From NCBI RefSeq assembly GCF_001458735.1, contig NZ_CZQA01000001.1:806001-870000 (forward strand): a stretch of 64,000 nucleotides of DNA. Direction: 5' to 3'. The position numbers and the translations under genes are program-made. Each line of letters begins with the position of its first letter. Position 1 is the stretch's first letter. Below are positions 1-64,000 of this stretch, piece by piece. A model generated the notes under the pieces. It did no database searches, was not told where the DNA came from, and saw only the letters and a list, made by a program, of their open reading frames with translations. The stretch comes from Candidatus Nitrospira nitrosa (GTDB taxonomy: Bacteria > Nitrospirota > Nitrospiria > Nitrospirales > Nitrospiraceae).

Positions 1-190
1 ACCGTTGCAACATGAGCGCACCGCCTGTATCCATGGCGGTCACCTCACCGGCGTCGTACAGGACGGTGGGAACATCAGGCCATCGAAGCGCGTGAGCTCC
101 GCGTTCCAGCTGCGAGAGGTTCGGAAGTGTCCACGCGCCTCGGCAGTAGACCACATTATCCTCGACCGAGATGGTTGCCTGCCGTTCCAC
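1..190 (-). CDS. MlaE-type lipid ABC transporter permease with N-terminal STAS domain (5' part only)
   Basis: The first 63 codons are inside the window; the rest lies beyond position 1. The translation begins MERQATISVEDN and includes LRWPDVPTVLYDAGEVTAMD, then TGGALML. This is the pattern of the short STAS-like domain that precedes the membrane part in one class of MlaE permeases. Family members move phospholipid between inner and outer membrane together with an MlaF ATPase and an MlaD substrate-binding protein. I chose the GTG at 190 because the frame has a stop shortly upstream and a GGAG lies four bases before it. It follows ftsH on the same strand after about 100 bp. Only the STAS part is visible, so the permease assignment is inferred. 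Confidence 0.65.
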   Translation of the reverse strand, partial: MERQATISVEDNVVYCRGAWTLPNLSQLERGAHALRWPDVPTVLYDAGEVTAMDTGGALMLQR

Positions 191-287
191 TTCACTCCAG
201 TTGGGCGATTCAATTCCCCGGAGAATTCAGTATGCGGTCCATGACACGCAGCGTCAACAGCAGTACGGAGAAGTCCGCTTGTCCGTG

Positions 288-2090
288 TCAGGCGTTCTCC
301 ATGACGGCCTTCAGCTCCGCTCCTGTAATCACCTCACGCTCCAGCAAGAGCGTGGCCCCTTGCTGAAGAATGGCCTTCTTGTCTTCCAGCAATCGTCGCA
401 CACGTCCATACTGCTCATCGACGATCCGGCGCACTTCGCAATCGATTTCACGGGCGGTCTCTTCGGAATAATCACCCTTTTCAGACGCGACAGGAAGCTG
501 AAGGAATTGCGGTTGTCGTTCTCGCTCGAGCGTGATCGTGCCGAGTTTCTCGCTCATGCCGTAGGCCTTCACCATGCTTTTGGCGATGTCCGTGGCCTTC
601 ACGAGATCGTTCTGCGCTCCCGTGGACGCCTCACCGAAAATCGTTTCTTCCGCGATTCGCCCACCGAGTAACACCGCCACTTTATTCTCCAATTCCGATT
701 TCGTCATCAGAAACCGGTCTTCCGTCGGCAACTGCAACGTATACCCGAGCGCCGCGACACCTCGAGGAATAATCGAGATCTTCTGCACCTGATCGGAGCC
801 TGGGATGGAAAGGGCCACCAGCGCGTGGCCGGTTTCATGAAACGCGACCCGTTCTTTCTCCATCTTATTCAGGACGCGATTCTTCTTTTCCAATCCCGCG
901 ATGACACGTTCGACCGCTTCCTGCAATTCGGAGAGATGGACTTGATCCTTACCCCGGCGAACCGCCAGCAACGCCGCTTCGTTGATCACGTTCGCCAGGT
1001 CAGCTCCGGAGAAGCCCGGAGTCATGGCCGCAATCTGTTCCAAATCGGCCTCCTGGCTCAAGGCCACCTTCTTGGCATGCACACGCAGCACATCCAGACG
1101 CCCCTTTTTGTCAGGGCGATCCACGGTGACATGGCGATCAAACCGCCCCGCGCGCAGCAAGGCAGGATCAAGAATTTCCGGACGGTTGGTCGCAGCCATG
1201 AGGATCACGCCGACTCGTGGATCGAATCCATCCATTTCGACCAACAACTGGTTGAGCGTTTGCTCGCGCTCTTCATGCGCCATGGGTCCCACGCCTCTGG
1301 CCTTACCGAGGGCGTCCAACTCATCGATGAAGATAATGCAGGGCGCTTTGCCCTTGGCCTGTTCGAACAGATCACGAACCCTGGCGGCCCCGACCCCCAC
1401 AAACATCTCGACGAACTCTGACCCGCTGATGCTGAAAAACGGCACTCCGGCCTCACCGGCCACGGCACGGGCTAGCAGTGTCTTGCCCGTACCTGGGGGG
1501 CCAACGAGAAGGATCCCCTTGGGAATCTTGCCGCCGAGCTTGGTAAATTTCTCCGGCGTCTTGAGAAACTCGATCACTTCGCGCAGCTCTTCTTTGGCCT
1601 CATCCACACCGGCGACGTCGGCGAACGTCACTTGGATGTCCTTCTCCATGTAGATCTTAGCCTTGGATTGGCCGACCTGCATGAAGCCACCCTGGGCCTG
1701 TCCAAATCGCTTGAGGATAAAGAACCAAATCCCGACGAACAGGGCGACCGGGACCACCCACGACAGCACATCGCGCCAAAATGTGGATTCAATCACACCC
1801 GTAAAAATGACTCCGTGCTGGTTCAACTCGCGGACCAGGTCCGGATCCTCGACACGCACGGTCGCAAAGGATTTCTGCTCTTTGGACTCACTTTCGGGTT
1901 TCAGTTTTCCCGTCAGCACATGGTTGGCAACCGAGACCTCTGCGATCTTGCCGTCGGCCACCAGCTTCTTAAATTCACTGTAGGGGAGTTCTTCGACCTT
2001 GTTGAAGGTATGAATGAGATCATGCACGAGCACCACGGCCATCATGGCCAACAACACATACCAGATAGAGAAAGAAACTTTATTATTCAT
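288..2090 (-). CDS. ftsH: ATP-dependent zinc metalloprotease FtsH
   Basis: A 600-residue membrane-bound AAA+ protease that extracts and degrades unfolded or short-lived membrane and cytosolic proteins. Two hydrophobic segments (about residues 8-26 and 108-127) flank the periplasmic domain. The AAA module follows, with Walker A GPPGTGKT at 197-204, Walker B IIFIDELD at about 252-259, and the second region of homology [19 protein letters not shown]. The zinc site HETGH is at 418-422, and a conserved aspartate ([10 protein letters not shown]) lies about 75 residues later. The length is normal for the family. It starts 42 bp after a DUF1207 gene and is followed by the lipid-transport permease, so the three may be co-transcribed. 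The cytosolic C-terminus is complete. Confidence 0.97.
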
Positions 2091-2132
2091 CGCACCGCTC
2101 CACGCCAGATGCAGGTTCCGACCCGCACTGAG

Positions 2133-3086
2133 CTAAAACGTGAAATACGCCCCGACACCGATCGACTCGATCTTTTGATTGTAAAATGGCCCATACGGAT
2201 TATGACCGTGGAAATAGGTCACCATGATTCGAAAGTGCCGGCGAGACCCCGTGCGGGACCATTCGAAACCGCCGAGCACGTTGGTGTTGATGATCCAGCT
2301 CAGTTCCTCATGCGACTTGAAATCTCCCGACAACACGGGCGTCACGATCAAGCGGTTGAGAAACGGCTCCAAGATCCTGGTCCTCATCGACGGCGCCCGT
2401 GCCTCGAATCCCCATTGGACTCGGGTGCGATCGATCGTCGATGGCTCACGATGGACCAGCACCGCCGCTCCTCCATAGAAGCGAAGCCATCGGTAGTCAT
2501 AGGACAGAATACCTTCCGCCTCCTCCAAGATGAAACTCGACGGCTTGATTTCCGGATGACTGCCCAAGAATTCATCACCGAGATGACTGCTCTGGTGATA
2601 GTAGCGAAGCCTCGCCGACCAATTCCCCGAACGCCACGAGAGCGGGACCCCCACGTTAAAATCCGTGTTGATCAATGCCGCGTTCGTTTCATCCAGATCG
2701 AACTGCGCAAAGACTCCCGTGAGCAGTCCCACTTGCCATCCGTTGCAGCCTTTCCGATTCGTGTAAAAACCAAAATTCTCCCCGATGGCCACTGATCCCA
2801 GACTGAATGAGGAATTGTCCGCCCGCGCCCGCGACTGTTGCCAGATGGCAAAGAACTGCGGCTGCTTGGGATCCGCCATCAGGGGACGAAAAACATCATC
2901 GGAGGGAAAAGCCTCACTCACCTCCCCCTCGTCATGGTGATCATACCGACAATCAATGACCGTTGGTACCTTCACCTCCTCAGGATTCTTTGGCTCAGGC
3001 TCATCCGCATAAGCGTGGCCGACAAGCAAAAGCATCAGATATCCTGCTCCTATACTCCATGAAGAAAATGCGACTCGCCGGCCCAT
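2133..3086 (-). CDS. DUF1207 outer-membrane beta-barrel protein
   Basis: 317 residues with an N-terminal signal segment (about residues 8-27, ending AYADEPE). The phrase FRPLMADPKQPQFFAIWQ, the FGFYTNRKGCNGWQVGLLTG stretch and the terminal aromatic strand GVGAYFTF match what I recall of the DUF1207 family, whose members are predicted outer-membrane barrels of unknown function. Alternating hydrophobic strands run through the second half, including SARLRYYHQSSHLGDEFLGS. The gene sits directly upstream of ftsH on the same strand. No enzyme motif is visible. A phospholipase-like barrel is an alternative, but I see no catalytic set for that. Confidence 0.75.
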   Translation of the reverse strand: MGRRVAFSSWSIGAGYLMLLLVGHAYADEPEPKNPEEVKVPTVIDCRYDHHDEGEVSEAFPSDDVFRPLMADPKQPQFFAIWQQSRARADNSSFSLGSVAIGENFGFYTNRKGCNGWQVGLLTGVFAQFDLDETNAALINTDFNVGVPLSWRSGNWSARLRYYHQSSHLGDEFLGSHPEIKPSSFILEEAEGILSYDYRWLRFYGGAAVLVHREPSTIDRTRVQWGFEARAPSMRTRILEPFLNRLIVTPVLSGDFKSHEELSWIINTNVLGGFEWSRTGSRRHFRIMVTYFHGHNPYGPFYNQKIESIGVGAYFTF

Positions 3087-3426
3087 GTCGTTTCATCCTC
3101 CTCCTTACATCACGTTCGTCCGAGCCCCGTTCAGCATGCTAACGGCCCTTCGATAGCATACTTCACGTGGGAATTCACATGTTTTTGATGTGAGAGGAGG
3201 AAGCTGACTGATGGAGGCAAGACCATCCGGTCGAGGTGGTAAGCGACGCCTTGACCGTGGAGGCTCAGGCTATTCAGGCAAGACATGAATCTAATACCTA
3301 ACGTTGGTCTCGTCGTGATGAGTATCCGAAAGCGCGACTTTCGTTTTCCCAATGTGAATTGGAGGGGGGGGGGGCGTACGAACAATGGAGGAACAGTCTA
3401 TCAAGTCATCAGCCCCCTCGACCGAT
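3087..3426. other. Intergenic region between phosphoketolase and the DUF1207 gene
   Basis: About 340 bp with no recognisable gene on either strand. It contains an uninterrupted run of 11 G (3364-3374), about 50 bp beyond the phosphoketolase stop codon. No convincing terminator hairpin was found. Any promoter for the DUF1207-ftsH group would have to lie here. Confidence 0.5.
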
Positions 3427-5826
3427 TCACACGCGTCCACCTCGTCGCGTTGTCCTTCCTCCGGCCCATTTCCACTGCCTGATCTCCGGCATGTCTTCGC
3501 CATGCTCGGCGATGTAGTGCTTATGTTCGATACGCTTGTCGCGGAGAGCCTGCCTGGTGTAGTCGGCCTGCGAGCCGCGCAGGCCGATGCGGTCGATGAC
3601 ATCAGCGACGAGGTGAAACCGATCAAGATCGTTCATCACCGCCATGTCGAACGGCGTCGTCGTCGTCCCTTCTTCCTTGTATCCGCGCACATGCAGGTTC
3701 TTGTGATTGGCTCGACGATAGGTCAATCGGTGAATCAGCCAGGGATAACCGTGAAAGGCGAAGATGATCGGCTTGTCCGTCGTGAAGAGCGCATCGAAAT
3801 CCTTATCGGGCAATCCGTTCGGATGTTCAGCGGATGGTTGCAGCTTCATCAGATCCACCACGTTGACGACTCGCACTTTCACACCCGGTAGGTACCTCCG
3901 TAACAAGGAGACCGCCGCCAAGGTTTCCATCGTCGGTACATCGCCGCAACAGGCCATCACCACGTCCGGTTCCCCGTTGCGATCATTGCTGGCCCATTCC
4001 CATATGCCGATGCCGGCGGTGCAATGTTTCACAGCAGCATCCATATCAAGCCATTGCGGCGCCGACTGCTTGCCCGCCACGATGACGTTCACGTGGTTGC
4101 GACTGCGCAGACAATGGTCGGTGACCGACAGCAGCGTATTGGCATCGGGCGGAAGATACACACGAATCACCTCGGCCTTCTTGTTGACCACGTGATCGAT
4201 GAACCCGGGATCTTGATGACTGAACCCATTGTGGTCCTGTCGCCAGACATGGGAGGACAATAAATAATTCAGCGACGCAATCGGCCGTCGCCAGGGAATG
4301 TGGTTGCAGATCTTGAGCCACTTGGCATGTTGGTTGAACATCGAGTCGATAATGTGGATGAAGGCTTCATAGCAGGAAAAGAAGCCGTGTCGGCCTGTCA
4401 ACAGATACCCTTCCAGCCAGCCCTGGCACTGGTGCTCACTCAGCATCTCCATCACCCGGCCATCTGAGGCCAAGTGGTCATCAGAAGGGTATCGCTCCGC
4501 CATCCAGGCACGGTTGGTGACCTCCAACACGTCCTGCCAGCGGTTGGAATTGTTCTCATCCGGACTGAAGAGACGAAAGTTCCGACGCTCCCCGTTGAGC
4601 TTCATCGTATCCCGCAGAAACGCCCCCATCACACGTGTCGCCTCGGCCTCGACGCTACCCGGCTGCTTCACAGCAACGGCATACCGGCGGAAATCCGGCA
4701 AACGTAAATCTTTTAACAGCAGACCCCCGTTCGCATGGGGGTTGGCACTCATGCGACGCGCTCCTTTCGGAGCCAGCTCGGCAAGCTCGGGCTTCAATTC
4801 CCCGGCTTTGTCGAACAGCTCCCCTGGCTTGTAGCGCTTCATCCACTTCTCAAGAATCTTGATATGGGCCGGTTGGTCCATGTCGCCCATCGGGACTTGA
4901 TGTGAACGCCAATGATCTTCCGTCCGCTTGCCGTCGATGTGCGTGGGGCAGGTCCAGCCCTTAGGCGTCCGGAGCACGATCATGGGCCAACGCGGCCGCT
5001 GCGGCGCTCCGTTTCTGCGCGCGTCGGTCTTGATCCGTTGAATATCTTTCACGATCTGATCAAGTGTCGCTGCCATGATCCGATGCATCTTTTGCGGGTC
5101 GTGCCCCTCGACGAAATAGGGCCGATACCCGTACCCTCGAAAGAGTTGGTCGAGTTCGTCATGACTAATCCGTGCCAGGACCGTCGGGTTCGCGATCTTG
5201 TACCCATTGAGGTGAAGGATAGGCAGGACAACGCCGTCAGTGGATGGATTGAGAAATTTGTTGGAATGCCAGCTCGTGGCGAGCGGGCCGGTCTCTGCTT
5301 CACCGTCCCCAACCACGCAAGCTGCGATCAGATCCGGATTGTCGAACACCGCCCCATAGGCATGCGAGAGAGCGTAGCCCAATTCACCACCTTCATGAAT
5401 GGAACCAGGCGTCTCCGGTGCTACATGGCTGGGAATACCGCCGGGAAACGAAAACTGTTTGAACAAGCCTTGCATGCCTCGTTCGTCCTGCGAGATATCC
5501 GGATAGACTTCGCTATAGGTACCTTCAAGGTAGGCATTCGCGACGAGCCCAGGTCCACCATGGCCTGGTCCGGCGATATAGATCATATTGAGGTCATGTT
5601 CCTTGATGATCCGATTCAGATGCACATAGATGAAATTCAACCCCGGTGTGGTGCCCCAATGGCCGAGCAAACGCGGTTTGATATGGGCGCGAGTGAGGGG
5701 CTTCCTGAGCAAGGGATTGTCGTAGAGATAGATTTGCCCGACAGACAGATAATTGGCCGCTCGCCAATAGGCATCCATCCGCTCGAGCAGTTCTGACTTC
5801 CGCGTTGTCGTCTTGGTTCGTGGCAT
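3427..5826 (-). CDS. xfp: Phosphoketolase (xylulose-5-phosphate/fructose-6-phosphate type)
   Basis: About 799 residues, the normal size for this thiamine-diphosphate enzyme, which splits xylulose-5-P (and often fructose-6-P) with phosphate into acetyl-phosphate plus a shorter sugar phosphate. Family signatures include [47 protein letters not shown] and the ThDP-binding [13 protein letters not shown]; the C-terminal domain has [12 protein letters not shown] and [20 protein letters not shown] prefer the ATG at 5826, which has GGGGAG just before it. An in-frame ATG at 5841 overlaps the ackA stop as ATGA but has no ribosome site. Lying directly behind ackA, it would form a two-step route from sugar phosphate to acetate and ATP. 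Confidence 0.95.
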
Positions 5827-5837
5827 ACACTCCCCGT

Positions 5838-7049
5838 TCATTGTTTCGGTTTGCTGAGTTGTTCGCTGACAGAACGTGCGATCTCACTTTCTTCATCGGT
5901 ACGCATGACGCGTACGGTCACCCTGCCGTCGTCTTTTGAAATCACAGATTCACCGGCCTCGTTGCGCGCGTGATCGAGCGCGACGTCGAGACATTCCAAG
6001 CCGTCGCAGATCCGAGCGCGAATAACCGGTGAGTGTTCGCCGATCCCGGCGGTGAAGACCAGGGTGTCTAACCCTCCGAGTGCTGCCGTGAACGCCCCAA
6101 TCCATTTTCTCGCCTGATAGCAAAACAGCTCGATGGCTTCTGCCGCTCGTGGATCATGCTGCTCCTGATTGAGTAAGTCCCGCATGTCAGAACTCGTTTC
6201 AGAGATACCGAGCAAGCCCGATTCCCTATTCACCATATTGTGAAACTGATCCGCGCTCATGCCTTCCGTGCGAGCCAGATAGGCCACGAGCCCCGGATCG
6301 AGATCCCCTGATCGACGGCTCATCGGCAGGCCGGAGGTAGGCGTGAAGCTCATCGTCGTGTCGACCGCCTTTCCATCTTTGACTGCCGCCATGCTCGCGC
6401 CGTTTCCGAGATGGGCGAGGATAAGGCGCCCGTTCGCTTCGCCTGGCTTCCCGACTCTGACCAGTTCCCTCATCAGAAAGGCATAGGACAATCCGTGGAA
6501 CCCATATCGTTGAAGGCCCCCTTTTTCGTACCGTCGCGGGATCGGGAGTAGTCGAGCCATCCGCGGCATGTCGCGGTGAAATGCCGTATCAAAACAGGCG
6601 ACTTGCGGGAGATGAGGATATCGACGTGCGAATTCGTGAATCAATTCGATCTCAGCAGGAAGATGTTCCGGATCGTACCCACGTAATCGTTGCAGTTCTT
6701 CCATGACAGTCGGCGTCACGAGCTGCGGCTCACGATACCGACCACCATGAACAACACGATGTCCAATTGCCACGAGCGGGTTCTGTGCAAGATGGTCCTT
6801 GATGCAGGCTAACAACGGCTCAAGACACGCGACATGGTCGGATGCCGTGATCCTCCGACGCTCGGCAGTGCCGGTGTGTTTACCCACCCAGGTGATCGTT
6901 CCGTCCGGTGTCCCGATGCGGTCGATCGAGCCTGACAGTTCACGGGCAAGGGAAGCACCGGGCTGGAAGAGAGCGAATTTGAGCGTGGACGATCCTCCAT
7001 TGATCGCCAAAATTGAACCGGCTGGAGAAACTTGGGCGGAGACCGTCAT
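5838..7049 (-). CDS. ackA: Acetate kinase
   Basis: 403 residues, full length. It interconverts acetyl-phosphate + ADP and acetate + ATP in the cytosol. Motifs of the acetate/propionate kinase fold are visible: [12 protein letters not shown] near the N-terminus, [48 protein letters not shown], the [16 protein letters not shown] loop, and [13 protein letters not shown] near the C-terminus. It lies between glucan phosphorylase (38 bp upstream) and phosphoketolase (immediately downstream), so its acetyl-phosphate probably comes from the phosphoketolase. No phosphotransacetylase is seen in the window. Confidence 0.96.
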
Positions 7050-7086
7050 TCCTGTTCCATCTTAACCATCAAGCCTGTACTATCCC

Positions 7087-8820
7087 TCACCCCCGACGGA
7101 CATACTCACCGACCAGCCGGTAGGCGTTATGGAGATACTGTGCCATCATCCGTTGAGTATTAAAGAACCCGCCGTTCAATGCAATCGATTGCCTCATTAT
7201 TTCCAGAAAGCGTTCACGGTCTTTGTAGAAACAGGGCAAGACTTTCTGCTCCAGCTTGTCATACAGAGCGGCGGCATGGCAGACATCCATACCCCCGTTC
7301 GGCTCAAGGCAGGTATCAATCCGATCGCCGATCGACCAGCCGGTCACGGCTTCCACGTGGCCTTCAATCCACCAGCCATCGAGCACGCTCAAACTCGGCA
7401 CGCCATTGACCGCCGCCTTCATCCCGCTGGTTCCTGAGGCTTCCATCGGCGGGAGCGGGGTGTTGAGCCATAGATCCACACCGGCACAGAGGAGCTTGGC
7501 GAGCGTCATATCGTAATTCGTGAGATAGGCCACCCGAATGTTGCCCCGCAAGGTATCGCGAAGCTCATGAATCCTGTGAATCAGGGTTTTCCCATCCTGA
7601 TCGTGCGGATGGGCCTTGCCGCTGAAGACAATTTGTAGCGGTCCAACCTGTTTCGCTATTTTCGCGAGCCGTTCGACATCATGAAAGATCAAGGTGCCAC
7701 GCTTATAGGCGGCAGCCCGCCTGGCAAAGCCGATAGTGAGAACGTCCCGATCAAACCCGACATTCGTCTCACGATTGACATAGTCGACGAGCGCCCGCTT
7801 CGCCTCGGTGTGTGCATTCCAAATGTCCTGCATGGGAATGTTGATCGCGTATCGCAGTGAGAGTTGATCATGCCGCCAGTCGGGAAGATGCCGATCATAG
7901 AGCGTTTGAAATGAGGGAGCAGCCCACGTCACCGCATGAACACCATTGGTGATTGAGTGAATCGGATAACCAGGGAAGAGACTCTGGGAAACCTCACCGT
8001 GTTTCATGGCCACACCATTGACGAAGCGTGAGCCGCGCAGCGCGAGCTGCGTCATATTCAAACTGTGGTCATGGCCACAGGCTTGCAGCCACCCACAGCG
8101 TCGATCACCCAGCACACGATGGGCAAGGTCGGAAGGAAATTGATCGTGACCGGCCGGCACCGGCGTATGCGTCGTGAACACACATTGTTCCCGAACGGCA
8201 TCGATAAGATCGGCAGGGACCGTATCTTCATGAACACGTGACGCGAGTTTCTCTTCCAGAAGAGCGAGCACAAGTAAGGCCGCATGTCCTTCATTCATAT
8301 GGAACCGTCGAATATGCCCATATCCCAACGCCCGCAACAGCCGGAAGCCTCCGAGACCCAGCACGACTTCTTGGCAGAGCCGATAGGAGTCGTCGCCGCC
8401 ATAGAGCGTATCAGTGAGAGTCCGATCCAAGGGCTGATTCTCCGGGAGATCCGTATCGAGCAGATAGACCGACACCTCACTGCCCGACTCGCCTCTCACC
8501 TGAAACTGCCAGGCCCCGACATGTACCGTCCGCCCTTCGATCTCGACGGCGACACGTTGATCGACAGGCTTGCAAAAATCGTTGATCGGCCAGGCCACCG
8601 GCTCTTCGTGCTGCCACCCCTGTTCGTCCAGCCGTTGATAGAAATAGCCACGACGATGCAAGAGGGTGACGGCAACCATGGGAATTTCGAGATCGGCAGC
8701 TGATCGAATCGTATCCCCTGCCAGGACGCCTAACCCACCCGCATAGGTCGGCATGTTGGAATCGAGCCCGATCTCCATAGAAAAATAGGCGACCAGTGGG
8801 TCGTTGGTCCGGTCCGTCAT
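7087..8820 (-). CDS. glgP: Alpha-glucan (glycogen/maltodextrin) phosphorylase, short type
   Basis: 577 residues. It belongs to the GT35 alpha-glucan phosphorylases, PLP enzymes that release glucose-1-phosphate from stored glucan. The start MTDRTNDPLVAYFSMEIGLD, the glycine-rich PTYAGGLGVLAGD loop, the RRFHMNEGHAAL segment and the PLP-lysine region EASGTSGMKAAVNG are clear. The protein is shorter than the roughly 800-residue E. coli/animal enzymes and matches the compact subfamily. Its ATG overlaps by four bases (ATGA) with the stop of the upstream glycosyltransferase relic, so translation was once coupled. It leads the block glgP-ackA-xfp, consistent with glucan breakdown to acetate. Confidence 0.93.
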   Translation of the reverse strand: MTDRTNDPLVAYFSMEIGLDSNMPTYAGGLGVLAGDTIRSAADLEIPMVAVTLLHRRGYFYQRLDEQGWQHEEPVAWPINDFCKPVDQRVAVEIEGRTVHVGAWQFQVRGESGSEVSVYLLDTDLPENQPLDRTLTDTLYGGDDSYRLCQEVVLGLGGFRLLRALGYGHIRRFHMNEGHAALLVLALLEEKLASRVHEDTVPADLIDAVREQCVFTTHTPVPAGHDQFPSDLAHRVLGDRRCGWLQACGHDHSLNMTQLALRGSRFVNGVAMKHGEVSQSLFPGYPIHSITNGVHAVTWAAPSFQTLYDRHLPDWRHDQLSLRYAINIPMQDIWNAHTEAKRALVDYVNRETNVGFDRDVLTIGFARRAAAYKRGTLIFHDVERLAKIAKQVGPLQIVFSGKAHPHDQDGKTLIHRIHELRDTLRGNIRVAYLTNYDMTLAKLLCAGVDLWLNTPLPPMEASGTSGMKAAVNGVPSLSVLDGWWIEGHVEAVTGWSIGDRIDTCLEPNGGMDVCHAAALYDKLEQKVLPCFYKDRERFLEIMRQSIALNGGFFNTQRMMAQYLHNAYRLVGEYVRRG

Positions 8821-9338
8821 GCTGCCCCCAGCATCTGCTTGATCAGTTGGAGCTCGTCGAGCACCAGCGGCGACAGGAGAAAATGTTTTCGAACATGCTC
8901 GCGCCCCGCCCGGCCGAATGCTCCACGTTCGCCCGGTCGCTTGAGCAGGTCGAGGACCCGCTCCGCACAGCCTTCCACGCTGTTCACAAGGTTTGTCTGA
9001 TAGGTCTCCGGAAACTGCATGGGAATCCCTCCGGCCTTTCCGGCCACAGTCGGCTTTTCTTTCCAGAAAGCCTCGGATACGGCCGACCCAAATCCCTCTC
9101 GGAGTGATTTTTGGATCACAACATCAGCCCCACGTTGGAATACGTATGACCTCCATACTGCCGACACCAGCCAGATTTGTGAAGAGAAAAGATCAGGGTT
9201 GTTTGCAGCCTGCTCTTCCACGCGATCCAAGATTTCCCATCCTTCAGGATCATCGCCCGCCATCGTAAACACGACGGCATCGTAGTCGTTCCTCGACGTT
9301 CCGTCTAACATGCGGATCTCCCCCTCGCTCCGGTTCAT
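8817..9338 (-). pseudogene. C-terminal relic of a trehalose-synthase-like GT4 glycosyltransferase
   Basis: An open frame of 173 residues covers only the C-terminal nucleotide-sugar half of a retaining glycosyltransferase of the TreT/trehalose synthase type, which is normally about 400 residues. Recognisable parts are AGDDPEGWEILDRV, FQRGADVVIQKSLREGFG, VSEAFWKEKPTVAGKAGGIP and AGREHVRKHFLLSPLVLDEL. The N-terminal acceptor domain is missing and no matching sequence is seen upstream. A normally conserved stretch before FQRGADV has been replaced by SSQIWLVSAVWRSYV, which supports decay. It overlaps the glgP start by four bases, so an intact ancestor probably formed an operon with it. A functional short protein cannot be excluded. 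Confidence 0.65.
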
Positions 9339-9684
9339 GAAAAAGGCGGTTGTGTGCTGTGATCAATCTTGTGAATCCAGCAACAAGCCAAGCATACAAG
9401 ACTTTGACTCCACCCCAGTCGCATATCAAGCAATAGAACTCAGGCGAGAAGTCCACAACAGATCAGGCACTCTGTTCCCGTACTCCCAGCATTGGGTGGA
9501 GTGCAAGAAGAAAACCGATAGCGGAGGGAAGCGCTCCAACGGCCTTCAGGCTGAAAACGCTTAAGAGTTAATGCAGTGAGTGGAGAGAGCCGACGGCCCA
9601 GGAGCATCCTGCTACAGGAAGCATTTCGTCTCTGTTGCAGGAGGTAACAGAGGGAGCCGGAGTCTTCCGGCATCAAACAGCGTC
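9339..9684. other. Gene-free stretch upstream of the glycosyltransferase relic
   Basis: No coding sequence with recognisable protein character was found on either strand. It may hold the decayed remainder of the glycosyltransferase gene, but I could not detect its motifs. Confidence 0.4.
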
Positions 9685-9778
9685 TTACGTATGGCCCTGA
9701 TACGGATCGTCAAAGATCGCTTGGCATTCGAGACAGCGCACCCTGCCGCTTCGTGTCTTACCCCTGGTCAGTACATCA
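9685..9778 (-). other. Short open frame with a CxxC motif, no start codon
   Basis: Reading directly on from the small gene at 9779-9928, but in the +1 frame, the sequence encodes TRGKTRSGRVRCLECQAI followed by FDDPYQGHT and a TAA at 9685-9687. The RCLEC motif and the clean ending look protein-like. No ATG, GTG or TTG is available in this frame between the last upstream stop and the motif. It could be the tail of the preceding small protein after a frameshift, a relic, or chance. Confidence 0.25.
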
Positions 9779-9928
9779 TCAGTCGTCCGACTGTGGGTAC
9801 AAGGATCTGTCCGGATGCTCCTGCTCGCGCAGTTGAACCGTCACGGATTCCGTTACAAGCTCCATGGTGCCCTCCATCATCCGTGAGATCGCCGCCTCCA
9901 TCTCTGAGAGGTTATTGTCCTTTTCCAT
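9779..9928 (-). CDS. Small conserved-looking hypothetical protein (49 aa)
   Basis: The frame starts at ATG 9928 with GGAGG four bases upstream and encodes a 49-residue acidic protein beginning MEKDNNLSEMEAAISRMMEG and ending PDRSLYPQSDD. The first 35 residues have the character of an amphipathic helix (METs and hydrophobics every three to four positions), and the tail is charged. I do not recognise the family. The strong ribosome site and clean composition are the main reasons to call it. The short CxxC frame described separately lies immediately after its stop. Confidence 0.5.
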   Translation of the reverse strand: MEKDNNLSEMEAAISRMMEGTMELVTESVTVQLREQEHPDRSLYPQSDD

Positions 9929-10021
9929 AGATCCTCCGGCCGGGGCCTATGTTCTGCTCGCGTTTGACTCTTGCTGTATCAGCGGCCGAGGCACCCATGG
10001 ACGCAACCTCTCTTTCTGCTG

Positions 10022-10234
10022 CTAGGCCTGCACCCAGTAATTCCTGTCGGTGTCCAACGTCAGACACACCTGACCTTTGCGGGTCAAATAGTCGACCGCC
10101 AAAAAGATCTGATCCGTCGTGAGGTCGGAACAGAGCCCCTCAATCGATTCGAGAGGACAACGCGTCCCCCGTTCCCGGAGTGCGGTCAGAACCCGTTGAA
10201 TGTGGGCCTGATCAATGGCGATCGACATAGTCAT
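10022..10234 (-). CDS. Small hypothetical protein, possible winged-helix-like fold (70 aa)
   Basis: It starts MTMSIAIDQAHIQRVLTALR and ends VDYLTRKGQVCLTLDTDRNY before WVQA. An AGGAG lies seven bases before the ATG at 10234. The order helix (QRVLTALRERG), helix (IEGLCSDL), helix (TTDQIFLAVDYLTRKG), then two strands (QVCLTLD, NYWVQA) is what a small winged helix-turn-helix would give. This is inference from pattern only. A standalone protein of this size could be a DNA-binding adaptor. No operon partner is obvious apart from the small gene about 90 bp downstream. Confidence 0.6.
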   Translation of the reverse strand: MTMSIAIDQAHIQRVLTALRERGTRCPLESIEGLCSDLTTDQIFLAVDYLTRKGQVCLTLDTDRNYWVQA

Positions 10235-10758
10235 ACGCCGTCTCCTTTCGAATATCGGATTCGAATCTACTGCAACGACGTAGCTGTAAGAACTAGGCGT
10301 TCGCCCTGGTTACCAAGGAAAAGTTGCCAGAACTACTTGATTGGAAGGTCTTCCAGGAGAAGCCCGTTGCCGAAGTAGGGGAGCCGCCGGCGGAGTTGTA
10401 TCTGGGACGTCTCGCTCATGAGCTGCACCTTCCATCATTTGCATGATTCAACCGGTCAATGTGCAGCAATTTCGCCTCGTTAGGATCGTTGAGCCTATGA
10501 GCGTAGGAACGGCCTGTATCGAGATAGATTCTATCCCGGCGAATCAGATTTGATACAGCAGAGATCGGATCGGGCTGATCATATTTCCTGAATCGATACG
10601 ATACCGAGCCAATCACTTGTCGCAACGGCTAAGGGCTATCTTGCGAGGTGATCTGGAAGAAGTGGTGATAATCAAGAGGAGGTCCGCCATCGTACAGACA
10701 ACTGCGTCGCACTGCTATCCGATGCGAGGCTCATCTCTCGGAACACTGGCGTTTCAGT
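10235..10758. other. Low-information stretch with one unexplained open frame
   Basis: No supported gene. On the plus strand, a frame open from about 10296 to the TGA at 10444-10446 reads VTKEKLPELLDWKVFQEKP then VAEVGEPPAELYLGRLAHEL. This is protein-like but has no start codon, and I do not recognise the family. It may be the last part of a lost gene. Confidence 0.3.
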
Positions 10759-11049
10759 TCATACCGACACATTACCTCCGTTACCTACAAACTCTACACG
10801 ACTGGTGGGCACGTCGGCTTCTCTGTTTTCCACAAATCGGGGGAGAGATTGGAAGAGTTCATCCAGCGTGACAAGCACCCCACCAACGATTTTGCGCAGT
10901 TGCCGTTCCGTATAGTGCAGCGGAACCGATCGCCACCGTTGCCAGCCTCGGAGAAAGAACTTCTGCCCCAGCTGAGCATCGGATCGCTCACACTCCACCA
11001 CAAATTCCCTTCCCCGATCATCTTCAAGGATGAATCCCTTAACATGCAT
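10759..11049 (-). CDS. Hypothetical protein (about 96 aa)
   Basis: It begins MHVKGFILEDDRGREFVVEC and continues ERSDAQLGQKFFLRGWQRWR, with RQLRKIVGGVLVTLDELFQS in the second half. Alternating strand character at the start and a later helix suggest a small folded alpha/beta protein. I chose the ATG at 11049; an in-frame ATG at 11067 adds MGREAT but has a weaker ribosome site. The family is unknown to me. The neighbours are a decayed response regulator upstream and a gene-poor stretch downstream, so context gives no function. Confidence 0.5.
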   Translation of the reverse strand: MHVKGFILEDDRGREFVVECERSDAQLGQKFFLRGWQRWRSVPLHYTERQLRKIVGGVLVTLDELFQSLPRFVENREADVPTSRVEFVGNGGNVSV

Positions 11050-11130
11050 AGTGGCTTCCCTTCCCATTTCCAGAGATCCAACGACATGCCGTACTCTCCC
11101 GCAATGCTATGCCTGTCACCTGCTCACGAC

Positions 11131-11706
11131 TCACACCGCTCCAGGATACGATCGGCCCTCACTTGATTCGAGAGAGCCCTGACGGACCAATCCGATCACC
11201 GCCACTCGACTACAACCTGTTGTAGCCTGGCCGACTGCAGTCGTTCGAACGCAACTTCCATCGTAGACAGCTTCTTCAACTCCCACCTCCTCGGGTGCAT
11301 GACGTCCTGGCTGATCAGGATGTCTGGTTCGAGTAAAGAGATCTTCAAGTAGAACCCTCACCACAGCGGGAGGTTGAACTGTGAGGATGACGCCGTCGAC
11401 GCCGTAGGCAAAGACGTTATGCAGACATCGAGTCCCTTCGACCCCGCTCAACAAGATGATCTTGCTGGTCGGGGCCGCGTTCCGAATCTGTCGGATCATA
11501 TCGATGGCGTCTCGCTCTGTCTCCAGATCGAGTACGAACAGATCAGGGTGCCGCTCGGTTCGTAACGCCTCAGACATTACTCCAGGTAGCAGATGCACGA
11601 CCGTTCCAACTCCCGCTAGGGTGCTCTGGAGCCCAAGATAGATGAGAGTGTACCGACTGATCAGTGCAAGAGTGAACGATGGTGGCACTGAATCGGCCCC
11701 TGTCAT
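11131..11706 (-). pseudogene. Decayed NarL/FixJ-type response regulator (receiver kept, HTH broken)
   Basis: Residues about 10-125 form a receiver-like domain with HPDLFVLDLETERDAIDMIR carrying the phospho-acceptor-type aspartate, IILLSG for the switch serine, and GVDGVILTVQPPAVV where the conserved lysine would be expected. The C-terminal part should be a LuxR-type HTH: RVAVIGLVRQG is its first helix region. The next bases keep HTH sense only in another frame (ALSNQVRADRIL), which soon stops, whereas the open frame runs into SLESSEGRSYPGAV. I read this as a frameshift in a truncated HTH. A receiver-only function may remain. It lies about 450 bp beyond an intact NarL-type regulator gene and could be an old paralogue. 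Confidence 0.55.
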
Positions 11707-12162
11707 ACTGTTTCCTTAACCAAGCCGGACGACAGCGCTAGAGAACCCTGCACCATTTCGTATCTTCCACTCGGAGAAATTTCAAAGATCAAACCCTATT
11801 CAAGATGACGAACCCGTTTCGTCCACTTCCCCATAGCGCCAAAATCTCATACAGGTGTTACCCCCCAGATCATCACTGGCGTGATGCGTGGCGAGCTGAA
11901 CTGCCTGAGTTACCATAAGGCTATTCCATGGGTCGCTACACAGTGTGCTCGATCCATACACATGCCTGACACACTAGCGTCACGATCGCTCCTTGTGTAC
12001 TAGGCATCCGACCTGGCAGGGATGCAAAATGTGCCTGATATCCGATCAATAAACCAGAAGTCCTTCTGGTCTGTTTCTAAGACCCTCCACGACTGATTGG
12101 TACACGACGCATCTCGTCAGGGTTTCCAGAGGAAGAAGTCTGGTGGAAGAGGAACAGGGCCA
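11707..12162. other. Intergenic region between two response-regulator genes
   Basis: No gene was recognised in about 450 bp. The only clear structure is the 8-bp stem-loop at 12053-12070, listed separately. Confidence 0.4.
12053..12070 (-). terminator. Stem-loop downstream of the NarL-type regulator
   Basis: A perfect 8-bp inverted repeat, ACCAGAAG/CTTCTGGT, with a two-base spacer. On the minus strand it is followed by TTTATT and lies about 90 bp beyond the response-regulator stop. It is a plausible but weak intrinsic terminator because the loop is very short and the T tract is interrupted. Confidence 0.4.
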
Positions 12163-12834
12163 CTACAATTCTGCGCTGGCGAGGCCTTGCGTGATGGCGT
12201 AGCGCATCAACTCCGCCGTGCTGTGGACATTCAATTCCTGCATGAGGCAGGTCTTATGGAACTGCACGGTCTTCACAGACAGGTTCAGCAGCGTGGCGAT
12301 CTCTTTGGTGCCTTTCCCCTCCCCGACAAGTTGCAAGATTTCCCGTTGCCGGGGCGTCAATTCCTTCGCAATCCCCATGATGGCCGAAGCCTCTCCTATC
12401 TTCAGCGCTTGGTCGATCATCGGCTTCACAATCGAGGGGGTGAGATAGTGTTTCCCCTGCAACACGGCCTCGATCGCCTGGGGCAATTCAGACGCGGCCG
12501 ACTGTTTCAGCAGAAATCCCTGCGCGCCCGCTTTGAACGCTTCCGTGGCATAGCGAGAGCTCGCATGCATCGTCAGAAAGAGGAGCTTTGTCTCAGGCAG
12601 CGTTTTCTTAAGGTGCCGAGCAGCCTCCAAACCGTTCAAGAGCGGCATGGAGATATCGAGAAGGATGAGATCCGGTTTAAGTCGATCAGCTGCCTCGAGT
12701 AAGGCTCGCCCGTCCTCCACGGTCCCCACAACCTCGCACTGATCCTCGATCAGCTTGCGCACCCCAGCCAGAAGTATGGAATGGTCATCGGCCATCAATA
12801 CGCGCGGCTTCTTTGTCGGGATCATCTCTGACAT
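12163..12834 (-). CDS. NarL/FixJ-family response regulator
   Basis: 223 residues: receiver domain (about 10-125) with PRVLMADDHSILLAGVRKLI, acceptor aspartate in PDLILLDISMP, threonine in LLFLTMHASS and lysine in GAQGFLLKQS; then a LuxR-type HTH (about 155-215) with ELTPRQREILQLVGEGKGTK and LNLSVKTVQFHKTCLMQEL. It should bind DNA as a phosphorylation-controlled dimer. The PAS histidine kinase gene ends 47 bp upstream on the same strand and is of the HisKA_3 type that normally pairs with NarL-type regulators, so the two are probably cognate. The targets are unknown. Confidence 0.93.
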   Translation of the reverse strand: MSEMIPTKKPRVLMADDHSILLAGVRKLIEDQCEVVGTVEDGRALLEAADRLKPDLILLDISMPLLNGLEAARHLKKTLPETKLLFLTMHASSRYATEAFKAGAQGFLLKQSAASELPQAIEAVLQGKHYLTPSIVKPMIDQALKIGEASAIMGIAKELTPRQREILQLVGEGKGTKEIATLLNLSVKTVQFHKTCLMQELNVHSTAELMRYAITQGLASAEL

Positions 12835-12881
12835 GACATTAATGTGTGTGTCTCTGCAAGTACAGACCGCAAGTCGCCTCT

Positions 12882-15319
12882 CTACCGATTGTCGTCGCTC
12901 TCCATGACGCGCCCTTCACGTCTCACATCTTCCAACGGCACCCATGCATGTATCTCCATCCCGTCACCCGGTTTGGTCCTGATGCGGAACCTACCCTGCA
13001 GCACTCCTATCCGTTCTTCCATACTGATGAGACCGAGCCCCTTTCGTCCGTTGGACATCCGCTTCGCCTGGTCAAAGCCTTGTCCGTCATCATGGACACA
13101 GAGACCGACACCTCGCGTCGAGCCCAAGATCCTGACCACAACATACGTCGCGTTGGCATGTTTGCGCACGTTTTGGAGGCTCTCCTGCAAGACCCGATAG
13201 AGGCAGGTCGCTTGGTCGAGGGACAGCGTAGTCGGGAGATTACGGATCTGGACCTTCGTCTTCAACTCCGTCCTCGCCTCGAACTCCTCCACATGCTCTT
13301 GGACTGCCGCTTCCAGACCAAGATGTTCCAGGAGTGTCGGATGAAGCTGATATGCTAGTCGTTGGAGATCCGTGGCGATCTGCTCCGCCATTTTACCGAC
13401 TTGGTGAACACGAGCGAGCAAGGATGCCTCGGATCCACGCGTCACTGAGCAGATGCCCTGCAGATCGATCGCCACCGTGGCAATCCGTTGCGTGATATCG
13501 TCGTGCAGTTCACGGGCGATGCGCTGTCGTTCAGTCTCCTGAGTCAGCAGCAACTTCGTGTTCAGCTGTTCCAATTCTGTTTGAGACCTCTCCAACTCCC
13601 GCTGCTTCACAAGCAGAGTTTCCTCTGCGCGTTTTCGGTCGGAGATATCCTGATGGGAGAGTACGACACCCTGGGATTCCACCAACGGCGACACGCGGAG
13701 GAGGAACCAGCGCTGCTCATCGGACGAATGACAGGGATACTCCGCGCTAAACGCCTCCTGCCTCCCCGCCAGCACTGCTTCGATACCGGAGAGAATCGGA
13801 GGCACCGTGGCATCCCCCTCGGCAATGGCGCTACGGCATACGTCAAGATAGTTATCCCCCACCGCCCCGATAGTCCGGGACTTATCGGAATTCGCCTGAG
13901 CGAATTGCTTCCAGGGTTCATTCGTCCGGATGATGACCCCATCCCGATCCAACACACAGACATGGGCCGAAAGCGAGTCCAACACCTCTCTGGTAAAGGC
14001 CTCATTCGACTGGAGAAGCCTCTCATTCCGCTTACGCTGAGTGATATCCGTTACCAACGCCACCAAGTATAGGGGGCTGCCCTGCTCGCTGAAGAGAATG
14101 GAGACATACTTCTGGACCCAGACCGGCCTGCCCGATTTGGCAAGGTACCGACTTTCCACGTGAAACCAGCTTCGTTTCCTCTCCAGTAGTTGTTCCACCA
14201 GTTTCACGTTTTGTGCACGATCGTCGGGATGGAGCAGGGAAAAGAAATGCCGCTGAACCAGCTCCTGCGCGGAGTAGCCGGTGATGACACAAAAAGCCTC
14301 GTTACACTGGAGCAGATTCCCCCTCTCATCCGCGATCCCAATCCCTTCCGCAGCATGCTCGAAGATCTTGCGGAATCGCTCCTCGCTCATACGCAGCGCG
14401 TCTTCGGCCTGCTTGCGTGACGTGATGTCCTTCATCACTCCGACCATACGCTGGCAAGCACCATCGGAGCGATAGCGGTACGAACCCTGAGCCTCGATCC
14501 AGCGAATGGTCCCGTCCGGCCAGCGTGTCCGAAACTGACGGCGATACTCACGCCGTTGCTCCATTGACTCACGAATTGCGGTCTCTGTCGCCGCGAGATC
14601 CTCCGGATGCACTCGCGCCGCCCAATTTTCATAGCTTGGCTCCACACTGTTCGGCCGATATCCCAGCATGACAAAATGCTGCATCGTCCAGTAGACCTTG
14701 CCGCTTTCGACATCCCAATCCCATACTGCCGTCCCTGTCTCCTCTACACTTGCCGCAACCGTACTTCGCTCTCCTGGAGCGCGATTCGAGCTTGGACCTG
14801 CGCGGTGACCTCTTCCGAAGCAATCGTAATGCCGCCGATTTCCCTGCCGCCAAACCAGGGACGAACTTCCCATTTGACCCACTGAGTCGATCCGTCTGCC
14901 CGGAGAAACGGGTCTTCCTCGGCCCGGATCACTTCCCCGGCCAATCCGCGTCGATGCACGGCTTTCCACTTTTCCTGGATTTCCGGAAACACCTCGTAGT
15001 GCGATTGCCCGATCACATCCGCTGTGATCCCGTAATCGGACAACCACCGTTGGCTTGCTGCGAGATAACGCATCTCGTAGTCGAACATCGCGACTGCCGT
15101 CGTCGATTGCTCGATGAACTGGCGCAGCTGTTGCTCCCTCACATCTACGACTCTCTTAGTCCGGTTGCGCCTGGCCGAGAACGCTGACGCCTTGCGCTGG
15201 CGTGCGGCGGCACGTCGCACAGGCGAGGGTCGTTCGTGCTGTGCCCCCTGTTTTTTCTTGGTGCGTTTGGGTGCCATGCGAGTAGACAGTATTCTAGGTC
15301 CGAGCTGATGCTCTAGCAA
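12882..15319 (-). pseudogene. Multi-PAS NarX-type histidine kinase, interrupted by a frameshift
   Basis: Two overlapping frames together give one kinase. The first (15319 to about 14750) has a basic N-terminus and a PAS domain (QFIEQSTTAVAMFDYEMRYL, then FPEIQEKWKAVHRRGLAGE) and stops at 14744 just after LQESEVRLRQV. The second frame picks up at once with VAASVEETGTAVWDWDVESG and continues through at least three more PAS/PAC modules. It then reaches a HisKA_3 dimerisation helix with the phospho-histidine in QRIARELHDDITQRIATVAI and an HATPase end, GRKGLGLISMEERIGVL. The join is one base out of phase near 14750. No transmembrane segment is obvious, so it is probably cytosolic. Either the gene is broken or the assembly has an error there; the residual frame from 14750 downward still encodes a near-complete kinase. 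Confidence 0.75.
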
Positions 15320-15481
15320 GAATGTAAAATCGAGTCCTAGTGGAAGGACAGCTCTCCTGGCAAATTATCCTCAATAACCTAGGCAAATGACTAGGGAAGA
15401 TTTCATTAATCCTCACTTTTGACTAGCCACCTCTCAAAACATTGGAGAAGCGACTGGTTCTCAAGTGAAACTCTGAATTAA
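15320..15481. other. Gene-free stretch upstream of the PAS kinase
   Basis: AT-richer sequence between the kinase start and the FBPase relic, with no recognised gene. It is the likely place for the kinase promoter, but no site could be assigned. Confidence 0.3.
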
Positions 15482-15933
15482 TCAGACCTTCCCTAAACGA
15501 AAGCCCTGTACGATGCTGGGTGCCAGCATCACCCCCTGCGTGTTTATCGGGTCGGCGAAAGCCAGGTACAGTGGGAGATTAAAGGCACTGGGGTCAGTCT
15601 TGTCGGCAGCAAAAACAGGAAAGGCTCATTCGGTCACTCGTTAAATTCCATCTCCACCACAGCCGCCCCCTACAGCCCCTGCTGCTTGGCTACTTCGGTC
15701 ACCGCAAGGAACGCGGCCCACGCCAATTTGTGAACAGCCTCGTGTCCCACCCCATGACTATTGCTCATCAAGAGCGCGATATCATCCCCGGTACTGCTGA
15801 CGAAGTGGTCAATCCACATCGAGCTATGCTGAGCCACATAGCGCTGAACGGTTTCCAATAGTTGCCGGGATGGACAGATATGGCCGCCGATCGAACCAAT
15901 GTCGGTTTTGATGATGCTGAGGGTGACCTTCAT
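15482..15933 (-). pseudogene. Relic of class V (archaeal-type) fructose-1,6-bisphosphate aldolase/phosphatase
   Basis: The first 87 codons match the N-terminus of the bifunctional FBP aldolase/phosphatase: MKVTLSIIKTDIGSIGGHIC, then STGDDIALLMSNSHGVGHEA and LAWAAFLAVTEVAKQQGL, with a good ribosome site (GAAGGAGG) before the ATG. After the stop, the sequence resumes near the enzyme's C-terminus: VVEMEFNE, a TGA where arginine (CGA) is expected, PNEPFL, then after a frameshift AADKTDPSAFNLPLYLAFAD and GVMLAPSIVQGFR. The intact enzyme is about 370-400 residues, so well over half is missing from the middle. It would have acted in gluconeogenesis. An intact copy is presumably elsewhere in the genome. 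Confidence 0.85.
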
Positions 15934-16275
15934 GGCGACGTTCCTCCTTCATCCGATAATGAAGCACGATTCCTACTTCAAGCTGAGAAATTTCAATGCC
16001 ACGGTGGTCACGGACGGATCGTTCATAGGTTTCCATGATTCCCTCCATGAAGGCTGGATGCATGACACTGGATTCAGAACATCGATTGGGGTGGGCGTCT
16101 ACAGAGTGATGGTTCTCTAGGAGGCAAGATACCACAGTGAACGTTAGTATCGGATTCTTTGTGACGAGTCATGAAGCGTGCGAATTCAGAAGCAAGAGAC
16201 ATGATGCCGTTCCGCAAGCTCACGGCCCTGAACGTTACGAAGGATTGGAGCTGAAGCTCCCGTGAACACTGCGGG
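15934..16275. other. Intergenic region between the FBPase relic and the RND gene
   Basis: No confident gene. A minus-strand frame that includes METYERSVRDHRGIEISQLE runs into the FBPase start in another phase, but I do not recognise it. A 6-bp stem-loop (GGAGCT-GA-AGCTCC) lies at 16246-16259, just beyond the RND stop. Confidence 0.3.
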
Positions 16276-19200
16276 CTAGGTTAGAACCGGCCGTGAAATT
16301 CTTTCTTCGGAATTCCGTGGACTATCCTCGCCTATCGATCCGACAGGGTGAAGACATGGTGTAATCGGCTTTCTGGTCACATGGTAGTAAAGGAGAGGAA
16401 TCACGACCAGAGTCAGCAGCGTCGAGGCACCGACACCGAAAAGTAACGAGACGGCCAACCCCTGGAAGATGGGATCCAGAATGATGACGAAGGCACCGAC
16501 CATCAGCGCAGCAGCGGTGAGAAGAATGGGCCTTGTGCGAATAGCACCAGCCTTGACGACGGCTTCAGCCAAGGGTACGCCGGCACGTTCTTGCAGCTGA
16601 ATGAAATCGACGAGGAGAATGGAGTTCCGCACGATGATCCCCGCCAGCGCGATGAAGCCGATCATGGAGGTCGCGGTGAAATACGACCCCGTCAGCCAAT
16701 GACCTGGCAAAATGCCGATGAGCGTGAGTGGAATCGGCGCCATGATGATCAACGGGGTGACGAACGATTGAAACTGCCCGACGATCAACAGATAGATGAG
16801 CAACATGGCCACAGCAAATGCGAGGCCCATGTCCCGGAATGTTTCATAGGTAATGTGCCATTCTCCATCCCACTTCATCGCGATCTTCTCTTCCGACCAC
16901 GGCTGTGAGGCGTAGTATTGCTCGACCTGATACCCTTCCTCCGCTCGAAACGTTTCAAGCCTTTTCCCGACTCCCAGCACTCCGTACACCGGACTCTCGG
17001 CTTGCTCCGCTCCAGGACCACCGACGTCCGCAACCACATACACGACCGGCTTTTGATTCTTGTGATAGATCGCTTTGTCTTGGACCGTTCGCTCGACCGT
17101 GAGTAGTTCGGACAGCTGGATGATGCCGCCGGTCTTTGTACGCAGCCCGATCTCTCCGAGATGCTCAAGACCGGTCCTTTCAGCGAGCGGGAGGCGAAGC
17201 ACGATTTGGACTGGACTCTTCTCTTGCGGGATATGGACGAGGCCAACCTTCGTTCCTTGGAGTGCCATGCGAAGCGTGGTGACGATTTCATCGGAAGGAA
17301 TACCGGCGAGGGCTGCCTTGGCACGATCAACGGTGAAGACATATTTCACCTGGTCCGCCTCGATATAGTCATCCACGTCGACCACTCCCGATGTGGATTC
17401 GAAGAGCCCTCGGATCTCCTGTGCCACGACAAGTTGCCTGTTGTAGTCGGGCCCATAGACCTCCGCGACGAGCACTGATTGCACGGGCGGCCCGGGCGGT
17501 ACCTCGACGATCTTCACATTGGCGCCATATTCACGAGCGATCTCTTGCACCGGTGGACGAATCCGCTGGGCAATGTCATGACTCTGGGTGGTGCGCTCGT
17601 GCTTCGCGACCAGATTGATTTGAATGTCCGCCTCGTGAGGTTGCTCCCGCAGATAGTAGTGCCGGACAAGTCCACTGAAGTTGAAGGGAGAGGCCGTTCC
17701 GACATAGACCTGATAATCCCGCACTTCCGGCACCGTCTTCACATAGCGTCCTAGCGCCTGGGTGACTCGGGCGGTCTCTTCGAGCGTCGTCCCCTCCGGC
17801 ATGTCGACCACCAGTTGGATTTCGCTCTTATTGTCGAAAGGGAGCATCTTCACGACGACATGGCGGGTGTAGAACAACAGCGTCGATGCGACGAGCAAGA
17901 GCCCGACTCCGGCCAGAAACGCATAGGCGAGGAACGGATGGGCCAGCAGCGGAGAAAGAATCCGCCGGTACATCCGAGCCGTCAAACCTCGGTCATCGCT
18001 CTCATGGTCGACTCCTGAAAGGGAAGTTCCCGGACGATAGCAGGTCTGGCAAAACCAGGGGATCACGATGAAGGCAACCAACAGCGAGAAAAACATCGCG
18101 ATGGACGCGTTGACGGGAATCGGCCTCATATAGGGCCCCATGAGCCCGGAGACGAAGGCCATCGGCAGAAGGGCGGCGATGACGGTGAATGTCGCCAAGA
18201 TCGTGGGATTCCCGACCTCATCAACCGCCTGGATGGAGGCTTCATGGTGAGCGGCAAGACGCATCTTCAGATGGCGATAGGTGTTTTCGACGACCACGAT
18301 GGCATCATCCACGAGAATGCCGATGGAAAATATGAGGGCAAACAGTGTCACCCGGTTGATCGTATACCCGATCATCATCGACGTGAAAAGCGTGAGCGCA
18401 AGAGTCAACGGAATCGCGATGGAGACGACGAGCGCCGGCCTCGGCCCCAATGTCACACCGAGGAAGACCACGACCGCAACGACAGCGATCAGGAGGTGCC
18501 ACAGCAGTTCATTGGCCTTCTCCTGGGCCGTTTCTCCATAATCGCGCGTCACCGTCACACGGACGTCCGACGGAATGACTCTGCCTTTCATCTCATCGAC
18601 TTTTCGGATCACCTCAGCGGCGATGGTCACCGCATTCATCCCGGCCTGCTTAGCAATGGCGACGGTGACAGCGGGGTCTTCGTGAAGCGTCTCTCGTGAG
18701 GCGTCGTTCGTAAGCCCCGCTTCACGGGTGCCTCCGGCGCCCACGCCGAACCAAACATAACTCGTCGCTTCTGCCGGGCCGTCCGTGACTTCCGCCACTT
18801 GGCGCAAGTACACCGGTCGTTGCTCATTGACGCCGACGACCAGACTTTCTAGATCTTCCCGTGACCGGATGAAGCGACCCGTTTCTACCAGAAAGTTTTG
18901 ATTACGACTGTCGAAGCGGCCGGTCGACAAGGCGCGGTTCTCGCCGCGCACCACGCTCGCGACCTGCAGAGGAGTCAGCCCGTAGGCCTTTAATCTCGTC
19001 GGATCGATCTGGATACGCAACTCGCGCGGCCTCCCACCGACGATGAATCCAGCCGATGTGCCGGCTACCTTCTTGATCTCCTCCAAGACCTGTTCGGCCA
19101 ACCGATGGAGCTCAAATTCCCCATAGCGCTCACTCGACAGCGTGAGGGTGACGATGGGAACATCGTTGACATCCTTCGGCTTGACCAGAAACGGTTCGGC

Positions 19201-19590
19201 ACCGGATGGTAAGAGATCTTGGTTCGCCATCAACTTGTCATACAGATCGACCAGACTCTGTTCCATCGGCTGACCGACATAGAACCGGACGATGATCAGG
19301 GCGCCACCAGGTCTCGAGATCGAGTACACATACTCGACCCCCTTGATCTCGGAGAGCTTCCGCTCAAACGGCTTGGTGAGTTGTTCTTCAACGACCTTGG
19401 CTGATGCCCCGGGAAACGGCAGCCAGACATCGGCCATCGGCACGACGATCTGTGGTTCCTCCTCACGAGGTGTACCGACCACCGCAAACAGACCCAGCAG
19501 CAGCACGCCCAGCATCATGAGCGGTGTGAGCTTACTGTCGATAAAGAGGGCGGCGATGCGTCCGCTCAGGCCTGGTTTGTAATTCGTCAT
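16276..19590 (-). CDS. RND-family efflux permease
   Basis: 1,104 residues with the usual layout: one N-terminal membrane helix (about 20-38), a large periplasmic domain, a block of helices (about 340-550), a second periplasmic domain, and a final block (about 900-1,070). Characteristic text includes TPREEEPQIVVPMADVWLPF, PGASAKVVEEQLTKPFERKL and the helix-4-like VTLFALIFSIGILVDDAIVV, which carries the paired aspartates of the proton relay. It would pump substrate from the periplasm or inner membrane through a TolC-type channel. A membrane-fusion protein gene lies 118 bp upstream on the same strand; the TolC-family gene at 26947-28332 could supply the outer-membrane part. The substrate cannot be read from sequence. 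Confidence 0.95.
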   Translation of the reverse strand: MTNYKPGLSGRIAALFIDSKLTPLMMLGVLLLGLFAVVGTPREEEPQIVVPMADVWLPFPGASAKVVEEQLTKPFERKLSEIKGVEYVYSISRPGGALIIVRFYVGQPMEQSLVDLYDKLMANQDLLPSGAEPFLVKPKDVNDVPIVTLTLSSERYGEFELHRLAEQVLEEIKKVAGTSAGFIVGGRPRELRIQIDPTRLKAYGLTPLQVASVVRGENRALSTGRFDSRNQNFLVETGRFIRSREDLESLVVGVNEQRPVYLRQVAEVTDGPAEATSYVWFGVGAGGTREAGLTNDASRETLHEDPAVTVAIAKQAGMNAVTIAAEVIRKVDEMKGRVIPSDVRVTVTRDYGETAQEKANELLWHLLIAVVAVVVFLGVTLGPRPALVVSIAIPLTLALTLFTSMMIGYTINRVTLFALIFSIGILVDDAIVVVENTYRHLKMRLAAHHEASIQAVDEVGNPTILATFTVIAALLPMAFVSGLMGPYMRPIPVNASIAMFFSLLVAFIVIPWFCQTCYRPGTSLSGVDHESDDRGLTARMYRRILSPLLAHPFLAYAFLAGVGLLLVASTLLFYTRHVVVKMLPFDNKSEIQLVVDMPEGTTLEETARVTQALGRYVKTVPEVRDYQVYVGTASPFNFSGLVRHYYLREQPHEADIQINLVAKHERTTQSHDIAQRIRPPVQEIAREYGANVKIVEVPPGPPVQSVLVAEVYGPDYNRQLVVAQEIRGLFESTSGVVDVDDYIEADQVKYVFTVDRAKAALAGIPSDEIVTTLRMALQGTKVGLVHIPQEKSPVQIVLRLPLAERTGLEHLGEIGLRTKTGGIIQLSELLTVERTVQDKAIYHKNQKPVVYVVADVGGPGAEQAESPVYGVLGVGKRLETFRAEEGYQVEQYYASQPWSEEKIAMKWDGEWHITYETFRDMGLAFAVAMLLIYLLIVGQFQSFVTPLIIMAPIPLTLIGILPGHWLTGSYFTATSMIGFIALAGIIVRNSILLVDFIQLQERAGVPLAEAVVKAGAIRTRPILLTAAALMVGAFVIILDPIFQGLAVSLLFGVGASTLLTLVVIPLLYYHVTRKPITPCLHPVGSIGEDSPRNSEERISRPVLT

Positions 19591-19708
19591 ACGCCAACCG
19601 TCATGCGTCGTTTGTCTCTCCTGAAGCGGAGCGGTTCGAGTTGAAAGTTTCTTGTTTCGAGTTTGGAGTTCGAAACGCCTCCGTCACGAGACTCGAAACA
19701 TGCAATTC

Positions 19709-20794
19709 TTATTTGGATGGCGATGTCACCGTCTCAACGACCTGAACGGCTGCTCCGTCAACTCCACGACTTCCGTCCGTCAAGACCCGCTCTCTCTCGT
19801 TGATGCCGGACAGGAGCTCGACATGTTTTTCGAACCTCCGCCCGACTTTGACCCATCGGAGCCGTACGACCTGGTCCGATCCGACGACGTAGACGCTGCT
19901 GAGCTCGCCTCGCTCGACCAGGGCCGTCACAGGAACCAGAATGGTTTGCGTGACGCCTTTCTCGAGAGGAAATCGGCCGAACATCCCAGTCCTCAGTCCC
20001 TCTACCTTTGGCAGATCGACCTTAACCGTGAAGGTATGTGTTTGCGGATCTCCCGCGGGAAGAATCTGGCTGACTATGCCGATCAACTCTTGGCCGCTTA
20101 AGGCATCAATGAAGACCTGAATCTTATCGCCTGGAGAAACCGACCTGAGATCTCCTTCCGCGACCGTGGCTTCCAGACGAAGACGCAGAGGATCTTCCAT
20201 TTTGAGCAGCGGCTGACCCGGTGACGCTAATTCTCCTGCCTCGACTTTTTTCTCAGTTATGATGCCGTCGAACGGCGCTCTCACCATCGTATAACTGAGT
20301 TGAGCCTCCACGGCCTTGCGATTCGCATCCGCGACTCGATGGGCCCGAGTCGCATTCTCCATCTCCTGTTTCGAGACTGCATCTTGGGCATACAGTTGGT
20401 TCATCCTGTCGAGATGCGCCTTTGCATTCTCGATCTCCGCCTGCGCACGGGTCAGGTCTGCCTGGAGGTCTCGGCTATCCAGCTGGATCAAGCGCTGCCC
20501 CTTGGAGACCTTCGAGCCTTCTCGAACCAGCAACGTATCAATGGTCCCTTGGATACGACTGGAGAGCGTAGCTTGGAAGATCGGAACAACCTGACCGGTG
20601 ACCTCAACGCGAATCGGCACCGATGCCGGCTTGGCTTCCACGACTGCAGCCTGGATCGTCTTCTGTGGAGCGCCGGATACCACCGGTGCGACCGGCTCTT
20701 CCCTGGATCCGCAGCCGGTCGAGAGCAGGACCGCGAGGAGGATGTATCTCGTTGGGTTGACCCTCATCTGCGTGATGTGTTCCTCCGGACTCAC
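19709..20794 (-). CDS. RND efflux periplasmic adaptor (membrane fusion lipoprotein)
   Basis: 361 residues. A short n-region and the hydrophobic stretch YILLAVLLSTGC give a lipobox with cysteine at about residue 28, so it is probably an inner-membrane lipoprotein. The lipoyl/barrel-sandwich halves are seen as SRIQGTIDTLLVREGSKVSK and VRAPFDGIITEKKVEAGELA, flanking an alpha-hairpin of about 60 residues (LTRAQAEIENAKAHLDRMNQ). The gene begins at a GTG overlapping the previous stop; an internal ATG at 20767 is also possible and gives a more typical signal sequence. It pairs with the RND permease immediately downstream. Confidence 0.93.
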   Translation of the reverse strand: MSPEEHITQMRVNPTRYILLAVLLSTGCGSREEPVAPVVSGAPQKTIQAAVVEAKPASVPIRVEVTGQVVPIFQATLSSRIQGTIDTLLVREGSKVSKGQRLIQLDSRDLQADLTRAQAEIENAKAHLDRMNQLYAQDAVSKQEMENATRAHRVADANRKAVEAQLSYTMVRAPFDGIITEKKVEAGELASPGQPLLKMEDPLRLRLEATVAEGDLRSVSPGDKIQVFIDALSGQELIGIVSQILPAGDPQTHTFTVKVDLPKVEGLRTGMFGRFPLEKGVTQTILVPVTALVERGELSSVYVVGSDQVVRLRWVKVGRRFEKHVELLSGINERERVLTDGSRGVDGAAVQVVETVTSPSK

Positions 20795-21336
20795 GCTTCG
20801 CCTGCAGCAGCTCGAGCATGGTCTTCACACTGATCCTGAGCGTGAGCCTGTGCACTCTTCTGATCGTCCCATATCCCGCGCTTGGCCCCTAGCTGTCGAA
20901 GGAGACATTCGGCTGTCTTGAGCAACTCTTCTAGGCGACGATCCGGTTTCGCCCCGTAGTGTCCCCGGTCGAAGATGGGAATTTGAAGACAGACTTCCGC
21001 TCGATACTGACGTTCCGGAGCATACATAATGCGATGCATCGGCGGTTCGGGATATTCGCAGGGTTTCAGAAGATCCAGCGACTGAAAGAATACACGGCAA
21101 AGCCGTCGAAGGTCACCGATGAGGTCACACAGCTCGACGTCCTCGCCCGACGGCAGATGTTTGGGATCCTGGAAAGCCGCGTAGAGGTTGAGTTGAAAAC
21201 CAATCTGCACGATCTGATTTGATCCATCTTTCACATAGAAGGGATCGTGGTCGAAGCAGACCTTCCGAGCGGCAATCATTTCGCGGAGATCCCGCTCGCT
21301 TGCAAATGCATCTGTCAAAATCAGGGGAATGGTCAT
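20791..21336 (-). CDS. Hypothetical protein coupled to the efflux operon
   Basis: 181 residues beginning MTIPLILTDAFASERDLREM. No signal peptide or membrane helix. Charged and aromatic-rich in the middle (ARKVCFDHDPFYVKDGSNQI, LQIPIFDRGHYGAKPDRRLE). Its stop overlaps the start of the adaptor gene by four bases, so it is probably the first gene of the RND operon and translationally coupled. I do not recognise the family, and the content gives no enzyme motif. The C-terminal 25 residues (AHAQDQCEDHARAAAGEA) look low-complexity. Confidence 0.65.
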   Translation of the reverse strand: MTIPLILTDAFASERDLREMIAARKVCFDHDPFYVKDGSNQIVQIGFQLNLYAAFQDPKHLPSGEDVELCDLIGDLRRLCRVFFQSLDLLKPCEYPEPPMHRIMYAPERQYRAEVCLQIPIFDRGHYGAKPDRRLEELLKTAECLLRQLGAKRGIWDDQKSAQAHAQDQCEDHARAAAGEA

Positions 21337-21417
21337 AGCGGCTTTCCTGATCCTCCGTTACGCCCCGGACGGCTCGGCATTCACCCAAGAATAAAGCATC
21401 CCGCAACAAAGTCACGA

Positions 21418-21606
21418 CTATTCTTGCACGCCGAGCTTTCGTAAGAGTGCCATCATCGGACACCAGCCGGTAAAGGCCGATTGAATCAGATTGACCGCCA
21501 CAAAGGCGGCGAAATAGTTCCAATAGGGATGAACGGTCGCACCCAATATGACTGCGATCAGCACAAACACGCCTGCGATGAATCGGAGCTGTTCATTGAG
21601 TTTCAT
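21418..21606 (-). CDS. DUF2892 (YgaP-like) small membrane protein
   Basis: 62 residues: MKLNEQLRFIAGVFVLIAVI, a second hydrophobic helix (YWNYFAAFVAVNLIQSAFTG) and WCPMMALLRKLGVQE. This is the DUF2892 pattern, a two-helix inner-membrane hairpin often fused to or beside rhodanese domains, as in YgaP. The ATG at 21606 has AGGAGG upstream. The relic of a CoA-disulfide-reductase/rhodanese gene lies directly upstream, which fits a former sulfur-handling pair. The cysteine in WCPMM is a conserved feature of the family. Confidence 0.85.
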   Translation of the reverse strand: MKLNEQLRFIAGVFVLIAVILGATVHPYWNYFAAFVAVNLIQSAFTGWCPMMALLRKLGVQE

Positions 21607-21656
21607 CTGGCCCTCCTTTCCTCTTGCCTATGTGAGTCACAGACCGAGCAAAGGAT

Positions 21657-22078
21657 TCACACAGATCCCGAAACGTGCCTTTGCCAGCTGACAAACCCTC
21701 CGGTCAGATTACGACAGCCGGCCATACCCGCGTGCCACAATACTCGCTCGGCGAAATACCCTCGTTGACCGACCGCACAGATAGGTGACAACGGACCGAT
21801 CTGTCGGCAGCTCGCCCATCGTCGTGCGTAATTCCGGTAAGGGAAGATCCAGGAATATGTCCGGTCTCGGGGTCGGCTACCAGAGGGTCATTGCGATCAG
21901 AGATTTCGCCGCTCAGGTACTAGGGTAGGCCGCAGTTGGCAAAACCGGCGTGCGAGCCACACTCGAATACGATGTGGGCCGACTCACCCAGTCGGCGTGC
22001 ACTGGCCGCGGCGCTGGCTCCGCCGGCAATCCCATCCACAATAATGATGCGGGTCCGTCGACTTATGGATGTGAGCAT
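21657..22078 (-). pseudogene. Relic of a CoA-disulfide reductase / rhodanese fusion
   Basis: The start encodes an FAD-binding N-terminus: RIIIVDGIAGGASAAASARR, then FANCGLP. A TAG follows where tyrosine is expected, then YLSGEISDRNDPLVADPE. The expected 350-400 residues of the reductase are absent. The next recognisable text is the rhodanese end DLPLPELRTTMGELPTDRSV and, after a frameshift, AVGQRGYFAERVLWHAGMAG and CRNLTGGFVSWQ before a TGA at 21657. The intact fusion is about 550 residues. Both ends survive and the middle is deleted, as in the FBPase relic. GAGGAG still precedes the ATG. It probably belonged with the DUF2892 gene downstream. Confidence 0.8.
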
Positions 22079-22223
22079 TTCTCCTCTTATAGCCGTGAAT
22101 CGATCGACCGGCAGAAACAACTCACACGATGAGAGGCCGGTGCTGCTCCTCCGAACAGGACCAACTGACTTGCTGAGCAGCTCAATGCGGACATTGGAGG
22201 AAGCACTCTCTTCCCTTCACGAC

Positions 22224-22757
22224 TTATCGGCCTGCAGAAAACCGATACATATCGTGACAGGCCGTGCAGCGAGCCGTCACGCTCGACAAACGTTGCAGGA
22301 TTTGTTGCGGTGTCTCATTCCGGACGATCGCATCAGCCAGCGCATCCATATCCTTGTGGATCGACATGCCCATCTGCTTAAACGGCAGCGGCAACTTCGC
22401 CATGATGGCCGGCTCCGCATCCGCCGCCATATGCATGCCGACCGCTCGAGCCGTTTCTTCCATCTGCCTCAGGTCAGGCTTCGGTTCCCCCAACCCTCTG
22501 ATGATGCCGTCTATCGCTTTCAACAGATGCCGCATCTCCGCCAGAATCTCATCCCGCTCAACCGGTGCCAATAGTATTTCCACGCGGCCGTCACTCCCTT
22601 CCGTCGTCCAGCCTTTAACGAAAAACCAGCTGAATGCGGCAATGGTTATGACCCACAGCATCAATGCGATCAATCCCATTGAACTCAGCGTCGCTTTTCC
22701 GTCCATCTGATGGAATCTCTGACGCAGAGAGATCGTTGTTCGGCGCGGTATCAGCAT
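22224..22757 (-). CDS. Membrane-anchored c-type cytochrome (cytochrome c'-like)
   Basis: 177 residues with one N-terminal membrane helix (about 26-48, MGLIALMLWVITIAAFSWFF) and no obvious cleavage site, then a mostly helical periplasmic domain ending in a heme site, VTARCTACHDMYRF. The CxxCH close to the C-terminus after four predicted helices is the layout of class II (c'-type) cytochromes. It probably carries electrons or senses a ligand in the periplasm. The ATG at 22757 has GGAGG upstream. A C-terminal fragment of a near-identical heme site lies at 30154-30275. Downstream of the DUF3365 and Spy-like genes, it is part of a redox or stress cluster. Confidence 0.85.
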   Translation of the reverse strand: MLIPRRTTISLRQRFHQMDGKATLSSMGLIALMLWVITIAAFSWFFVKGWTTEGSDGRVEILLAPVERDEILAEMRHLLKAIDGIIRGLGEPKPDLRQMEETARAVGMHMAADAEPAIMAKLPLPFKQMGMSIHKDMDALADAIVRNETPQQILQRLSSVTARCTACHDMYRFSAGR

Positions 22758-22887
22758 TTATCAGCGTTCCTCCAACTTCGTGACGCAAAATGATTTTTGA
22801 ACGGCAGGCGATCCTAGAATAGCCTACCTGTCATACACGTGTCCTCTCAATTGAACCGGATGACTCACGCAAGTCCGACTTCACCCG

Positions 22888-23493
22888 TTACTGGTTGGGC
22901 TCGTCGAACGGCTGTTTGATACTCACAGCGCCGCGAAGCTCGCCCGCCTGGTACCCGGTCGCCGTATCGAATGGGTACTGTGCCTTCAGGCGCTGTTGAA
23001 TCTCTCCCGGAATCGTTGCCACGGGTCCATGACACAGAAGACATTGCGGCTGCACGGCGATCGCCTTCATGAACCGATAGTATCGTCCGCCCGGTTCCGT
23101 CACCACCTCACTCTGAGTCATACCCGAGAAAGCCTCCCCTTTCGTGGCACGCTCGGCAAATTCGCCCAGCACCTTCTGCTCCCACGCATCCGGCATGCCT
23201 AGCAAGGGATTGCGCACACGTGTCCCCACGCGCGTCACCCGCCAACCATGTTCGCGCGACAACCGGCCCGCGACCTCCGGCGCCAGCTCGGCACAGACTT
23301 TGATCGCCTCTGTCGGACCGCCCTTGGCCATTTCCCTCGTCATGGTTGCACCCAGTTCCCTCATAAATTCCATGGCTACTTCAGACGCGGCTCTTTCGAG
23401 CCCTGTTGTATCTTCGACGGCGAAACCATGCGAAGGTACGAGAAGCGCCATACACACCCCGATACTCACTTGTAGTTTTCGTAGCCACAGCAT
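22888..23493 (-). CDS. DUF3365 (Tll0287-like) periplasmic heme-binding protein
   Basis: About 201 residues with a signal peptide (MLWLRKLQVSIGVCMALLVP, ending HGFA). The DUF3365 pattern is seen in CAELAPEVAGRLSREHGWRV, RVGTRVRNPLLGMPDAWEQ and the heme site QPQCLLCHGPVATIP, followed by GELRGAVSIKQPF. The family is a PAS-like fold binding one c-type heme, used as a redox or gas sensor. I chose the ATG at 23493, seven bases after GGAGG; two in-frame ATGs lie upstream. It follows the Spy-like gene closely and precedes the cytochrome by 130 bp, so the three are probably co-expressed. Confidence 0.88.
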   Translation of the reverse strand: MLWLRKLQVSIGVCMALLVPSHGFAVEDTTGLERAASEVAMEFMRELGATMTREMAKGGPTEAIKVCAELAPEVAGRLSREHGWRVTRVGTRVRNPLLGMPDAWEQKVLGEFAERATKGEAFSGMTQSEVVTEPGGRYYRFMKAIAVQPQCLLCHGPVATIPGEIQQRLKAQYPFDTATGYQAGELRGAVSIKQPFDEPNQ

Positions 23494-23528
23494 TGTCATA
23501 CCTCCATCCATACGCTTGCGCTCCATGC

Positions 23529-24134
23529 TTAATGCTGGTGCTGCTGACCTCCGCTGGACTCTCCACTCTCATGATCTCCGCCGCCATGTCCTCCGTGGCC
23601 GCCTCCACTCATGCCACCCCCGCCCATTCCTCCACCCATCCCGCCGCTATGTTGACTCTCACCCTGACTCTTCATATGTTCACGATGAACTCGGTCCTTC
23701 TCGCGTTGATCAGGGGTCAACAGAGCCATGGCGGTGCGCTTCCCCTTGATGGCCGAGAGCAGACAAGCCGCTTCTGACTTTTTCAACTGCTCGACTTTGG
23801 CCTGAATGGTCGTGAGGTCGGCCTGCTCATCTTCCAGCATGGCGTGCAGTTCAAGCTTGGCGATCTTCACATCGGCTTCCAACCTGGCCTCCGAACGCTG
23901 GAAGTCCAGCTGTAAGGCTTTGAGTTTGCCGACCTGTTCCTGCGTCAGCCCAAACTCTTTGGCATGCTTCAACAGATGTTTCAGGTAATGCCCACCAGGG
24001 TCTTCCTGTCCCTCCTGGCCGTGACCGCCTTGCCCCTTCTTCCCATGGCCCTCGTCGGCAAAGACGGGGAACACCGTCATCGCGACAGCTACTGCGATTC
24101 CCAAAAATCCAAAACCTAATCTCCTCATCATCAT
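23529..24134 (-). CDS. Spy/CpxP-like periplasmic protein with Gly/His-rich tail
   Basis: About 201 residues. A signal peptide (MMMRRLGFGFLGIAVAVAMT, ending VFADEGHG) leads into helical text similar to periplasmic LTXXQ/Spy-type chaperones and heavy-metal sensors: FGLTQEQVGKLKALQLDFQR, then ALLTPDQREKDRVHREH. The last 45 residues are almost only Gly, His, Ser, Met and Gln, ending QQHQH, with further His near the N-terminus, so metal binding is likely. The start follows GGAGGG. It heads a group with the DUF3365 heme protein and the cytochrome. Function in envelope stress or metal buffering is inferred. Confidence 0.75.
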   Translation of the reverse strand: MMMRRLGFGFLGIAVAVAMTVFPVFADEGHGKKGQGGHGQEGQEDPGGHYLKHLLKHAKEFGLTQEQVGKLKALQLDFQRSEARLEADVKIAKLELHAMLEDEQADLTTIQAKVEQLKKSEAACLLSAIKGKRTAMALLTPDQREKDRVHREHMKSQGESQHSGGMGGGMGGGGMSGGGHGGHGGGDHESGESSGGQQHQH

Positions 24135-24430
24135 TATTCCCTCCATTTGGAAATTAGAAAACCCCGTCGGCTCTTACGACTCATGGACCGCCTAGAGGCA
24201 CAACCGCTTATGGTCACTGGATCGATCGGCGGTTCCTTTTGTGAGTATGAGTCACGCATGCTCAGAATGGATTCACATGATTCGGACCATCCCTCGTCAG
24301 GGATCATCGCGGTCATGACCAATGTCGAGGCGTTGATCTGTGACCACCGTATGCGAACACGACACAATAGCAAAGCTCATGGCCGCTCGATGCTTCGGTC
24401 TGCCGGGACAAGATGCCTGTTTTCCCTGAA
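24135..24430. other. Intergenic region between the Spy-like gene and the TauE/SafE gene
   Basis: About 300 bp without a gene. It must contain the promoter of the Spy/DUF3365/cytochrome group; no consensus element could be assigned. Confidence 0.3.
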
Positions 24431-25225
24431 TCAACGCGCGCCCCAGCTCAATGTAATCCCGTTGTGGAGGATGAGACCGGCGGCGACAGCTGCGGCAACG
24501 ACTGCAAATTGTTTCGCGAGGCGTGCTGGGGGGATTCGACGCGCCACCTCTGTTCCCACGAGCATCCCCAGACCGCTGCCCAGCAACAGCAAGCCCGTCA
24601 CAAGCCAATCGAGCCGGCCCTGTTGGACATGCCCCAATAGGCCGCCGAGCGAGACAATCGCGATAATCAGCAGCGAGGTGCCGACCGCCGTCTGCATCGG
24701 GAAGCCCAAAATCATCGACAATGCCGGCACGATGACGAAGCCTCCGCCGACACCAAACAATCCGGTGACGACGCCGGCCAGTAACCCGACGACCAGAGCT
24801 CTGATTACGCATCTGCGAGGCATCTCGTCTGCGCAGCGTGGGCCCTCGTCCATGGCCGAGACGGTGTGGCCTTGCCACATCCGCCAGGCGACGGCCAACA
24901 TCAAAACCCCGAACAAGAGGAGGATGAGTTCTTCGCGAACCAGACGATGAGCGAGCGCACCCAACCACGCACCGATCCAGCCGCTGGCGCTGAACAGGGC
25001 TGCCGCTTTCAGTCGAACGTTACCTGCTCTGAGGTGACCGTATGCACCGAGTCCCGCGGAGGCCGCGACGACAAGGAGCGACGTCGCGGTCGCTTCCTGT
25101 ACAGGCAGCCCAAGACCATACACCAACAAGGGAATCGCCAACAGCGACCCGCCGGCTCCCGTCGCGCCCAATGTCACGCCCACCATTCCGCCGAAGAAAA
25201 CCGCAAGAAAGCTTTCCCAGCTCAT
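24431..25225 (-). CDS. TauE/SafE-family sulfite/organosulfonate exporter-like protein
   Basis: About 264 residues with eight or so membrane helices in two repeats. The repeat signatures are GVTLGATGAGGSLLAIPLLV and TGLFGVGGGFVIVPALSMIL, each ending in the glycine-proline pattern typical of the TauE/SafE (DUF81) family. A hydrophilic loop, VSAMDEGPRCADEMPRR, links the halves. Members export sulfite, sulfoacetate or related anions; the substrate here is unknown. I chose the ATG at 25225; a TTG fifteen bases upstream is possible. The gene lies near the sulfur-linked relic and DUF2892 gene but is separated from the cytochrome cluster by about 300 bp. Confidence 0.9.
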   Translation of the reverse strand: MSWESFLAVFFGGMVGVTLGATGAGGSLLAIPLLVYGLGLPVQEATATSLLVVAASAGLGAYGHLRAGNVRLKAAALFSASGWIGAWLGALAHRLVREELILLLFGVLMLAVAWRMWQGHTVSAMDEGPRCADEMPRRCVIRALVVGLLAGVVTGLFGVGGGFVIVPALSMILGFPMQTAVGTSLLIIAIVSLGGLLGHVQQGRLDWLVTGLLLLGSGLGMLVGTEVARRIPPARLAKQFAVVAAAVAAGLILHNGITLSWGAR

Positions 25226-25240
25226 CGAGCGGTACGGCAA

Positions 25241-25732
25241 ATCCGCCGGCTTGCCGCCCTTCTGTCAACCGACGATCGTCTGGACGTCAGATGAGTCATA
25301 TCCTAATCATCACCCCATCATGCACGACCCGCGTCGTGATCGCACGTTTCCCAAGCGATGGTTGCCCCCTACTCATTCGTTTCTTCCCCCATCACGCATG
25401 TGTCTCCTCCACCAGATGAGAGTCGCTGCGATCAGATTGGATTCACGAAAAGCGGGGCGCCATGTCGTTGCCCTTGGGATCGAATTGAGGAGTGCGCAAC
25501 AGATGCGCACAGATGCAACGGCGGAAAGACGGCTGAGCGTCGCCACGCGACTCCTATGTGATGCAGGTGTACTCAGGGCCACGTTTCGAGAGAGGGAGAA
25601 TCGTAACGACCGACCGGTTTGAGCGGTCACCTAGGACCATCCATCGTGGACAGGCGGGCCTGATCACTCACCGCTCTCAACACATGCACCGCTACCACTC
25701 GCTGACGCAAAGTCATTTCTATTCCGACCGCC
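25241..25732. other. Gene-free stretch between the exporter and the K+ channel
   Basis: About 490 bp with no recognisable coding sequence on either strand and no strong hairpin. It may contain a decayed gene too degenerate to identify. Confidence 0.35.
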
Positions 25733-26755
25733 TTATGCCATTTCCCCAGTCGACCGAATGACCGATTCCAGTTTTCTCAGGCTTTCGACCTGTCCGAGCA
25801 CGATCAAGGTATCCCCTGCGACCAACTCGACTTTGGCGCCAGGATTAAATTCAAGATGTCCGGATCGGCGTTTGACCCCAACCACGATCAACCCCCGTTC
25901 CTCGCCAAGTCCGCATTCGCAAGGTGTCTTCCCGTCAAAGCGTGACCCCTGTTCAATCGTGATTTCTTCGATTTGCAACCCGAGGTGCTCGCGCTTTGTG
26001 GCCAGATCCAGAAACTCCACAACGTTGGGTCTCAGCAAGACCTGCGCGATCTGGCTTGCCCCGATGAGATACGGGGACGTGACCCGGTTGGCTCCGGCTC
26101 GAAGCAGTTTTTGTTCCGACCCCTCCTCACCGGCTCGTGCCATGATAAAGAGATGTTTATTGAGTCCCCGTGCGGTCAAAACGATGTAGAGGTTTTCCGT
26201 ATCGGTATTCACCAAGGATACCAGGCCCTTCGCCCGTTCGATCCCAGCACGCACTAACACCTGATCCTGCGTCGCATCCCCTTCAATGACCACAAATCCC
26301 TCTCCTCGTGCGGCAGCCACGACCGGCGGGCTTTTCTCGACGATGACGACAGTGACCGGTTTGGCTTGAAGTTCTTTGCACACATGCCGGCCCATCCGAC
26401 CGTACCCGCACACGATGTAATGATCGTTCAAGGTTTTCACTCTCCCTCCCTGTCGATACCGGCCAAAGGCCTGTTGAAGCTCCCCCTCCAGAGCAAAGCG
26501 AGCAACATTCCCTACCACATAGAAGAGTGTCCCCACTCCCATGAGGATCAACACAATGGTGAAGAGCCTCCCCGCCGATGAAAGGGGATGAATCTCACCG
26601 TACCCAACCGTCGTCAGTGTGGTCACCGTCATATAGAGGCCGTCGAACGCCGACCACCCCTCGATCAGCACATACCCAACCGTACCAAGGCTGATGACAA
26701 GGAACAGGATACCGCTGGCATACACGAGGTGCCTCAGCGGACTTCCGGTGTGCAT
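25733..26755 (-). CDS. Potassium channel with TrkA-type RCK domains
   Basis: 340 residues. Two membrane helices (about 10-28 and 62-86) flank a pore loop with the K+ selectivity filter TTLTTVGYGEIHPLS. A Rossmann-type RCK domain follows (HYIVCGYGRMGRHVCKEL, GDATQDQVLVRAGIERAKGL), then a TrkA-C domain (about 255-335, LVAGDTLIVLGQVESLRKLE). This is the MthK/Kch-like architecture: a tetrameric channel gated by a nucleotide or cation bound to the cytosolic ring. GAGG lies upstream of the ATG at 26755. It appears to be a single-gene unit. Confidence 0.93.
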   Translation of the reverse strand: MHTGSPLRHLVYASGILFLVISLGTVGYVLIEGWSAFDGLYMTVTTLTTVGYGEIHPLSSAGRLFTIVLILMGVGTLFYVVGNVARFALEGELQQAFGRYRQGGRVKTLNDHYIVCGYGRMGRHVCKELQAKPVTVVIVEKSPPVVAAARGEGFVVIEGDATQDQVLVRAGIERAKGLVSLVNTDTENLYIVLTARGLNKHLFIMARAGEEGSEQKLLRAGANRVTSPYLIGASQIAQVLLRPNVVEFLDLATKREHLGLQIEEITIEQGSRFDGKTPCECGLGEERGLIVVGVKRRSGHLEFNPGAKVELVAGDTLIVLGQVESLRKLESVIRSTGEMA

Positions 26756-26946
26756 ACTGGTTCCTCTATATGAATCCCCTGCCCGATCACGATGACATAT
26801 CGCAGTGGCCCCACCGGCGCAGAGGCGCGACTATCGAACACCAGCCGTTCAGAGCCGACTGGATCGCACGTGCCTACCAAAGCTGCACGATTGTCCTCGT
26901 CCAGGCATCGGCAACGTTGTCCGACGCGTTCCTGAGTGCCGCAAGG

Positions 26947-28332
26947 TCAGAAGAGCTTGTCGATTTCTCCTTTGGCCCTGGCCAAATTGATCCGTGAGGC
27001 GTTGAACCGGAACAGCGCTTCAATCTGATTGTCGCGAGCCCTCGCGACTGAGGCTTGAGCGTTTGTCACTTCGATATTAGTCACCAAGCCAGCTGCAAAC
27101 CGATCCTTGGCGAAGGTCAATTCCTTTAACGCCAACTCCAAGCCCTTCTCGGCCACGGCGACCTGTTGCGTGGACGACTCCAGGGTGAGCAACGCGTTTC
27201 GTACTTCTAGAGTAACTTGATCCGACACATCCTTCATGCGGATTGATTCTTGCCGGACTCGGCTGCGGTTTTCAGAGATTCGACCTTCCCGCTGGCCTCC
27301 GTCGAAAATGGGAATGGAGAGCGTCAGGCCGATGGACCGCGTGGTCACTGCCTCATCCGGCTTCAACCCGATCCAGCCGTAGTCGCCGTTCAACGAGAGC
27401 GAGGGTATGCGTTCGCTGGTCACGGAACTGAGGCTGAGCGTCGCGAGTCGCTGGCGAGTTTCCTGAGCCCTCAACTCCAGCCGCTGTTCGCGCGCGATGA
27501 CGAGTGCTTCTTCCACACGTTGAGTGACGGGCGGAACGAATTTTAATTCATCGGTCAATGTCAGCCGCACGTCAAACGCAATCCCCAGTGCCCGAATCAG
27601 ATTGAGACGCGCGCTTTCCTGTTCATTCTGGGAGACCAACAACCGTTGTTTGTTGTTCTCCAGCTGCACCTCCTGACGGGTGACATCTAAACCCGTTGCC
27701 ACGCCTGCCGTTCTGCGATCTCTTGCCAACTTGAGCAATTGCTGACTGAGCTCAATATCGGTCAGACGCGCCTTGACCGCTTCGTCGGCCCGTAACACTT
27801 CGATATACAGCAATCCAACCGTGGCCATCACATCGCGCTTCGTCACCTCCGCCTCCAGCCCGGCCACATCGAGTCCCGATTTCGCCGCCCGCCATCGCTG
27901 AAGGAGACTGAGGCTGAAGATGTTTTGCACAAGGGTTGCTCGTGCGTCATAGACTTCAAACGGATCCGTCACGCTCCGGGTGAGGCCCAGACCGGATAGT
28001 CGATCGGCGGGAAGCCCGAAGGCCGCAAGATTGACGGTTTGATGTCTGCCGTTGAGGTATCCACCGACATTCGGAAGCAACGCACCGAAACTCGTATTGG
28101 TCTGTGCTTGCGCGGCGGCAATTCGTTCTTTCAGCAGCCGCACATTGACGTTGTTGTCGACCGCAGCTTGAATCGCGTCGCGCAGGCTCAACTTGAGCTC
28201 CGGTGCGACAGCCTCTTGCTCCTCCGCCGCAACATGCCCTGGGCTCATCACACAAAAAAGCATGACGGTGAGGAGCACTCCGAAGGCCCTTTCACGCAGG
28301 CCGCTTGGTTCTGCGCCCAAGATCAACGCCAT
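26947..28332 (-). CDS. TolC-family outer-membrane efflux protein
   Basis: 461 residues with a signal peptide (about residues 14-36, GVLLTVMLFCVMSPGHVAAE) and two tandem outer-membrane-efflux-protein repeats. Helical text such as DAIQAAVDNNVNVRLLKERI, NENRSRVRQESIRMKDVSDQ-like heptads and FAKDRFAAGLVTNIEVTNAQ is typical. TolC proteins form trimers that span the outer membrane and periplasm as the exit duct for RND or ABC pumps or type I secretion. No pump gene is adjacent; the RND operon at 16-21 kb is the nearest possible partner. Confidence 0.93.
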   Translation of the reverse strand: MALILGAEPSGLRERAFGVLLTVMLFCVMSPGHVAAEEQEAVAPELKLSLRDAIQAAVDNNVNVRLLKERIAAAQAQTNTSFGALLPNVGGYLNGRHQTVNLAAFGLPADRLSGLGLTRSVTDPFEVYDARATLVQNIFSLSLLQRWRAAKSGLDVAGLEAEVTKRDVMATVGLLYIEVLRADEAVKARLTDIELSQQLLKLARDRRTAGVATGLDVTRQEVQLENNKQRLLVSQNEQESARLNLIRALGIAFDVRLTLTDELKFVPPVTQRVEEALVIAREQRLELRAQETRQRLATLSLSSVTSERIPSLSLNGDYGWIGLKPDEAVTTRSIGLTLSIPIFDGGQREGRISENRSRVRQESIRMKDVSDQVTLEVRNALLTLESSTQQVAVAEKGLELALKELTFAKDRFAAGLVTNIEVTNAQASVARARDNQIEALFRFNASRINLARAKGEIDKLF

Positions 28333-28447
28333 GACCGTCCCCCTCGTCTTCGGCAGTCGACCAGGTGTGCTGATGGAGTCCGCGATGAGAATGATCGACT
28401 AGCCCGGTTTTCAACCTGACGGACCACCAAAGGAGCCGTAAGCCGAC

Positions 28448-29695
28448 TCATCGGCGTTGCTCCAACTTCGTGATCCCCAGCGCGTTCATGACCACGCGTT
28501 CGTAAAAGGGTTCGCTTTCGCCCTTTTTCATCTTGCGGAGGAAATACTTCTCCAGCGCGATCTTGCCTAAATGCACCCAGCGGCCTTTCTTCGCCCAGGT
28601 CACGTCTCGAGGCGCCATTTGCGGCAGCGCCACAAACGCCACGCCCGTGTCACCCATATCCGCTAAGCAGACCGCATTCCACGTGGCGGTCTCTCGCTGG
28701 GTCTCGTTCTCGATATCGGCCTGAATGTTGTGCACGGCCGCCCGCACCATCGACTCGATCATATAGCCCGTCTTGGGCGCCCCAGTCGGCACCGTAGTCT
28801 GTTCCACCGGAGGAATCGCCACACAAACGCCCACGGCATAAATATTCTTGTACTTGGGGTTGGCCTGATACGCATCGATGTTGACGAAGCCCTTGGGATT
28901 ACACAAACCCGACGTCCCGGCCACGGCATCCACACCGCCGAACGGTGGAATGAACATCGAGTAACGGAATGGGATCTCCTGCCCATCTTCCATCTGCAAC
29001 TTGCCGGGATGGACTTCTTTGATCGAGGCGTTGACGATCGGTGTGATGGAATGGTCTGCGAACTCGTCCTCCATCAAACGCCTCGATTTCCCGACACCGG
29101 CGAGGCCCATATGACCGATGTAGGGTTCCGGCGTCACGAAATAGATCGGCACTTTCCGCCGCAGTTTCTTTTTCCGCAGATCGGCATCCAGAATAAACGC
29201 CATCTCGTACGCCGGGCCGAAACAGGAGGCGCCTTGCGCCGCGCCGACCACGATCGGGCCGGGATCCTTCAGGAAGCTCTGGTATGCTCCCCAGGTCTGC
29301 TCCGCATGGTCCACCGTACAGATGGAATGGGTGTGTCCACTGGGGCCAAGCCCCGGCACGGCGCTGAAATTCAGTTTCGGTCCGGTGGCGATGATGAGAT
29401 AGTCGTACGGCACCTCGCCTTTTGTCGTGATGACTCGGTTCTGCTCCGGTTCGATCCGCTGGGCCGCTTCGTAGACAAATTCGATCCCCTTTTTCTCCAA
29501 CACCGGCCCCACCGCGAAGCTGATGTCCTTTCGCTTCCGCCAGCCCACGGCGACCCATGGGTTGGACGGGACGAAGTGGAAATAATCGACGTTCGAGATC
29601 ACCGTCACCTTATGCTTCTGGTCCAATAACGCTCGTGCCTCGTAGGCTGCGGGCAAGCCGCCGATTGATGCGCCGATAATGACGATCCGTGCCAT
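28448..29695 (-). CDS. Sulfide:quinone oxidoreductase-like flavoprotein
   Basis: 415 residues. FAD-binding Rossmann start MARIVIIGASIGGLPAAYEA, second dinucleotide site region YDYLIIATGPKLNFSAVPGL, and the SQR-type segments GAAQGASCFGPAYEMAF, VGVCVAIPPVEQTTVPTGAP-KTGYMIESM and WNAVCLADMGDTG. The cysteines in ASCFGP and AVCLAD are in the positions expected for the disulfide-forming catalytic pair. The C-terminal KYFLRKMKKG resembles the monotopic membrane-binding end. It would oxidise sulfide and pass electrons to quinone at the inner membrane. Which SQR subtype it belongs to cannot be decided here. Its start overlaps the end of the small secreted-protein gene by about 86 bp. Confidence 0.85.
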   Translation of the reverse strand: MARIVIIGASIGGLPAAYEARALLDQKHKVTVISNVDYFHFVPSNPWVAVGWRKRKDISFAVGPVLEKKGIEFVYEAAQRIEPEQNRVITTKGEVPYDYLIIATGPKLNFSAVPGLGPSGHTHSICTVDHAEQTWGAYQSFLKDPGPIVVGAAQGASCFGPAYEMAFILDADLRKKKLRRKVPIYFVTPEPYIGHMGLAGVGKSRRLMEDEFADHSITPIVNASIKEVHPGKLQMEDGQEIPFRYSMFIPPFGGVDAVAGTSGLCNPKGFVNIDAYQANPKYKNIYAVGVCVAIPPVEQTTVPTGAPKTGYMIESMVRAAVHNIQADIENETQRETATWNAVCLADMGDTGVAFVALPQMAPRDVTWAKKGRWVHLGKIALEKYFLRKMKKGESEPFYERVVMNALGITKLEQRR

Positions 29696-29963
29696 TGCTT
29701 TCCTCCCTTTCTATACGGCAGTGAGGCCTGAGTGCCGAGTGAACCCCCACCTCTCTCGCCCCGTTCTGCCCTTTCAGCTGGTATTTGTCCTTCAACTCCT
29801 TGTGCAACTGATCTTTGCTCTGCAACTTATCCTTCAGCTGCTGTTGCGTCTTGAGCTGATCACGATCCCGATGGAGATCCTGCGCCGACCCAACGGCGAC
29901 CAAACCAACTGGTGACAGTATAGCTGCTGCTAGAGCAACACGTATGATGGCTTGCGATTTCAT
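29610..29963 (-). CDS. Small secreted Lys/Gln/Asp-rich protein, tail possibly out of frame
   Basis: 117 residues. A signal peptide (AIIRVALAAAILSPVGLVAV, then GSAQ) is followed by a short repeat-like charged helix, DRDQLKTQQQLKDKLQSKDQ then LHKELKDKYQLKGQNG. From about residue 70 the composition changes to Arg/Cys/His-rich text that runs over the first 86 bp of the SQR-like gene. Such an overlap is unlikely to be the natural end, so the reading frame may have been shifted near 29750. A full-length relative would be a periplasmic helical protein of unknown role. Only the first 70 residues are well supported. Confidence 0.5.
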   Translation of the reverse strand: MKSQAIIRVALAAAILSPVGLVAVGSAQDLHRDRDQLKTQQQLKDKLQSKDQLHKELKDKYQLKGQNGAREVGVHSALRPHCRIEREESNGTDRHYRRINRRLARSLRGTSVIGPEA

Positions 29964-30153
29964 GAAGACATCTCTGATCGCGCTACCGGAGCGACATTGC
30001 CCTCAGCTACGGTAGATGTCCACCTTCAAGGCTAATGCCATCCGGCCATGACGGGAGCTCTCACTGAGTGGGAGTCGCCATCTCGGAAATGGATTCACTC
30101 TTGTTCCGAATTTCTCTCCTGCGCTTCGACTGCTGGCTGCGAATTGTTGCCAG

Positions 30154-30275
30154 CTACTCGCTCGATCTGAATCTGTACATGTCATGACAGGTCGTGCAGC
30201 GCGCGGTCATACTCGACAGCCGATTCAAGAGTTGCTGAGGTGTATAGCTGCTGACCAGCTGGTAGAGGCTCCTCT
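30154..30275 (-). pseudogene. C-terminal fragment of a c-type cytochrome (second copy of the heme site)
   Basis: The frame reads SSYTPQQLLNRLSSMTARCT then TCHDMYRFRSSE and stops at 30154. It closely matches the last 30 residues of the intact cytochrome at 22224-22757 (ETPQQILQRLSSVTARCTAC, HDMYRF). It opens after a TAG, with no start codon and no membrane anchor. It is therefore a relic or recombination scar of a paralogue. Confidence 0.75.
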
Positions 30276-30470
30276 ACGTGCCGGAGACCTGTCGCGAATC
30301 CACATTCATCACTCACACGAAATGTGGTCGCTCTCTTAGGCTTCTTTATGCTTTGGCTACGGTATGTTATGGTTTCAACCATGAAGGCTGCGTTCACAAA
30401 GGCTGCCGAGACTCTTACGGGGAAGCGAGATCTACCGCCATGGGATAAGCACAAGTGGAGGGACGCGCGT

Positions 30471-31742
30471 ATGAGACAGACGCTTGAGGTGCTGAGTGTT
30501 GTCATCTGTCTGAGCATGACCACAAACTCCATGGCGCTGGCAGCCGACGCCGGCGAGCAGAACTTTGCCAAAGGAGAGAGTCTTTTAAAGCACAAACAAT
30601 ATGCTGAAGCGCGCACGACGTTGGAGGCAGGGCTCATCAAGAATTCGTCTAATGTGCAGGCTCAATTTAACCTGGCTGAAGCCTGTCGAGGATTAGGAGC
30701 CTGGGACTGCGCGGAAGAACATTACGAGATCGCGCTCCACCTGGACGCGAAATCCAGAATCTCGGGGACGAGAGAGCCACGGTTAAGCAAAATGAAGGTG
30801 TGGCAGTCGCTGGAGGAAGTGACCGCGTGGCGGTTGTTGGAGGAAGCAAAGGGTCTGCTTGCCGGTGGACAAACTCCATCCGACAAGATGAAGCAGGCTG
30901 AAGAAGCCCTGGATGGTGCCAATGAGCTGGGTCTCAATAATGAGCAACAAGCCGTCTATCAACAGTTACAAGCGAAGCTGCCTGGGCGACGTTCGACCAC
31001 CTCGCCGGATAGTCTGAAACCAGGTGTATCAGCAGGAGAAGCGTTCCCGACCGATCCCCGCGACATCCCAATGGCGTTGGTGCCGGCAGGGGAATTCACG
31101 ATGGGGAGTACCCTGAAGACGGACGAAAAGCCCGTGCATCGCGTCTACCTTGACGCGTTCTATATGGACAAATATCACGTGACGGTGGGGCAGTATGCCA
31201 AGTATCTGGAGGCGACAGGCAAGGAAGCGCCGCCGGAATGGGAGGTCATGAACCAACCTCGCCATCAGAAACGTCCGGTCGTGAACGTCAGTTGGTCGGA
31301 TGCCGCCACGTACTGCAAATGGGCCGGGAAGCGTCTGCCGACCGAGGCGGAGTGGGAAAAGGCGGCTCGGGGGACAGATGGCCGCCTCTATCCCTGGGGC
31401 AACGAAGCTCCCACCAGACTTCACGCGAATTTCGGCAAGAAGGAATGGGCGAACCATATGGCGTTGGTTCCGGTGGGGATGTTCGAATTGGGCAAGAGCC
31501 CCTACGGTATCTATGACATGGCCGGCAATGCCTGGGAATGGGTCAACGACTGGTATGACCATGACTATTACAAGAAGAGCCCAACGAAGAATCCTCAAGG
31601 ACCGGCAACGGGTAAGTCGAAAGTCGTGCGGGGCGGAAACTGGCTCTATGTTCAGGAGTTTCTGGGATCGTCCTTCCGTTACAATGCCGAACCGTCTCGT
31701 CGGCACCTCGGCTATGGGTTTCGTTGCGCAAAGACTCCGTAA
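30471..31742 (+). CDS. Secreted TPR + formylglycine-generating-enzyme (SUMF1)-domain protein
   Basis: About 423 residues from the ATG at 30471, which has GGAGG nine bases upstream and gives a clean signal peptide (MRQTLEVLSVVICLSMTTNS). Residues about 30-150 have tetratricopeptide character (AKGESLLKHKQYAEARTTLE, SNVQAQFNLAEACRGLGAWD). The C-terminal 230 residues are a SUMF1/FGE-sulfatase domain: IPMALVPAGEFTMGSTLKTD, VNVSWSDAATYCKWAGKRLP, TEAEWEKAARG, YDMAGNAWEWVNDWYDHDYY, and RRHLGYGFRCAKTP. In bacteria most such proteins are not true formylglycine enzymes; I do not see the paired active-site cysteines. The likely site is the periplasm, with a binding or scaffold role. It is the first plus-strand gene in the window and appears monocistronic. 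Confidence 0.88.
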   Translation: MRQTLEVLSVVICLSMTTNSMALAADAGEQNFAKGESLLKHKQYAEARTTLEAGLIKNSSNVQAQFNLAEACRGLGAWDCAEEHYEIALHLDAKSRISGTREPRLSKMKVWQSLEEVTAWRLLEEAKGLLAGGQTPSDKMKQAEEALDGANELGLNNEQQAVYQQLQAKLPGRRSTTSPDSLKPGVSAGEAFPTDPRDIPMALVPAGEFTMGSTLKTDEKPVHRVYLDAFYMDKYHVTVGQYAKYLEATGKEAPPEWEVMNQPRHQKRPVVNVSWSDAATYCKWAGKRLPTEAEWEKAARGTDGRLYPWGNEAPTRLHANFGKKEWANHMALVPVGMFELGKSPYGIYDMAGNAWEWVNDWYDHDYYKKSPTKNPQGPATGKSKVVRGGNWLYVQEFLGSSFRYNAEPSRRHLGYGFRCAKTP

Positions 31743-31872
31743 CCCTACGGGTCTTGATCTGAGTCATAAGACTTCGTCCTCGCTGTGTTGCCAGGAAAGC
31801 TTCATTCTTACTCGCTGAGGTGAGCCGGAAGGTCTCGCCGCGCATGTCAACCAAGCCGCTCGTCGAATCACG

Positions 31873-32349
31873 CTACGACCGGGCCAGCATCGCCGCCGTA
31901 ATCACCACGGCCAGTGCGAGAAGTAGCGAAAGACGAGGAAGCCAGCGCGCGGTTTTGAACACAAGTTGCTCTCCTGCCGTTCTCTGAGATTCTGGAATCG
32001 CACTGACCCGGCTGACCTGAGGACCAAGCACCAGGTCATGCAGCAAGGTGAGGAACAGCAACAGGGCGACCAGCGTCAGCTTCACCATGACGATTCCCGG
32101 CCAGGAAGAAGGACTCGTGACAGCGACGCCTCGAAACGACAGCAGCATCGGACCGGTCATCACGAGTATCGCCATGGCCACCCAGACGATGGGGCGAAAG
32201 CGGAGCGCGGCAGACCGAAACAGCGCCATGAATTCCGGTACAGCTTTCCGGCTTCTCACTAAAGGCGCCAAGACCAATGACAGAAATATCATGCCGCCGA
32301 CCCAACTGACCGCAGCGAGAATATGCAAGATAACAAGCGTGGAATACAT
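31873..32349 (-). CDS. CopD/DUF4149-like four-helix membrane protein
   Basis: 158 residues with four membrane helices (about 3-25, 52-70, 82-104, 136-156). The start MYSTLVILHILAAVSWVGGM with an HxxxxxxW pattern, and the FRPIVWVAMAILVMTGPMLL helix, resemble the CopD copper-resistance fold and related DUF families. These may bind heme or copper through conserved histidines (H9 here and one in LTLLHDLVLGP). A copper-site candidate protein is encoded about 340 bp upstream on the same strand, which supports a copper or redox context. Assignment beyond the general fold is uncertain. Confidence 0.7.
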   Translation of the reverse strand: MYSTLVILHILAAVSWVGGMIFLSLVLAPLVRSRKAVPEFMALFRSAALRFRPIVWVAMAILVMTGPMLLSFRGVAVTSPSSWPGIVMVKLTLVALLLFLTLLHDLVLGPQVSRVSAIPESQRTAGEQLVFKTARWLPRLSLLLALAVVITAAMLARS

Positions 32350-32688
32350 ACTGTGCTCTCATGATTGATGTGATGACACCTATCGGTCCTGGATGACTGC
32401 ACGGTTACTCAGCGCAGTCCCCGCAAGACGATCCGGTCGGTCACGGTGTGTTCTGATCCGCCGTCAGCTTCGCATGGACATTCCTCTTGCCCGCATGATT
32501 CATGACGGTTCGTCGCGAAATCGCCAAGCCGCGTCGTGAGACCGGCGCGCGGAGCCCGGAGGCCCCTGGCCTGTTGTAACAGCGGATCGGCGATTGCAGC
32601 AGAAGTGTTCATGAATCATGCGGGCTAGACTTGATTTGGACAAAAGTGGAACCCCCACCAGCGGTCCAGGATGGCGAGCCGTTATCGG
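32350..32688. other. Intergenic region, no supported gene
   Basis: About 340 bp between the CopD-like gene and the copper-site candidate. A minus-strand frame with CGQEECPCEADGG is open for 67 codons but has no other protein character, so I do not call it. Confidence 0.3.
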
Positions 32689-33540
32689 TCAGTCCTTGGC
32701 CTCGAACCACAGACTCAACGAAATCGTTTCATTCGCCGTGACGGTCAGCGCCTGTTCTCGCGTGCCGAGAATCGGATGCCAGACCTTCAGACGATATTTA
32801 CCCGGCGGGAGATCATCAATGGAGAAAGACCCTGCTGCATCGGTGACCGAAAAGTAAGGATGGTCGATCGCGTAGCCCCAACTCTGCATATAGGGATGCA
32901 TGCTACACTGCATGCTGAATACTTTTCGCCCGTTGACCAACTGCACGGTATCCGTGGTGCCACTCGCCTCCAAAGACGGGCGATAAAAAACCATATCGCC
33001 TCCCGTTTGGTCGAACGCATACCCTTGAATGTCGTGCGGGACTGGGTCTCGATTGAACACCGTGATCAGTCGCTTATCGCCGACTACGGTCACGAACGGC
33101 ATAAACCGACAACGGTTCGCTTCCACTTGGGCATCGGTGAAGGAAAAGGGCTTTCCACGTTCCACACCCTCTATCATCACCAGGACATCTTTGAGGCCAC
33201 CGTCTGCCCTGACCGTGATTTCTCTCATGAGCCGATACCCGTTGAGATCAGATCGCTGGCTACAATATTCGTGGTCGAGGTACCGACGCACTTCAAATTC
33301 TTTCGGCGGTGGGACAGTACCGATGAAGGTGACGGTGCCCCGCACGGTAGCCCCCTCTGCCACTGGCACAGACTCATAGGCCCAAGCCTCCGTTCCGAGA
33401 CACATCGTCAGGACCACGAGCACCCAGCCAGCCAAACAGCCGCCCGTTCTAACCCCTTGTTTCACACTGTCCTTCTTTCTCACCCGATTCGGCTCACGCT
33501 GGTTGCATGATCTCATGAGGATTGACCCGATACCAGTCAC
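32689..33540 (-). CDS. Secreted cupredoxin-like / carboxypeptidase-regulatory-like protein
   Basis: 283 residues from a GTG at 33540 preceded by GAGG. A signal segment is at about 30-53 (GCLAGWVLVVLTMCLGTEAW). The N-terminal domain (about 60-215) has a cupredoxin-like strand pattern and possible copper ligands: VFNRDPVPHDIQGYAF and VFSMQCSMHPYMQSWGY, where the His, Cys-x2-His and Met order resembles a blue-copper site. The last 60 residues (DAAGSFSIDDLPPGKYRLKV, WHPILGTREQALTV) are a carboxypeptidase-regulatory-like beta sandwich. This arrangement is common in periplasmic plastocyanin/methylamine-utilisation-type proteins. The copper assignment is inferred. Confidence 0.7.
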   Translation of the reverse strand: MTGIGSILMRSCNQREPNRVRKKDSVKQGVRTGGCLAGWVLVVLTMCLGTEAWAYESVPVAEGATVRGTVTFIGTVPPPKEFEVRRYLDHEYCSQRSDLNGYRLMREITVRADGGLKDVLVMIEGVERGKPFSFTDAQVEANRCRFMPFVTVVGDKRLITVFNRDPVPHDIQGYAFDQTGGDMVFYRPSLEASGTTDTVQLVNGRKVFSMQCSMHPYMQSWGYAIDHPYFSVTDAAGSFSIDDLPPGKYRLKVWHPILGTREQALTVTANETISLSLWFEAKD

Positions 33541-33728
33541 GGAGAAACCTCACTGCTGAGGATCTGATCGTCGGCACAATGGTTCGTCGCAACCGACGTT
33601 ACCAGATCGTCACCGTCACGGGATATCGAGATGATCCCAGTCGATGTCCAAGCTGAGCGTTGCACACAGAGACCGCAGAGGCTATGGAATGGTTGTACCG
33701 TATGGCTCGTGCGGACGCAAGACCGCCC

Positions 33729-34769
33729 CTAGGTCACCCATCTGAGCAGGGTGTTCTCAGGAATCGGATGCTGAGGATCGTGGACACCAGCCAACAAATC
33801 ACTATGATATTTCTTTAACTGCCGATACCACACGGCCAGTGTGTCCGATTCCAAATTCAGTAACATACTTCCATGTGAGCCGAACCCTTGTTCCTGCAAT
33901 TCCAGAACTTCCCGATCCTGACCAAGAATCGTCCTGAGAGTCCGGCGGACCAGCCACCCCACGGGAAACCCGTGCAGAAAGTTCCACCCAACGCAGATGT
34001 CGAATCGGCTTCGCTCATCAGTAAGCGGGGTGGCCACCAACATGACGGATGCGAACCGGTCGCCGATCTCCCATCGCTCCATATGAATGCCGGGCAGGAC
34101 GAAATCGACCGTGGTTGTCGCTGCGCCCAGCTTGGGAGACAACGCCCGAAAGATAAAGGTATCCGGCAACAAGACATTCTTCGAGATCGTCCGGAACCCC
34201 AGCGGCAACCGCGTGAACACCTTTTCTTTCTCTCTGGCCGCCTCACGCCGCCGGAAATAGTTGTTGTGCACGAACGGGACATGCGCAGGATCCATGAGAC
34301 TATCCACTGCGAAATCCCACCGGACTTTTGCCTCGCCGGACTCGCGCACGGAAACCATTGGACCGCCATCTGCAGGAATAGGCAACGAGGGTGGAGGCGC
34401 CGAAGGTTTCGGGCACCGATCGTTTCCCATATACACCCACACCCACCCGTCCCGTTCCTCTGCCGGGAATGTCCGCACACAGGCCGAGGCCGATGATGGA
34501 TGCGGCCGGTTGCCAAGGGCCGGAACCTCCACACACTCACCAGTTGAATTGAAGCGCCATCCGTGAAACGGACAACGCAAGGAATCCCCCTCCTGCCGAC
34601 CTGAAGAAAGCGGGACGCCTTTATGGGGGCAACGGTCGTGGAACGCGTGCACCAGGCCATGCCGATCCCGAAAGAGAACAAGAGGTTGGTTACAAAGAAC
34701 TGCGGCGCATGGCCGTCCGACCTGGACGTTCATGCTTGCTGTGGCGATATACCAGAAGCCTTCGAGCAT
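33729..34769 (-). CDS. Rieske [2Fe-2S] aromatic ring-hydroxylating-type oxygenase, alpha subunit
   Basis: 346 residues. The Rieske cluster ligands are in HDRCPHKGVPLSSG and LRCPFHGWRFNSTGEC (CxH...CxxH). The mononuclear iron site is DSLMDPAHVPFVHNNYF, giving the D-x2-H-x4-H set with the bridging aspartate. The domain order and length match three-component or two-component oxygenases of the vanillate demethylase / pheophorbide a oxygenase type. No reductase or ferredoxin gene is adjacent, so electron donors must come from elsewhere. The substrate is unknown. The gene stands alone between a copper-site candidate and an outer-membrane barrel. Confidence 0.92.
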   Translation of the reverse strand: MLEGFWYIATASMNVQVGRPCAAVLCNQPLVLFRDRHGLVHAFHDRCPHKGVPLSSGRQEGDSLRCPFHGWRFNSTGECVEVPALGNRPHPSSASACVRTFPAEERDGWVWVYMGNDRCPKPSAPPPSLPIPADGGPMVSVRESGEAKVRWDFAVDSLMDPAHVPFVHNNYFRRREAAREKEKVFTRLPLGFRTISKNVLLPDTFIFRALSPKLGAATTTVDFVLPGIHMERWEIGDRFASVMLVATPLTDERSRFDICVGWNFLHGFPVGWLVRRTLRTILGQDREVLELQEQGFGSHGSMLLNLESDTLAVWYRQLKKYHSDLLAGVHDPQHPIPENTLLRWVT

Positions 34770-34856
34770 TCAGTTCTGTCGGATCAGCCGCCGAGTGCAT
34801 CGAGCGTTTTCTTGAACCTTCGACGGATGTAGGTGAAGATTGAGGCAGAGACAAGT

Positions 34857-34911
34857 GCAGGGAGCCGTGAAGTGGCTCCCTGCAACGCCTCTAGCGGATA
34901 TCATTATCCGC
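34857..34911 (-). terminator. Tandem stem-loops after the outer-membrane barrel gene
   Basis: Two perfect hairpins follow the stop at 34934: GCGGATA-TCAT-TATCCGC (34894-34911) and GCAGGGAGCC/GGCTCCCTGC with a seven-base loop (34857-34883). On the minus strand the second is followed by ACTTGTCTCT rather than a long T tract. They probably end or stabilise the barrel transcript and separate it from the Rieske gene. Confidence 0.6.
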
Positions 34912-34933
34912 CTGTTTGAGAGTTAGTGACCAA

Positions 34934-35626
34934 CTAGAACCCGATAGCCCCATAAATACCGGTGGTCCAGAAATTGTTCACCGTGTTAGTTTGGTTTGAG
35001 GCCAGGTGGAAGCGGCTGTCGAGCCCCAGCCACAATTCCTTCCAGACGCGAAACTCGGCGCCGCCACCGAACTGAACCCCGATGTCCAAATAATTGATCT
35101 GACTCGAGGTTGGACTGATGACATGGAAATCCAACCCGGCCGGAATAATCCAGGGCTGGAAATCCGTTCCCTGTCGGAACTTCACCTTGGGGGCTACGCT
35201 GACTGTCAGCATAGTCAGCTGCACTTTGCTCAGACCGCCGCTACTCACTCCGGTCACCGTCGTGGTATCGACATTCCCAACATTTGCGGAGGCCCACCTT
35301 TTGAATTCCATTCCAATCTCGCCGACGAGTGCCACACCGGGTACCATCCCCCACAGATCCTTGGTGAGCATGAGATCCGCTCCACCGCCGATGTAATAAC
35401 CGCCGGTGCCATCGTTCTTCCCGGCCACCCCATGACCATCGGTGATTAATTCACCGCCGCGATCGCTGAGCATCTGACCATAGCCGCCGCGAAAGAACAC
35501 GCGGTTTCCTGTCACGGTGGTGTCTTCAGCGGAGGCTGGGCCGCCGCTGAAAAAAGCGGACGCCGCCGCAAGCGATACCATGACAACCCACACTCCAATA
35601 TTCCCCTTGCTTCTCACAACCTGCAT
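34934..35626 (-). CDS. Outer-membrane beta-barrel protein (OmpA/W-like fold)
   Basis: 230 residues with a signal peptide (about residues 10-33, VVMVSLAAASAFFSGGPASA). The rest alternates short amphipathic strands and glycine/asparagine turns (RVFFRGGYGQMLSDRGGELI, VQFGGGAEFRVWKELWLGLD) and ends in a strand with C-terminal phenylalanine (TTGIYGAIGF), the usual outer-membrane targeting signal. The size suggests an eight-stranded barrel. No ligand or enzyme motif is visible. Flanked downstream by tandem hairpins, it appears to be transcribed alone. Confidence 0.82.
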   Translation of the reverse strand: MQVVRSKGNIGVWVVMVSLAAASAFFSGGPASAEDTTVTGNRVFFRGGYGQMLSDRGGELITDGHGVAGKNDGTGGYYIGGGADLMLTKDLWGMVPGVALVGEIGMEFKRWASANVGNVDTTTVTGVSSGGLSKVQLTMLTVSVAPKVKFRQGTDFQPWIIPAGLDFHVISPTSSQINYLDIGVQFGGGAEFRVWKELWLGLDSRFHLASNQTNTVNNFWTTGIYGAIGF

Positions 35627-35741
35627 GATACTCTCCCTCCCTGGTTACGCATCGAGGAGCACGGCCCTCCTTCGAGCAATCAACTGACATGATCCAACCG
35701 CCAGCGTTTCATCTGGCTTGCTCAATTCCTCGACCGGGTAC

Positions 35742-36263
35742 TCATGTTTCCACCTCCGCGATGTGCAGGTTGGGACACCAATCCACTTCCGCGCGGCGCG
35801 CCACTTCCAAGAGCTGACTCGACATCGGAGGCGCGCCTTGATCACGTGACAGTCCTACACACCGCGAGCAAATAAACCGACAGTGGGACAAACAGGCTTG
35901 CTCAGAACATCCTCTGTCAGCGCCAACTTTCTCCGCCTGCTGAAAACAGTACGCTTTCGCGTCCGAGGCACTCAGGCTTTCTTGATAGCAGCGGAGGGCC
36001 GCATAGAAATTGATCCGGCTCACGACGGGTCGTCCTTCGAGTGTGATGTGGACATCGTGCAGGTCCCAGGCCTCCTCAATCATTCGCGCCACGATCGCCA
36101 CCGACGTCGGAAAGTCGTCAAAGGACGCCACATACTCAGCCCCTTGTTCATCTCCCTCGGCGTCACAAACAGGCGCCATCCGGATCAGCCGTAACAGAGT
36201 CGGGGCATCTACAACCTGTGCCTCAGGAATTGCGATTGAGAGATGCACCAGCAGCTCCTGCAA
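35742..36263 (-). CDS. Hypothetical cysteine-rich protein
   Basis: 173 residues. The first 90 residues read as a soluble alpha/beta domain (MQELLVHLSIAIPEAQVVDA, FPTSVAIVARMIEEAWDLHD). The C-terminal part is strikingly Cys-rich: C106, C119, C124, C128, C132, C135 and C163, in the order C-x4-C-x3-C-x3-C-x2-C followed by WCP. This spacing could hold a zinc or iron-sulfur site. I do not recognise the family. The gene starts 32 bp beyond the T tract of the candidate small-RNA terminator on the same strand. Read-through of that terminator would place it under the sigma-54 promoter. Otherwise no promoter is apparent. Confidence 0.6.
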   Translation of the reverse strand: MQELLVHLSIAIPEAQVVDAPTLLRLIRMAPVCDAEGDEQGAEYVASFDDFPTSVAIVARMIEEAWDLHDVHITLEGRPVVSRINFYAALRCYQESLSASDAKAYCFQQAEKVGADRGCSEQACLSHCRFICSRCVGLSRDQGAPPMSSQLLEVARRAEVDWCPNLHIAEVET

Positions 36264-36294
36264 GAAATAATTCGGTAGCCAATACTGCCCGTAG

Positions 36295-36338
36295 AAAAAA
36301 CAATGAGAGGGCCACTCTCACCTGTGACCCCCTCATTG
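36295..36338 (-). terminator. Intrinsic terminator of the candidate small RNA
   Basis: A 15-bp stem (13 Watson-Crick and 2 G-U pairs on the minus strand; arms 36324-36338 and 36301-36315) closes an eight-base loop AGGTGAGA and is followed at once by six T (36300-36295). On the opposite strand two positions become A-C mismatches, so it acts for minus-strand transcription. It lies between the sigma-54 promoter and the Cys-rich protein gene. Confidence 0.85.
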
Positions 36339-36449
36339 CGACAATGTGGCGGCCGGGACAGCCGCTCACAATGAGGTGGACTCTGCTGGATAGCGATAGG
36401 GCGAATCACTATCCAACTCTCAGAGAGAGCGAGCTCTCTCTGCGCTGTC
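36295..36449 (-). ncRNA. Candidate sigma-54-dependent structured small RNA
   Basis: On the minus strand, about 155 nt between a consensus -24/-12 promoter and an intrinsic terminator fold into four consecutive hairpins. H1 (36421-36442): CAGAGAGAG/CTCTCTCTG with a CTCG loop. H2 (36387-36415): an 11-bp stem with loop TCGCCCT. H3 (36342-36373): GCGGC/GCCGC plus a lower stem with one mismatch, loop TGTCCCG. H4: the terminator. In H2 and H4 all base pairs form only in minus-strand RNA (three G-U pairs); the plus strand would have A-C mismatches there. No open frame of note lies inside. The CCC loops of H2 and H3 could pair with G-rich ribosome sites. The RNA is unknown to me. Confidence 0.65.
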
Positions 36450-36459
36450 CCAACTGTTC

Positions 36460-36475
36460 AGCAACTGTCGTGCCA
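36460..36475 (-). promoter_or_regulatory. Sigma-54 (RpoN) -24/-12 promoter
   Basis: The minus strand reads TGGCACGACAGTTGCT, matching the consensus TGGCACG-N4-TTGCW at every position, with GG and GC ten bases apart. The predicted start is about 36449, just before hairpin H1 of the small RNA. Two sigma-54 activators are encoded within 7 kb upstream on the same strand, the nearest ending about 560 bp away. Confidence 0.85.
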
Positions 36476-37035
36476 CTCCTGTTCGTCCTTTCTCATTGAG
36501 TTATTCGCACGGCAGAAGAGCAGATGAATATTTTCCAGCGATCTCGATGTCAGCTCCTGCTACAGGGGGGACTCCAGGCTCTTGGACAGTGATGGACTAA
36601 ATTTCCCCATTCACTCGTATCTCCTTCGCGTCTGTGCTCCACACCACTGAACCTCCGCTCCCCGAATGAAGGGGAGAAAGGGGGCATACAAGCCATCACG
36701 ACCCATTGCAGCTTGCGGGATGCGAACACTACAGACTGAAGGCAGATATCGTTCCGTTGCCGTCTGATTCGCACTCCACATTCATGGATGCATGAATAGA
36801 TCCGAACAATGCGTACAATTGAGCCGGTGAAAAACTGTGGTGGGTGAACCCTACCCGATCGTTGCGAAGATCCAGAAGTTCAGGTGGCCTGATCGACCAA
36901 TCCTCACGTGGCGGGATTTATAAAGCCAATAGCGAACCGATCGAGCACAGCAGTGCGTGGGCTCTGATGTGATGATGTCATTCTGTGGAGTGTGGTGACC
37001 CAAGAAAGGAAATGGACAGGGGGAGTAACTGATAC
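36476..37035. promoter_or_regulatory. Region upstream of the sigma-54 promoter with dyad symmetries
   Basis: About 560 bp without genes. Two dyads could be enhancer sites for a sigma-54 activator: ATTCATG-GATG-CATGAAT (36780-36797) and CTCCCC-GAATGAA-GGGGAG (36658-36676). They lie about 200 and 320 bp upstream of the promoter, the usual range for such sites. A longer nested inverted repeat (TGCGAA...TTCGCA around CAGAC...GTCTG) spans about 36719-36771. Function is inferred from position only. Confidence 0.4.
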
Positions 37036-38463
37036 CTATTCGATGCTATACGCGCGAAGTTTGTTATAGAGGCTCGCTCGGCTGATTCTGAGTAATTTGG
37101 CTGCTTTCAATCGATTTCCTGCCGTTTTTTGCAGCGCATCAACGATTCGCGTGCGCTCTGTTTGAGCCACCGCCCCACGCGACGCCGAGCGTAAACTTTC
37201 GTCCTCTTCTCCCAAAGATTGGTCCAGCAGATCCTGACAAGGCAGCGATGGGCCGACCGTCGTCACCACAGCCCGCTCGATATAATGCTGTAATTGCCGG
37301 ACATTCCCCGGCCAAGGAGCGTCCCGTAACAACCGCAAAGCCCGCTCATCCACGGATCGCACCGGCTGATGATGTCGGGCACAAGCCCCCGAGACGAAAT
37401 GCCGAACAAGCAATGGGATGTCGTCCCGCCGCTCCCGAAGCGCCGGTAAATACAATGGGAGGACAGCTAATCGATAATAGAGATCCTGACGAAATGTTTT
37501 GGCTTTCACAAGTTCGGCCAGATCTTTGTTTGACGCCGAGATGACCCGCGCATGGATCTTGACGGTTCGGGTCCCACCCACCGGCTTGATCTCGCCCTCT
37601 TGTAGAACACGCAGTAATTTGGCTTGAAAAGTCGGCGTCGTGTCGGCTATCTCATCCAAGAAGATCGTGCCTCCGTCGGCCTCATCAAACAAGCCTCGCT
37701 TGTTCATCACTGCTCCGGTGAAGGCTCCCTTCACATGTCCAAATAATTCGCTTTCGAGCAACGTCTCAGGCAATGAGCCACAGTCAACCACAACAAACGG
37801 CCGATCCCTTCTGGGACTGAGCGCGTGAATCGTTTTCGCCAGAAGTTCTTTCCCTGTTCCGCTCTCGCCTTGAATGAGGACGGTCGCCGAGCTCTCCGCA
37901 ACCAGACGAGTCATGTCGAAGAGCTGCTGCATGATCGGACTTTGACCGATCAATTCACCAAGACCATTCGCAAGAGGTGTGGTAGGGCTGTCCTCCGCCG
38001 TAGCTGGCTGAACAGACTTCAATGTCGGCTGGAAGAGCACCAACATGGAGATGACTGATCCCTGTGCATCCGTTAACGGAAAGGCCTGCTGCATCCCACA
38101 GGCCGTGCCGTCACCTCCCCCCGAACAAGAAACGCACTGCACCTCAGGCGTCTCGAACACTTTGTTCGCCGGGCAGCCCCCACAGGGATCGGTTCGCTGG
38201 GCAAAGGCTTCATAGCATTTGGCGTGAGGCCGGCGAGTGGAGGTATTCTTCTGCACTGACCAGGCTGCTTCGTTCGCGTAGACGACATTGAAGGATCGAT
38301 CCATGACCGCCACCCGATCGGACAGACCTCCGGCCACCTGCTTGATCGCTTCGACTCGCGCAGTAATGATGGGATCTTGGGGTACCGGGTTGCTGGAGCG
38401 TTCTGGGTCAGACAAGGTGGTCTCGTCCCTTAGGGCCAGTCTTTCGTGTCTCGCAACCAACAA
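37036..38463 (-). CDS. Sigma-54-dependent activator with Cys-rich PAS domain
   Basis: 475 residues. There is no receiver domain. A PAS domain (about 45-145) carries six cysteines: C83, C94, C97, C110, C113 and C122 ([20 protein letters not shown], then [15 protein letters not shown]). The AAA+ module has Walker A GESGTGKE (199-206), the sigma-54-contact loop GAFTGA (246-251) and [21 protein letters not shown] Fis-type HTH closes the protein ([20 protein letters not shown]). It should activate RpoN promoters in response to a signal sensed by the PAS domain, perhaps redox or metal through the cysteines (inference). A receiver-only gene ends 24 bp upstream, and the only consensus sigma-54 promoter I found lies 560 bp downstream. 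Confidence 0.93.
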
Positions 38464-38487
38464 GTCGGAAATTTGACGAGATGCACT

Positions 38488-38883
38488 TCACATCCCTTCG
38501 TGGTTGAGCAATTGTTGCACACAGTTCTTCAGCTCCGCAATATGAACCGGCTTGTCAAAGTAGGCGTTCGCGCCCGCTTTAAGTATCTGCGCTTTTAATC
38601 TTGCATCGCCGAACGCAGTCATAACGACAATCGGGCACTTCGGCACGACAGTCCTCAACCGACTGATGTAGTCATCTCCCCCTCCCGGCATCCGTAAGTC
38701 GGTCAGGATCGCATCCGGCACGGATTGCCGAACCGCTAGAAAAGCCTCATCACCGTCCCGTGCTTCGTGGAGTTGATACCCCATTCCACAAAACTCATCA
38801 CACAATAGACTCCGCATCTCTCGGTCATCTTCGACAATCAGGAGTACCGCCGTCTTTCCATTTGCCACGGTCGCCATCCTCAT
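38488..38883 (-). CDS. Single-domain response regulator
   Basis: 131 residues, receiver only. Acidic pocket in AVLLIVEDDREMRSLLCDEF, acceptor aspartate in PDAILTDLRMPGGGDDYISR, threonine in PIVVMTAFGDARLK and lysine in AYFDKPVHIAELK. No output domain. It lies 24 bp upstream of the PAS-type sigma-54 activator on the same strand, so it may be co-transcribed with it and act through protein-protein contact. The cognate kinase may be the membrane PAS kinase immediately upstream. Confidence 0.93.
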   Translation of the reverse strand: MRMATVANGKTAVLLIVEDDREMRSLLCDEFCGMGYQLHEARDGDEAFLAVRQSVPDAILTDLRMPGGGDDYISRLRTVVPKCPIVVMTAFGDARLKAQILKAGANAYFDKPVHIAELKNCVQQLLNHEGM

Positions 38884-39150
38884 CTCGGTTTACCCCGGCC
38901 AGTGATTTGACAATACAACACGCAAGGGTGATGCCCGCGAGAATGACAACCAACTGACCAATTATTCAGAGAAATCCGAGCGGAAGAAACCGGGAGCACT
39001 ACTTCAGTGGCGAGAAAGACCACAGTCACGAGTATATCTGCTGATGCGGGATGCTACAGCGATCAGGCATGAGAGGTGAACGATACAAGGTGAAACCCTA
39101 GGAGAAAGTGAGCAAGAATGTACGTGGGAACCAGTTAGGAAATAGTCGAT

Positions 39151-41499
39151 TCACCTCTTACTGTCGGCCATCGGCAGAAGAATCGTAAACGTCGTCCCCA
39201 TCCCTTCCTGACTGTCAACGGCGATGGATCCCTGATGTTCTTCAATAATGCCCTTGACGACTGTCAGTCCTAACCCTGTCCCCTTGCCGAATTCTTTCGT
39301 CGTGAAAAAAGGATCAAAGATCTTCTTGATCACCTCTTGTGGGATGCCGTGGCCCGTATCAGCAACGGTGAGTCTCACCATCTGTGGTTCAGGGGCCAGG
39401 CCGACACGGAGTATCCCGCCATCCGGCATCGCATGTACGGCGTTCATGACGAGGTTGATCATGACTTGGCTCATCTGGTCCGCATCGGCCAAGACCATAG
39501 GGCACGGATCGACCGACGGCACCTCAAGCTGAATTCGGCTTCGTGCAAGACGTTCGTGAAACATCTCGAGACTGTCTTCAACCACTTGCCTCAGATCAAG
39601 CGCACAGCGCTCCGGCGTTTTCCGTCGTGCAAAAGAGAGCAACTGGTTCATCACCCTCGTAATCCGCTCGACTTGGGTAATGATGGTCTGGAGGCCTTTC
39701 TTGATCGGCTCGTCCGTGACCCGATCCATGAGATATTCCGCACGGCCAAGAATGACGTTCATCGGAGTCCCGATTTCGTGGGCCATACCCGAGGCCACCG
39801 TACCGAGCTCGGCGATGCGTTCGGTTTTTCGTAACTGTTCTTGTAGTCGCTTCCGTTCACTGATATCCCGCAACATGACGAGGATCGCCGGACCTTCTTC
39901 ATCCACGAATCGCGCCGCGCTGACTTCTGCGTCCACGGATCTTCCGTTCAGGGTGACGATCTTCTCCTCGAGCATGGGCACTTGTGCGCGGCCTTCCACC
40001 AACTCGTGGATATGCTCTCGAATCGCCGAGTGATAATCAGGATGGAACAAGTCCAGAACGGATCGTCCCAGGATCTCGCCGGCCTTCACAGCACCGAACA
40101 GCTTGATCGCCTGGTCGTTGGCGAAGAGGATACGGTCCCCTCGAATCACCACAATGGCGTAGGGCGACACAGCGATCAGCCGTCTGTAGCGTTCTTCACT
40201 TTGCCGCAACAAGTGCTCCGCTCGCTTCCGTTCCGTGATGTCGGTGACGAACCCTTCCAGGTAACTCAGGGTGCTGTCCGTGGCATAAATCCCTTCACCC
40301 CGTTCCCAAACCGACTTGACCTCCCCCAGCTTGGTGAGGATGCGGTAGGTCGTTTCGTACGGGCGATGCTGCGCCACCGCTGCCTGAATTTCTTGCCACA
40401 CTCGCTCACGGTCACCCGGATGAGTATTGTCGCCATACGAGATGGATCGTTGTACAAGGTATTCCTGGGCGGTGTACCCCGTCAGATCGGACACGCCCTC
40501 ACTGACATACTCGAAGGTCCAGTCACGATCGTTTTTGCAGCGATACACAAAGCCCGGGAGATTGCTCATCAGGGTTGAGAGTTTCCGCTGACTCTCTTGG
40601 TGGGCTTCTTCGGTCCGCTTGCGGTCGGTGATGTCTCTGAGGATGACGGTATAGTATTTCTGATGTTCTACGGCGATAAGGGAGATTGCCGCTTCGATCG
40701 GAAACTCTTCTCCATTCGACCGAAGCCCCATCACCGTCCCCAGTTTCCCCATCTTTCGGCTCGTCGCGCCGGATTGGCCGAACTCACGTATATGGTAGCG
40801 GTGACCTTCGCGATACTGAGCGGGCAAGAATCGATCAAGATGCCGGCCTACCGCCTCATGAGCGGAGCAGCCGAACATCTGCTCGGCCGCATGGTTGAAC
40901 AACACCACATGCTGAGCTTCGTCAACCGTGATGATTGCATCCATCGCAGATTCAATGATGCCTTCGAGCCTCAGCTGGCTGACCAGGAGCTGTTCTTCCG
41001 CTTCCTTGCGACCGACGACGGCACGGACCGCCTCCCGATCCGCGTCGTCACGTGCCTGTTGCGCCTCCATCATCAACCCCTCGGCATGGGCTCGCTCCAC
41101 ACGTTCCGACATCAGCTCTCGTTCTGCCTGCACTGATTCTTGTTGCAGCCGTCTGAAGTGAATCAATCCCATGGCTAAGATCCACAGAACAGAGGTTCCC
41201 AATGTACGATTGAGCACGCCATAGGGGAGCGAACTACCGGGAGGCTTGAAAAACAACCCCAGCCAGAGGAGGCCGGTGGCAAGGACACAAAAATAGAGTG
41301 ATTCTTGCTCCTTCGACCTGAACACTGTGAGCAACAGCGGAATGACGTAGAGGATCGACACCGCAATTCCCACTGGAGTCAGCAGGTCGACAACAAAGAT
41401 GCCGATCGTGAGGAGTGGGATCGCCCAATGCACGACACGCATGACTAGACGGTCGACATCCTTCATGTGATCGATCCCGGCCTGAAGCGGGCTGTCCAT
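39151..41499 (-). CDS. Membrane-bound multi-PAS histidine kinase
   Basis: 782 residues. The first 120 contain four membrane helices (VVHWAIPLLTIGIFVVDLLT, GIAVSILYVIPLLLTVFRSK and two more), then a coiled segment and three PAS/PAC modules (about 175-290, 305-425, 435-550). A HisKA domain follows with the phospho-histidine in ELGTVASGMAHEIGTPMNVI, then an HATPase (ADQMSQVMINLVMNAVHAMP, DTGHGIPQEVIKKIFDPFFT, GKGTGLGLTVVKGIIEEHQG). The layout is that of NtrB-like kinases partnering NtrC-type regulators. Its gene starts 34 bp after the NtrC-type regulator gene on the same strand, which is probably its partner. Confidence 0.95.
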   Translation of the reverse strand: MDSPLQAGIDHMKDVDRLVMRVVHWAIPLLTIGIFVVDLLTPVGIAVSILYVIPLLLTVFRSKEQESLYFCVLATGLLWLGLFFKPPGSSLPYGVLNRTLGTSVLWILAMGLIHFRRLQQESVQAERELMSERVERAHAEGLMMEAQQARDDADREAVRAVVGRKEAEEQLLVSQLRLEGIIESAMDAIITVDEAQHVVLFNHAAEQMFGCSAHEAVGRHLDRFLPAQYREGHRYHIREFGQSGATSRKMGKLGTVMGLRSNGEEFPIEAAISLIAVEHQKYYTVILRDITDRKRTEEAHQESQRKLSTLMSNLPGFVYRCKNDRDWTFEYVSEGVSDLTGYTAQEYLVQRSISYGDNTHPGDRERVWQEIQAAVAQHRPYETTYRILTKLGEVKSVWERGEGIYATDSTLSYLEGFVTDITERKRAEHLLRQSEERYRRLIAVSPYAIVVIRGDRILFANDQAIKLFGAVKAGEILGRSVLDLFHPDYHSAIREHIHELVEGRAQVPMLEEKIVTLNGRSVDAEVSAARFVDEEGPAILVMLRDISERKRLQEQLRKTERIAELGTVASGMAHEIGTPMNVILGRAEYLMDRVTDEPIKKGLQTIITQVERITRVMNQLLSFARRKTPERCALDLRQVVEDSLEMFHERLARSRIQLEVPSVDPCPMVLADADQMSQVMINLVMNAVHAMPDGGILRVGLAPEPQMVRLTVADTGHGIPQEVIKKIFDPFFTTKEFGKGTGLGLTVVKGIIEEHQGSIAVDSQEGMGTTFTILLPMADSKR

Positions 41500-41533
41500 T
41501 CACGGTCCCGCTGCGATGATCCGACAGTGGCGG

Positions 41534-42913
41534 CTATTCCTCTGGGTGAGACTTACCTTCGATTTCGGCGAGTTTACGATACAGGGTCTTGCGATCGATT
41601 CCAAGAGCATGGGCGGCCTGATATTTGTTGCCACCGGTCTTTTCGAGGACCTTCTTGATGTACTCTTTTTCGAGTTCATGTAAGGGCAAGGTGTGTTCGG
41701 CCGCTTCGTCCAATACGCGCCGATCTCCCCGCGCCCCCTGTACCGCCGGAGGCAGATCATCCGGCGAAATCTTCTCGCCACGGCTCAGCGTCACAGCCCG
41801 CTCGATGACGTTCTCGAGTTCCCGCACATTGCCGGGCCAGGCATAGTCCATCAACATCGCCAGTGCCGCCTCGCTCACACCCTTCACGTCTTTCCCACGC
41901 GCAGTCCCGCATTTCTTGAGAAAGGCCTCTACCAGCAGCGGGATATCCTCCCGCCGTTCTCGAAGCGGCGGCAACTTCAGTTCGATGACATTGAGTCGAT
42001 AGTAGAGGTCCTCACGAAACCGCTTGTGCTTCACTTCCTCATTGAGATTCAGGTTCGTGGCCGCGATGATCCGGACATCCACCGAGATCGGCTTCGTCGC
42101 ACCCACCCGTCTGATTTCCTTTTCCTGAATCGCACGGAGAATCTTTGCCTGGAGCATGAGCGGCAATTCGCTGATCTCGTCGAGAAACAAGGTGCCTTTT
42201 TGAGCCTCTTCAAACAAACCCCGCTTGTCGAGTTTGGCGTCGGTAAAGGCCCCGCGCATATGTCCGAAGAGCTCGCTCTCCAACAGTTGTTCTGGAATAG
42301 CCGCGCAGTTGACGGGAACAAACGGGGCATCTTTCCGGTCGCTATTGAAATGAATCGCCTTCGCCACCAATTCCTTGCCGGTCCCACTTTCTCCGGTAAT
42401 CAGGACATTGGTCGGACTATCCGCTACTCGGCGAATGAGATCGAAAACCCCTTGGATCGCCTTGCTCTTTCCCAGGATCTGATGAAAGCTATATTCTTTA
42501 TGCACTTCTTTTCTGAGTCGATTCACCTCCCGACGCAGCGACGCTTCACGAACGACCCGCTCGATCACGCGAACCAGGTCATCTTTCTTCACGGGCTTCG
42601 TGAGGTAATCGCTGGCTCCGTGTTTCATCGCTTCAACCGCCGTTTCCACCGATCCGAATGCCGTCATGAGAATGACGTTGATGTCGGGATATCTGCGCTT
42701 GACCTCGGCTAACAACTCGATCCCTTCCATCCCTTTCATGCGGAGATCGGTCAGCACTACCGCATAATCTTCCTCACTCAACCGTTTTAGGGCCTCTTCT
42801 CCGCTCCCAGCCATCGTCACTTGATGACCACGGTCCTTCAGCATGTCATAGGCCAGTTCCCGCATATCCGCGTCATCATCCACGACGAGGATCGCACCCC
42901 AATCTTCTGTCAT
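41534..42913 (-). CDS. NtrC-family sigma-54 response regulator
   Basis: About 459 residues from the ATG at 42913, preceded by GGAG; an upstream extension to 43006 adds 31 unlikely residues. Receiver (AILVVDDDADMRELAYDMLK, acceptor aspartate in YAVVLTDLRMKGMEGIELLA), AAA+ module ([20 protein letters not shown]) and Fis-type HTH (GGNKYQAAHALGIDRKTLYR). The sigma-54 contact loop reads GAFTDA rather than GAFTGA, in ELFGHMRGAFTDAKLDKRGL; this variant occurs in some working activators. It is probably phosphorylated by the kinase encoded just downstream. The target promoters are unknown; the small-RNA promoter is a candidate. Confidence 0.94.
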   Translation of the reverse strand: MTEDWGAILVVDDDADMRELAYDMLKDRGHQVTMAGSGEEALKRLSEEDYAVVLTDLRMKGMEGIELLAEVKRRYPDINVILMTAFGSVETAVEAMKHGASDYLTKPVKKDDLVRVIERVVREASLRREVNRLRKEVHKEYSFHQILGKSKAIQGVFDLIRRVADSPTNVLITGESGTGKELVAKAIHFNSDRKDAPFVPVNCAAIPEQLLESELFGHMRGAFTDAKLDKRGLFEEAQKGTLFLDEISELPLMLQAKILRAIQEKEIRRVGATKPISVDVRIIAATNLNLNEEVKHKRFREDLYYRLNVIELKLPPLRERREDIPLLVEAFLKKCGTARGKDVKGVSEAALAMLMDYAWPGNVRELENVIERAVTLSRGEKISPDDLPPAVQGARGDRRVLDEAAEHTLPLHELEKEYIKKVLEKTGGNKYQAAHALGIDRKTLYRKLAEIEGKSHPEE

Positions 42914-43062
42914 GCCATGCTCCAAGGGATAAGAATTAGATGAACAGGACCCAAATTGCCCTCTATTGCCACAGAGACCTACCATCTTTGGGGCATTATG
43001 CGCCACTTTTTCATGAAATGACTGTGTTAATCGGGTAAATGTGCAAGGGCAGGACCACGGAA

Positions 43063-43881
43063 CTACTGACCCCGGAGCACCTCTGCTCCTGGTTGGGTCA
43101 TCGTGTCGTTCTGACCCAGTCCAAAGGAAATATCTGTTGCGGCAACCGCTTTGATCGGTGGCTCGTTCCCCTCATACCTGCTTGGAAACACATACCACCG
43201 CTCCTCAGCTGCAAACAGCAGCTTGTAGATGGTCGCATCATCACGAAGATAGACGTTCAGGAGAGACGATGAGTCTTGCTGATCCAGCCGTGCCCAGTTT
43301 GTGCCGAGCTGTGCAGGAACAACATAGAGCGCAGTGGTGATCACCGCGAGCGAGAGGTATGCTCTCGACAAATCGATACCCCGATCTATCTTGCTGAATC
43401 TCACGACAAAGAGTTCGAGTGTTGACGCACAGACGAAGAGCAGCAGAGGGATCGCAACCAGTAAGAGGTCGATCGCAGCAGATACGAAATCGAGTGAGCG
43501 GAGTAGAGTGGTGAGGCCTAGCAGTCCAACCAGCAGCCACGGACCATGTCGGACCGCCAAGACCGAAATCTTGAACCCTGTGCTCGTGGTCACATGACCG
43601 GGCTCCTCGATCAGCGTAAGATTCGTGGTAACCATATATCCGAAGAAAAGAATCAGCAGCAGCGGGATCCAGCTCTGACTGAAGTAGATTGCGATCGGAA
43701 CCTCTTCCAGAACCCATGAGGCGCCGAATGCTGAGAAGTATGATCTGGTATACACCGATCCGGACAGATACGCCGCACCGGTCAGAATGAACAAGCCAAT
43801 GAATACTTTTGGACCCTGCTCGATCAGGCGGCGAGCGTTGGCACGAGCTTCCTCGATTTTCTTGCTGTTGCTGGACGGCAT
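43063..43881 (-). CDS. Hypothetical multi-helix membrane protein
   Basis: 272 residues with about five membrane helices (GPKVFIGLFILTGAAYLSGS, WIPLLLILFFGYMVTTNLTL, WLLVGLLGLTTLLRSLDFVS, DLLLVAIPLLLFVCASTLEL and YLSLAVITTALYVVPAQLGT). The last 75 residues are a soluble domain (RDDATIYKLLFAAEERWYVF) that probably faces the periplasm. I do not recognise the family. No partner gene is close. Its start lies 40 bp from a T-rich stretch in the opposite direction, so it is probably a single-gene unit. Confidence 0.75.
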   Translation of the reverse strand: MPSSNSKKIEEARANARRLIEQGPKVFIGLFILTGAAYLSGSVYTRSYFSAFGASWVLEEVPIAIYFSQSWIPLLLILFFGYMVTTNLTLIEEPGHVTTSTGFKISVLAVRHGPWLLVGLLGLTTLLRSLDFVSAAIDLLLVAIPLLLFVCASTLELFVVRFSKIDRGIDLSRAYLSLAVITTALYVVPAQLGTNWARLDQQDSSSLLNVYLRDDATIYKLLFAAEERWYVFPSRYEGNEPPIKAVAATDISFGLGQNDTMTQPGAEVLRGQ

Positions 43882-44164
43882 TGGCTCACGACGCAGAACA
43901 GTCGAACGGCTGCAAACTTTTTTTGGTGCTGTATTCTAGAAGCGATTCAGGGGGCGGTGCAATGCGGTATATGTGGAGATCATGAGCCTAGAGGCCGAGA
44001 CATGAGTTGAGTGGAACAGTGACTCTCCCAGTGAAGGGGAACAGCCACTACATGGATCGGAGAGGAAACAAGGTACCGCGGCTGAGAACGGGGACTGGAG
44101 GGGATGACATTGCGGGAGTGACAGGATGGAGCAAGGCCACGGTCAACTCTAGGATGATGGGGAA

Positions 44165-44779
44165 TCACTTCTGAGGAGAAGATTCTCTCTGGTTCATGAG
44201 TCGGACTGTCTTGCTGGTAAACCAGGCCCTCCAGTCCAGTTTCGCAAAGAGCACCACCAGCGCGAGCATGAGAACCTGCGTCACGACAAAATACCCCCCG
44301 AGATAGGCAAAGACCGATCCCTCATCGACAACGACCTTCTGTGCCACCTCCATGGCCATGACCACCCAAATGCTATAGGTCAGGAAGCGGCCGATGAAGG
44401 AAGCGGCCGCCACCGGGGCCAGGGGTAATGACGTGAGCCCATAAGCGATGAACAGCGAGTTCGACGGCAAGGGGCTGCAGGTATAGGCGAGGACGCCTCC
44501 GAACGTCATCGCGCGGTGCTGTTCCAGACGGGCCTTCACCAGATCCACATTCTCTTTGGTACGTGCGCTCAACCATCGTTGCCGGACGAGAAGAAACGCC
44601 ATTTTCGCGAGGACCAATCTGCCGGCAGTCGCCGCTGTTGCCGCCACAAACGCGGTGAGCCATGGATTCGCGCCAGGACGGGAGAGGGTCATCGCAGACA
44701 CCACCATCCACGTCGGTGGTGCGAACGCGGGCAGACAATTGAGCACAAAGATGATCGCAAAGAGAAACAGCGTGGTCAT
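44165..44779 (-). CDS. VTT/YqaA-like small membrane protein
   Basis: About 204 residues from the ATG at 44779 (MTTLFLFAIIFVLNCLPAFA); an in-frame TTG further upstream (about 44851) is also possible. Five or six hydrophobic segments are seen. The central motif GGVLAYTCSPLPSNSLFIAY, then GLTSLPLAPVAAASFIGRFL, resembles the re-entrant loop region of DedA/VTT-domain proteins, and the C-terminus is basic. Such proteins have been linked to lipid scrambling or transport. The match is by pattern only. Confidence 0.65.
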   Translation of the reverse strand: MTTLFLFAIIFVLNCLPAFAPPTWMVVSAMTLSRPGANPWLTAFVAATAATAGRLVLAKMAFLLVRQRWLSARTKENVDLVKARLEQHRAMTFGGVLAYTCSPLPSNSLFIAYGLTSLPLAPVAAASFIGRFLTYSIWVVMAMEVAQKVVVDEGSVFAYLGGYFVVTQVLMLALVVLFAKLDWRAWFTSKTVRLMNQRESSPQK

Positions 44780-44851
44780 CGATCTATATGACAGTGCAAC
44801 AGGTTGACTGAGCTGAACTCCCTCCCGACAGTAACGTGAATGCGACACCAA

Positions 44852-45205
44852 TCAGGCGAGCCCGTCGCTTCCGATGACTTCACAGCTTGATGGATTGCCC
44901 TCTCCGCAACCGTTGAATTGTATCGCGCGGGCGAATTTATAGACAGTCTGTCGAAGAATGACGAGGCGGGGGCCAAACGCGACGGAGTGGAGAAGGGAAA
45001 CAGCGGACGAGCCGTTCGGCCATCACCTGGAGCAACCAGATCCATGTGAACACAGCTTCATGCAACCGTCTCCGGAAAGCCTCCTGGGAGCATTTCCCTG
45101 GTCCATCCAATGATTGACCATTCGCCGGCAGTTTGCTGAAAAGCGAGGTTTCTGCTTCGCCCATCGTTGCACGCTGAGAGAAGGAACTGTGGCACTCCAC
45201 ACCTC
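44852..45205. other. Intergenic region, no gene recognised
   Basis: About 350 bp upstream of the membrane protein gene, leading into the palindromic repeat at 45206. No protein-like frame is seen on either strand. Confidence 0.3.
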
Positions 45206-45327
45206 AGGATGCTCAAAAAGGCCGTCCAGCAAGGCCACAGCGAGCGAAGGGGCGAGGCGTACGCTTCGGTACGTCGAGACGCTGAGTGATGCGAGAACGC
45301 CGCTGGAGGACTTTTTCAGCATTCTGC
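45206..45327. repeat. Interspersed palindromic repeat, copy 1
   Basis: About 122 bp with imperfect terminal inverted repeats: GGATGCTCAAAAAGGCCGTC at the left and, read inward from the right, GAATGCTGAAAAAGTCCTCC. The interior contains GGTACG and GAGACGCTGAGTGATGCGAG. A related element in inverse orientation is at 55673-55799 and a longer variant at 62415-62581. It is non-coding and resembles a MITE or REP-like family. Confidence 0.75.
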
Positions 45328-45690
45328 TAGTCTGTCTCTTCAGCACCTTCTATGCATGCTTCGCATTGGTCTAATTGGGATGTGCCGTGCTCACTACAGA
45401 AGTACCGGCGACAGCGGCTGCATGTCATGAAGGTCATCCTGACTCGATCATCGGCTTCGCATTGATAGCACTGACCGGCACTGCGGGCTTTGGGCATCGT
45501 TATATCTCCATGACAGGTCGTTTAAGTTCCCAGGACATCCTTCGCATGATGTGGCGACTCCTACAGAACGTGGCCCATGTCCGCCACACGGTGAGCCCTC
45601 CACTACTAACACATCGCTGCTCGGCGCTCCAATTTAAAACGGACATGCGTTGCTCGTCGTCATTCCGATCGCGACAGCCCGGATGAAAGC
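45328..45690. other. Gene-poor stretch between the repeat and the tRNA-derived remnant
   Basis: No gene was recognised. CATGACAGGTCGTTTAAGT and similar text recall the cytochrome-relic neighbourhood, but no continuous match to a protein is visible. Confidence 0.3.
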
Positions 45691-45820
45691 TCTTTTGAAA
45701 GTTCTTTATTGGCCTAGAGTCATGAGCCAGTTGGGACTCTACCCCAGGGCCCTCGCTGTCGCAGTTCAAACGGATGGTTTTTCGGAATACTCGCCATACA
45801 ACGGTTTCCTCATATTTCCT
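45691..45820 (+). repeat. Degenerate copy of the tRNA-Lys 3'-end / element-end sequence
   Basis: At 45723-45756 the text GAGCCAGTTGGGACTC then CCCAGGGCCCTCGC matches the tRNA-Lys 3' half present at 54239-54288 and 55590-55639, with several substitutions. Similarity continues to the right: GGTTTTT, then ACTCGCCATACAACGGTTTC here, against GCTCGCTATGACAACGGTTT at about 54312-54335. It also continues a little to the left (TTTTGAAAGTTCTTTATT against TTCGAAGTCGTTGATT). So this is a decayed relative of the whole end region, not a chance tRNA match. Confidence 0.6.
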
Positions 45821-45961
45821 CCGATTTGGTTGAACGGTGTCCACAGCACTGTAAAGCCGGGCCATCTACAGAAGTGAGGTGTCTCAAATCTTGACCGGAT
45901 CGAGCGAACACTCTACGCTCGACACCATAGGCACAAAGGCAGCTATGATCCCTATCTCTAG

Positions 45962-46195
45962 AACAACCGACCGGTTAAAGAATTCAAGCGGAGAGTCGAA
46001 CTTCGATTCAACGAAGAGCTGGTCCGCGTGATTTTGTTCGGGTCAAAAGCACGTGGAGACGCATCTGCCGAATCAGATATTGACCTCCTGACAATAGTCC
46101 TGTCCGCAGATTGGAAGCTGACGCACGTGATGAGCACGCAGTCGCAGAGCAATCACCATTTGGGAAGATTGTCTTTGCGGAGTCGACTGTTATAG
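45962..46195 (+). pseudogene. Relic of a MNT-type nucleotidyltransferase
   Basis: After a TAG, the plus strand is open for 77 codons without a start codon. It reads VKEFKRRVELRFNEELVRVI, LFGSKARGDASAESDIDLLT, then IVLSADWKLTHVMSTQS. The GSx10DxD signature of minimal nucleotidyltransferases is intact, but the N-terminus lacks a start and the C-terminus runs into unrelated text. No HEPN gene follows. It belongs to a different MNT branch from the gene at 54806-55105. It lies about 140 bp to the right of the tRNA-Lys-like remnant, the same side as in the intact unit. Confidence 0.7.
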
Positions 46196-46252
46196 GTTCG
46201 GAAAGATGCCGCGAGTTGCCAGTCGGGACCGGAGACGAGTGGGCGTACCTGA

Positions 46253-46279
46253 GGAAAGTTTCGCAAGTCGCAACTTTCC
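46253..46279. other. Stem-loop between the MNT relic and the GT87-like gene
   Basis: GGAAAGTT and AACTTTCC form a perfect 8-bp stem with an 11-base loop. No T tract follows on either side, so it is not a typical terminator. Function unknown. Confidence 0.4.
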
Positions 46280-46437
46280 GAATGGCCGAGTCAGTCTCGG
46301 CAGGCATTGTTTGCCCGGTGCCTTTAAAAACTAGCGTCATGTGCTATATGACGCATCTGTGCTGTTCAGGGTCCCACCTGGTCCACACATGAATGAGATC
46401 TTATGATTTACCGGCTGGATGATACGGTGTTACCACC

Positions 46438-47784
46438 ATGCGTTCTCGCCTTCCGCTGATCCTCTTGTGGTTGTTGTTCGCAGTCTGGTTGCTGGGATCC
46501 GTCGCGTTTGTCGTGGATTCGGCGCAGCGCGGTATTGTACCGATTGATTTTCTCGCCTATCAACGTGCTGCTGAGGCAATCTCGAAAAACCAGAGCCCGT
46601 ATGCGACGGCCGGGGAGAGTCGCGAGATCTTTCGGTCGTTCCATCGCCTTGAATCGGAGCTGCAGGCTGCGCAGGCGCTTGGCGAGGGGCGCGATGTTCT
46701 CCGCGAATTCGCGACCCGGCCTCAACAGCCCGGACCATACGTCTACCCACCGACGCTTGCGCTCCTGATCAATCAGTTCAACCTTGACGGCGTAGCCTTC
46801 ACTGCCGTGATTATGGCGTCTGTTTTGGGCTTCGTATTGATCTGGTTCCGTGCGACCGGTGCGCACCCTGGCTGGCTTCTATTGGTGATCGGCTCCCGGG
46901 ATCTGTCAGCCACTCTACTGGGCGGCAACGTTGAACTCTTGCTCTTGTTCACCACTCTGGCCGCAGGCCGACTCCTCTGGGACCACCGGTTGATCTGGGC
47001 GACGCCGTTCATCGCGTTCATCGTGCTGATCAAGCCCTTCTACGCACTCTTCTTCGTCGCCTTCCTCCTCTTGCAGGCTGTGCAACCGCGCGGCACGGAG
47101 CAAGAGAACCCGAAGGCGTTGATGGTGGCCGCCGGAATTCTGCTACTGCTTCTGACAGCGGAACTCTACCGCTGGGGACCGGACCTGCGAGCCGAGGCGC
47201 TCGCCTTTTACCTCAACGCGGGGGATGCTATGTGGACGGCCCTGCCGCTAGCCGAGCAATCTCCGCTCAGCGCATGGAATCGAACGCCGTTGCAGGGATT
47301 GATCAATCTCGGAATGGCCGCAACCGGTGCGCAGGTTACCGCGTTGGGACTCTGGGTCCTATTCCTTGGAGTGAGCCTCTGGTTGGCGCGCTACGCCACG
47401 CTCAACTTCCCGTTGGCCTTTGGGTTGGCCATGACGCTGCTCTACTGGGGTCGACCGGCCGGGTACGGCTTCAATTACCTTGAGTTGGTGGTTTCAATCG
47501 TAGTCTGGCCAAGCCTTGTGCGTTGGCAGAGGCTTGCCGTACTGGTCCTCATGGCGGGGATCATGGGGTCTCGCTGGTGGGCCCTCGTCGAGACGTTGCG
47601 CGGTGAAAATCTGTCGTTGCTGACGATGCAGACCGTGGCATGGCCCTGGGAGACATGGTTGGTCCTTCCATTTTTCTGGCTTCTGCTGCTCTGGGCGATG
47701 ATGCATTCAGGCGGTTCCGTCCAAGGCCCCGCAGGGAGTCGCGAGGCACAAATGGCTTTTCGTGCGTCGGCAGTCACCCAATGA
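46438..47784 (+). CDS. GT87/DUF2029-like polyprenol-phosphate-sugar glycosyltransferase
   Basis: 448 residues with about ten membrane helices. The first luminal loop has the GT-C-type aspartate in IVPIDFLAYQRAAEAISKNQ and the YPPTLALLINQFNLDGVAFT helix start, consistent with the GT87 (DUF2029) family, which uses lipid-linked sugar donors at the periplasmic face. The segment LLGGNVELLLLFTTLAAGRL and the acidic AGDAMWTALPLAEQSPLSAW loop also fit. The acceptor is unknown. The gene stands alone on the plus strand, between an MNT relic and a gene-poor stretch. Confidence 0.75.
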   Translation: MRSRLPLILLWLLFAVWLLGSVAFVVDSAQRGIVPIDFLAYQRAAEAISKNQSPYATAGESREIFRSFHRLESELQAAQALGEGRDVLREFATRPQQPGPYVYPPTLALLINQFNLDGVAFTAVIMASVLGFVLIWFRATGAHPGWLLLVIGSRDLSATLLGGNVELLLLFTTLAAGRLLWDHRLIWATPFIAFIVLIKPFYALFFVAFLLLQAVQPRGTEQENPKALMVAAGILLLLLTAELYRWGPDLRAEALAFYLNAGDAMWTALPLAEQSPLSAWNRTPLQGLINLGMAATGAQVTALGLWVLFLGVSLWLARYATLNFPLAFGLAMTLLYWGRPAGYGFNYLELVVSIVVWPSLVRWQRLAVLVLMAGIMGSRWWALVETLRGENLSLLTMQTVAWPWETWLVLPFFWLLLLWAMMHSGGSVQGPAGSREAQMAFRASAVTQ

Positions 47785-48386
47785 GATTATGCGCTCCACG
47801 GACATCTCCCGTGAAGCGGTTTAGGTCTTCAGTCCCTGAGTGGTAGGCGACAGCTTCGACTTAAAGGCGACATTCCGAAGCACCTCCAGGCTGTTGAGGC
47901 CGACCGGGATGCACAGGCCGGACAGCAACGCCCAGTTCGTACATCGGCGTAGCCCTCCCGAGACGCTGCTTCTTCGTCAGACCGCCACCGTCCGCTAGAG
48001 TGACTCGGTATGGCGCTGTGGCTCATACGGCTCCGAACGTTCCTGCGAACCATCCGCGCCCTGGTCGAGCCCACCAGTTCACAGGGTACCAGCTCCAACG
48101 GTCAGCTACTTGCATCGCTCCCGCTCGGCAATCATTACGCGCTCGTGTGTCGCGACAGAAAGAAATCTAACCAAAGCCGCCATTCCAGCTCTCAAGGCAC
48201 TACCCTAGTGTCCCCTCGGGAAAAGTGTATGGCAGCGTATTGACCGAGCAGGGGCTGTCTCGCGTACTTCCAACAAACAAGAACGGCCTTGCTTGTCATA
48301 CGTCGTACAACAGAGGAGTCAATAGGCACCAAGTCAGCGACTCTCGAAACCTGACTTGGAGTCCCTGAGCATTATATTGAGACGGC
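47785..48386. other. Gene-poor region with a possible coding remnant
   Basis: No supported gene in about 600 bp. On the minus strand a start-less frame reads GGLRRCTNWALLSGLCIPVG, then LNSLEVLRNVAFKSKLSPTT and stops at 47821. It is protein-like but unrecognised and may be the tail of a lost gene. Confidence 0.3.
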
Positions 48387-48797
48387 TCATGGCAACAACA
48401 TCGTGTGCTCCCAATAGTCGAGCAAATTGCACAAATTCCGCTCGAGTTCCATGTAATTGACCGGCTTATTCATGTAGCCACTGGCACCTTGCTCATAACA
48501 ATCGACAATGTCTTTAGGCCTCGTGGAAGTGCTGAATACGACAATGGGAATGGATCGAAAGGCGGAATCACTCTTAAGACGTACGAGAGTTTCGCGCCCA
48601 TCAGTCCCCGGCATATTGATATCCAGTAAGATGATCGACGGTCTCGAATCGGCTCCGTCCAGCGCTTTGCTCAAATAATTGATGACTTCCTCTCCGTCAC
48701 GGCATCGAATGAGGGTGGCGCCATTTGATCGACTCAGCACCCGTTGGAATGCGACAAAATCCTCATCGTTGTCTTCAGCAATCAGAATACGAAGCAT
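48387..48797 (-). CDS. CheY/Rcp1-like response regulator of the phytochrome operon
   Basis: 136 residues, receiver only, with the slightly longer spacing of phytochrome-partner regulators. Acidic pair in ILIAEDNDEDFVAFQRVLSR, acceptor aspartate in SIILLDINMPGTDGRETLVR, switch threonine/serine in IPIVVFSTSTRPKD, and lysine in GASGYMNKPVNYMELERNLC. The gene follows the bacteriophytochrome kinase by six bases, so it is almost certainly its phosphotransfer partner. No output domain, so signalling continues by protein contact. Confidence 0.93.
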   Translation of the reverse strand: MLRILIAEDNDEDFVAFQRVLSRSNGATLIRCRDGEEVINYLSKALDGADSRPSIILLDINMPGTDGRETLVRLKSDSAFRSIPIVVFSTSTRPKDIVDCYEQGASGYMNKPVNYMELERNLCNLLDYWEHTMLLP

Positions 48798-48803
48798 CGT
48801 TTC

Positions 48804-51098
48804 CTACCTTGGTAACGCGACAAAAAATGTCGTTCCGACGTTCGGCTCCGATTCGACCCAGAGCCTGCCTCCGTGCCGCTCGACGATTTTCTTCGCAATC
48901 GTCAACCCGACACCGGTGCCGCCACCATAGGCATCCCGGGCGTGTAGCCGACGAAAGATTTGAAAGATCTGTTCCTGTCGTTCGGTTGGAATACCAATTC
49001 CATTGTCTTTCACGTACACGACAACCTGTCCCTCAGCCATCGCGGTGGCGGCCCGAGAGGATTGAGACTTGGTCGCCGCCCCGACCTTGATCCATTTGTC
49101 CGGTTTGTCGTTATACTTCATCGCATTGGTAATCAGATTTAAGAACACCTCCTGGAACATGACGGGGTTGAGCGGCAGCGTGGGGAGCGTGCCGAGCACA
49201 CGTATCGCCACGTGCAGTTCTTCCAACCGAGGTGTCAGCGATTGCACCACCCGTTGTACGAGCGACGCTATATCCGTCGATTCGGCTTCCAGCTTTTCTC
49301 GACTCAATCGAGAGTAATGCAGGAGGCCATTGATCAGCTCGTCCATCCGTTCGGTCAATCGCATCATCGTCTGGAGTTTGTGCTTGCCCTCGTCATCCAG
49401 TTTGTCCGCATAATCTTCCAGCACGAACTGGGAATAGTTGTGAATGCCCCGCAGCGGCTCTTTCAGATCATGACTGGCGATATAGGAAAAAGCATCCAAT
49501 TCGACATTGCTGCGAGACAGCTCTTCGTTTATGCATGTCAGTTCATCCGCCTTGCGTAGGACAACGTCGACGATCACGCGGCGCAAATCCGCCGCCGCGG
49601 TCAACTCCACAGCCTTCCAAGGCCGGGAGGCTCCACGCACGAGCTCCTTCCACAAGGCGAATGACGTGCGCGGCATGAGTTGCTCGATGCCATTGATACG
49701 TGAGACCTCTACCGGTTTGTGAGGATCACCGGCCCAGTTCACCGTTGTTTCCACTTCCGGCAGGAACCACAAGATGAACTGCGGTTTATGTGCAAAGAGC
49801 CTCAGCCCCAACAGGCCCGAGGCTGCGGCTCGAAAGGATTCGGCAGGTGGATAGACGGTAGAGAGCCGGTCGGTCGCAAAGGATTCTTGATCCATACGGT
49901 CTATGAGCCATCCGATCAACCCGCGCAACTGATCGTCATCCGGCGTCGTGCCGAGCTTGTGCAGATGATCATCGACCGCGATCACCGCACCGGTAGCACC
50001 GAAGTACGAGAGGAGATTGGTGTCATGCCGCAAGAGGCCTTCCTGAAAGTTCATATGGCGAAGCATCTGTTCCATCATCCTGGCGTGGAGTTGTGATAAC
50101 TGACGAGCATAGTCTCGATTCTGCAACTCCTCCTTAGAGGCCATCGCCAGCGAGAGTAGATGGGCCAGAAATTCCGCCGCAGTGCGGTGCTCATAGGCGA
50201 GATGTTTTGAGCTTTGATGGTGCATGCATGAAATCAAGCCCCACAGCTTGCCGTTGTTGAGCAGGGTCAAGACCATTGTGCTTTTCACACCCATGTTCTT
50301 GAGGTAACCGCTGTACATGATCGAGACACTTCGCAAGATAGAATAGCTAAGGTCCAAGGGGTTTCCGTCCTCGCCGTCCGCGGCGAGCACTGGTACCGCC
50401 GCATAGTCCACATTCGGCAGGTGGCTGACCCATTTCATGGAAAAGAGCCGACGGGCCGGCTCAGGGATGTCGCTGGCTGGATAGTGCAAGCCGACATAGC
50501 TCTCCAGTCCTTCCTCGCGATCTTCCGCCAACACCCGACCGCTACCGTCCTCTAAAAACTGGTAGGCCAGCACACGGTCATACCCGGTAAAATGCCTAAT
50601 ACGAGTGACCGCCAGATTGAAAAATTCCAGCAGCGACTCAGTACGCTCCAATTGGGCCATGCTGGCACGAACCTCTGAGTAAAGATCAGGAAGAGAAACC
50701 CGCCCGGCCTCGCCCTTGCTTTCCAGCTCGACCATCAACAGCCCATCCTGGTTGCGATGCGTAAACACATGCGCTTCTGTCATCGGGCCCGGTACCGAGG
50801 CGGTGAGGAGGCAAGTCGGCGGGCCGGTCAGATTCTTTTCATGGCGCACAAGTTCGCGGAATTGGTCGCCCTGTCGGCGTCCCAAAACGCGGTCGATGGA
50901 TTGGCCCAGCAACTCATTTGGAGTGAGGCCGAGCAATGAGTTCGTGTTGGCGCTGGCTCGCCGAATCGTGAAATCCGGTTCGTCCAGCACCAGCAAAATC
51001 CCATGCGGCTGGATCGCATTGCAGAACTGCACCTGTTCTCGATCGCAGTTCGAGAGATCGACATTCTGCGCGGTAATGGTTTCTCTGTTCGCCGTCAT
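48804..51098 (-). CDS. bphP: Bacteriophytochrome histidine kinase
   Basis: 764 residues with the PAS-GAF-PHY photosensory core and a kinase. The N-terminal biliverdin-attachment cysteine is C18 in DLSNCDREQVQFC, followed by AIQPHGILLVLDEPDF. The GAF chromophore motif is GLHYPASDIPEPARRLF. The PHY domain has RGLIGWLIDRMDQESFATDR and the tongue region near RMSRINGIEQLMPRTSFALW-type text. The HisKA histidine is at about 543 in FSYIASHDLKEPLRGIHNYS, and the HATPase has NLITNAMKYNDKPDKW, VKDNGIGIPTERQEQIF and GGGTGVGLTIAKKIVERHGG. It should sense red/far-red light and phosphorylate the regulator downstream. The heme oxygenase gene upstream makes the biliverdin chromophore. Confidence 0.96.
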   Translation of the reverse strand: MTANRETITAQNVDLSNCDREQVQFCNAIQPHGILLVLDEPDFTIRRASANTNSLLGLTPNELLGQSIDRVLGRRQGDQFRELVRHEKNLTGPPTCLLTASVPGPMTEAHVFTHRNQDGLLMVELESKGEAGRVSLPDLYSEVRASMAQLERTESLLEFFNLAVTRIRHFTGYDRVLAYQFLEDGSGRVLAEDREEGLESYVGLHYPASDIPEPARRLFSMKWVSHLPNVDYAAVPVLAADGEDGNPLDLSYSILRSVSIMYSGYLKNMGVKSTMVLTLLNNGKLWGLISCMHHQSSKHLAYEHRTAAEFLAHLLSLAMASKEELQNRDYARQLSQLHARMMEQMLRHMNFQEGLLRHDTNLLSYFGATGAVIAVDDHLHKLGTTPDDDQLRGLIGWLIDRMDQESFATDRLSTVYPPAESFRAAASGLLGLRLFAHKPQFILWFLPEVETTVNWAGDPHKPVEVSRINGIEQLMPRTSFALWKELVRGASRPWKAVELTAAADLRRVIVDVVLRKADELTCINEELSRSNVELDAFSYIASHDLKEPLRGIHNYSQFVLEDYADKLDDEGKHKLQTMMRLTERMDELINGLLHYSRLSREKLEAESTDIASLVQRVVQSLTPRLEELHVAIRVLGTLPTLPLNPVMFQEVFLNLITNAMKYNDKPDKWIKVGAATKSQSSRAATAMAEGQVVVYVKDNGIGIPTERQEQIFQIFRRLHARDAYGGGTGVGLTIAKKIVERHGGRLWVESEPNVGTTFFVALPR

Positions 51099-51154
51099 AG
51101 CGCTGGCTCCTTCTTCGTTGCTGCTATTGGCTCAGCACCTTGGCGCAACGTGAA

Positions 51155-51814
51155 CTACGGCGTCGAACCCTCGTTCAGCCGGGCAGGTGAAAGGCGTTCA
51201 CAGATCTGGTTCCGGCTAAGCCACTGTTCAAAAGACAAAAATGTCCTACAGGCGCTCTCTATAATCAGCAGCTCTTGTCTTGCATCGCAGGCTGCTGCTT
51301 CTAAAACATGCAGGAAATCAGTCCACATTTGCGGGACATGAGACCCATAGCTGGTGAAGAAGCGAACGTATTGATGAGCAAAGGGACCCAGTGAATGGTG
51401 AAGCCGTCCCAGAATGATGTGGCCGCCCAGCGTCGCACCCTCAACAACATACGACGCTCCGAGCAGGTCAGCTCTGGATGTCATCGGTGGCAGTTCACAA
51501 CAGAGCGGCAACGCTTTGATCAGGTCAGGCGTGTCTCCAAGCGAGATGAGATCCTCCAATAACCACTGCGATTTCCTACGCAAGACCCAGTCGTCCTGAA
51601 AAGCCGGAGGATGATAGGTCTCCATCGCTTTTTCCAGAGGGAGATAAAATCCCGCGTAGACACGAAGCAGAAGATGATACTGTGCCAGAGTCAGCGCATG
51701 GTCCAACAGAGGAAGCTGGGCCTCCAGTCGACGGTGCGCCGTTCGTGTCGCAGCTTTCAGTCGTCGGTGAAATCCGTGTCTCACGTCTACCGTGACCATT
51801 CGCTGATCAGGCAT
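51155..51814 (-). CDS. bphO: Biliverdin-producing heme oxygenase
   Basis: 219 residues, all-helical. The proximal heme-ligand region is FHRRLKAATRTAHRRLEAQL, with the histidine in TAHRR, and the distal glycine-rich helix is GASYVVEGATLGGHIILGRL, followed by HHSLGPFAHQYVRFFTSYGS. This matches bacterial (BphO/HemO) heme oxygenases that cleave heme to biliverdin, CO and iron. The phytochrome gene starts 57 bp downstream on the same strand, so the product very likely serves as its chromophore. Confidence 0.94.
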   Translation of the reverse strand: MPDQRMVTVDVRHGFHRRLKAATRTAHRRLEAQLPLLDHALTLAQYHLLLRVYAGFYLPLEKAMETYHPPAFQDDWVLRRKSQWLLEDLISLGDTPDLIKALPLCCELPPMTSRADLLGASYVVEGATLGGHIILGRLHHSLGPFAHQYVRFFTSYGSHVPQMWTDFLHVLEAAACDARQELLIIESACRTFLSFEQWLSRNQICERLSPARLNEGSTP

Positions 51815-52137
51815 GACAGATCCTTGGCACTACACGGTGATATCCACGATGTGCATAATCCTTCGAGTTGGAGAGCACGTCCTGGGACATAGGATCACGG
51901 TACGCGGCACTGGAGTCCTATCGTGGGAACTGCCTATGTTCGCTCTCCCGACTGCCGCGGACATAGAGAGGCCCGACATTATTGGTCTCGTTCGGACGAC
52001 AGTAGGAGAACATCTCGATATCGGCGTCATATTCCAAAAGTTACTTTCGAGAGTTCCTGCATCGACTCTTCTTCGAAAAGTGATACACGGGACAACCGTT
52101 TCAGCCGCCGATTGAGCCACTATACGGCTTCTTCCAT
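51815..52137. other. Upstream region of the bphO-bphP operon
   Basis: About 320 bp. A minus-strand frame of 103 codons spans it, starting at a GTG that overlaps the stop of the receiver-PAS gene, but it uses many AGA and ATA codons and has no protein character. I read the stretch as non-coding, containing the operon promoter. Partly symmetric text, CTTTCGAGAG...TCGAAAAG, lies near 52044-52080. Confidence 0.35.
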
Positions 52138-53268
52138 TCACTTGGGCCCAGTAATCTCGCGCAGGATCTGTGAGGTGCCCAGTCTGTCGCCCTGTCTATT
52201 CCGTATGGGGGAGAGGGTCAGAGACACACAAATATCACGGCCGTCTTTACACCGATGCATAGTTTCGATAGTGCCGAATGCATTGATCGGCTCCTCTCCC
52301 CTGCGATCGGGGGGAAAGAGCAGGATTGCCGGACGGCCTATGATCTCACACGCAGTATACCCGAGTAGTACTTCTGCCCCTCTGTTCCAACTGGTGATAA
52401 TGCCCTGCAGATTTTCGCTGATGATGGCATCGCTGGTGCTCCCCACAATTGCTGCCAACCTCGCTTGCTCCTCTTCAGCCCGCACAGTAGCATCGACATC
52501 CATCACCGAACAGATCCAGCGGGTGATGGTGCCATGATTATCCTGGACAGGCAGAGCTCGCACGATTACCCACGCATAGGTGTCGTCGGCCTGTCGTAAC
52601 CGTTGCGTCGACTCGAACGGCACGCCATTCTGCATGCAGTGGCGCCATCTGTCGAGCGTGTCCGCCCGATCCTCCGGATGCAGGGCATCGGCCCAACCGA
52701 GACCCGACACGTGCTCTGGGGTCTGTCCTGTGAACCGGCACCACCCCTTGCTGGCCCACGTGTTCCGTCCCGTCACATCGGTTTCAAATAAGAAACTCGG
52801 CACGGCTTCCGCAATTGTGTGAAAGCGGGCTTCGCTCTCGGCGAGTCGTTCGATCAACCGGCGATTCTCCCGCTCATGATGCGCGAGCGCGAGCACCACC
52901 TTGATGGTCCCGAATAACTCCTCTGTTTCCGTCGGTTCGATTAGATAGGCATCGGCGCCGATAGTCAACCCGCCTGTCCGGTCCGACTCTCTAATGGAAA
53001 TCGAGGATGTGTGTATGACCTTGATGAATTGTGTTTCAGGGTGATTCTTAAGCTGATGACAGACTTCGAGGCCGCTTATGTCCGGAAGGTTCACATCGAG
53101 CAGCACGAGATCCGGCATGACGGTTCTCGCTATTCTCAGTGCCTCTTGACCAGTGGTTGCTTTATGGATCTCATAACCCTGTTGGCTCACCAGTCGACTC
53201 TTGGCGTACAGGTTGACCGGACTATCGTCCACGATCAAAATCACCAAACGGTCCCGACAGTCGTTCAT
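52138..53268 (-). CDS. Response regulator with two PAS domains
   Basis: 376 residues: receiver (about 8-125; acidic pair in LVILIVDDSPVNLYAKSRLV, acceptor in PDLVLLDVNLPDISGLEVCH, switch region VIHTSSISIRESDRTGG), a helical linker, then two PAS/PAC modules (about 150-270 and 275-374; FHTIAEAVPSFLFETDVTGR, IVGSTSDAIISENLQGIITS). No kinase, HTH or cyclase domain. The conserved receiver lysine is replaced near GADAYLIEPTETEEL. It lies just upstream of the phytochrome operon on the same strand and may modulate it through protein contact. Confidence 0.9.
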   Translation of the reverse strand: MNDCRDRLVILIVDDSPVNLYAKSRLVSQQGYEIHKATTGQEALRIARTVMPDLVLLDVNLPDISGLEVCHQLKNHPETQFIKVIHTSSISIRESDRTGGLTIGADAYLIEPTETEELFGTIKVVLALAHHERENRRLIERLAESEARFHTIAEAVPSFLFETDVTGRNTWASKGWCRFTGQTPEHVSGLGWADALHPEDRADTLDRWRHCMQNGVPFESTQRLRQADDTYAWVIVRALPVQDNHGTITRWICSVMDVDATVRAEEEQARLAAIVGSTSDAIISENLQGIITSWNRGAEVLLGYTACEIIGRPAILLFPPDRRGEEPINAFGTIETMHRCKDGRDICVSLTLSPIRNRQGDRLGTSQILREITGPK

Positions 53269-54238
53269 GGCAATCTCCTTATGCTCCGACTGACCGTGAT
53301 CTACTGTGAGTTACCTCGCAGCTAGCCAGCCGGTGAGGGTGCTGTGGCTATCGATCGAGAGTCCAAGCCGTGAAATTGACGTGTGGAATGGCTCTGTGCC
53401 GTAGGACGCTGCAGACAATAATCGCTATGCGAGGAAGATCTTGCCGCAACCAGCACCACCGGCAACCAACGTCGGGAGCCCATCAGCAAGCCGTCTTCAG
53501 TGAGAACGAGTGCTCGATCCATTCTTGGAGAGTTGTCAGAGGCATCATTTCCTATGTTTCCTCATGCGCAGGGGACTCATAGTGTGAGCTGACGCCTACG
53601 ACACTAGCAGAAGTACGTGAGTGATGCATCATAAATTTTAGGGAACAGTCACTATGTAAACTCCCTTCTCGTTCACCCTGAGGCTCTCGAAGGATGACTC
53701 GAGGCTTTTCCGCAGACTGCTAGTGTGTCGGTGGTAATACTGCGAATCATGGCATCGACTTCGTCGTTCATGCGCCCTAGCTGTATTTGACGTCTTCCTA
53801 TTACGAGATCCGTTTTGCCCAACCTACTATTCGTCTTCACGACCGATATACGAGACCAACCTGTGACCGTTCCGCTCAGAGCGAAGAGATTATGCCCCTC
53901 ATATTGGCCGATATTTAAGATACCGCTTGGCAATACGCTTCGAATCAGGTTCTTGGTGCATAAGGTCACTGGAGTACGGACTCGGGCCGGAATTCCTGAT
54001 TGCCGCTCCACCACATACCGCACAGATTCGCCACTCAACTCTTCAAATCGGGTGTTTAAACTCTACAAGGTGTGACGGCTGCTCGGTCATAAGACCGGGA
54101 CGATGACGCAACGGTATGCGTATCATCGTCCAGTGAGCTTGCAGGATGGATTCACCGTGCTGGAATACCGACCACCCATTGACACAAATTCTTCACAATA
54201 GGGCAGGGCGCTAAAGGCGGGATCTTCGAAGTCGTTGA
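53269..54238. other. Gene-poor region between the receiver-PAS gene and the tRNA-Lys-bounded unit
   Basis: About 970 bp without a supported gene. A minus-strand frame at 53673-54038 includes RQSGIPARVRTPVTL, vaguely like the start of a PilZ domain, but the rest does not match. One copy of a short repeat, TTGACACAAATTCTTCACAA, is at 54179-54198; a close copy is at 54421. Confidence 0.4.
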
Positions 54239-54288
54239 TTTAATGGTGAGCCGGCTGGGACTCGAACCCAGGGCCCTCGCCTTAAAAG
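54239..54288 (+). repeat. 50-bp direct repeat: displaced 3' half of tRNA-Lys (outer att-like site)
   Basis: This 50-bp segment is identical to 55590-55639, which forms the 3' half of the intact tRNA-Lys gene. It begins TTTAATGGTGAGCC, contains the T-arm and anticodon 3' strand, and ends CCTTAAAAG in the anticodon loop. A partial tRNA 3' end downstream of an intact tRNA is the usual scar of site-specific integration. Confidence 0.85.
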
Positions 54289-54805
54289 CTCGAAAGAACG
54301 GTTTTTGACAAGTGCTCGCTATGACAACGGTTTCCCCATTATTCGCCGCAATATTGAGAGCTTATCGCATTATATTGGTTCTATACGTTCCCGTCGCTTC
54401 TCGTCCATTTCTGCAGAGTTTTGACACAAAATTCACCACAGTGCTGGTACGTAGAAAGGGCGAGAGAATCAGTGCCTGGTCCTGTTGCCTCCGGATGTGA
54501 TGGAAGGGCCCAAGAGGCCATAGAGGCCATGTCGACTCGGCTATCCCTTTTCAGAGCAGTGTGAACTCCTCTTCGCAGATTCAGATTCTGGCACCACCCG
54601 CTAGTCACCGCGAACAGTGCATCCTGCGGCATTCGCACCAGGTCGCGCTCCTTGTACGGAACTATGGGTCGGAAAAGAACTGCCAATGGTGCCACCTAGT
54701 CTTCCTCGTGCTAGAATACCCGCGATCTCATCAGCGAGCTGATGTATCGCATCCGATGCCAGGACCTGGCACAAGAGCGTGATCGAAGCAGAAAGATTCC
54801 CCACG
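54289..54805. other. Non-coding left part of the tRNA-Lys-bounded unit
   Basis: No gene recognised. Contains the second copy of the short repeat (TTGACACAAAATTCACCACA at 54421-54440) and the stretch GGTTTTTGACAAGTGCTCGC near 54300, which is similar to the remnant at 45776-45800. It may include the recombinase-binding arm and the promoter of the gene pair. Confidence 0.4.
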
Positions 54806-55105
54806 ATGCTCACAAGTCGAGACGAAGTGCTCAAGTTGATCGAACAGAATCAAGCGACTCTGAGAAGGTTGGGAGTGCGTAGGCTGGGCCTGTTTGGGTC
54901 CTATGCCCGTGGAGAGGCCATGCCAGGGAGTGATCTCGATTTTGTCGTTGAGCTGTCGGAGAAGTCTTTCGACGCCTACATGGATACGAAAATCTTCCTG
55001 GAAGATCTGTTCCGGTCACGCGTAGACCTCGTCACCATGAGTTCCATCAAGCCACGACTCCTGCCGATTATCCAACGAGAAGCCGTCTATGCCCCGGGAT
55101 TCTAG
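54806..55105 (+). CDS. mntA: MntA-type nucleotidyltransferase antitoxin
   Basis: 99 residues from the ATG at 54806 (MLTSRDEVLKLIEQNQATLR); a GTG at 54779 adds nine residues. The minimal nucleotidyltransferase core is RRLGLFGSYARGEAMPGSDL then DFVVEL, giving the GSx10DxD signature and metal-binding aspartates. It is followed by DLFRSRVDLVTMSSIKPRLL. In studied MntA/HepT pairs, the MNT protein neutralises the HEPN toxin by adding AMP to a tyrosine near its active site. The stop overlaps the HEPN start by 17 bp, so the two are translationally coupled. Both lie inside the tRNA-Lys-bounded unit. Confidence 0.9.
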   Translation: MLTSRDEVLKLIEQNQATLRRLGVRRLGLFGSYARGEAMPGSDLDFVVELSEKSFDAYMDTKIFLEDLFRSRVDLVTMSSIKPRLLPIIQREAVYAPGF

Positions 55106-55424
55106 GGTCTACCTGGAAGACATTCTCGAGGCCACTCGGAAGATTGCATCCTATACGGCTAACCTATCCAAAGCCGCGTTTCTCGAAGATGAAAAGACTT
55201 TTGATGCCGTGGTCCGGAATCTCGAAGTGATTGGTGAGGCCGTCAAGAAACTCCCAGAAGACTTCCGCGCCCAATATCCGTCAATGGAATGGAAGAAAAT
55301 GGCCGGGCTTCGCGACATTCTGATTCATGAGTATTTCGGTCTCGATTCAGAAATCGTCTGGGACATCGTGAAGAGCAAAGTGCCGACGCTCAACCAAGCG
55401 GTTCGAGCGATGTTGAATCAATAG
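55089..55424 (+). CDS. hepT: HepT-like HEPN (DUF86) ribonuclease toxin
   Basis: 111 residues, all-helical: MPRDSRVYLEDILEATRKIA, FDAVVRNLEVIGEAVKKLPE, then KMAGLRDILIHEYFGLDSEI. The RDILIHEY segment gives the Rx4HxY signature: arginine and histidine form the predicted RNase site, and the tyrosine is the residue modified by the partner in known systems. The final helix is VWDIVKSKVPTLNQAVRAML. Full family length. The gene overlaps mntA by 17 bp. The likely role is a toxin held in check by MntA, either in stabilising the small element or in phage defence. Confidence 0.92.
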   Translation: MPRDSRVYLEDILEATRKIASYTANLSKAAFLEDEKTFDAVVRNLEVIGEAVKKLPEDFRAQYPSMEWKKMAGLRDILIHEYFGLDSEIVWDIVKSKVPTLNQAVRAMLNQ

Positions 55425-55589
55425 ACTGGATCTGGACAATCTCCATCTCTCAGCTACCTCACAAGATTCTCTACTTACAACAGGGTGAGGATGGAAGAAG
55501 CCCCGTTATCCGCCTAGACACGTTTGAGGTTGGCACAAAATGAAGCAAAGAATGTAGATGGCGTAGGCCTGATGACTAACTCATGGATG

Positions 55590-55639
55590 TTTAATGGTGA
55601 GCCGGCTGGGACTCGAACCCAGGGCCCTCGCCTTAAAAG
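55590..55639 (+). repeat. 50-bp direct repeat: 3' half of intact tRNA-Lys (inner att-like site)
   Basis: Identical to 54239-54288. It supplies the 3' half of the working tRNA-Lys gene, from the anticodon loop through the encoded CCA and five bases beyond. Divergence starts at once on the right, where the intact tRNA continues with GGGCGATGC. Confidence 0.85.
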
Positions 55640-55670
55640 GGCGATGCTCTACCGACTGAGCTACCGGCTC
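55595..55670 (-). tRNA. tRNA-Lys (anticodon TTT)
   Basis: A 76-nt cloverleaf on the minus strand with CCA encoded. Acceptor GAGCCGG/CCGGCTC with discriminator A, D-arm GCTCAGTCGGTAGAGC, anticodon stem-loop TCGCC-CTTTTAA-GGCGA giving anticodon TTT, and T-arm with GGTTCGAGTCC. The 3' half coincides with the 50-bp repeat. A palindromic repeat begins two bases from its 5' end. Confidence 0.97.
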
Positions 55671-55672
55671 AC

Positions 55673-55799
55673 ATTCAGAATGTTGAAAAAGGTTTCCCGC
55701 ATTGTTCTCGCATCGCTCAGAACCTCAACGTACCGAAAAGAGTACGTATCGGTCCCTCGCTTGCTGCGGCCTCGCCGGAAGACCTTTTTGAACATCCTG
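55673..55799. repeat. Interspersed palindromic repeat, copy 2
   Basis: About 127 bp, inverse orientation relative to copy 1. Ends: CATTCAGAATGTTGAAAAAG at the left and GACCTTTTTGAACATCCTGA at the right, imperfect inverted repeats of each other. The interior shares TTCTCGCATCGCTCAG and ACGTACCG with copy 1 in reverse. Immediately adjacent to the tRNA-Lys 5' end. Confidence 0.75.
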
Positions 55800-55887
55800 A
55801 AACTGAAATCAACTCACCAAACTCTTAACGAATGACGACCTCATGAGGGGCCCATCCTAACATTCCCAGCTGACCGGTGACTATGGA

Positions 55888-57210
55888 CTATTTTCGGAGG
55901 CGCGTGGGCCGGCGGCGGGAGCAATCCAGCGGATTTCGCAACATAATTGTTTCCGCACGCTTCGACCCGGTCGAAATCATGTCGATGCGGCACGCCACCA
56001 GCTCTTCAATGCGTGTCAAATAGCGCTTCGCTTCGGCCGGGAGCTGCTTATAGCTTGTGGTTCCTGTTGTTGCCGTGCTCCACCCCTTCATCCGCTGATA
56101 GATCGGCTCGCAGTTGGCCAACACATCCAGATCGGCCGGCATGGTCTTATGGATGGTGCCGTTATATCGATAGCCGGTGCACAACTTCAACTCTTTACAG
56201 CCATCCAGCACATCCAGCTTAGTCAGCGCCAGGGAGGTCAACCCATTTACCACTGTCGCATGGCGAACCACCACGGCATCAAACCAGCCACAGCGTCTGG
56301 CACGTCCCGTGGTTGAGCCGAACTCCTTCCCTCGTTCCTGAAGCCCTCGTCCGACCTCATCCGTCAGTTCGCTCGGAAACGGTCCGCTCCCGACTCTGGT
56401 GGTATAGGCCTTCGCAATGCCCATCACGGCGTCGATCATCGTCGGTCCAACACCGGTCCCGGTACAGGCTCCCCCGGCCGCGGCGCTCGAGGAGGTCACG
56501 TAGGGATAGGTGCCGAAGTCCACATCCAGATGCGTCCCTTGCGCACCCTCAAACAAGACCGTTTTATTTTTCTCGATGGCTCGATTCAGCAACATGGTGG
56601 TGTCGACGATATGGTTCTTGAGTCGATCGGCATAGCCCATGTATTGGTCGAAGACCTTGTCCACCTGAAACGTGTCGACTTTGTAGAGCCGTTCCAAGAA
56701 CCAGTTCATCTCGACGAGATTCTCTTCGAGTTTTCTTTTGAACAAGGTTGGATTCAGCAGGTCCCCCATGAGGATGCCGATCCGAGCCATCTTATCGGCG
56801 TAGGATGGTCCAATCCCTCGTCCGGTTGTGCCGATCTTGCGTGACCCTTTTGATTGTTCTGAGGCACGATCGATCGCCTTATGATAGGGAAGGATCAAGT
56901 GCGCTCGCTGACTGATGGCGAAATTCTTTCCGAACGTGATGCCCTTGGCCTGCAGCCGATCCATTTCCTCAAGCAGAGAGCCGGGATCGACCACGACTCC
57001 GTTACCGATGACACAGGTCATGCCGCGGTACAAGATCCCGGAGGGGATGAGATGAAAGATGTAGGTCCCCCGTTCATTGATCACCGTATGCCCGGCATTG
57101 GATCCACCTTGATAGCGCACCACGATGTCGGTATCACGGGCTAAGATATCGACAATCTTCCCCTTCCCTTCATCACCCCACTGCGCACCGATAATGACAA
57201 GATTTCCCAT
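55888..57210 (-). CDS. purA: Adenylosuccinate synthetase
   Basis: 440 residues. It forms adenylosuccinate from IMP, aspartate and GTP, the first step from IMP to AMP. Signatures: MGNLVIIGAQWGDEGKGKIV (P-loop-like GDEGKGK with catalytic Asp), QGGSNAGHTVIN with catalytic His, GTTGRGIGPSYADKMARIGI, FEGAQGTHLDVDFGTYPYVT and STTGRARRCGWFDAVVVRHA. The last 15 residues, after RNPLDC, are a short basic extension beyond the usual end. The leader contains hairpins that look mutually exclusive and a T-tract terminator (57245-57309), suggesting attenuation. Confidence 0.97.
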   Translation of the reverse strand: MGNLVIIGAQWGDEGKGKIVDILARDTDIVVRYQGGSNAGHTVINERGTYIFHLIPSGILYRGMTCVIGNGVVVDPGSLLEEMDRLQAKGITFGKNFAISQRAHLILPYHKAIDRASEQSKGSRKIGTTGRGIGPSYADKMARIGILMGDLLNPTLFKRKLEENLVEMNWFLERLYKVDTFQVDKVFDQYMGYADRLKNHIVDTTMLLNRAIEKNKTVLFEGAQGTHLDVDFGTYPYVTSSSAAAGGACTGTGVGPTMIDAVMGIAKAYTTRVGSGPFPSELTDEVGRGLQERGKEFGSTTGRARRCGWFDAVVVRHATVVNGLTSLALTKLDVLDGCKELKLCTGYRYNGTIHKTMPADLDVLANCEPIYQRMKGWSTATTGTTSYKQLPAEAKRYLTRIEELVACRIDMISTGSKRAETIMLRNPLDCSRRRPTRLRK

Positions 57211-57244
57211 AGGTCAACGATGTCCAAGTCTCGATTGAGGCACG

Positions 57245-57309
57245 AAAAAATGGCTCCGACCTGATTGAGAGATCAGAGCCACAAGAGGCTCATGGTAGGT
57301 ATCACCTAC
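57245..57309 (-). promoter_or_regulatory. purA leader with competing hairpins (candidate attenuator)
   Basis: Read on the minus strand. First a hairpin GTAGGT-GAT-ACCTAC (57309-57295). Next GAGCC (57291-57287) can pair with GGCTC (57280-57276) around a six-base loop. The same GGCTC can instead pair with GAGCC (57256-57252), enclosing an inner CTGAT/ATCAG helix and followed at once by ATTTTTT. The two pairings exclude each other, the layout of a terminator/anti-terminator switch. It lies 35 bp before the purA start, and no other minus-strand gene is seen upstream that would need a terminator here. Confidence 0.55.
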
Positions 57310-57487
57310 TGCTTTGTCAAGCCATTCGTCGCAGCGCGTGGTAGCGGGAACTGTTTGTATTCATAATTTTTCAGGAAAGACCCCACCGGTGGTTTCTTGA
57401 CTGGCTCGGATCCACGTGTTAGCATGCCGATTCGTTTTCAACATCTTCATTTTTCGAATTAATTTCCCTTAGTCTTCGCGTAAGAGT

Positions 57488-57563
57488 GGGGCTGTAGCGC
57501 AGTTGGGAGCGCGCGTGAATGGCATTCACGAGGTCGCCGGTTCAATCCCGGCCAGCTCCACCA
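57488..57563 (+). tRNA. tRNA-Ala (anticodon GGC)
   Basis: A 76-nt cloverleaf with encoded CCA. Acceptor GGGGCTG/CAGCTCC carries the G3-U70 pair that identifies alanine tRNA, discriminator A; D-arm GCGCAGTTGGGAGCGC; anticodon stem-loop CGTGA-ATGGCAT-TCACG with anticodon GGC; T-arm GCCGG-TTCAATC-CCGGC. It is divergent from purA and lies about 250 bp upstream of the ABC-F gene. Confidence 0.97.
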
Positions 57564-57811
57564 AACATCACTTCGTGCGCGCCGGTAGCTCTTTACGGTT
57601 CTACCGTCCCTAATTGCCGCTGGCGAAACATCGTCGATGGTCTTGATCTACACACTATGCGTACTGCCACTAGGCTATCAAGTTTGCTGAGACGGTCACT
57701 GCCGTTCATCAACTTCAAGCGCTCTCGTCTTCCAACCTCCTAGCTGCTCATTTCACTACGGTTGGTCTCACATGATCCATTCATGTACGTTTACACGGAA
57801 GGTTTGTGCCC

Positions 57812-59653
57812 ATGCTTCAAATTGAATCCGTCAGCAAACAATACTCTACCAAAGTGCTGCTCGCCGAGGCCTCCGCACATCTTCGTCCAAATTCACGAGT
57901 CGGCTTAGTCGGACCCAACGGCACCGGGAAAACGACGCTCTTTCGAATGGTCCTTGGTGAAGAGTCACCCGACGACGGCTCGATCCGCAAGCGGCCTCGC
58001 CTTCGGATCGGCTACCTCCCGCAGGAATTGGAAACGATTACGGGCAAGACCGTCCTCGATGCCACGCATCGCGATGAGTACCCTGAGCACGAAGCGAAGC
58101 GCATCCTGATGGGCTTGGGGTTTACGGAGGTGGATTTTGATCGCCCCGTCGAGAAACTCTCCGGAGGGTACCGGATGCGGGTTGCCTTGGGACATCTGCT
58201 CTTGTCCAATCCCGACGTACTCATGCTGGACGAGCCGACCAACCATTTGGACAAGCCGACTCAGCGCTGGTTCGAACAGTTTCTTTTACAGTCGGGTATG
58301 ACGTTGCTGATCATCAGCCACGACACTGCTTTTTTAGATCGCGTCGTCACGCATATCTGGGAACTCCGACACCATAAGATCGAGGAGTACCGTGGCAACT
58401 ATTCGCTCTTCTGCAAACTGAAAGCTGAAAAGGATGCTCAACTCCACGCCTCTGCGGCTCGCCAATCCAAAGAAGTCGCTCGGGTTCAAAAATTTGTTGA
58501 TCGCTTCCGCTATCAGGCCAACAAGGCCAGCCAAGTCCAATCACGCCTCAAGCAGCTCGAAAAGGTTAAACGGATCGAAATCCAGCGGGACCCGAAACGC
58601 GTCAAGTTCCGGTTTCCGCTTCCTTCCACCAGCGGACGCCAGGTATTGGACCTCGCTGGAGCCAGTAAGCGCTACGGTGAAAAGGTCGTCTACAAAACGC
58701 TGGATTTTTCGATTGAGCGTGGCCAACGTATCGCATTGGTCGGTGAGAACGGAGCCGGAAAAAGTACGCTCTTGAAGATGCTTGCCGGCGTCCTTCCATC
58801 CGATACCGGCACCAGAACCGTGGGCCACGGCGTGACCTTACACTACTTCGCCCAGCACCAGGCGGAAACCTTGAACCCTGAACACTCGATTCTCGAATCG
58901 CTGGAAGAGGTCACCAAACATGCGGAGATGAATTTTCTCCGGGGGATCGCGGGTGCGTTCTTGTTTTCCGGACAGGATCAGAAGAAACCCATCAAGGCCT
59001 TGAGTGGCGGTGAGCGAAACCGGGTGGCCCTCGCCCGCATGCTGGTCGAACCCGCCAATACCTTGCTCCTCGATGAGCCGACGAACCATTTGGACCCAGC
59101 CTCCGTGGATATGCTGACCGATGCATTGGCTGAATTCCCCGGGACCATCATCTTCATTTCCCATGACCCGACGTTTTTGGCCCGCATCGCCACCCGGGTC
59201 GTTGAGATCGAAGAGGGGCAGGCGCGGAATTTCATCGGTGACTACGAGTACTATTTGTGGAAGAAGGCCCAAGAGTTTGAGTCGATCAAAGAAACGAGCG
59301 AGGAGCTCCAACGAGGGTCCTCCCCCTCCTCTTCCGGCCCTACCCGAGCAATGGAACAGCAAGTCCAGGCAAAAGGGCGCGGTGGAGAGCGTCGTGATCT
59401 TACCAAGACGCAAGCGCGACTGGAGAAGCAAGTATCACGTGCCGAAACAGAGATTAGTGAGACTGAAGAGAAGATCAAGACCCGCGAAGCAGAATTGGCT
59501 GATCCGAAACTCTATGAACAGTTCGACCGCTGGACCCTCCTGCATCAAGAACAGGAAGAATGGAAACGCAATTTGGAACGACTGACCTCGCGCTGGGAAT
59601 CGCTCTCGGCTGAGCTAGAGAGCGTCAAGCAACAGCTGGTGTCGATGGGCTAG
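57812..59653 (+). CDS. ABC-F family ATPase
   Basis: 613 residues from the ATG at 57812, nine bases after GGAAGG. Two ATP-binding cassettes on one chain without membrane domains: first Walker A LVGPNGTGKTTLFRM, signature LSGGYRMRVALGHLL and Walker B DVLMLDEPTNHLD; second LVGENGAGKSTLLKM, ALSGGERNRVALARML and TLLLDEPTNHLDP. The linker (about 230-280) is basic and helical, the C-terminus (about 540-613) a coiled coil (LEKQVSRAETEISETEEKIK). ABC-F proteins bind the ribosome E site and affect translation or antibiotic protection. The C-terminal coil is like that of Uup/YheS; the exact subfamily is not decided. Confidence 0.95.
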   Translation: MLQIESVSKQYSTKVLLAEASAHLRPNSRVGLVGPNGTGKTTLFRMVLGEESPDDGSIRKRPRLRIGYLPQELETITGKTVLDATHRDEYPEHEAKRILMGLGFTEVDFDRPVEKLSGGYRMRVALGHLLLSNPDVLMLDEPTNHLDKPTQRWFEQFLLQSGMTLLIISHDTAFLDRVVTHIWELRHHKIEEYRGNYSLFCKLKAEKDAQLHASAARQSKEVARVQKFVDRFRYQANKASQVQSRLKQLEKVKRIEIQRDPKRVKFRFPLPSTSGRQVLDLAGASKRYGEKVVYKTLDFSIERGQRIALVGENGAGKSTLLKMLAGVLPSDTGTRTVGHGVTLHYFAQHQAETLNPEHSILESLEEVTKHAEMNFLRGIAGAFLFSGQDQKKPIKALSGGERNRVALARMLVEPANTLLLDEPTNHLDPASVDMLTDALAEFPGTIIFISHDPTFLARIATRVVEIEEGQARNFIGDYEYYLWKKAQEFESIKETSEELQRGSSPSSSGPTRAMEQQVQAKGRGGERRDLTKTQARLEKQVSRAETEISETEEKIKTREAELADPKLYEQFDRWTLLHQEQEEWKRNLERLTSRWESLSAELESVKQQLVSMG

Positions 59654-59758
59654 TGTTTGCGAGCATTCACTAGGCTGCGGCAAGAAGACCGCCGTGCGGG
59701 AGAAGACGAAGAGTCTGAGCGAAGCAGGACCGAAGCTGATGGGGCGTTCAATGCCCGA

Positions 59759-60151
59759 CTAGACGGAGGCTTTGAGGGTTTCTTCCAGATAGTAGTACAG
59801 CCAGCGGTGCTTTTCTTTCGTCACCAATTCATCCCACACGACGCCGATCAGGAATCCCTTCTTTTCCCAGGGCCTCACCCAGGCGACCATTCCGTCGAGT
59901 TTTTCCTGCTGTTCGACTCGATCAGAATCCAGGAAGGCGAGCGAGACGGTGACTCGTTCGTTCGATGGGAACTGTTCTTTGGTATGAAACCCCGCCCCGA
60001 TCTTGTTGACATTGTCGAGAACCGCCGTACAGGCGCGTCTGCCGCTCTTCGGCGACACCAGGGCGGATCCGACCAACTCGGCACGGAAGAATTTCCGCCG
60101 TTCACTCAACGCAGTGGCATGGGCCGATACTCTTCCTTCTCCTCGTCTCAT
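59759..60151 (-). CDS. PilZ-domain protein
   Basis: 130 residues. The N-terminal ERRKFFRAELVGSALV contains an RxxxR-like c-di-GMP contact, and VNKIGAGFHTKEQFPSNERV holds the second contact region (D/NxSxxG in typical PilZ, here NKIGAG). Beta strands VTVSLAFLD and GMVAWVRPWEKKGFLIGVVW follow, then a C-terminal helix (HRWLYYYLEETLKA). It probably binds c-di-GMP, although the second motif is degenerate, and would regulate motility, adhesion or polysaccharide through a partner. Single gene between convergent ABC-F and rarA. Confidence 0.75.
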   Translation of the reverse strand: MRRGEGRVSAHATALSERRKFFRAELVGSALVSPKSGRRACTAVLDNVNKIGAGFHTKEQFPSNERVTVSLAFLDSDRVEQQEKLDGMVAWVRPWEKKGFLIGVVWDELVTKEKHRWLYYYLEETLKASV

Positions 60152-60201
60152 CGTTCTAAGTATAATCGATAGGACGAGAATGTAAACCCAGGCAATTGGC
60201 C

Positions 60202-61494
60202 CTATGAGGACGGCTTTGGGCGGTAGTACCGTCGGTCCTTGAGTACCGATGGGAGGTGGGTTTGCTCTATTCGTGCTTGTGGATCGTCATGCACATACCG
60301 GTAGTCGTTTCCATACCCCAAGTCCTTCATCACGGACGTCACCGCATTCCGGAGATGGAGCGGAACTCCCAGATTTCCAAGGGCTTGTGCATCCTTGCGT
60401 GCTTCCAGGAGACCGATATAGGACGCGTTGTCCTTTGGCCGTGAGGCGAGGTACGTCGTGCCATGCGCCAGATTGATCTGGGCCTCCGGGAGCCCGACAA
60501 GCTGGACGGCTTGCGCCACTGAGACGGCTACACCAAGAGCGAGCGGGTCGGCATTGCCGATATCTTCCGATGCAAAGATCACCATTCGACGGGCAATGAA
60601 CGTGGGCTCCTCTCCAGCCTCCAACATCCGCGCCAACCAGTAGAGCGCCCCGTCTGCATCGGAATCTCGAAGACTTTTGATATAGGCCGAGATGGTGTTG
60701 TAGTGCTCTTCACCGGACTTATCGTACCGCAGGGCCTTCGCATTCAGCGCGGCTTCTAACAGCTCCACATCGATCGCGCGTGTGCCGTCGGCTCCTATGG
60801 GGGCCTGCCTCACGACAAACTCTAATGCCGTCAGCATGGCCCTCGCATCGCCGTTGCCACAGGCAACCAAGCGCTGGCGGGCTGGTGATGACACGACGGC
60901 CCTGAGCCGTCCCAACCCGACCGCCGAATCATTCAGCGCCCGATCCAGGATCCGACCGAGGGCTTCATCACTCAGAGGTTTCAGCACCACTAAAATAGAG
61001 CGCGACAACAAGGGGCTGATGACTTCGAACGAGGGGTTTTCCGTGGTTGCGCCGACGAGAATGATGGTGCCTCGTTCGACGTGAGGAAGAAAGGCATCCT
61101 GTTGCGCTTTGTTGAACCGATGAATTTCATCCACAAACAGGATAGTCCTCTGCCCGTTGATCAACCGGCGTTGTTCGGCTGCCTTGATGATCGTGCGCAA
61201 CTCGGGCACACCGCCGGTCACGGCCGAGAACGATACAAACTGGGCCTTCGTATACCGGGCAATGAGATGAGCGAGCGTCGTCTTCCCCGACCCGGGTGGT
61301 CCCCAGAAGATGACGGACGAGAGCTGATCGGCCTCGATCGCCCGCCGTAGCGGCCGATCCATTGCCGCGATGTCATCTTGCCCCACAAAATCACTAAACG
61401 CACGTGGCCGCATCCGCTCTGCAAGCGGAGCATCATCGTCCTGTTCCTGATGCACGGTGAATAGATCTGGGGCCTGATCACGAGCTCGGGTCAT
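60202..61494 (-). CDS. rarA: Replication-associated recombination protein A (RarA/MgsA)
   Basis: About 430 residues from the ATG at 61494, which follows GGAG; an upstream extension to 61563 is unlikely. AAA+ clamp-loader-like core: PLAERMRPRAFSDFVGQDDI, Walker A FWGPPGSGKTTLAHLIARYT, Walker B RTILFVDEIHRFNKAQQDAF, and sensor-1 ILVGATTENPSFEVISPLLS. The C-terminal part (HYNTISAYIKSLRDSDADGA, FIARRMVIFASEDIGNADPL) is the tetramerisation region unique to MgsA/RarA/WRNIP1. It works at stalled replication forks and binds SSB. Full length. Confidence 0.95.
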   Translation of the reverse strand: MTRARDQAPDLFTVHQEQDDDAPLAERMRPRAFSDFVGQDDIAAMDRPLRRAIEADQLSSVIFWGPPGSGKTTLAHLIARYTKAQFVSFSAVTGGVPELRTIIKAAEQRRLINGQRTILFVDEIHRFNKAQQDAFLPHVERGTIILVGATTENPSFEVISPLLSRSILVVLKPLSDEALGRILDRALNDSAVGLGRLRAVVSSPARQRLVACGNGDARAMLTALEFVVRQAPIGADGTRAIDVELLEAALNAKALRYDKSGEEHYNTISAYIKSLRDSDADGALYWLARMLEAGEEPTFIARRMVIFASEDIGNADPLALGVAVSVAQAVQLVGLPEAQINLAHGTTYLASRPKDNASYIGLLEARKDAQALGNLGVPLHLRNAVTSVMKDLGYGNDYRYVHDDPQARIEQTHLPSVLKDRRYYRPKPSS

Positions 61495-61607
61495 CTCACT
61501 CCTTACAAATCTGCGGGAATTGTATATGCCGGGGCACCTCAGCGCAAATGACCTCTTGACCATGCTGGCCGCCGATGGTACGACGTTCGACAGGGATGGA
61601 TTGAAGG

Positions 61608-62402
61608 ATGCTTGCTCAAGTCAATGGCATTACCCTCGCCTTCAATGATCAGGGGAACGGATTTCCTCTTGTCTTTCTGCATGCCTTCCCGCTCAACCGC
61701 AGCATGTGGACGGAACAAGAGAACGCCCTTTCCTCACAGTTTCGCGTAGTGACGATTGACCTGCGTGGACACGGCGAGTCCGATGCGCCACTCTGGCACT
61801 ATACTCTGGACCAAGCAGCCGATGACGTGTGCGGCCTGTTGGACCATCTCTCGATCAAGCAGGCCGTCTTTGTCGGACTTTCTATGGGAGGCTATATCCT
61901 CTTTGCGTTCTATCGAAAGTACGGTGCGCGCGTGAAAGGCATGGTTTTAGCCGACACAAGAGCTCAGGCAGATACAGAGGATGGAAAACGGGCACGATTT
62001 GAGATGGCTCAGATTGCCTACAAACGGGGGCCGAGCGCGATTGCGGACATCATGATCCCGAAATTATTGAGTCCTGGAACGATCCAGACGAGGCCGGAGC
62101 TGGTTCAACGGGTACGCGGAATGATCGAGGGCAACCAAGTCAGTGGCATTGCCGGAGATCTCATGGCGATGGCACAACGGCCTGACTCCGTCCCGTTCCT
62201 ACAACGGATACACTGTCCGACTCAAATCATTGTTGGTGAGCTGGATGTACCGACTCCACCTGCCGATGCCCGGCTCATAGCGGAGAGTATTCCCAATGCC
62301 CGTTTGGCCATCATTCCGGAAGCAAGCCATCTCTCGAACCTGGAGCAACCTGACCGGTTCAACGAGATCGTCCGCGCTTTTGTTTCGACTGCCACGCGGT
62401 AA
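61608..62402 (+). CDS. Alpha/beta-hydrolase
   Basis: 264 residues. Oxyanion region FPLVFLHAFPLNRSMW, nucleophile elbow VFVGLSMGGYILFAF with the catalytic Ser in GLSMGG, acid residue in TQIIVGELDVPTPPADARLI and histidine in IIPEASHLSNLEQPDRFNEI. The chain matches the 3-oxoadipate enol-lactonase / bromoperoxidase-like group (about 260 residues), but the substrate cannot be told. Divergent from rarA with a short spacer and convergent with folE, with a repeat element in between. Confidence 0.9.
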   Translation: MLAQVNGITLAFNDQGNGFPLVFLHAFPLNRSMWTEQENALSSQFRVVTIDLRGHGESDAPLWHYTLDQAADDVCGLLDHLSIKQAVFVGLSMGGYILFAFYRKYGARVKGMVLADTRAQADTEDGKRARFEMAQIAYKRGPSAIADIMIPKLLSPGTIQTRPELVQRVRGMIEGNQVSGIAGDLMAMAQRPDSVPFLQRIHCPTQIIVGELDVPTPPADARLIAESIPNARLAIIPEASHLSNLEQPDRFNEIVRAFVSTATR

Positions 62403-62414
62403 CCGAGCCAACAG

Positions 62415-62581
62415 CGCATTCAAAACGGCCTTGTTCCTTACTCACCCAACCCCTGCGCGCCACGACGCGCATCCCACCGACCAAGGCCGCCCTCTCGCAC
62501 CCGCTGCAAACGAGAGACGTTTCACGCGTTTGAACTCAACTCGAGAACGTCGCTGCCAGGCCTTTTTCAACACCCTGCGAG
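62415..62581. repeat. Interspersed palindromic repeat, longer variant
   Basis: This element fills the gap between convergent genes. Ends: CGCATTCAAAACGGCC at the left and GGCCTTTTTCAACACCCTGC at the right, inverted relative to each other and similar to the ends of the two other copies. The segment GAGAACGTCGCTGCCAGG next to the right end matches GAGAACGCCGCTGGAGGA in copy 1. The interior differs and is longer, with hairpin GCGCGCCACGACGCGC. Confidence 0.55.
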
Positions 62582-62584
62582 AAA

Positions 62585-63232
62585 TCACTCAGGATCGCCG
62601 ACACTGCCCCGCCGAATCAATTTCAAAAACTCCTCGCGCGTTTGTGATTGACTGCGGAACGCTCCCAGCATCGAGCTGGTGACGGCAATGGTATTTTGTT
62701 TTTCCACTCCCCGCATCATCATGCAGAGATGTCTGGCTTCCACGACGACACCGACACCATGGGCATTCAGCTTTGTACTCAACGTTTCCGCGATTTGCAC
62801 GGTCAACCGTTCCTGAACTTGCAGACGCCTGGCGAACATATCAACGATCCGCGGGATCTTGCTGAGCCCGACCACTTTCTTATTGGGCAAATAGCCGACA
62901 TGGACTCGGCCAAAAAATGGCAGCAGATGATGTTCGCACATACTGAAGAAGTCGATATCTTTGACGATGACCATTTCGTCGTATTCGATCGGAAAGAGCG
63001 CCCCGTTCAAGAGATGGTCGATATCACGCTGATACCCCTGTGTCATAAAGGCCAGGGCTTTGGCCACTCGCTCAGGGGTCTTGAGCAGCCCATTTCGACT
63101 GGGCTTTTCACCGAGGGCGAGCAGCATCTCCGTGACCAGCGATTGAAGGACCGGTAAGTCCGGAGGCCGTCCACTTCCGTTTGTGTCTTCAACCGATGTC
63201 GCTCTTTTCGCTCGTTTTGGTGACTTTCTCAC
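62585..63232 (-). CDS. folE: GTP cyclohydrolase I
   Basis: About 215 residues from the GTG at 63232, preceded by AAGGGAAA; an ATG at 63292 is possible but would overlap queD by 44 bp. Conserved parts: [20 protein letters not shown], zinc and active-site [40 protein letters not shown], and [20 protein letters not shown] with [15 protein letters not shown] holding the second zinc cysteine. It converts GTP to 7,8-dihydroneopterin triphosphate, the entry to folate and queuosine precursors. The queD gene lies just upstream on the same strand, a usual pairing. Confidence 0.96.
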
Positions 63233-63248
63233 GATGTTTCCCTTCGCC

Positions 63249-63653
63249 TTAAATGGCGCCCGTATATTCAAAATAATTGTCTCTCGTTTCAATGACCCCG
63301 ACTTTGTGCAGGCGACCGGGTGGCAGCAGCGGGTTCAGAATGTCCCAGATCACTATGACGAGATTCTCTCCCGTCGTGGTCAATGCAGAGAACGCCGGGT
63401 CACTGTTCAGATCCTGATGATCAAACCGCTTGATGATCGTGTCGGTAACGAGGCGGTCAAGCGAATCCAGACTGCTCGTGCTCTCTCCCGTCGCGGCACG
63501 AATCGTCACCAGGACCACATAGTTATGCCCGTGACCATTCGCATTATTACATTTGCCGAAGGCAGCCCAGTTTTCTTCAGGTGAGAGGAGATCGGTATGC
63601 AACCGATGAGCGGCGCAAAAGCGATAGCGTCTGGTCACAAATAGCTGTGACAT
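63249..63653 (-). CDS. queD: 6-carboxy-tetrahydropterin synthase (PTPS family)
   Basis: 134 residues. Zinc histidines are in [17 protein letters not shown] and [16 protein letters not shown], and the catalytic Cys/His region is [11 protein letters not shown], with [10 protein letters not shown]-like text present as [20 protein letters not shown]. It uses the folE product 7,8-dihydroneopterin triphosphate to make 6-carboxy-tetrahydropterin for queuosine (QueD), or tetrahydrobiopterin-type products in other branches. The gene sits directly upstream of folE. Confidence 0.93.
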
Positions 63654-63680
63654 TCAATCCGGTGACTCGTGTTGTGGGTG

Positions 63681-63717
63681 AAAAAGCTAAGACTGCTCGA
63701 TGTTCGAGCAGTCTTAG
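63681..63717 (-). terminator. Intrinsic terminator after the A-type Fe-S protein gene
   Basis: A perfect 13-bp stem (arms 63687-63699 and 63705-63717, CTAAGACTGCTCG and its complement) with a five-base loop. On the minus strand it is followed by CTTTTTC. It ends transcription from the gene at 63766 before queD. Confidence 0.9.
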
Positions 63718-63765
63718 ACAGGAGAGTTCATGATCGGCATCCCTACGGTCAGCCCGTAGCCACGC

Positions 63766-64000
63766 TTAGGCGCTAAAGGAGCTGCCGCAGCCGCACGTCG
63801 TTTTGGCCTGGGGGTTCTTGATCGAAAAGCCTGAGCCCTGCACGCTGTCGACGTAATCCACTTCCGCGCCCTGCAGCAAGGGAGCACTTTGTGAATCCAT
63901 GATGAGTTTCACCTCACCCTTTTCGATGATAGTATCATCCTCGGCCATCTTGGATTCAAAGGCCATCCCATATTGATAGCCATGACATCCACCGCCGCGT
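63766..64000 (-). CDS. A-type iron-sulfur cluster carrier (IscA/ErpA/HesB family), 3' part
   Basis: The last 77 codons are inside the window; the start lies beyond 64000. The visible chain runs RGGGCHGYQYGMAFESKMAE, IIEKGEVKLIMDSQSAPLLQ, AEVDYVDSVQGSGFSIKNPQ and AKTTCGCGSSFSA. The three conserved cysteines (C in GGCHG, and CGC near the C-terminus) are the cluster ligands of A-type carriers. These proteins deliver [4Fe-4S] or [2Fe-2S] clusters to target enzymes. A strong terminator follows. Confidence 0.92.
   Translation of the reverse strand, partial: RGGGCHGYQYGMAFESKMAEDDTIIEKGEVKLIMDSQSAPLLQGAEVDYVDSVQGSGFSIKNPQAKTTCGCGSSFSA

Follow-up and report, generated by a model that had tools for sequence, protein, structure and literature searches.

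A sigma-54-associated structured RNA of Nitrospira, probably an undescribed regulatory RNA

What is produced from the intergenic DNA behind a sigma-54 activator gene of Candidatus Nitrospira nitrosa, and does it act on its own or as part of a longer transcript? The locus lies in a 64,000-nucleotide stretch of the genome that was analyzed as a whole (the window), and a first-pass annotation of its letters had proposed a sigma-54-dependent small RNA with four stacked hairpins on the minus strand. Homologous loci were compared in order to assess the promoter, the fold, the surroundings and the possible mode of action of this RNA (Table 1).

Table 1. Features of the locus and of associated units
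Feature	Position	Strand	Basis or remark
Structured non-coding RNA, 155 nt	36295..36450	-	Fold z, covariation, homologues; predicted 3' end within T tract
Sigma-54 -24/-12 promoter, TGGCACGACAGTTGCT	36460..36475	-	Conserved in 21/21 homologues and 11/11 held-out copies
Hairpin H1	36421..36442	-	Compensatory changes among relatives
Hairpin H2, conserved loop UUCGCCCU	36385..36417	-	6 pairs changed on both sides
Hairpin H3, conserved loop UGUCCCG	36349..36365	-	Covariation analysis, alignment
Hairpin H4 (terminator stem), near-invariant loop AGGUGAGA	36301..36338	-	
T tract (six T) of intrinsic terminator	36295..36300	-	
Enhancer site 1, about -180, GGTTCAGTGGTGTGGAGC	36636..36653	-	Degenerate here, 8/12 by hand count; 10-11/12 in relatives
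Enhancer site 2, about -113, TGTCCAAGAGCCTGGAGT	36571..36588	-	10/12 matches
Downstream ORF, 168 aa, Cys-rich, no Pfam match	35742..36248	-	Orthologues at most other loci
Sigma-54 enhancer-binding protein, likely activator	37036..38463	-	Sigma54_activat 6e-68, AAA+, Fis-type HTH (HTH_8)
Single-domain response regulator	38488..38883	-	Pfam Response_reg; syntenic
PAS-rich sensor histidine kinase, first of conserved regulatory block	39151..41499	-	Pfam PAS/HisKA/HATPase_c; syntenic in relatives
Three-way-junction RNA	G000:C9:533846-533970 (L123); also L106, L099, L109, others		
Lone amoC between activator and RNA	L037, L038, L040, L046, L048, L049, L089, L104		

Promoter, fold and transcribed strand

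The full-consensus -24/-12 element that had been proposed was recovered on the minus strand, reading from 36475 to 36460, with the -24 GG and -12 GC at a spacing of 10 and a close fit to TGGCAC-N5-TTGC. The exact pattern TGGCAC-N5-TTGCW is rare, with seven sites in the 4.42-Mb genome against two for a reversed control. The GG-N10-GC core was kept in each of the 21 homologues whose sequence extends over the promoter. It was also present in each of 11 full-length held-out copies, which came from 10 further genomes and none of which had been used to define the model or the motif. The predicted start, a purine at approximately 36449/36450, would lie about 12 bases past the element, as first described.

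All four hairpins, together with the six T behind H4, were located within the roughly 180 bp for which they had been claimed. The 155-nt minus-strand RNA had a predicted folding energy of -84.2 kcal/mol (z = -7.6 against dinucleotide shuffles, 0 of 200 as good), compared with a z of only -3.8 for the plus strand of the same stretch. Given this difference, the G-U asymmetry between the strands is considered to be real, and its earlier reading, that it marks the transcribed strand and reflects selection on RNA structure, agrees with the strand-specific covariation. Using RNAalifold on a 20-sequence alignment, 40 consensus pairs were obtained in five helices, and 95.9% of cells were paired. Changes on both sides were seen in 12 pairs and 39 cells (counts that ignore phylogeny), so that the compensatory changes for which the first-pass annotation had called are present in homologous loci. 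The covariation score was 0.283 compared with 0.202 in shuffles (0 of 500), and slid partners reached at most 0.101. The loops of H2, H3 and H4 were conserved or near-invariant and the stems variable.

Of 20 copies, 19 had a terminator hairpin with a calculated energy between about -21 and -30 kcal/mol and the other reached -13; a T-rich tail followed the hairpin in all but approximately one copy. A GC-rich hairpin and then a U tract, the form of an intrinsic terminator, is thus conserved in all but about one copy. In agreement with the earlier statement that the stretch holds no reading frame, no short conserved frame with a ribosome-binding site was found across the homologues. Taken as a whole, a sigma-54-dependent, strand-specific structured RNA under selection is strongly supported.

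Distribution among Nitrospirota and link to amoC

A DNA search returned homologues in 27 same-genus genomes including the window's own, one copy each, and matched divergent homologues solely at the terminator hairpin. A covariance model built from 20 aligned sequences, a search that had been suggested with the original proposal, raised this to 29 same-genus genomes and one chance-level match in another genus. In a wider draw, the model matched 33 of 396 Nitrospirota genomes, all within one genus of 169; the RNA was absent from the 168 other genera sampled. Carriers make up about half of the same-genus genomes, with single syntenic copies behind the kinase, regulator and activator genes. Pattern matches in named records were in Nitrospira genomes, several of which are known comammox metagenome-assembled genomes (e.g., UW-LDO-01). 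One genome (G181) had two full copies, L179 and L180, which lie on separate contigs and both have the promoter and the twin enhancer. A record titled Leptolyngbyaceae cyanobacterium SM1_4_3 (L157) contained a Nitrospira-type hairpin sequence, for which a misbinned contig or a chance match is possible.

Among divergent relatives (G009, G040, G049, G050 and G383), the promoter and H4 stay, the middle differs and a gene again lies behind; the common core is therefore considered to be promoter, leader, H4 and gene. Relatives that keep the hairpins and lack the -24/-12 element had been named as grounds for rejection. The promoterless copies found, which lie directly behind amoC in G012, G028 and G038, have also had their 5' half lost or damaged, with H4 staying, an outcome in favor of the original proposal. 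A repeated terminator module was considered as well and rejected: matches to the H4 loop pattern were essentially limited to one per genome, at this locus, which does not fit a repeat family.

No match to Rfam was obtained at the gathering score, and none up to an E-value of 5 on 36200-36600. The first-pass annotation had known of no RNA of this shape here, and no earlier description was found in the literature searched. The same literature, with most subscription papers outside reach, held no report of a small RNA in comammox Nitrospira; small RNAs were removed during preparation in one Nitrospira transcriptome study. Judged from these comparisons, the RNA is probably regulatory and previously undescribed.

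Most carriers have amoC (comammox), and the window's genome has four amoC genes. Counting any form of the RNA, amoC was present in 27 of 29 carriers vs 16 of 30 non-carriers (Fisher p 0.0009, uncorrected for phylogeny, with many of the 59 genomes incomplete). For full-length copies, p was 0.018. This suggests a link between the RNA and ammonia oxidation, although shared ancestry alone could give the same pattern. In support of the link, eight genomes (G058, G051, G001, G024, G038, G012, G028 and G015) have a lone amoC separating the activator from the RNA.

Twin enhancer, activator and multicopper-oxidase unit

The end of the activator gene, at 37036, lies 561 bp upstream, consistent with the 560 bp given originally. 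Its orthologue was found in 53 of 59 same-genus genomes including the window's own, nearly always once. The N-terminus of the protein is PAS-like with a Cys cluster (KCYEAF...DPCGGCP...CVSC), and resembles a PAS-linked redox or metal sensor.

By aligning the upstream DNA, an inverted repeat, TGTCYA-N6-TRGACA, was found twice, some 180 and 115 bp ahead of the -24 element, as would be fitting for an AAA+ activator. Of the 20 testable RNA promoters, all have site 2 and 17 have site 1; a good site 1 is missing from the window, where it is weak, and from its two closest relatives. Held-out copies had site 2 in 11 of 11 cases and site 1 in 10 of 11, and such an enhancer pair was seen in none of 4000 shuffled 220-mers.

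Across the genus, the gene for a giant multicopper oxidase of about 1600 aa also has a sigma-54 promoter, and the two enhancer sites recur there with unchanged spacing. Roughly 220 bp behind the activator, in the same slot, canonical members have a different sigma-54 promoter, a three-way-junction RNA and then this oxidase; in the window's genome, the unit is unlinked, on contig C9, with enhancer sites at 12/12 and 10/12. Since the same sites and spacing precede both promoters, the neighboring PAS-type activator is likely the regulator of both units, with the twin sites acting as its enhancer. Its identity is drawn from the adjacency to the RNA as well as the shared enhancer. The twin enhancer of the RNA and multicopper-oxidase promoters is new here.

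The three-way-junction RNA (GCTGGTGARGG...GGGTGATTTTGGACCGGCCTCCGAATGACCC...CCTTCACCAGC) is near-invariant and was found in 56 of 59 same-genus genomes. At the loci examined, it lies behind a sigma-54 promoter with the twin enhancer and before the oxidase, and six loci searched against Rfam gave no match. Its loop CCGGCCTCCG has a complement, CGGAGGCCGG, further downstream; in several genomes the loop is also complementary to the GGAGGCC ribosome-binding region of the gene. The three-way-junction RNA is a candidate new cis-regulatory RNA. In common with the four-hairpin RNA, it has the sigma-54 promoter, the twin enhancer with its spacing and the form of a structured leader. Unlike the four-hairpin RNA, it has an unrelated sequence and fold and a longer distance to the gene, and no comparably strong hairpin-plus-U-tract terminator was seen. 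A third enhancer pair, the second site of which has just 8/12 matches, accompanies a sigma-54 promoter (AGGCACGGTCATTGCC) in front of a 354-aa ORF whose leader is structured (G000:C10:393594, L137). This unit is likely a third member of the same regulon.

Terminated leader or free small RNA

A same-strand ORF begins 20-140 nt past the T tract in nearly every copy (250 nt in one, L179), distances that are approximate given that start codons were set by eye or as the first start codon. The terminator thus stands shortly before a gene, as in attenuators, although the same-strand position is partly due to shared synteny and does not amount to 30 independent observations. In the window, the likely start is a GTG at 36248 that is preceded by AGGAG and lies about 46 nt past the T tract, and several copies have gaps of only about 24 or 42 nt (about 24 nt in G039 and G055). 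Such short gaps leave no room for a promoter, and the downstream genes therefore presumably depend on read-through. No single gene product goes with the RNA, because the gene itself varies (the 168-aa Cys-rich protein, its paralogue, a HalD-like 2-oxoglutarate oxygenase, a 331-aa protein or an outer-membrane-like protein).

With the terminator so placed, a leader or attenuator fits at least as well as a small RNA. We consider it moderately probable that the RNA forms the leader of a sigma-54-dependent transcription unit and has a built-in terminator; its terminated form may also act as a small RNA. Promoter, enhancer, structure, terminator, genus restriction and position before an ORF are supported by sequence comparison, from which we infer actual transcription, the identity of the activator, partial read-through, any partner and the function proposed here. 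The PAS-type enhancer-binding protein would bind the two sites upstream of the -24 element and remodel the sigma-54 polymerase, with transcription starting near 36450. The first 155 nt or so would fold into H1-H3, and at H4 and the U tract much of the transcription would stop and release a compact RNA, with a read-through fraction transcribing the gene beyond. The conserved loops of H2, H3 and H4 may contact a trans partner, protein or RNA, that would determine how much transcription terminates or reads through, or how active the released RNA is. As mechanism, we prefer partial termination or a trans factor acting at these loops; an antiterminator was sought in addition. Across the family, the H4 5' arm paired with RNA upstream of it no better than in shuffles; such pairing is possible in G000 and G032 (z -1.9 and -2.8) and not conserved. 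An 11-nt complementarity in the window (CCUCAUUG/CAAUGAGG) was rejected on the same grounds. Simple riboswitch-type attenuation is therefore not supported.

The main rival is a free, trans-acting small RNA resembling Qrr, which would be induced by the activator and fully terminated at H4, with the C-rich H2 and H3 loops and/or the H4 loop pairing with mRNAs and the downstream gene a mere neighbor. The strong conserved terminator, the conserved loops on covarying stems, the constancy of the RNA while its neighbors change and the lack of a conserved antiterminator all favor this reading. Against it, nearly all copies have a same-strand ORF close behind, several of them with no space for a promoter, which weakens it as the sole explanation. 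Hfq was also not detected: the 99.99% complete genome had no Pfam match, and the same model matched 5 of 14 control genomes. Nor was there a convincing target signal in 14 candidate 5' regions of the genome itself, and no consistent loop pairing was seen with local genes, the four amoC copies, the multicopper oxidase or the third enhancer site. The first-pass annotation was thus right that a structured RNA has a sigma-54 promoter and that the CCC-bearing loops are conserved; its pairing of these loops with ribosome sites found no support in the small set of 14 mRNAs, and with the same-strand ORF so close a free trans-acting form is the less probable reading.

Less probable still is a leader that senses a ligand or protein, with H1-H3 as sensor and H4 as expression platform for the downstream operon. 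Invariant loops and a fixed architecture before a gene would suit it, as would the even more conserved structured multicopper-oxidase leader that the same activator apparently drives. However, H1-H3 are simple hairpins and lack the junction usually seen in aptamers, no ligand common to the downstream genes is obvious and an alternative antiterminator pairing is not conserved, and we regard this reading as improbable. Short frames starting with GTG or ATG cover H3-H4 in many copies and could point to a regulatory peptide; these frames vary among copies, have no ribosome-binding site ahead and are broken by an H4 indel in G003, and with the conserved frame absent a peptide is highly improbable. 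Hairpin-rich intergenic DNA can also arise as repeats, and the stretch could be a cluster formed by chance, a mobile hairpin element or an untranscribed structure at the DNA level. Single syntenic copies in nearly all genomes, covariation with strand preference and the co-conserved promoter and enhancer, all read from sequence comparison, make this very unlikely, the least probable of the readings.

The terminated leader was also compared with known systems. Qrr RNAs end in an intrinsic terminator, GlmY/GlmZ are structured and linked to a sigma-54 promoter, as is the present RNA, and attenuators (T-box, trp and riboswitch leaders) are 5' leaders under terminator control. The attenuators resemble this RNA in having a structured leader and an intrinsic terminator a few tens of nucleotides before a same-strand gene, and differ from it in that here there is no conserved antiterminator, the promoter is of the sigma-54 type and the downstream gene changes. 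The Vibrio Qrr small RNAs are sigma-54-dependent and activated by LuxO/SypG (PMC10162802). The likeness consists of the sigma-54 promoter, the enhancer-binding activator and a short structured RNA; here, there is no sequence or Rfam match, no Hfq detected, a same-strand gene close behind and another phylum. GlmY/GlmZ are small RNAs of enterobacteria (PMC7073468); the present RNA differs from them in having no Rfam match and no evident processing or RapZ-like partner.

A broader picture is unlikely as a whole and is offered as speculation. One PAS-type activator would govern an RNA-centered Nitrospira regulon of sigma-54 transcripts with dedicated, unrelated structured leaders. In nearly all members the multicopper oxidase would follow a near-invariant three-way junction; the four-hairpin terminated RNA would occur mainly in ammonia oxidizers, its released form acting in trans without Hfq to coordinate copper and ammonia-oxidation genes.

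Comammox Nitrospira, in which ammonia is oxidized fully to nitrate, are important in the global nitrogen cycle, and little is known of how their ammonia oxidation is regulated. The present result is a conserved, testable candidate regulatory RNA with a promoter, an enhancer and a likely activator, which is tied to a copper-protein regulon of the whole genus and adjoins a lone amoC in a subset of genomes.
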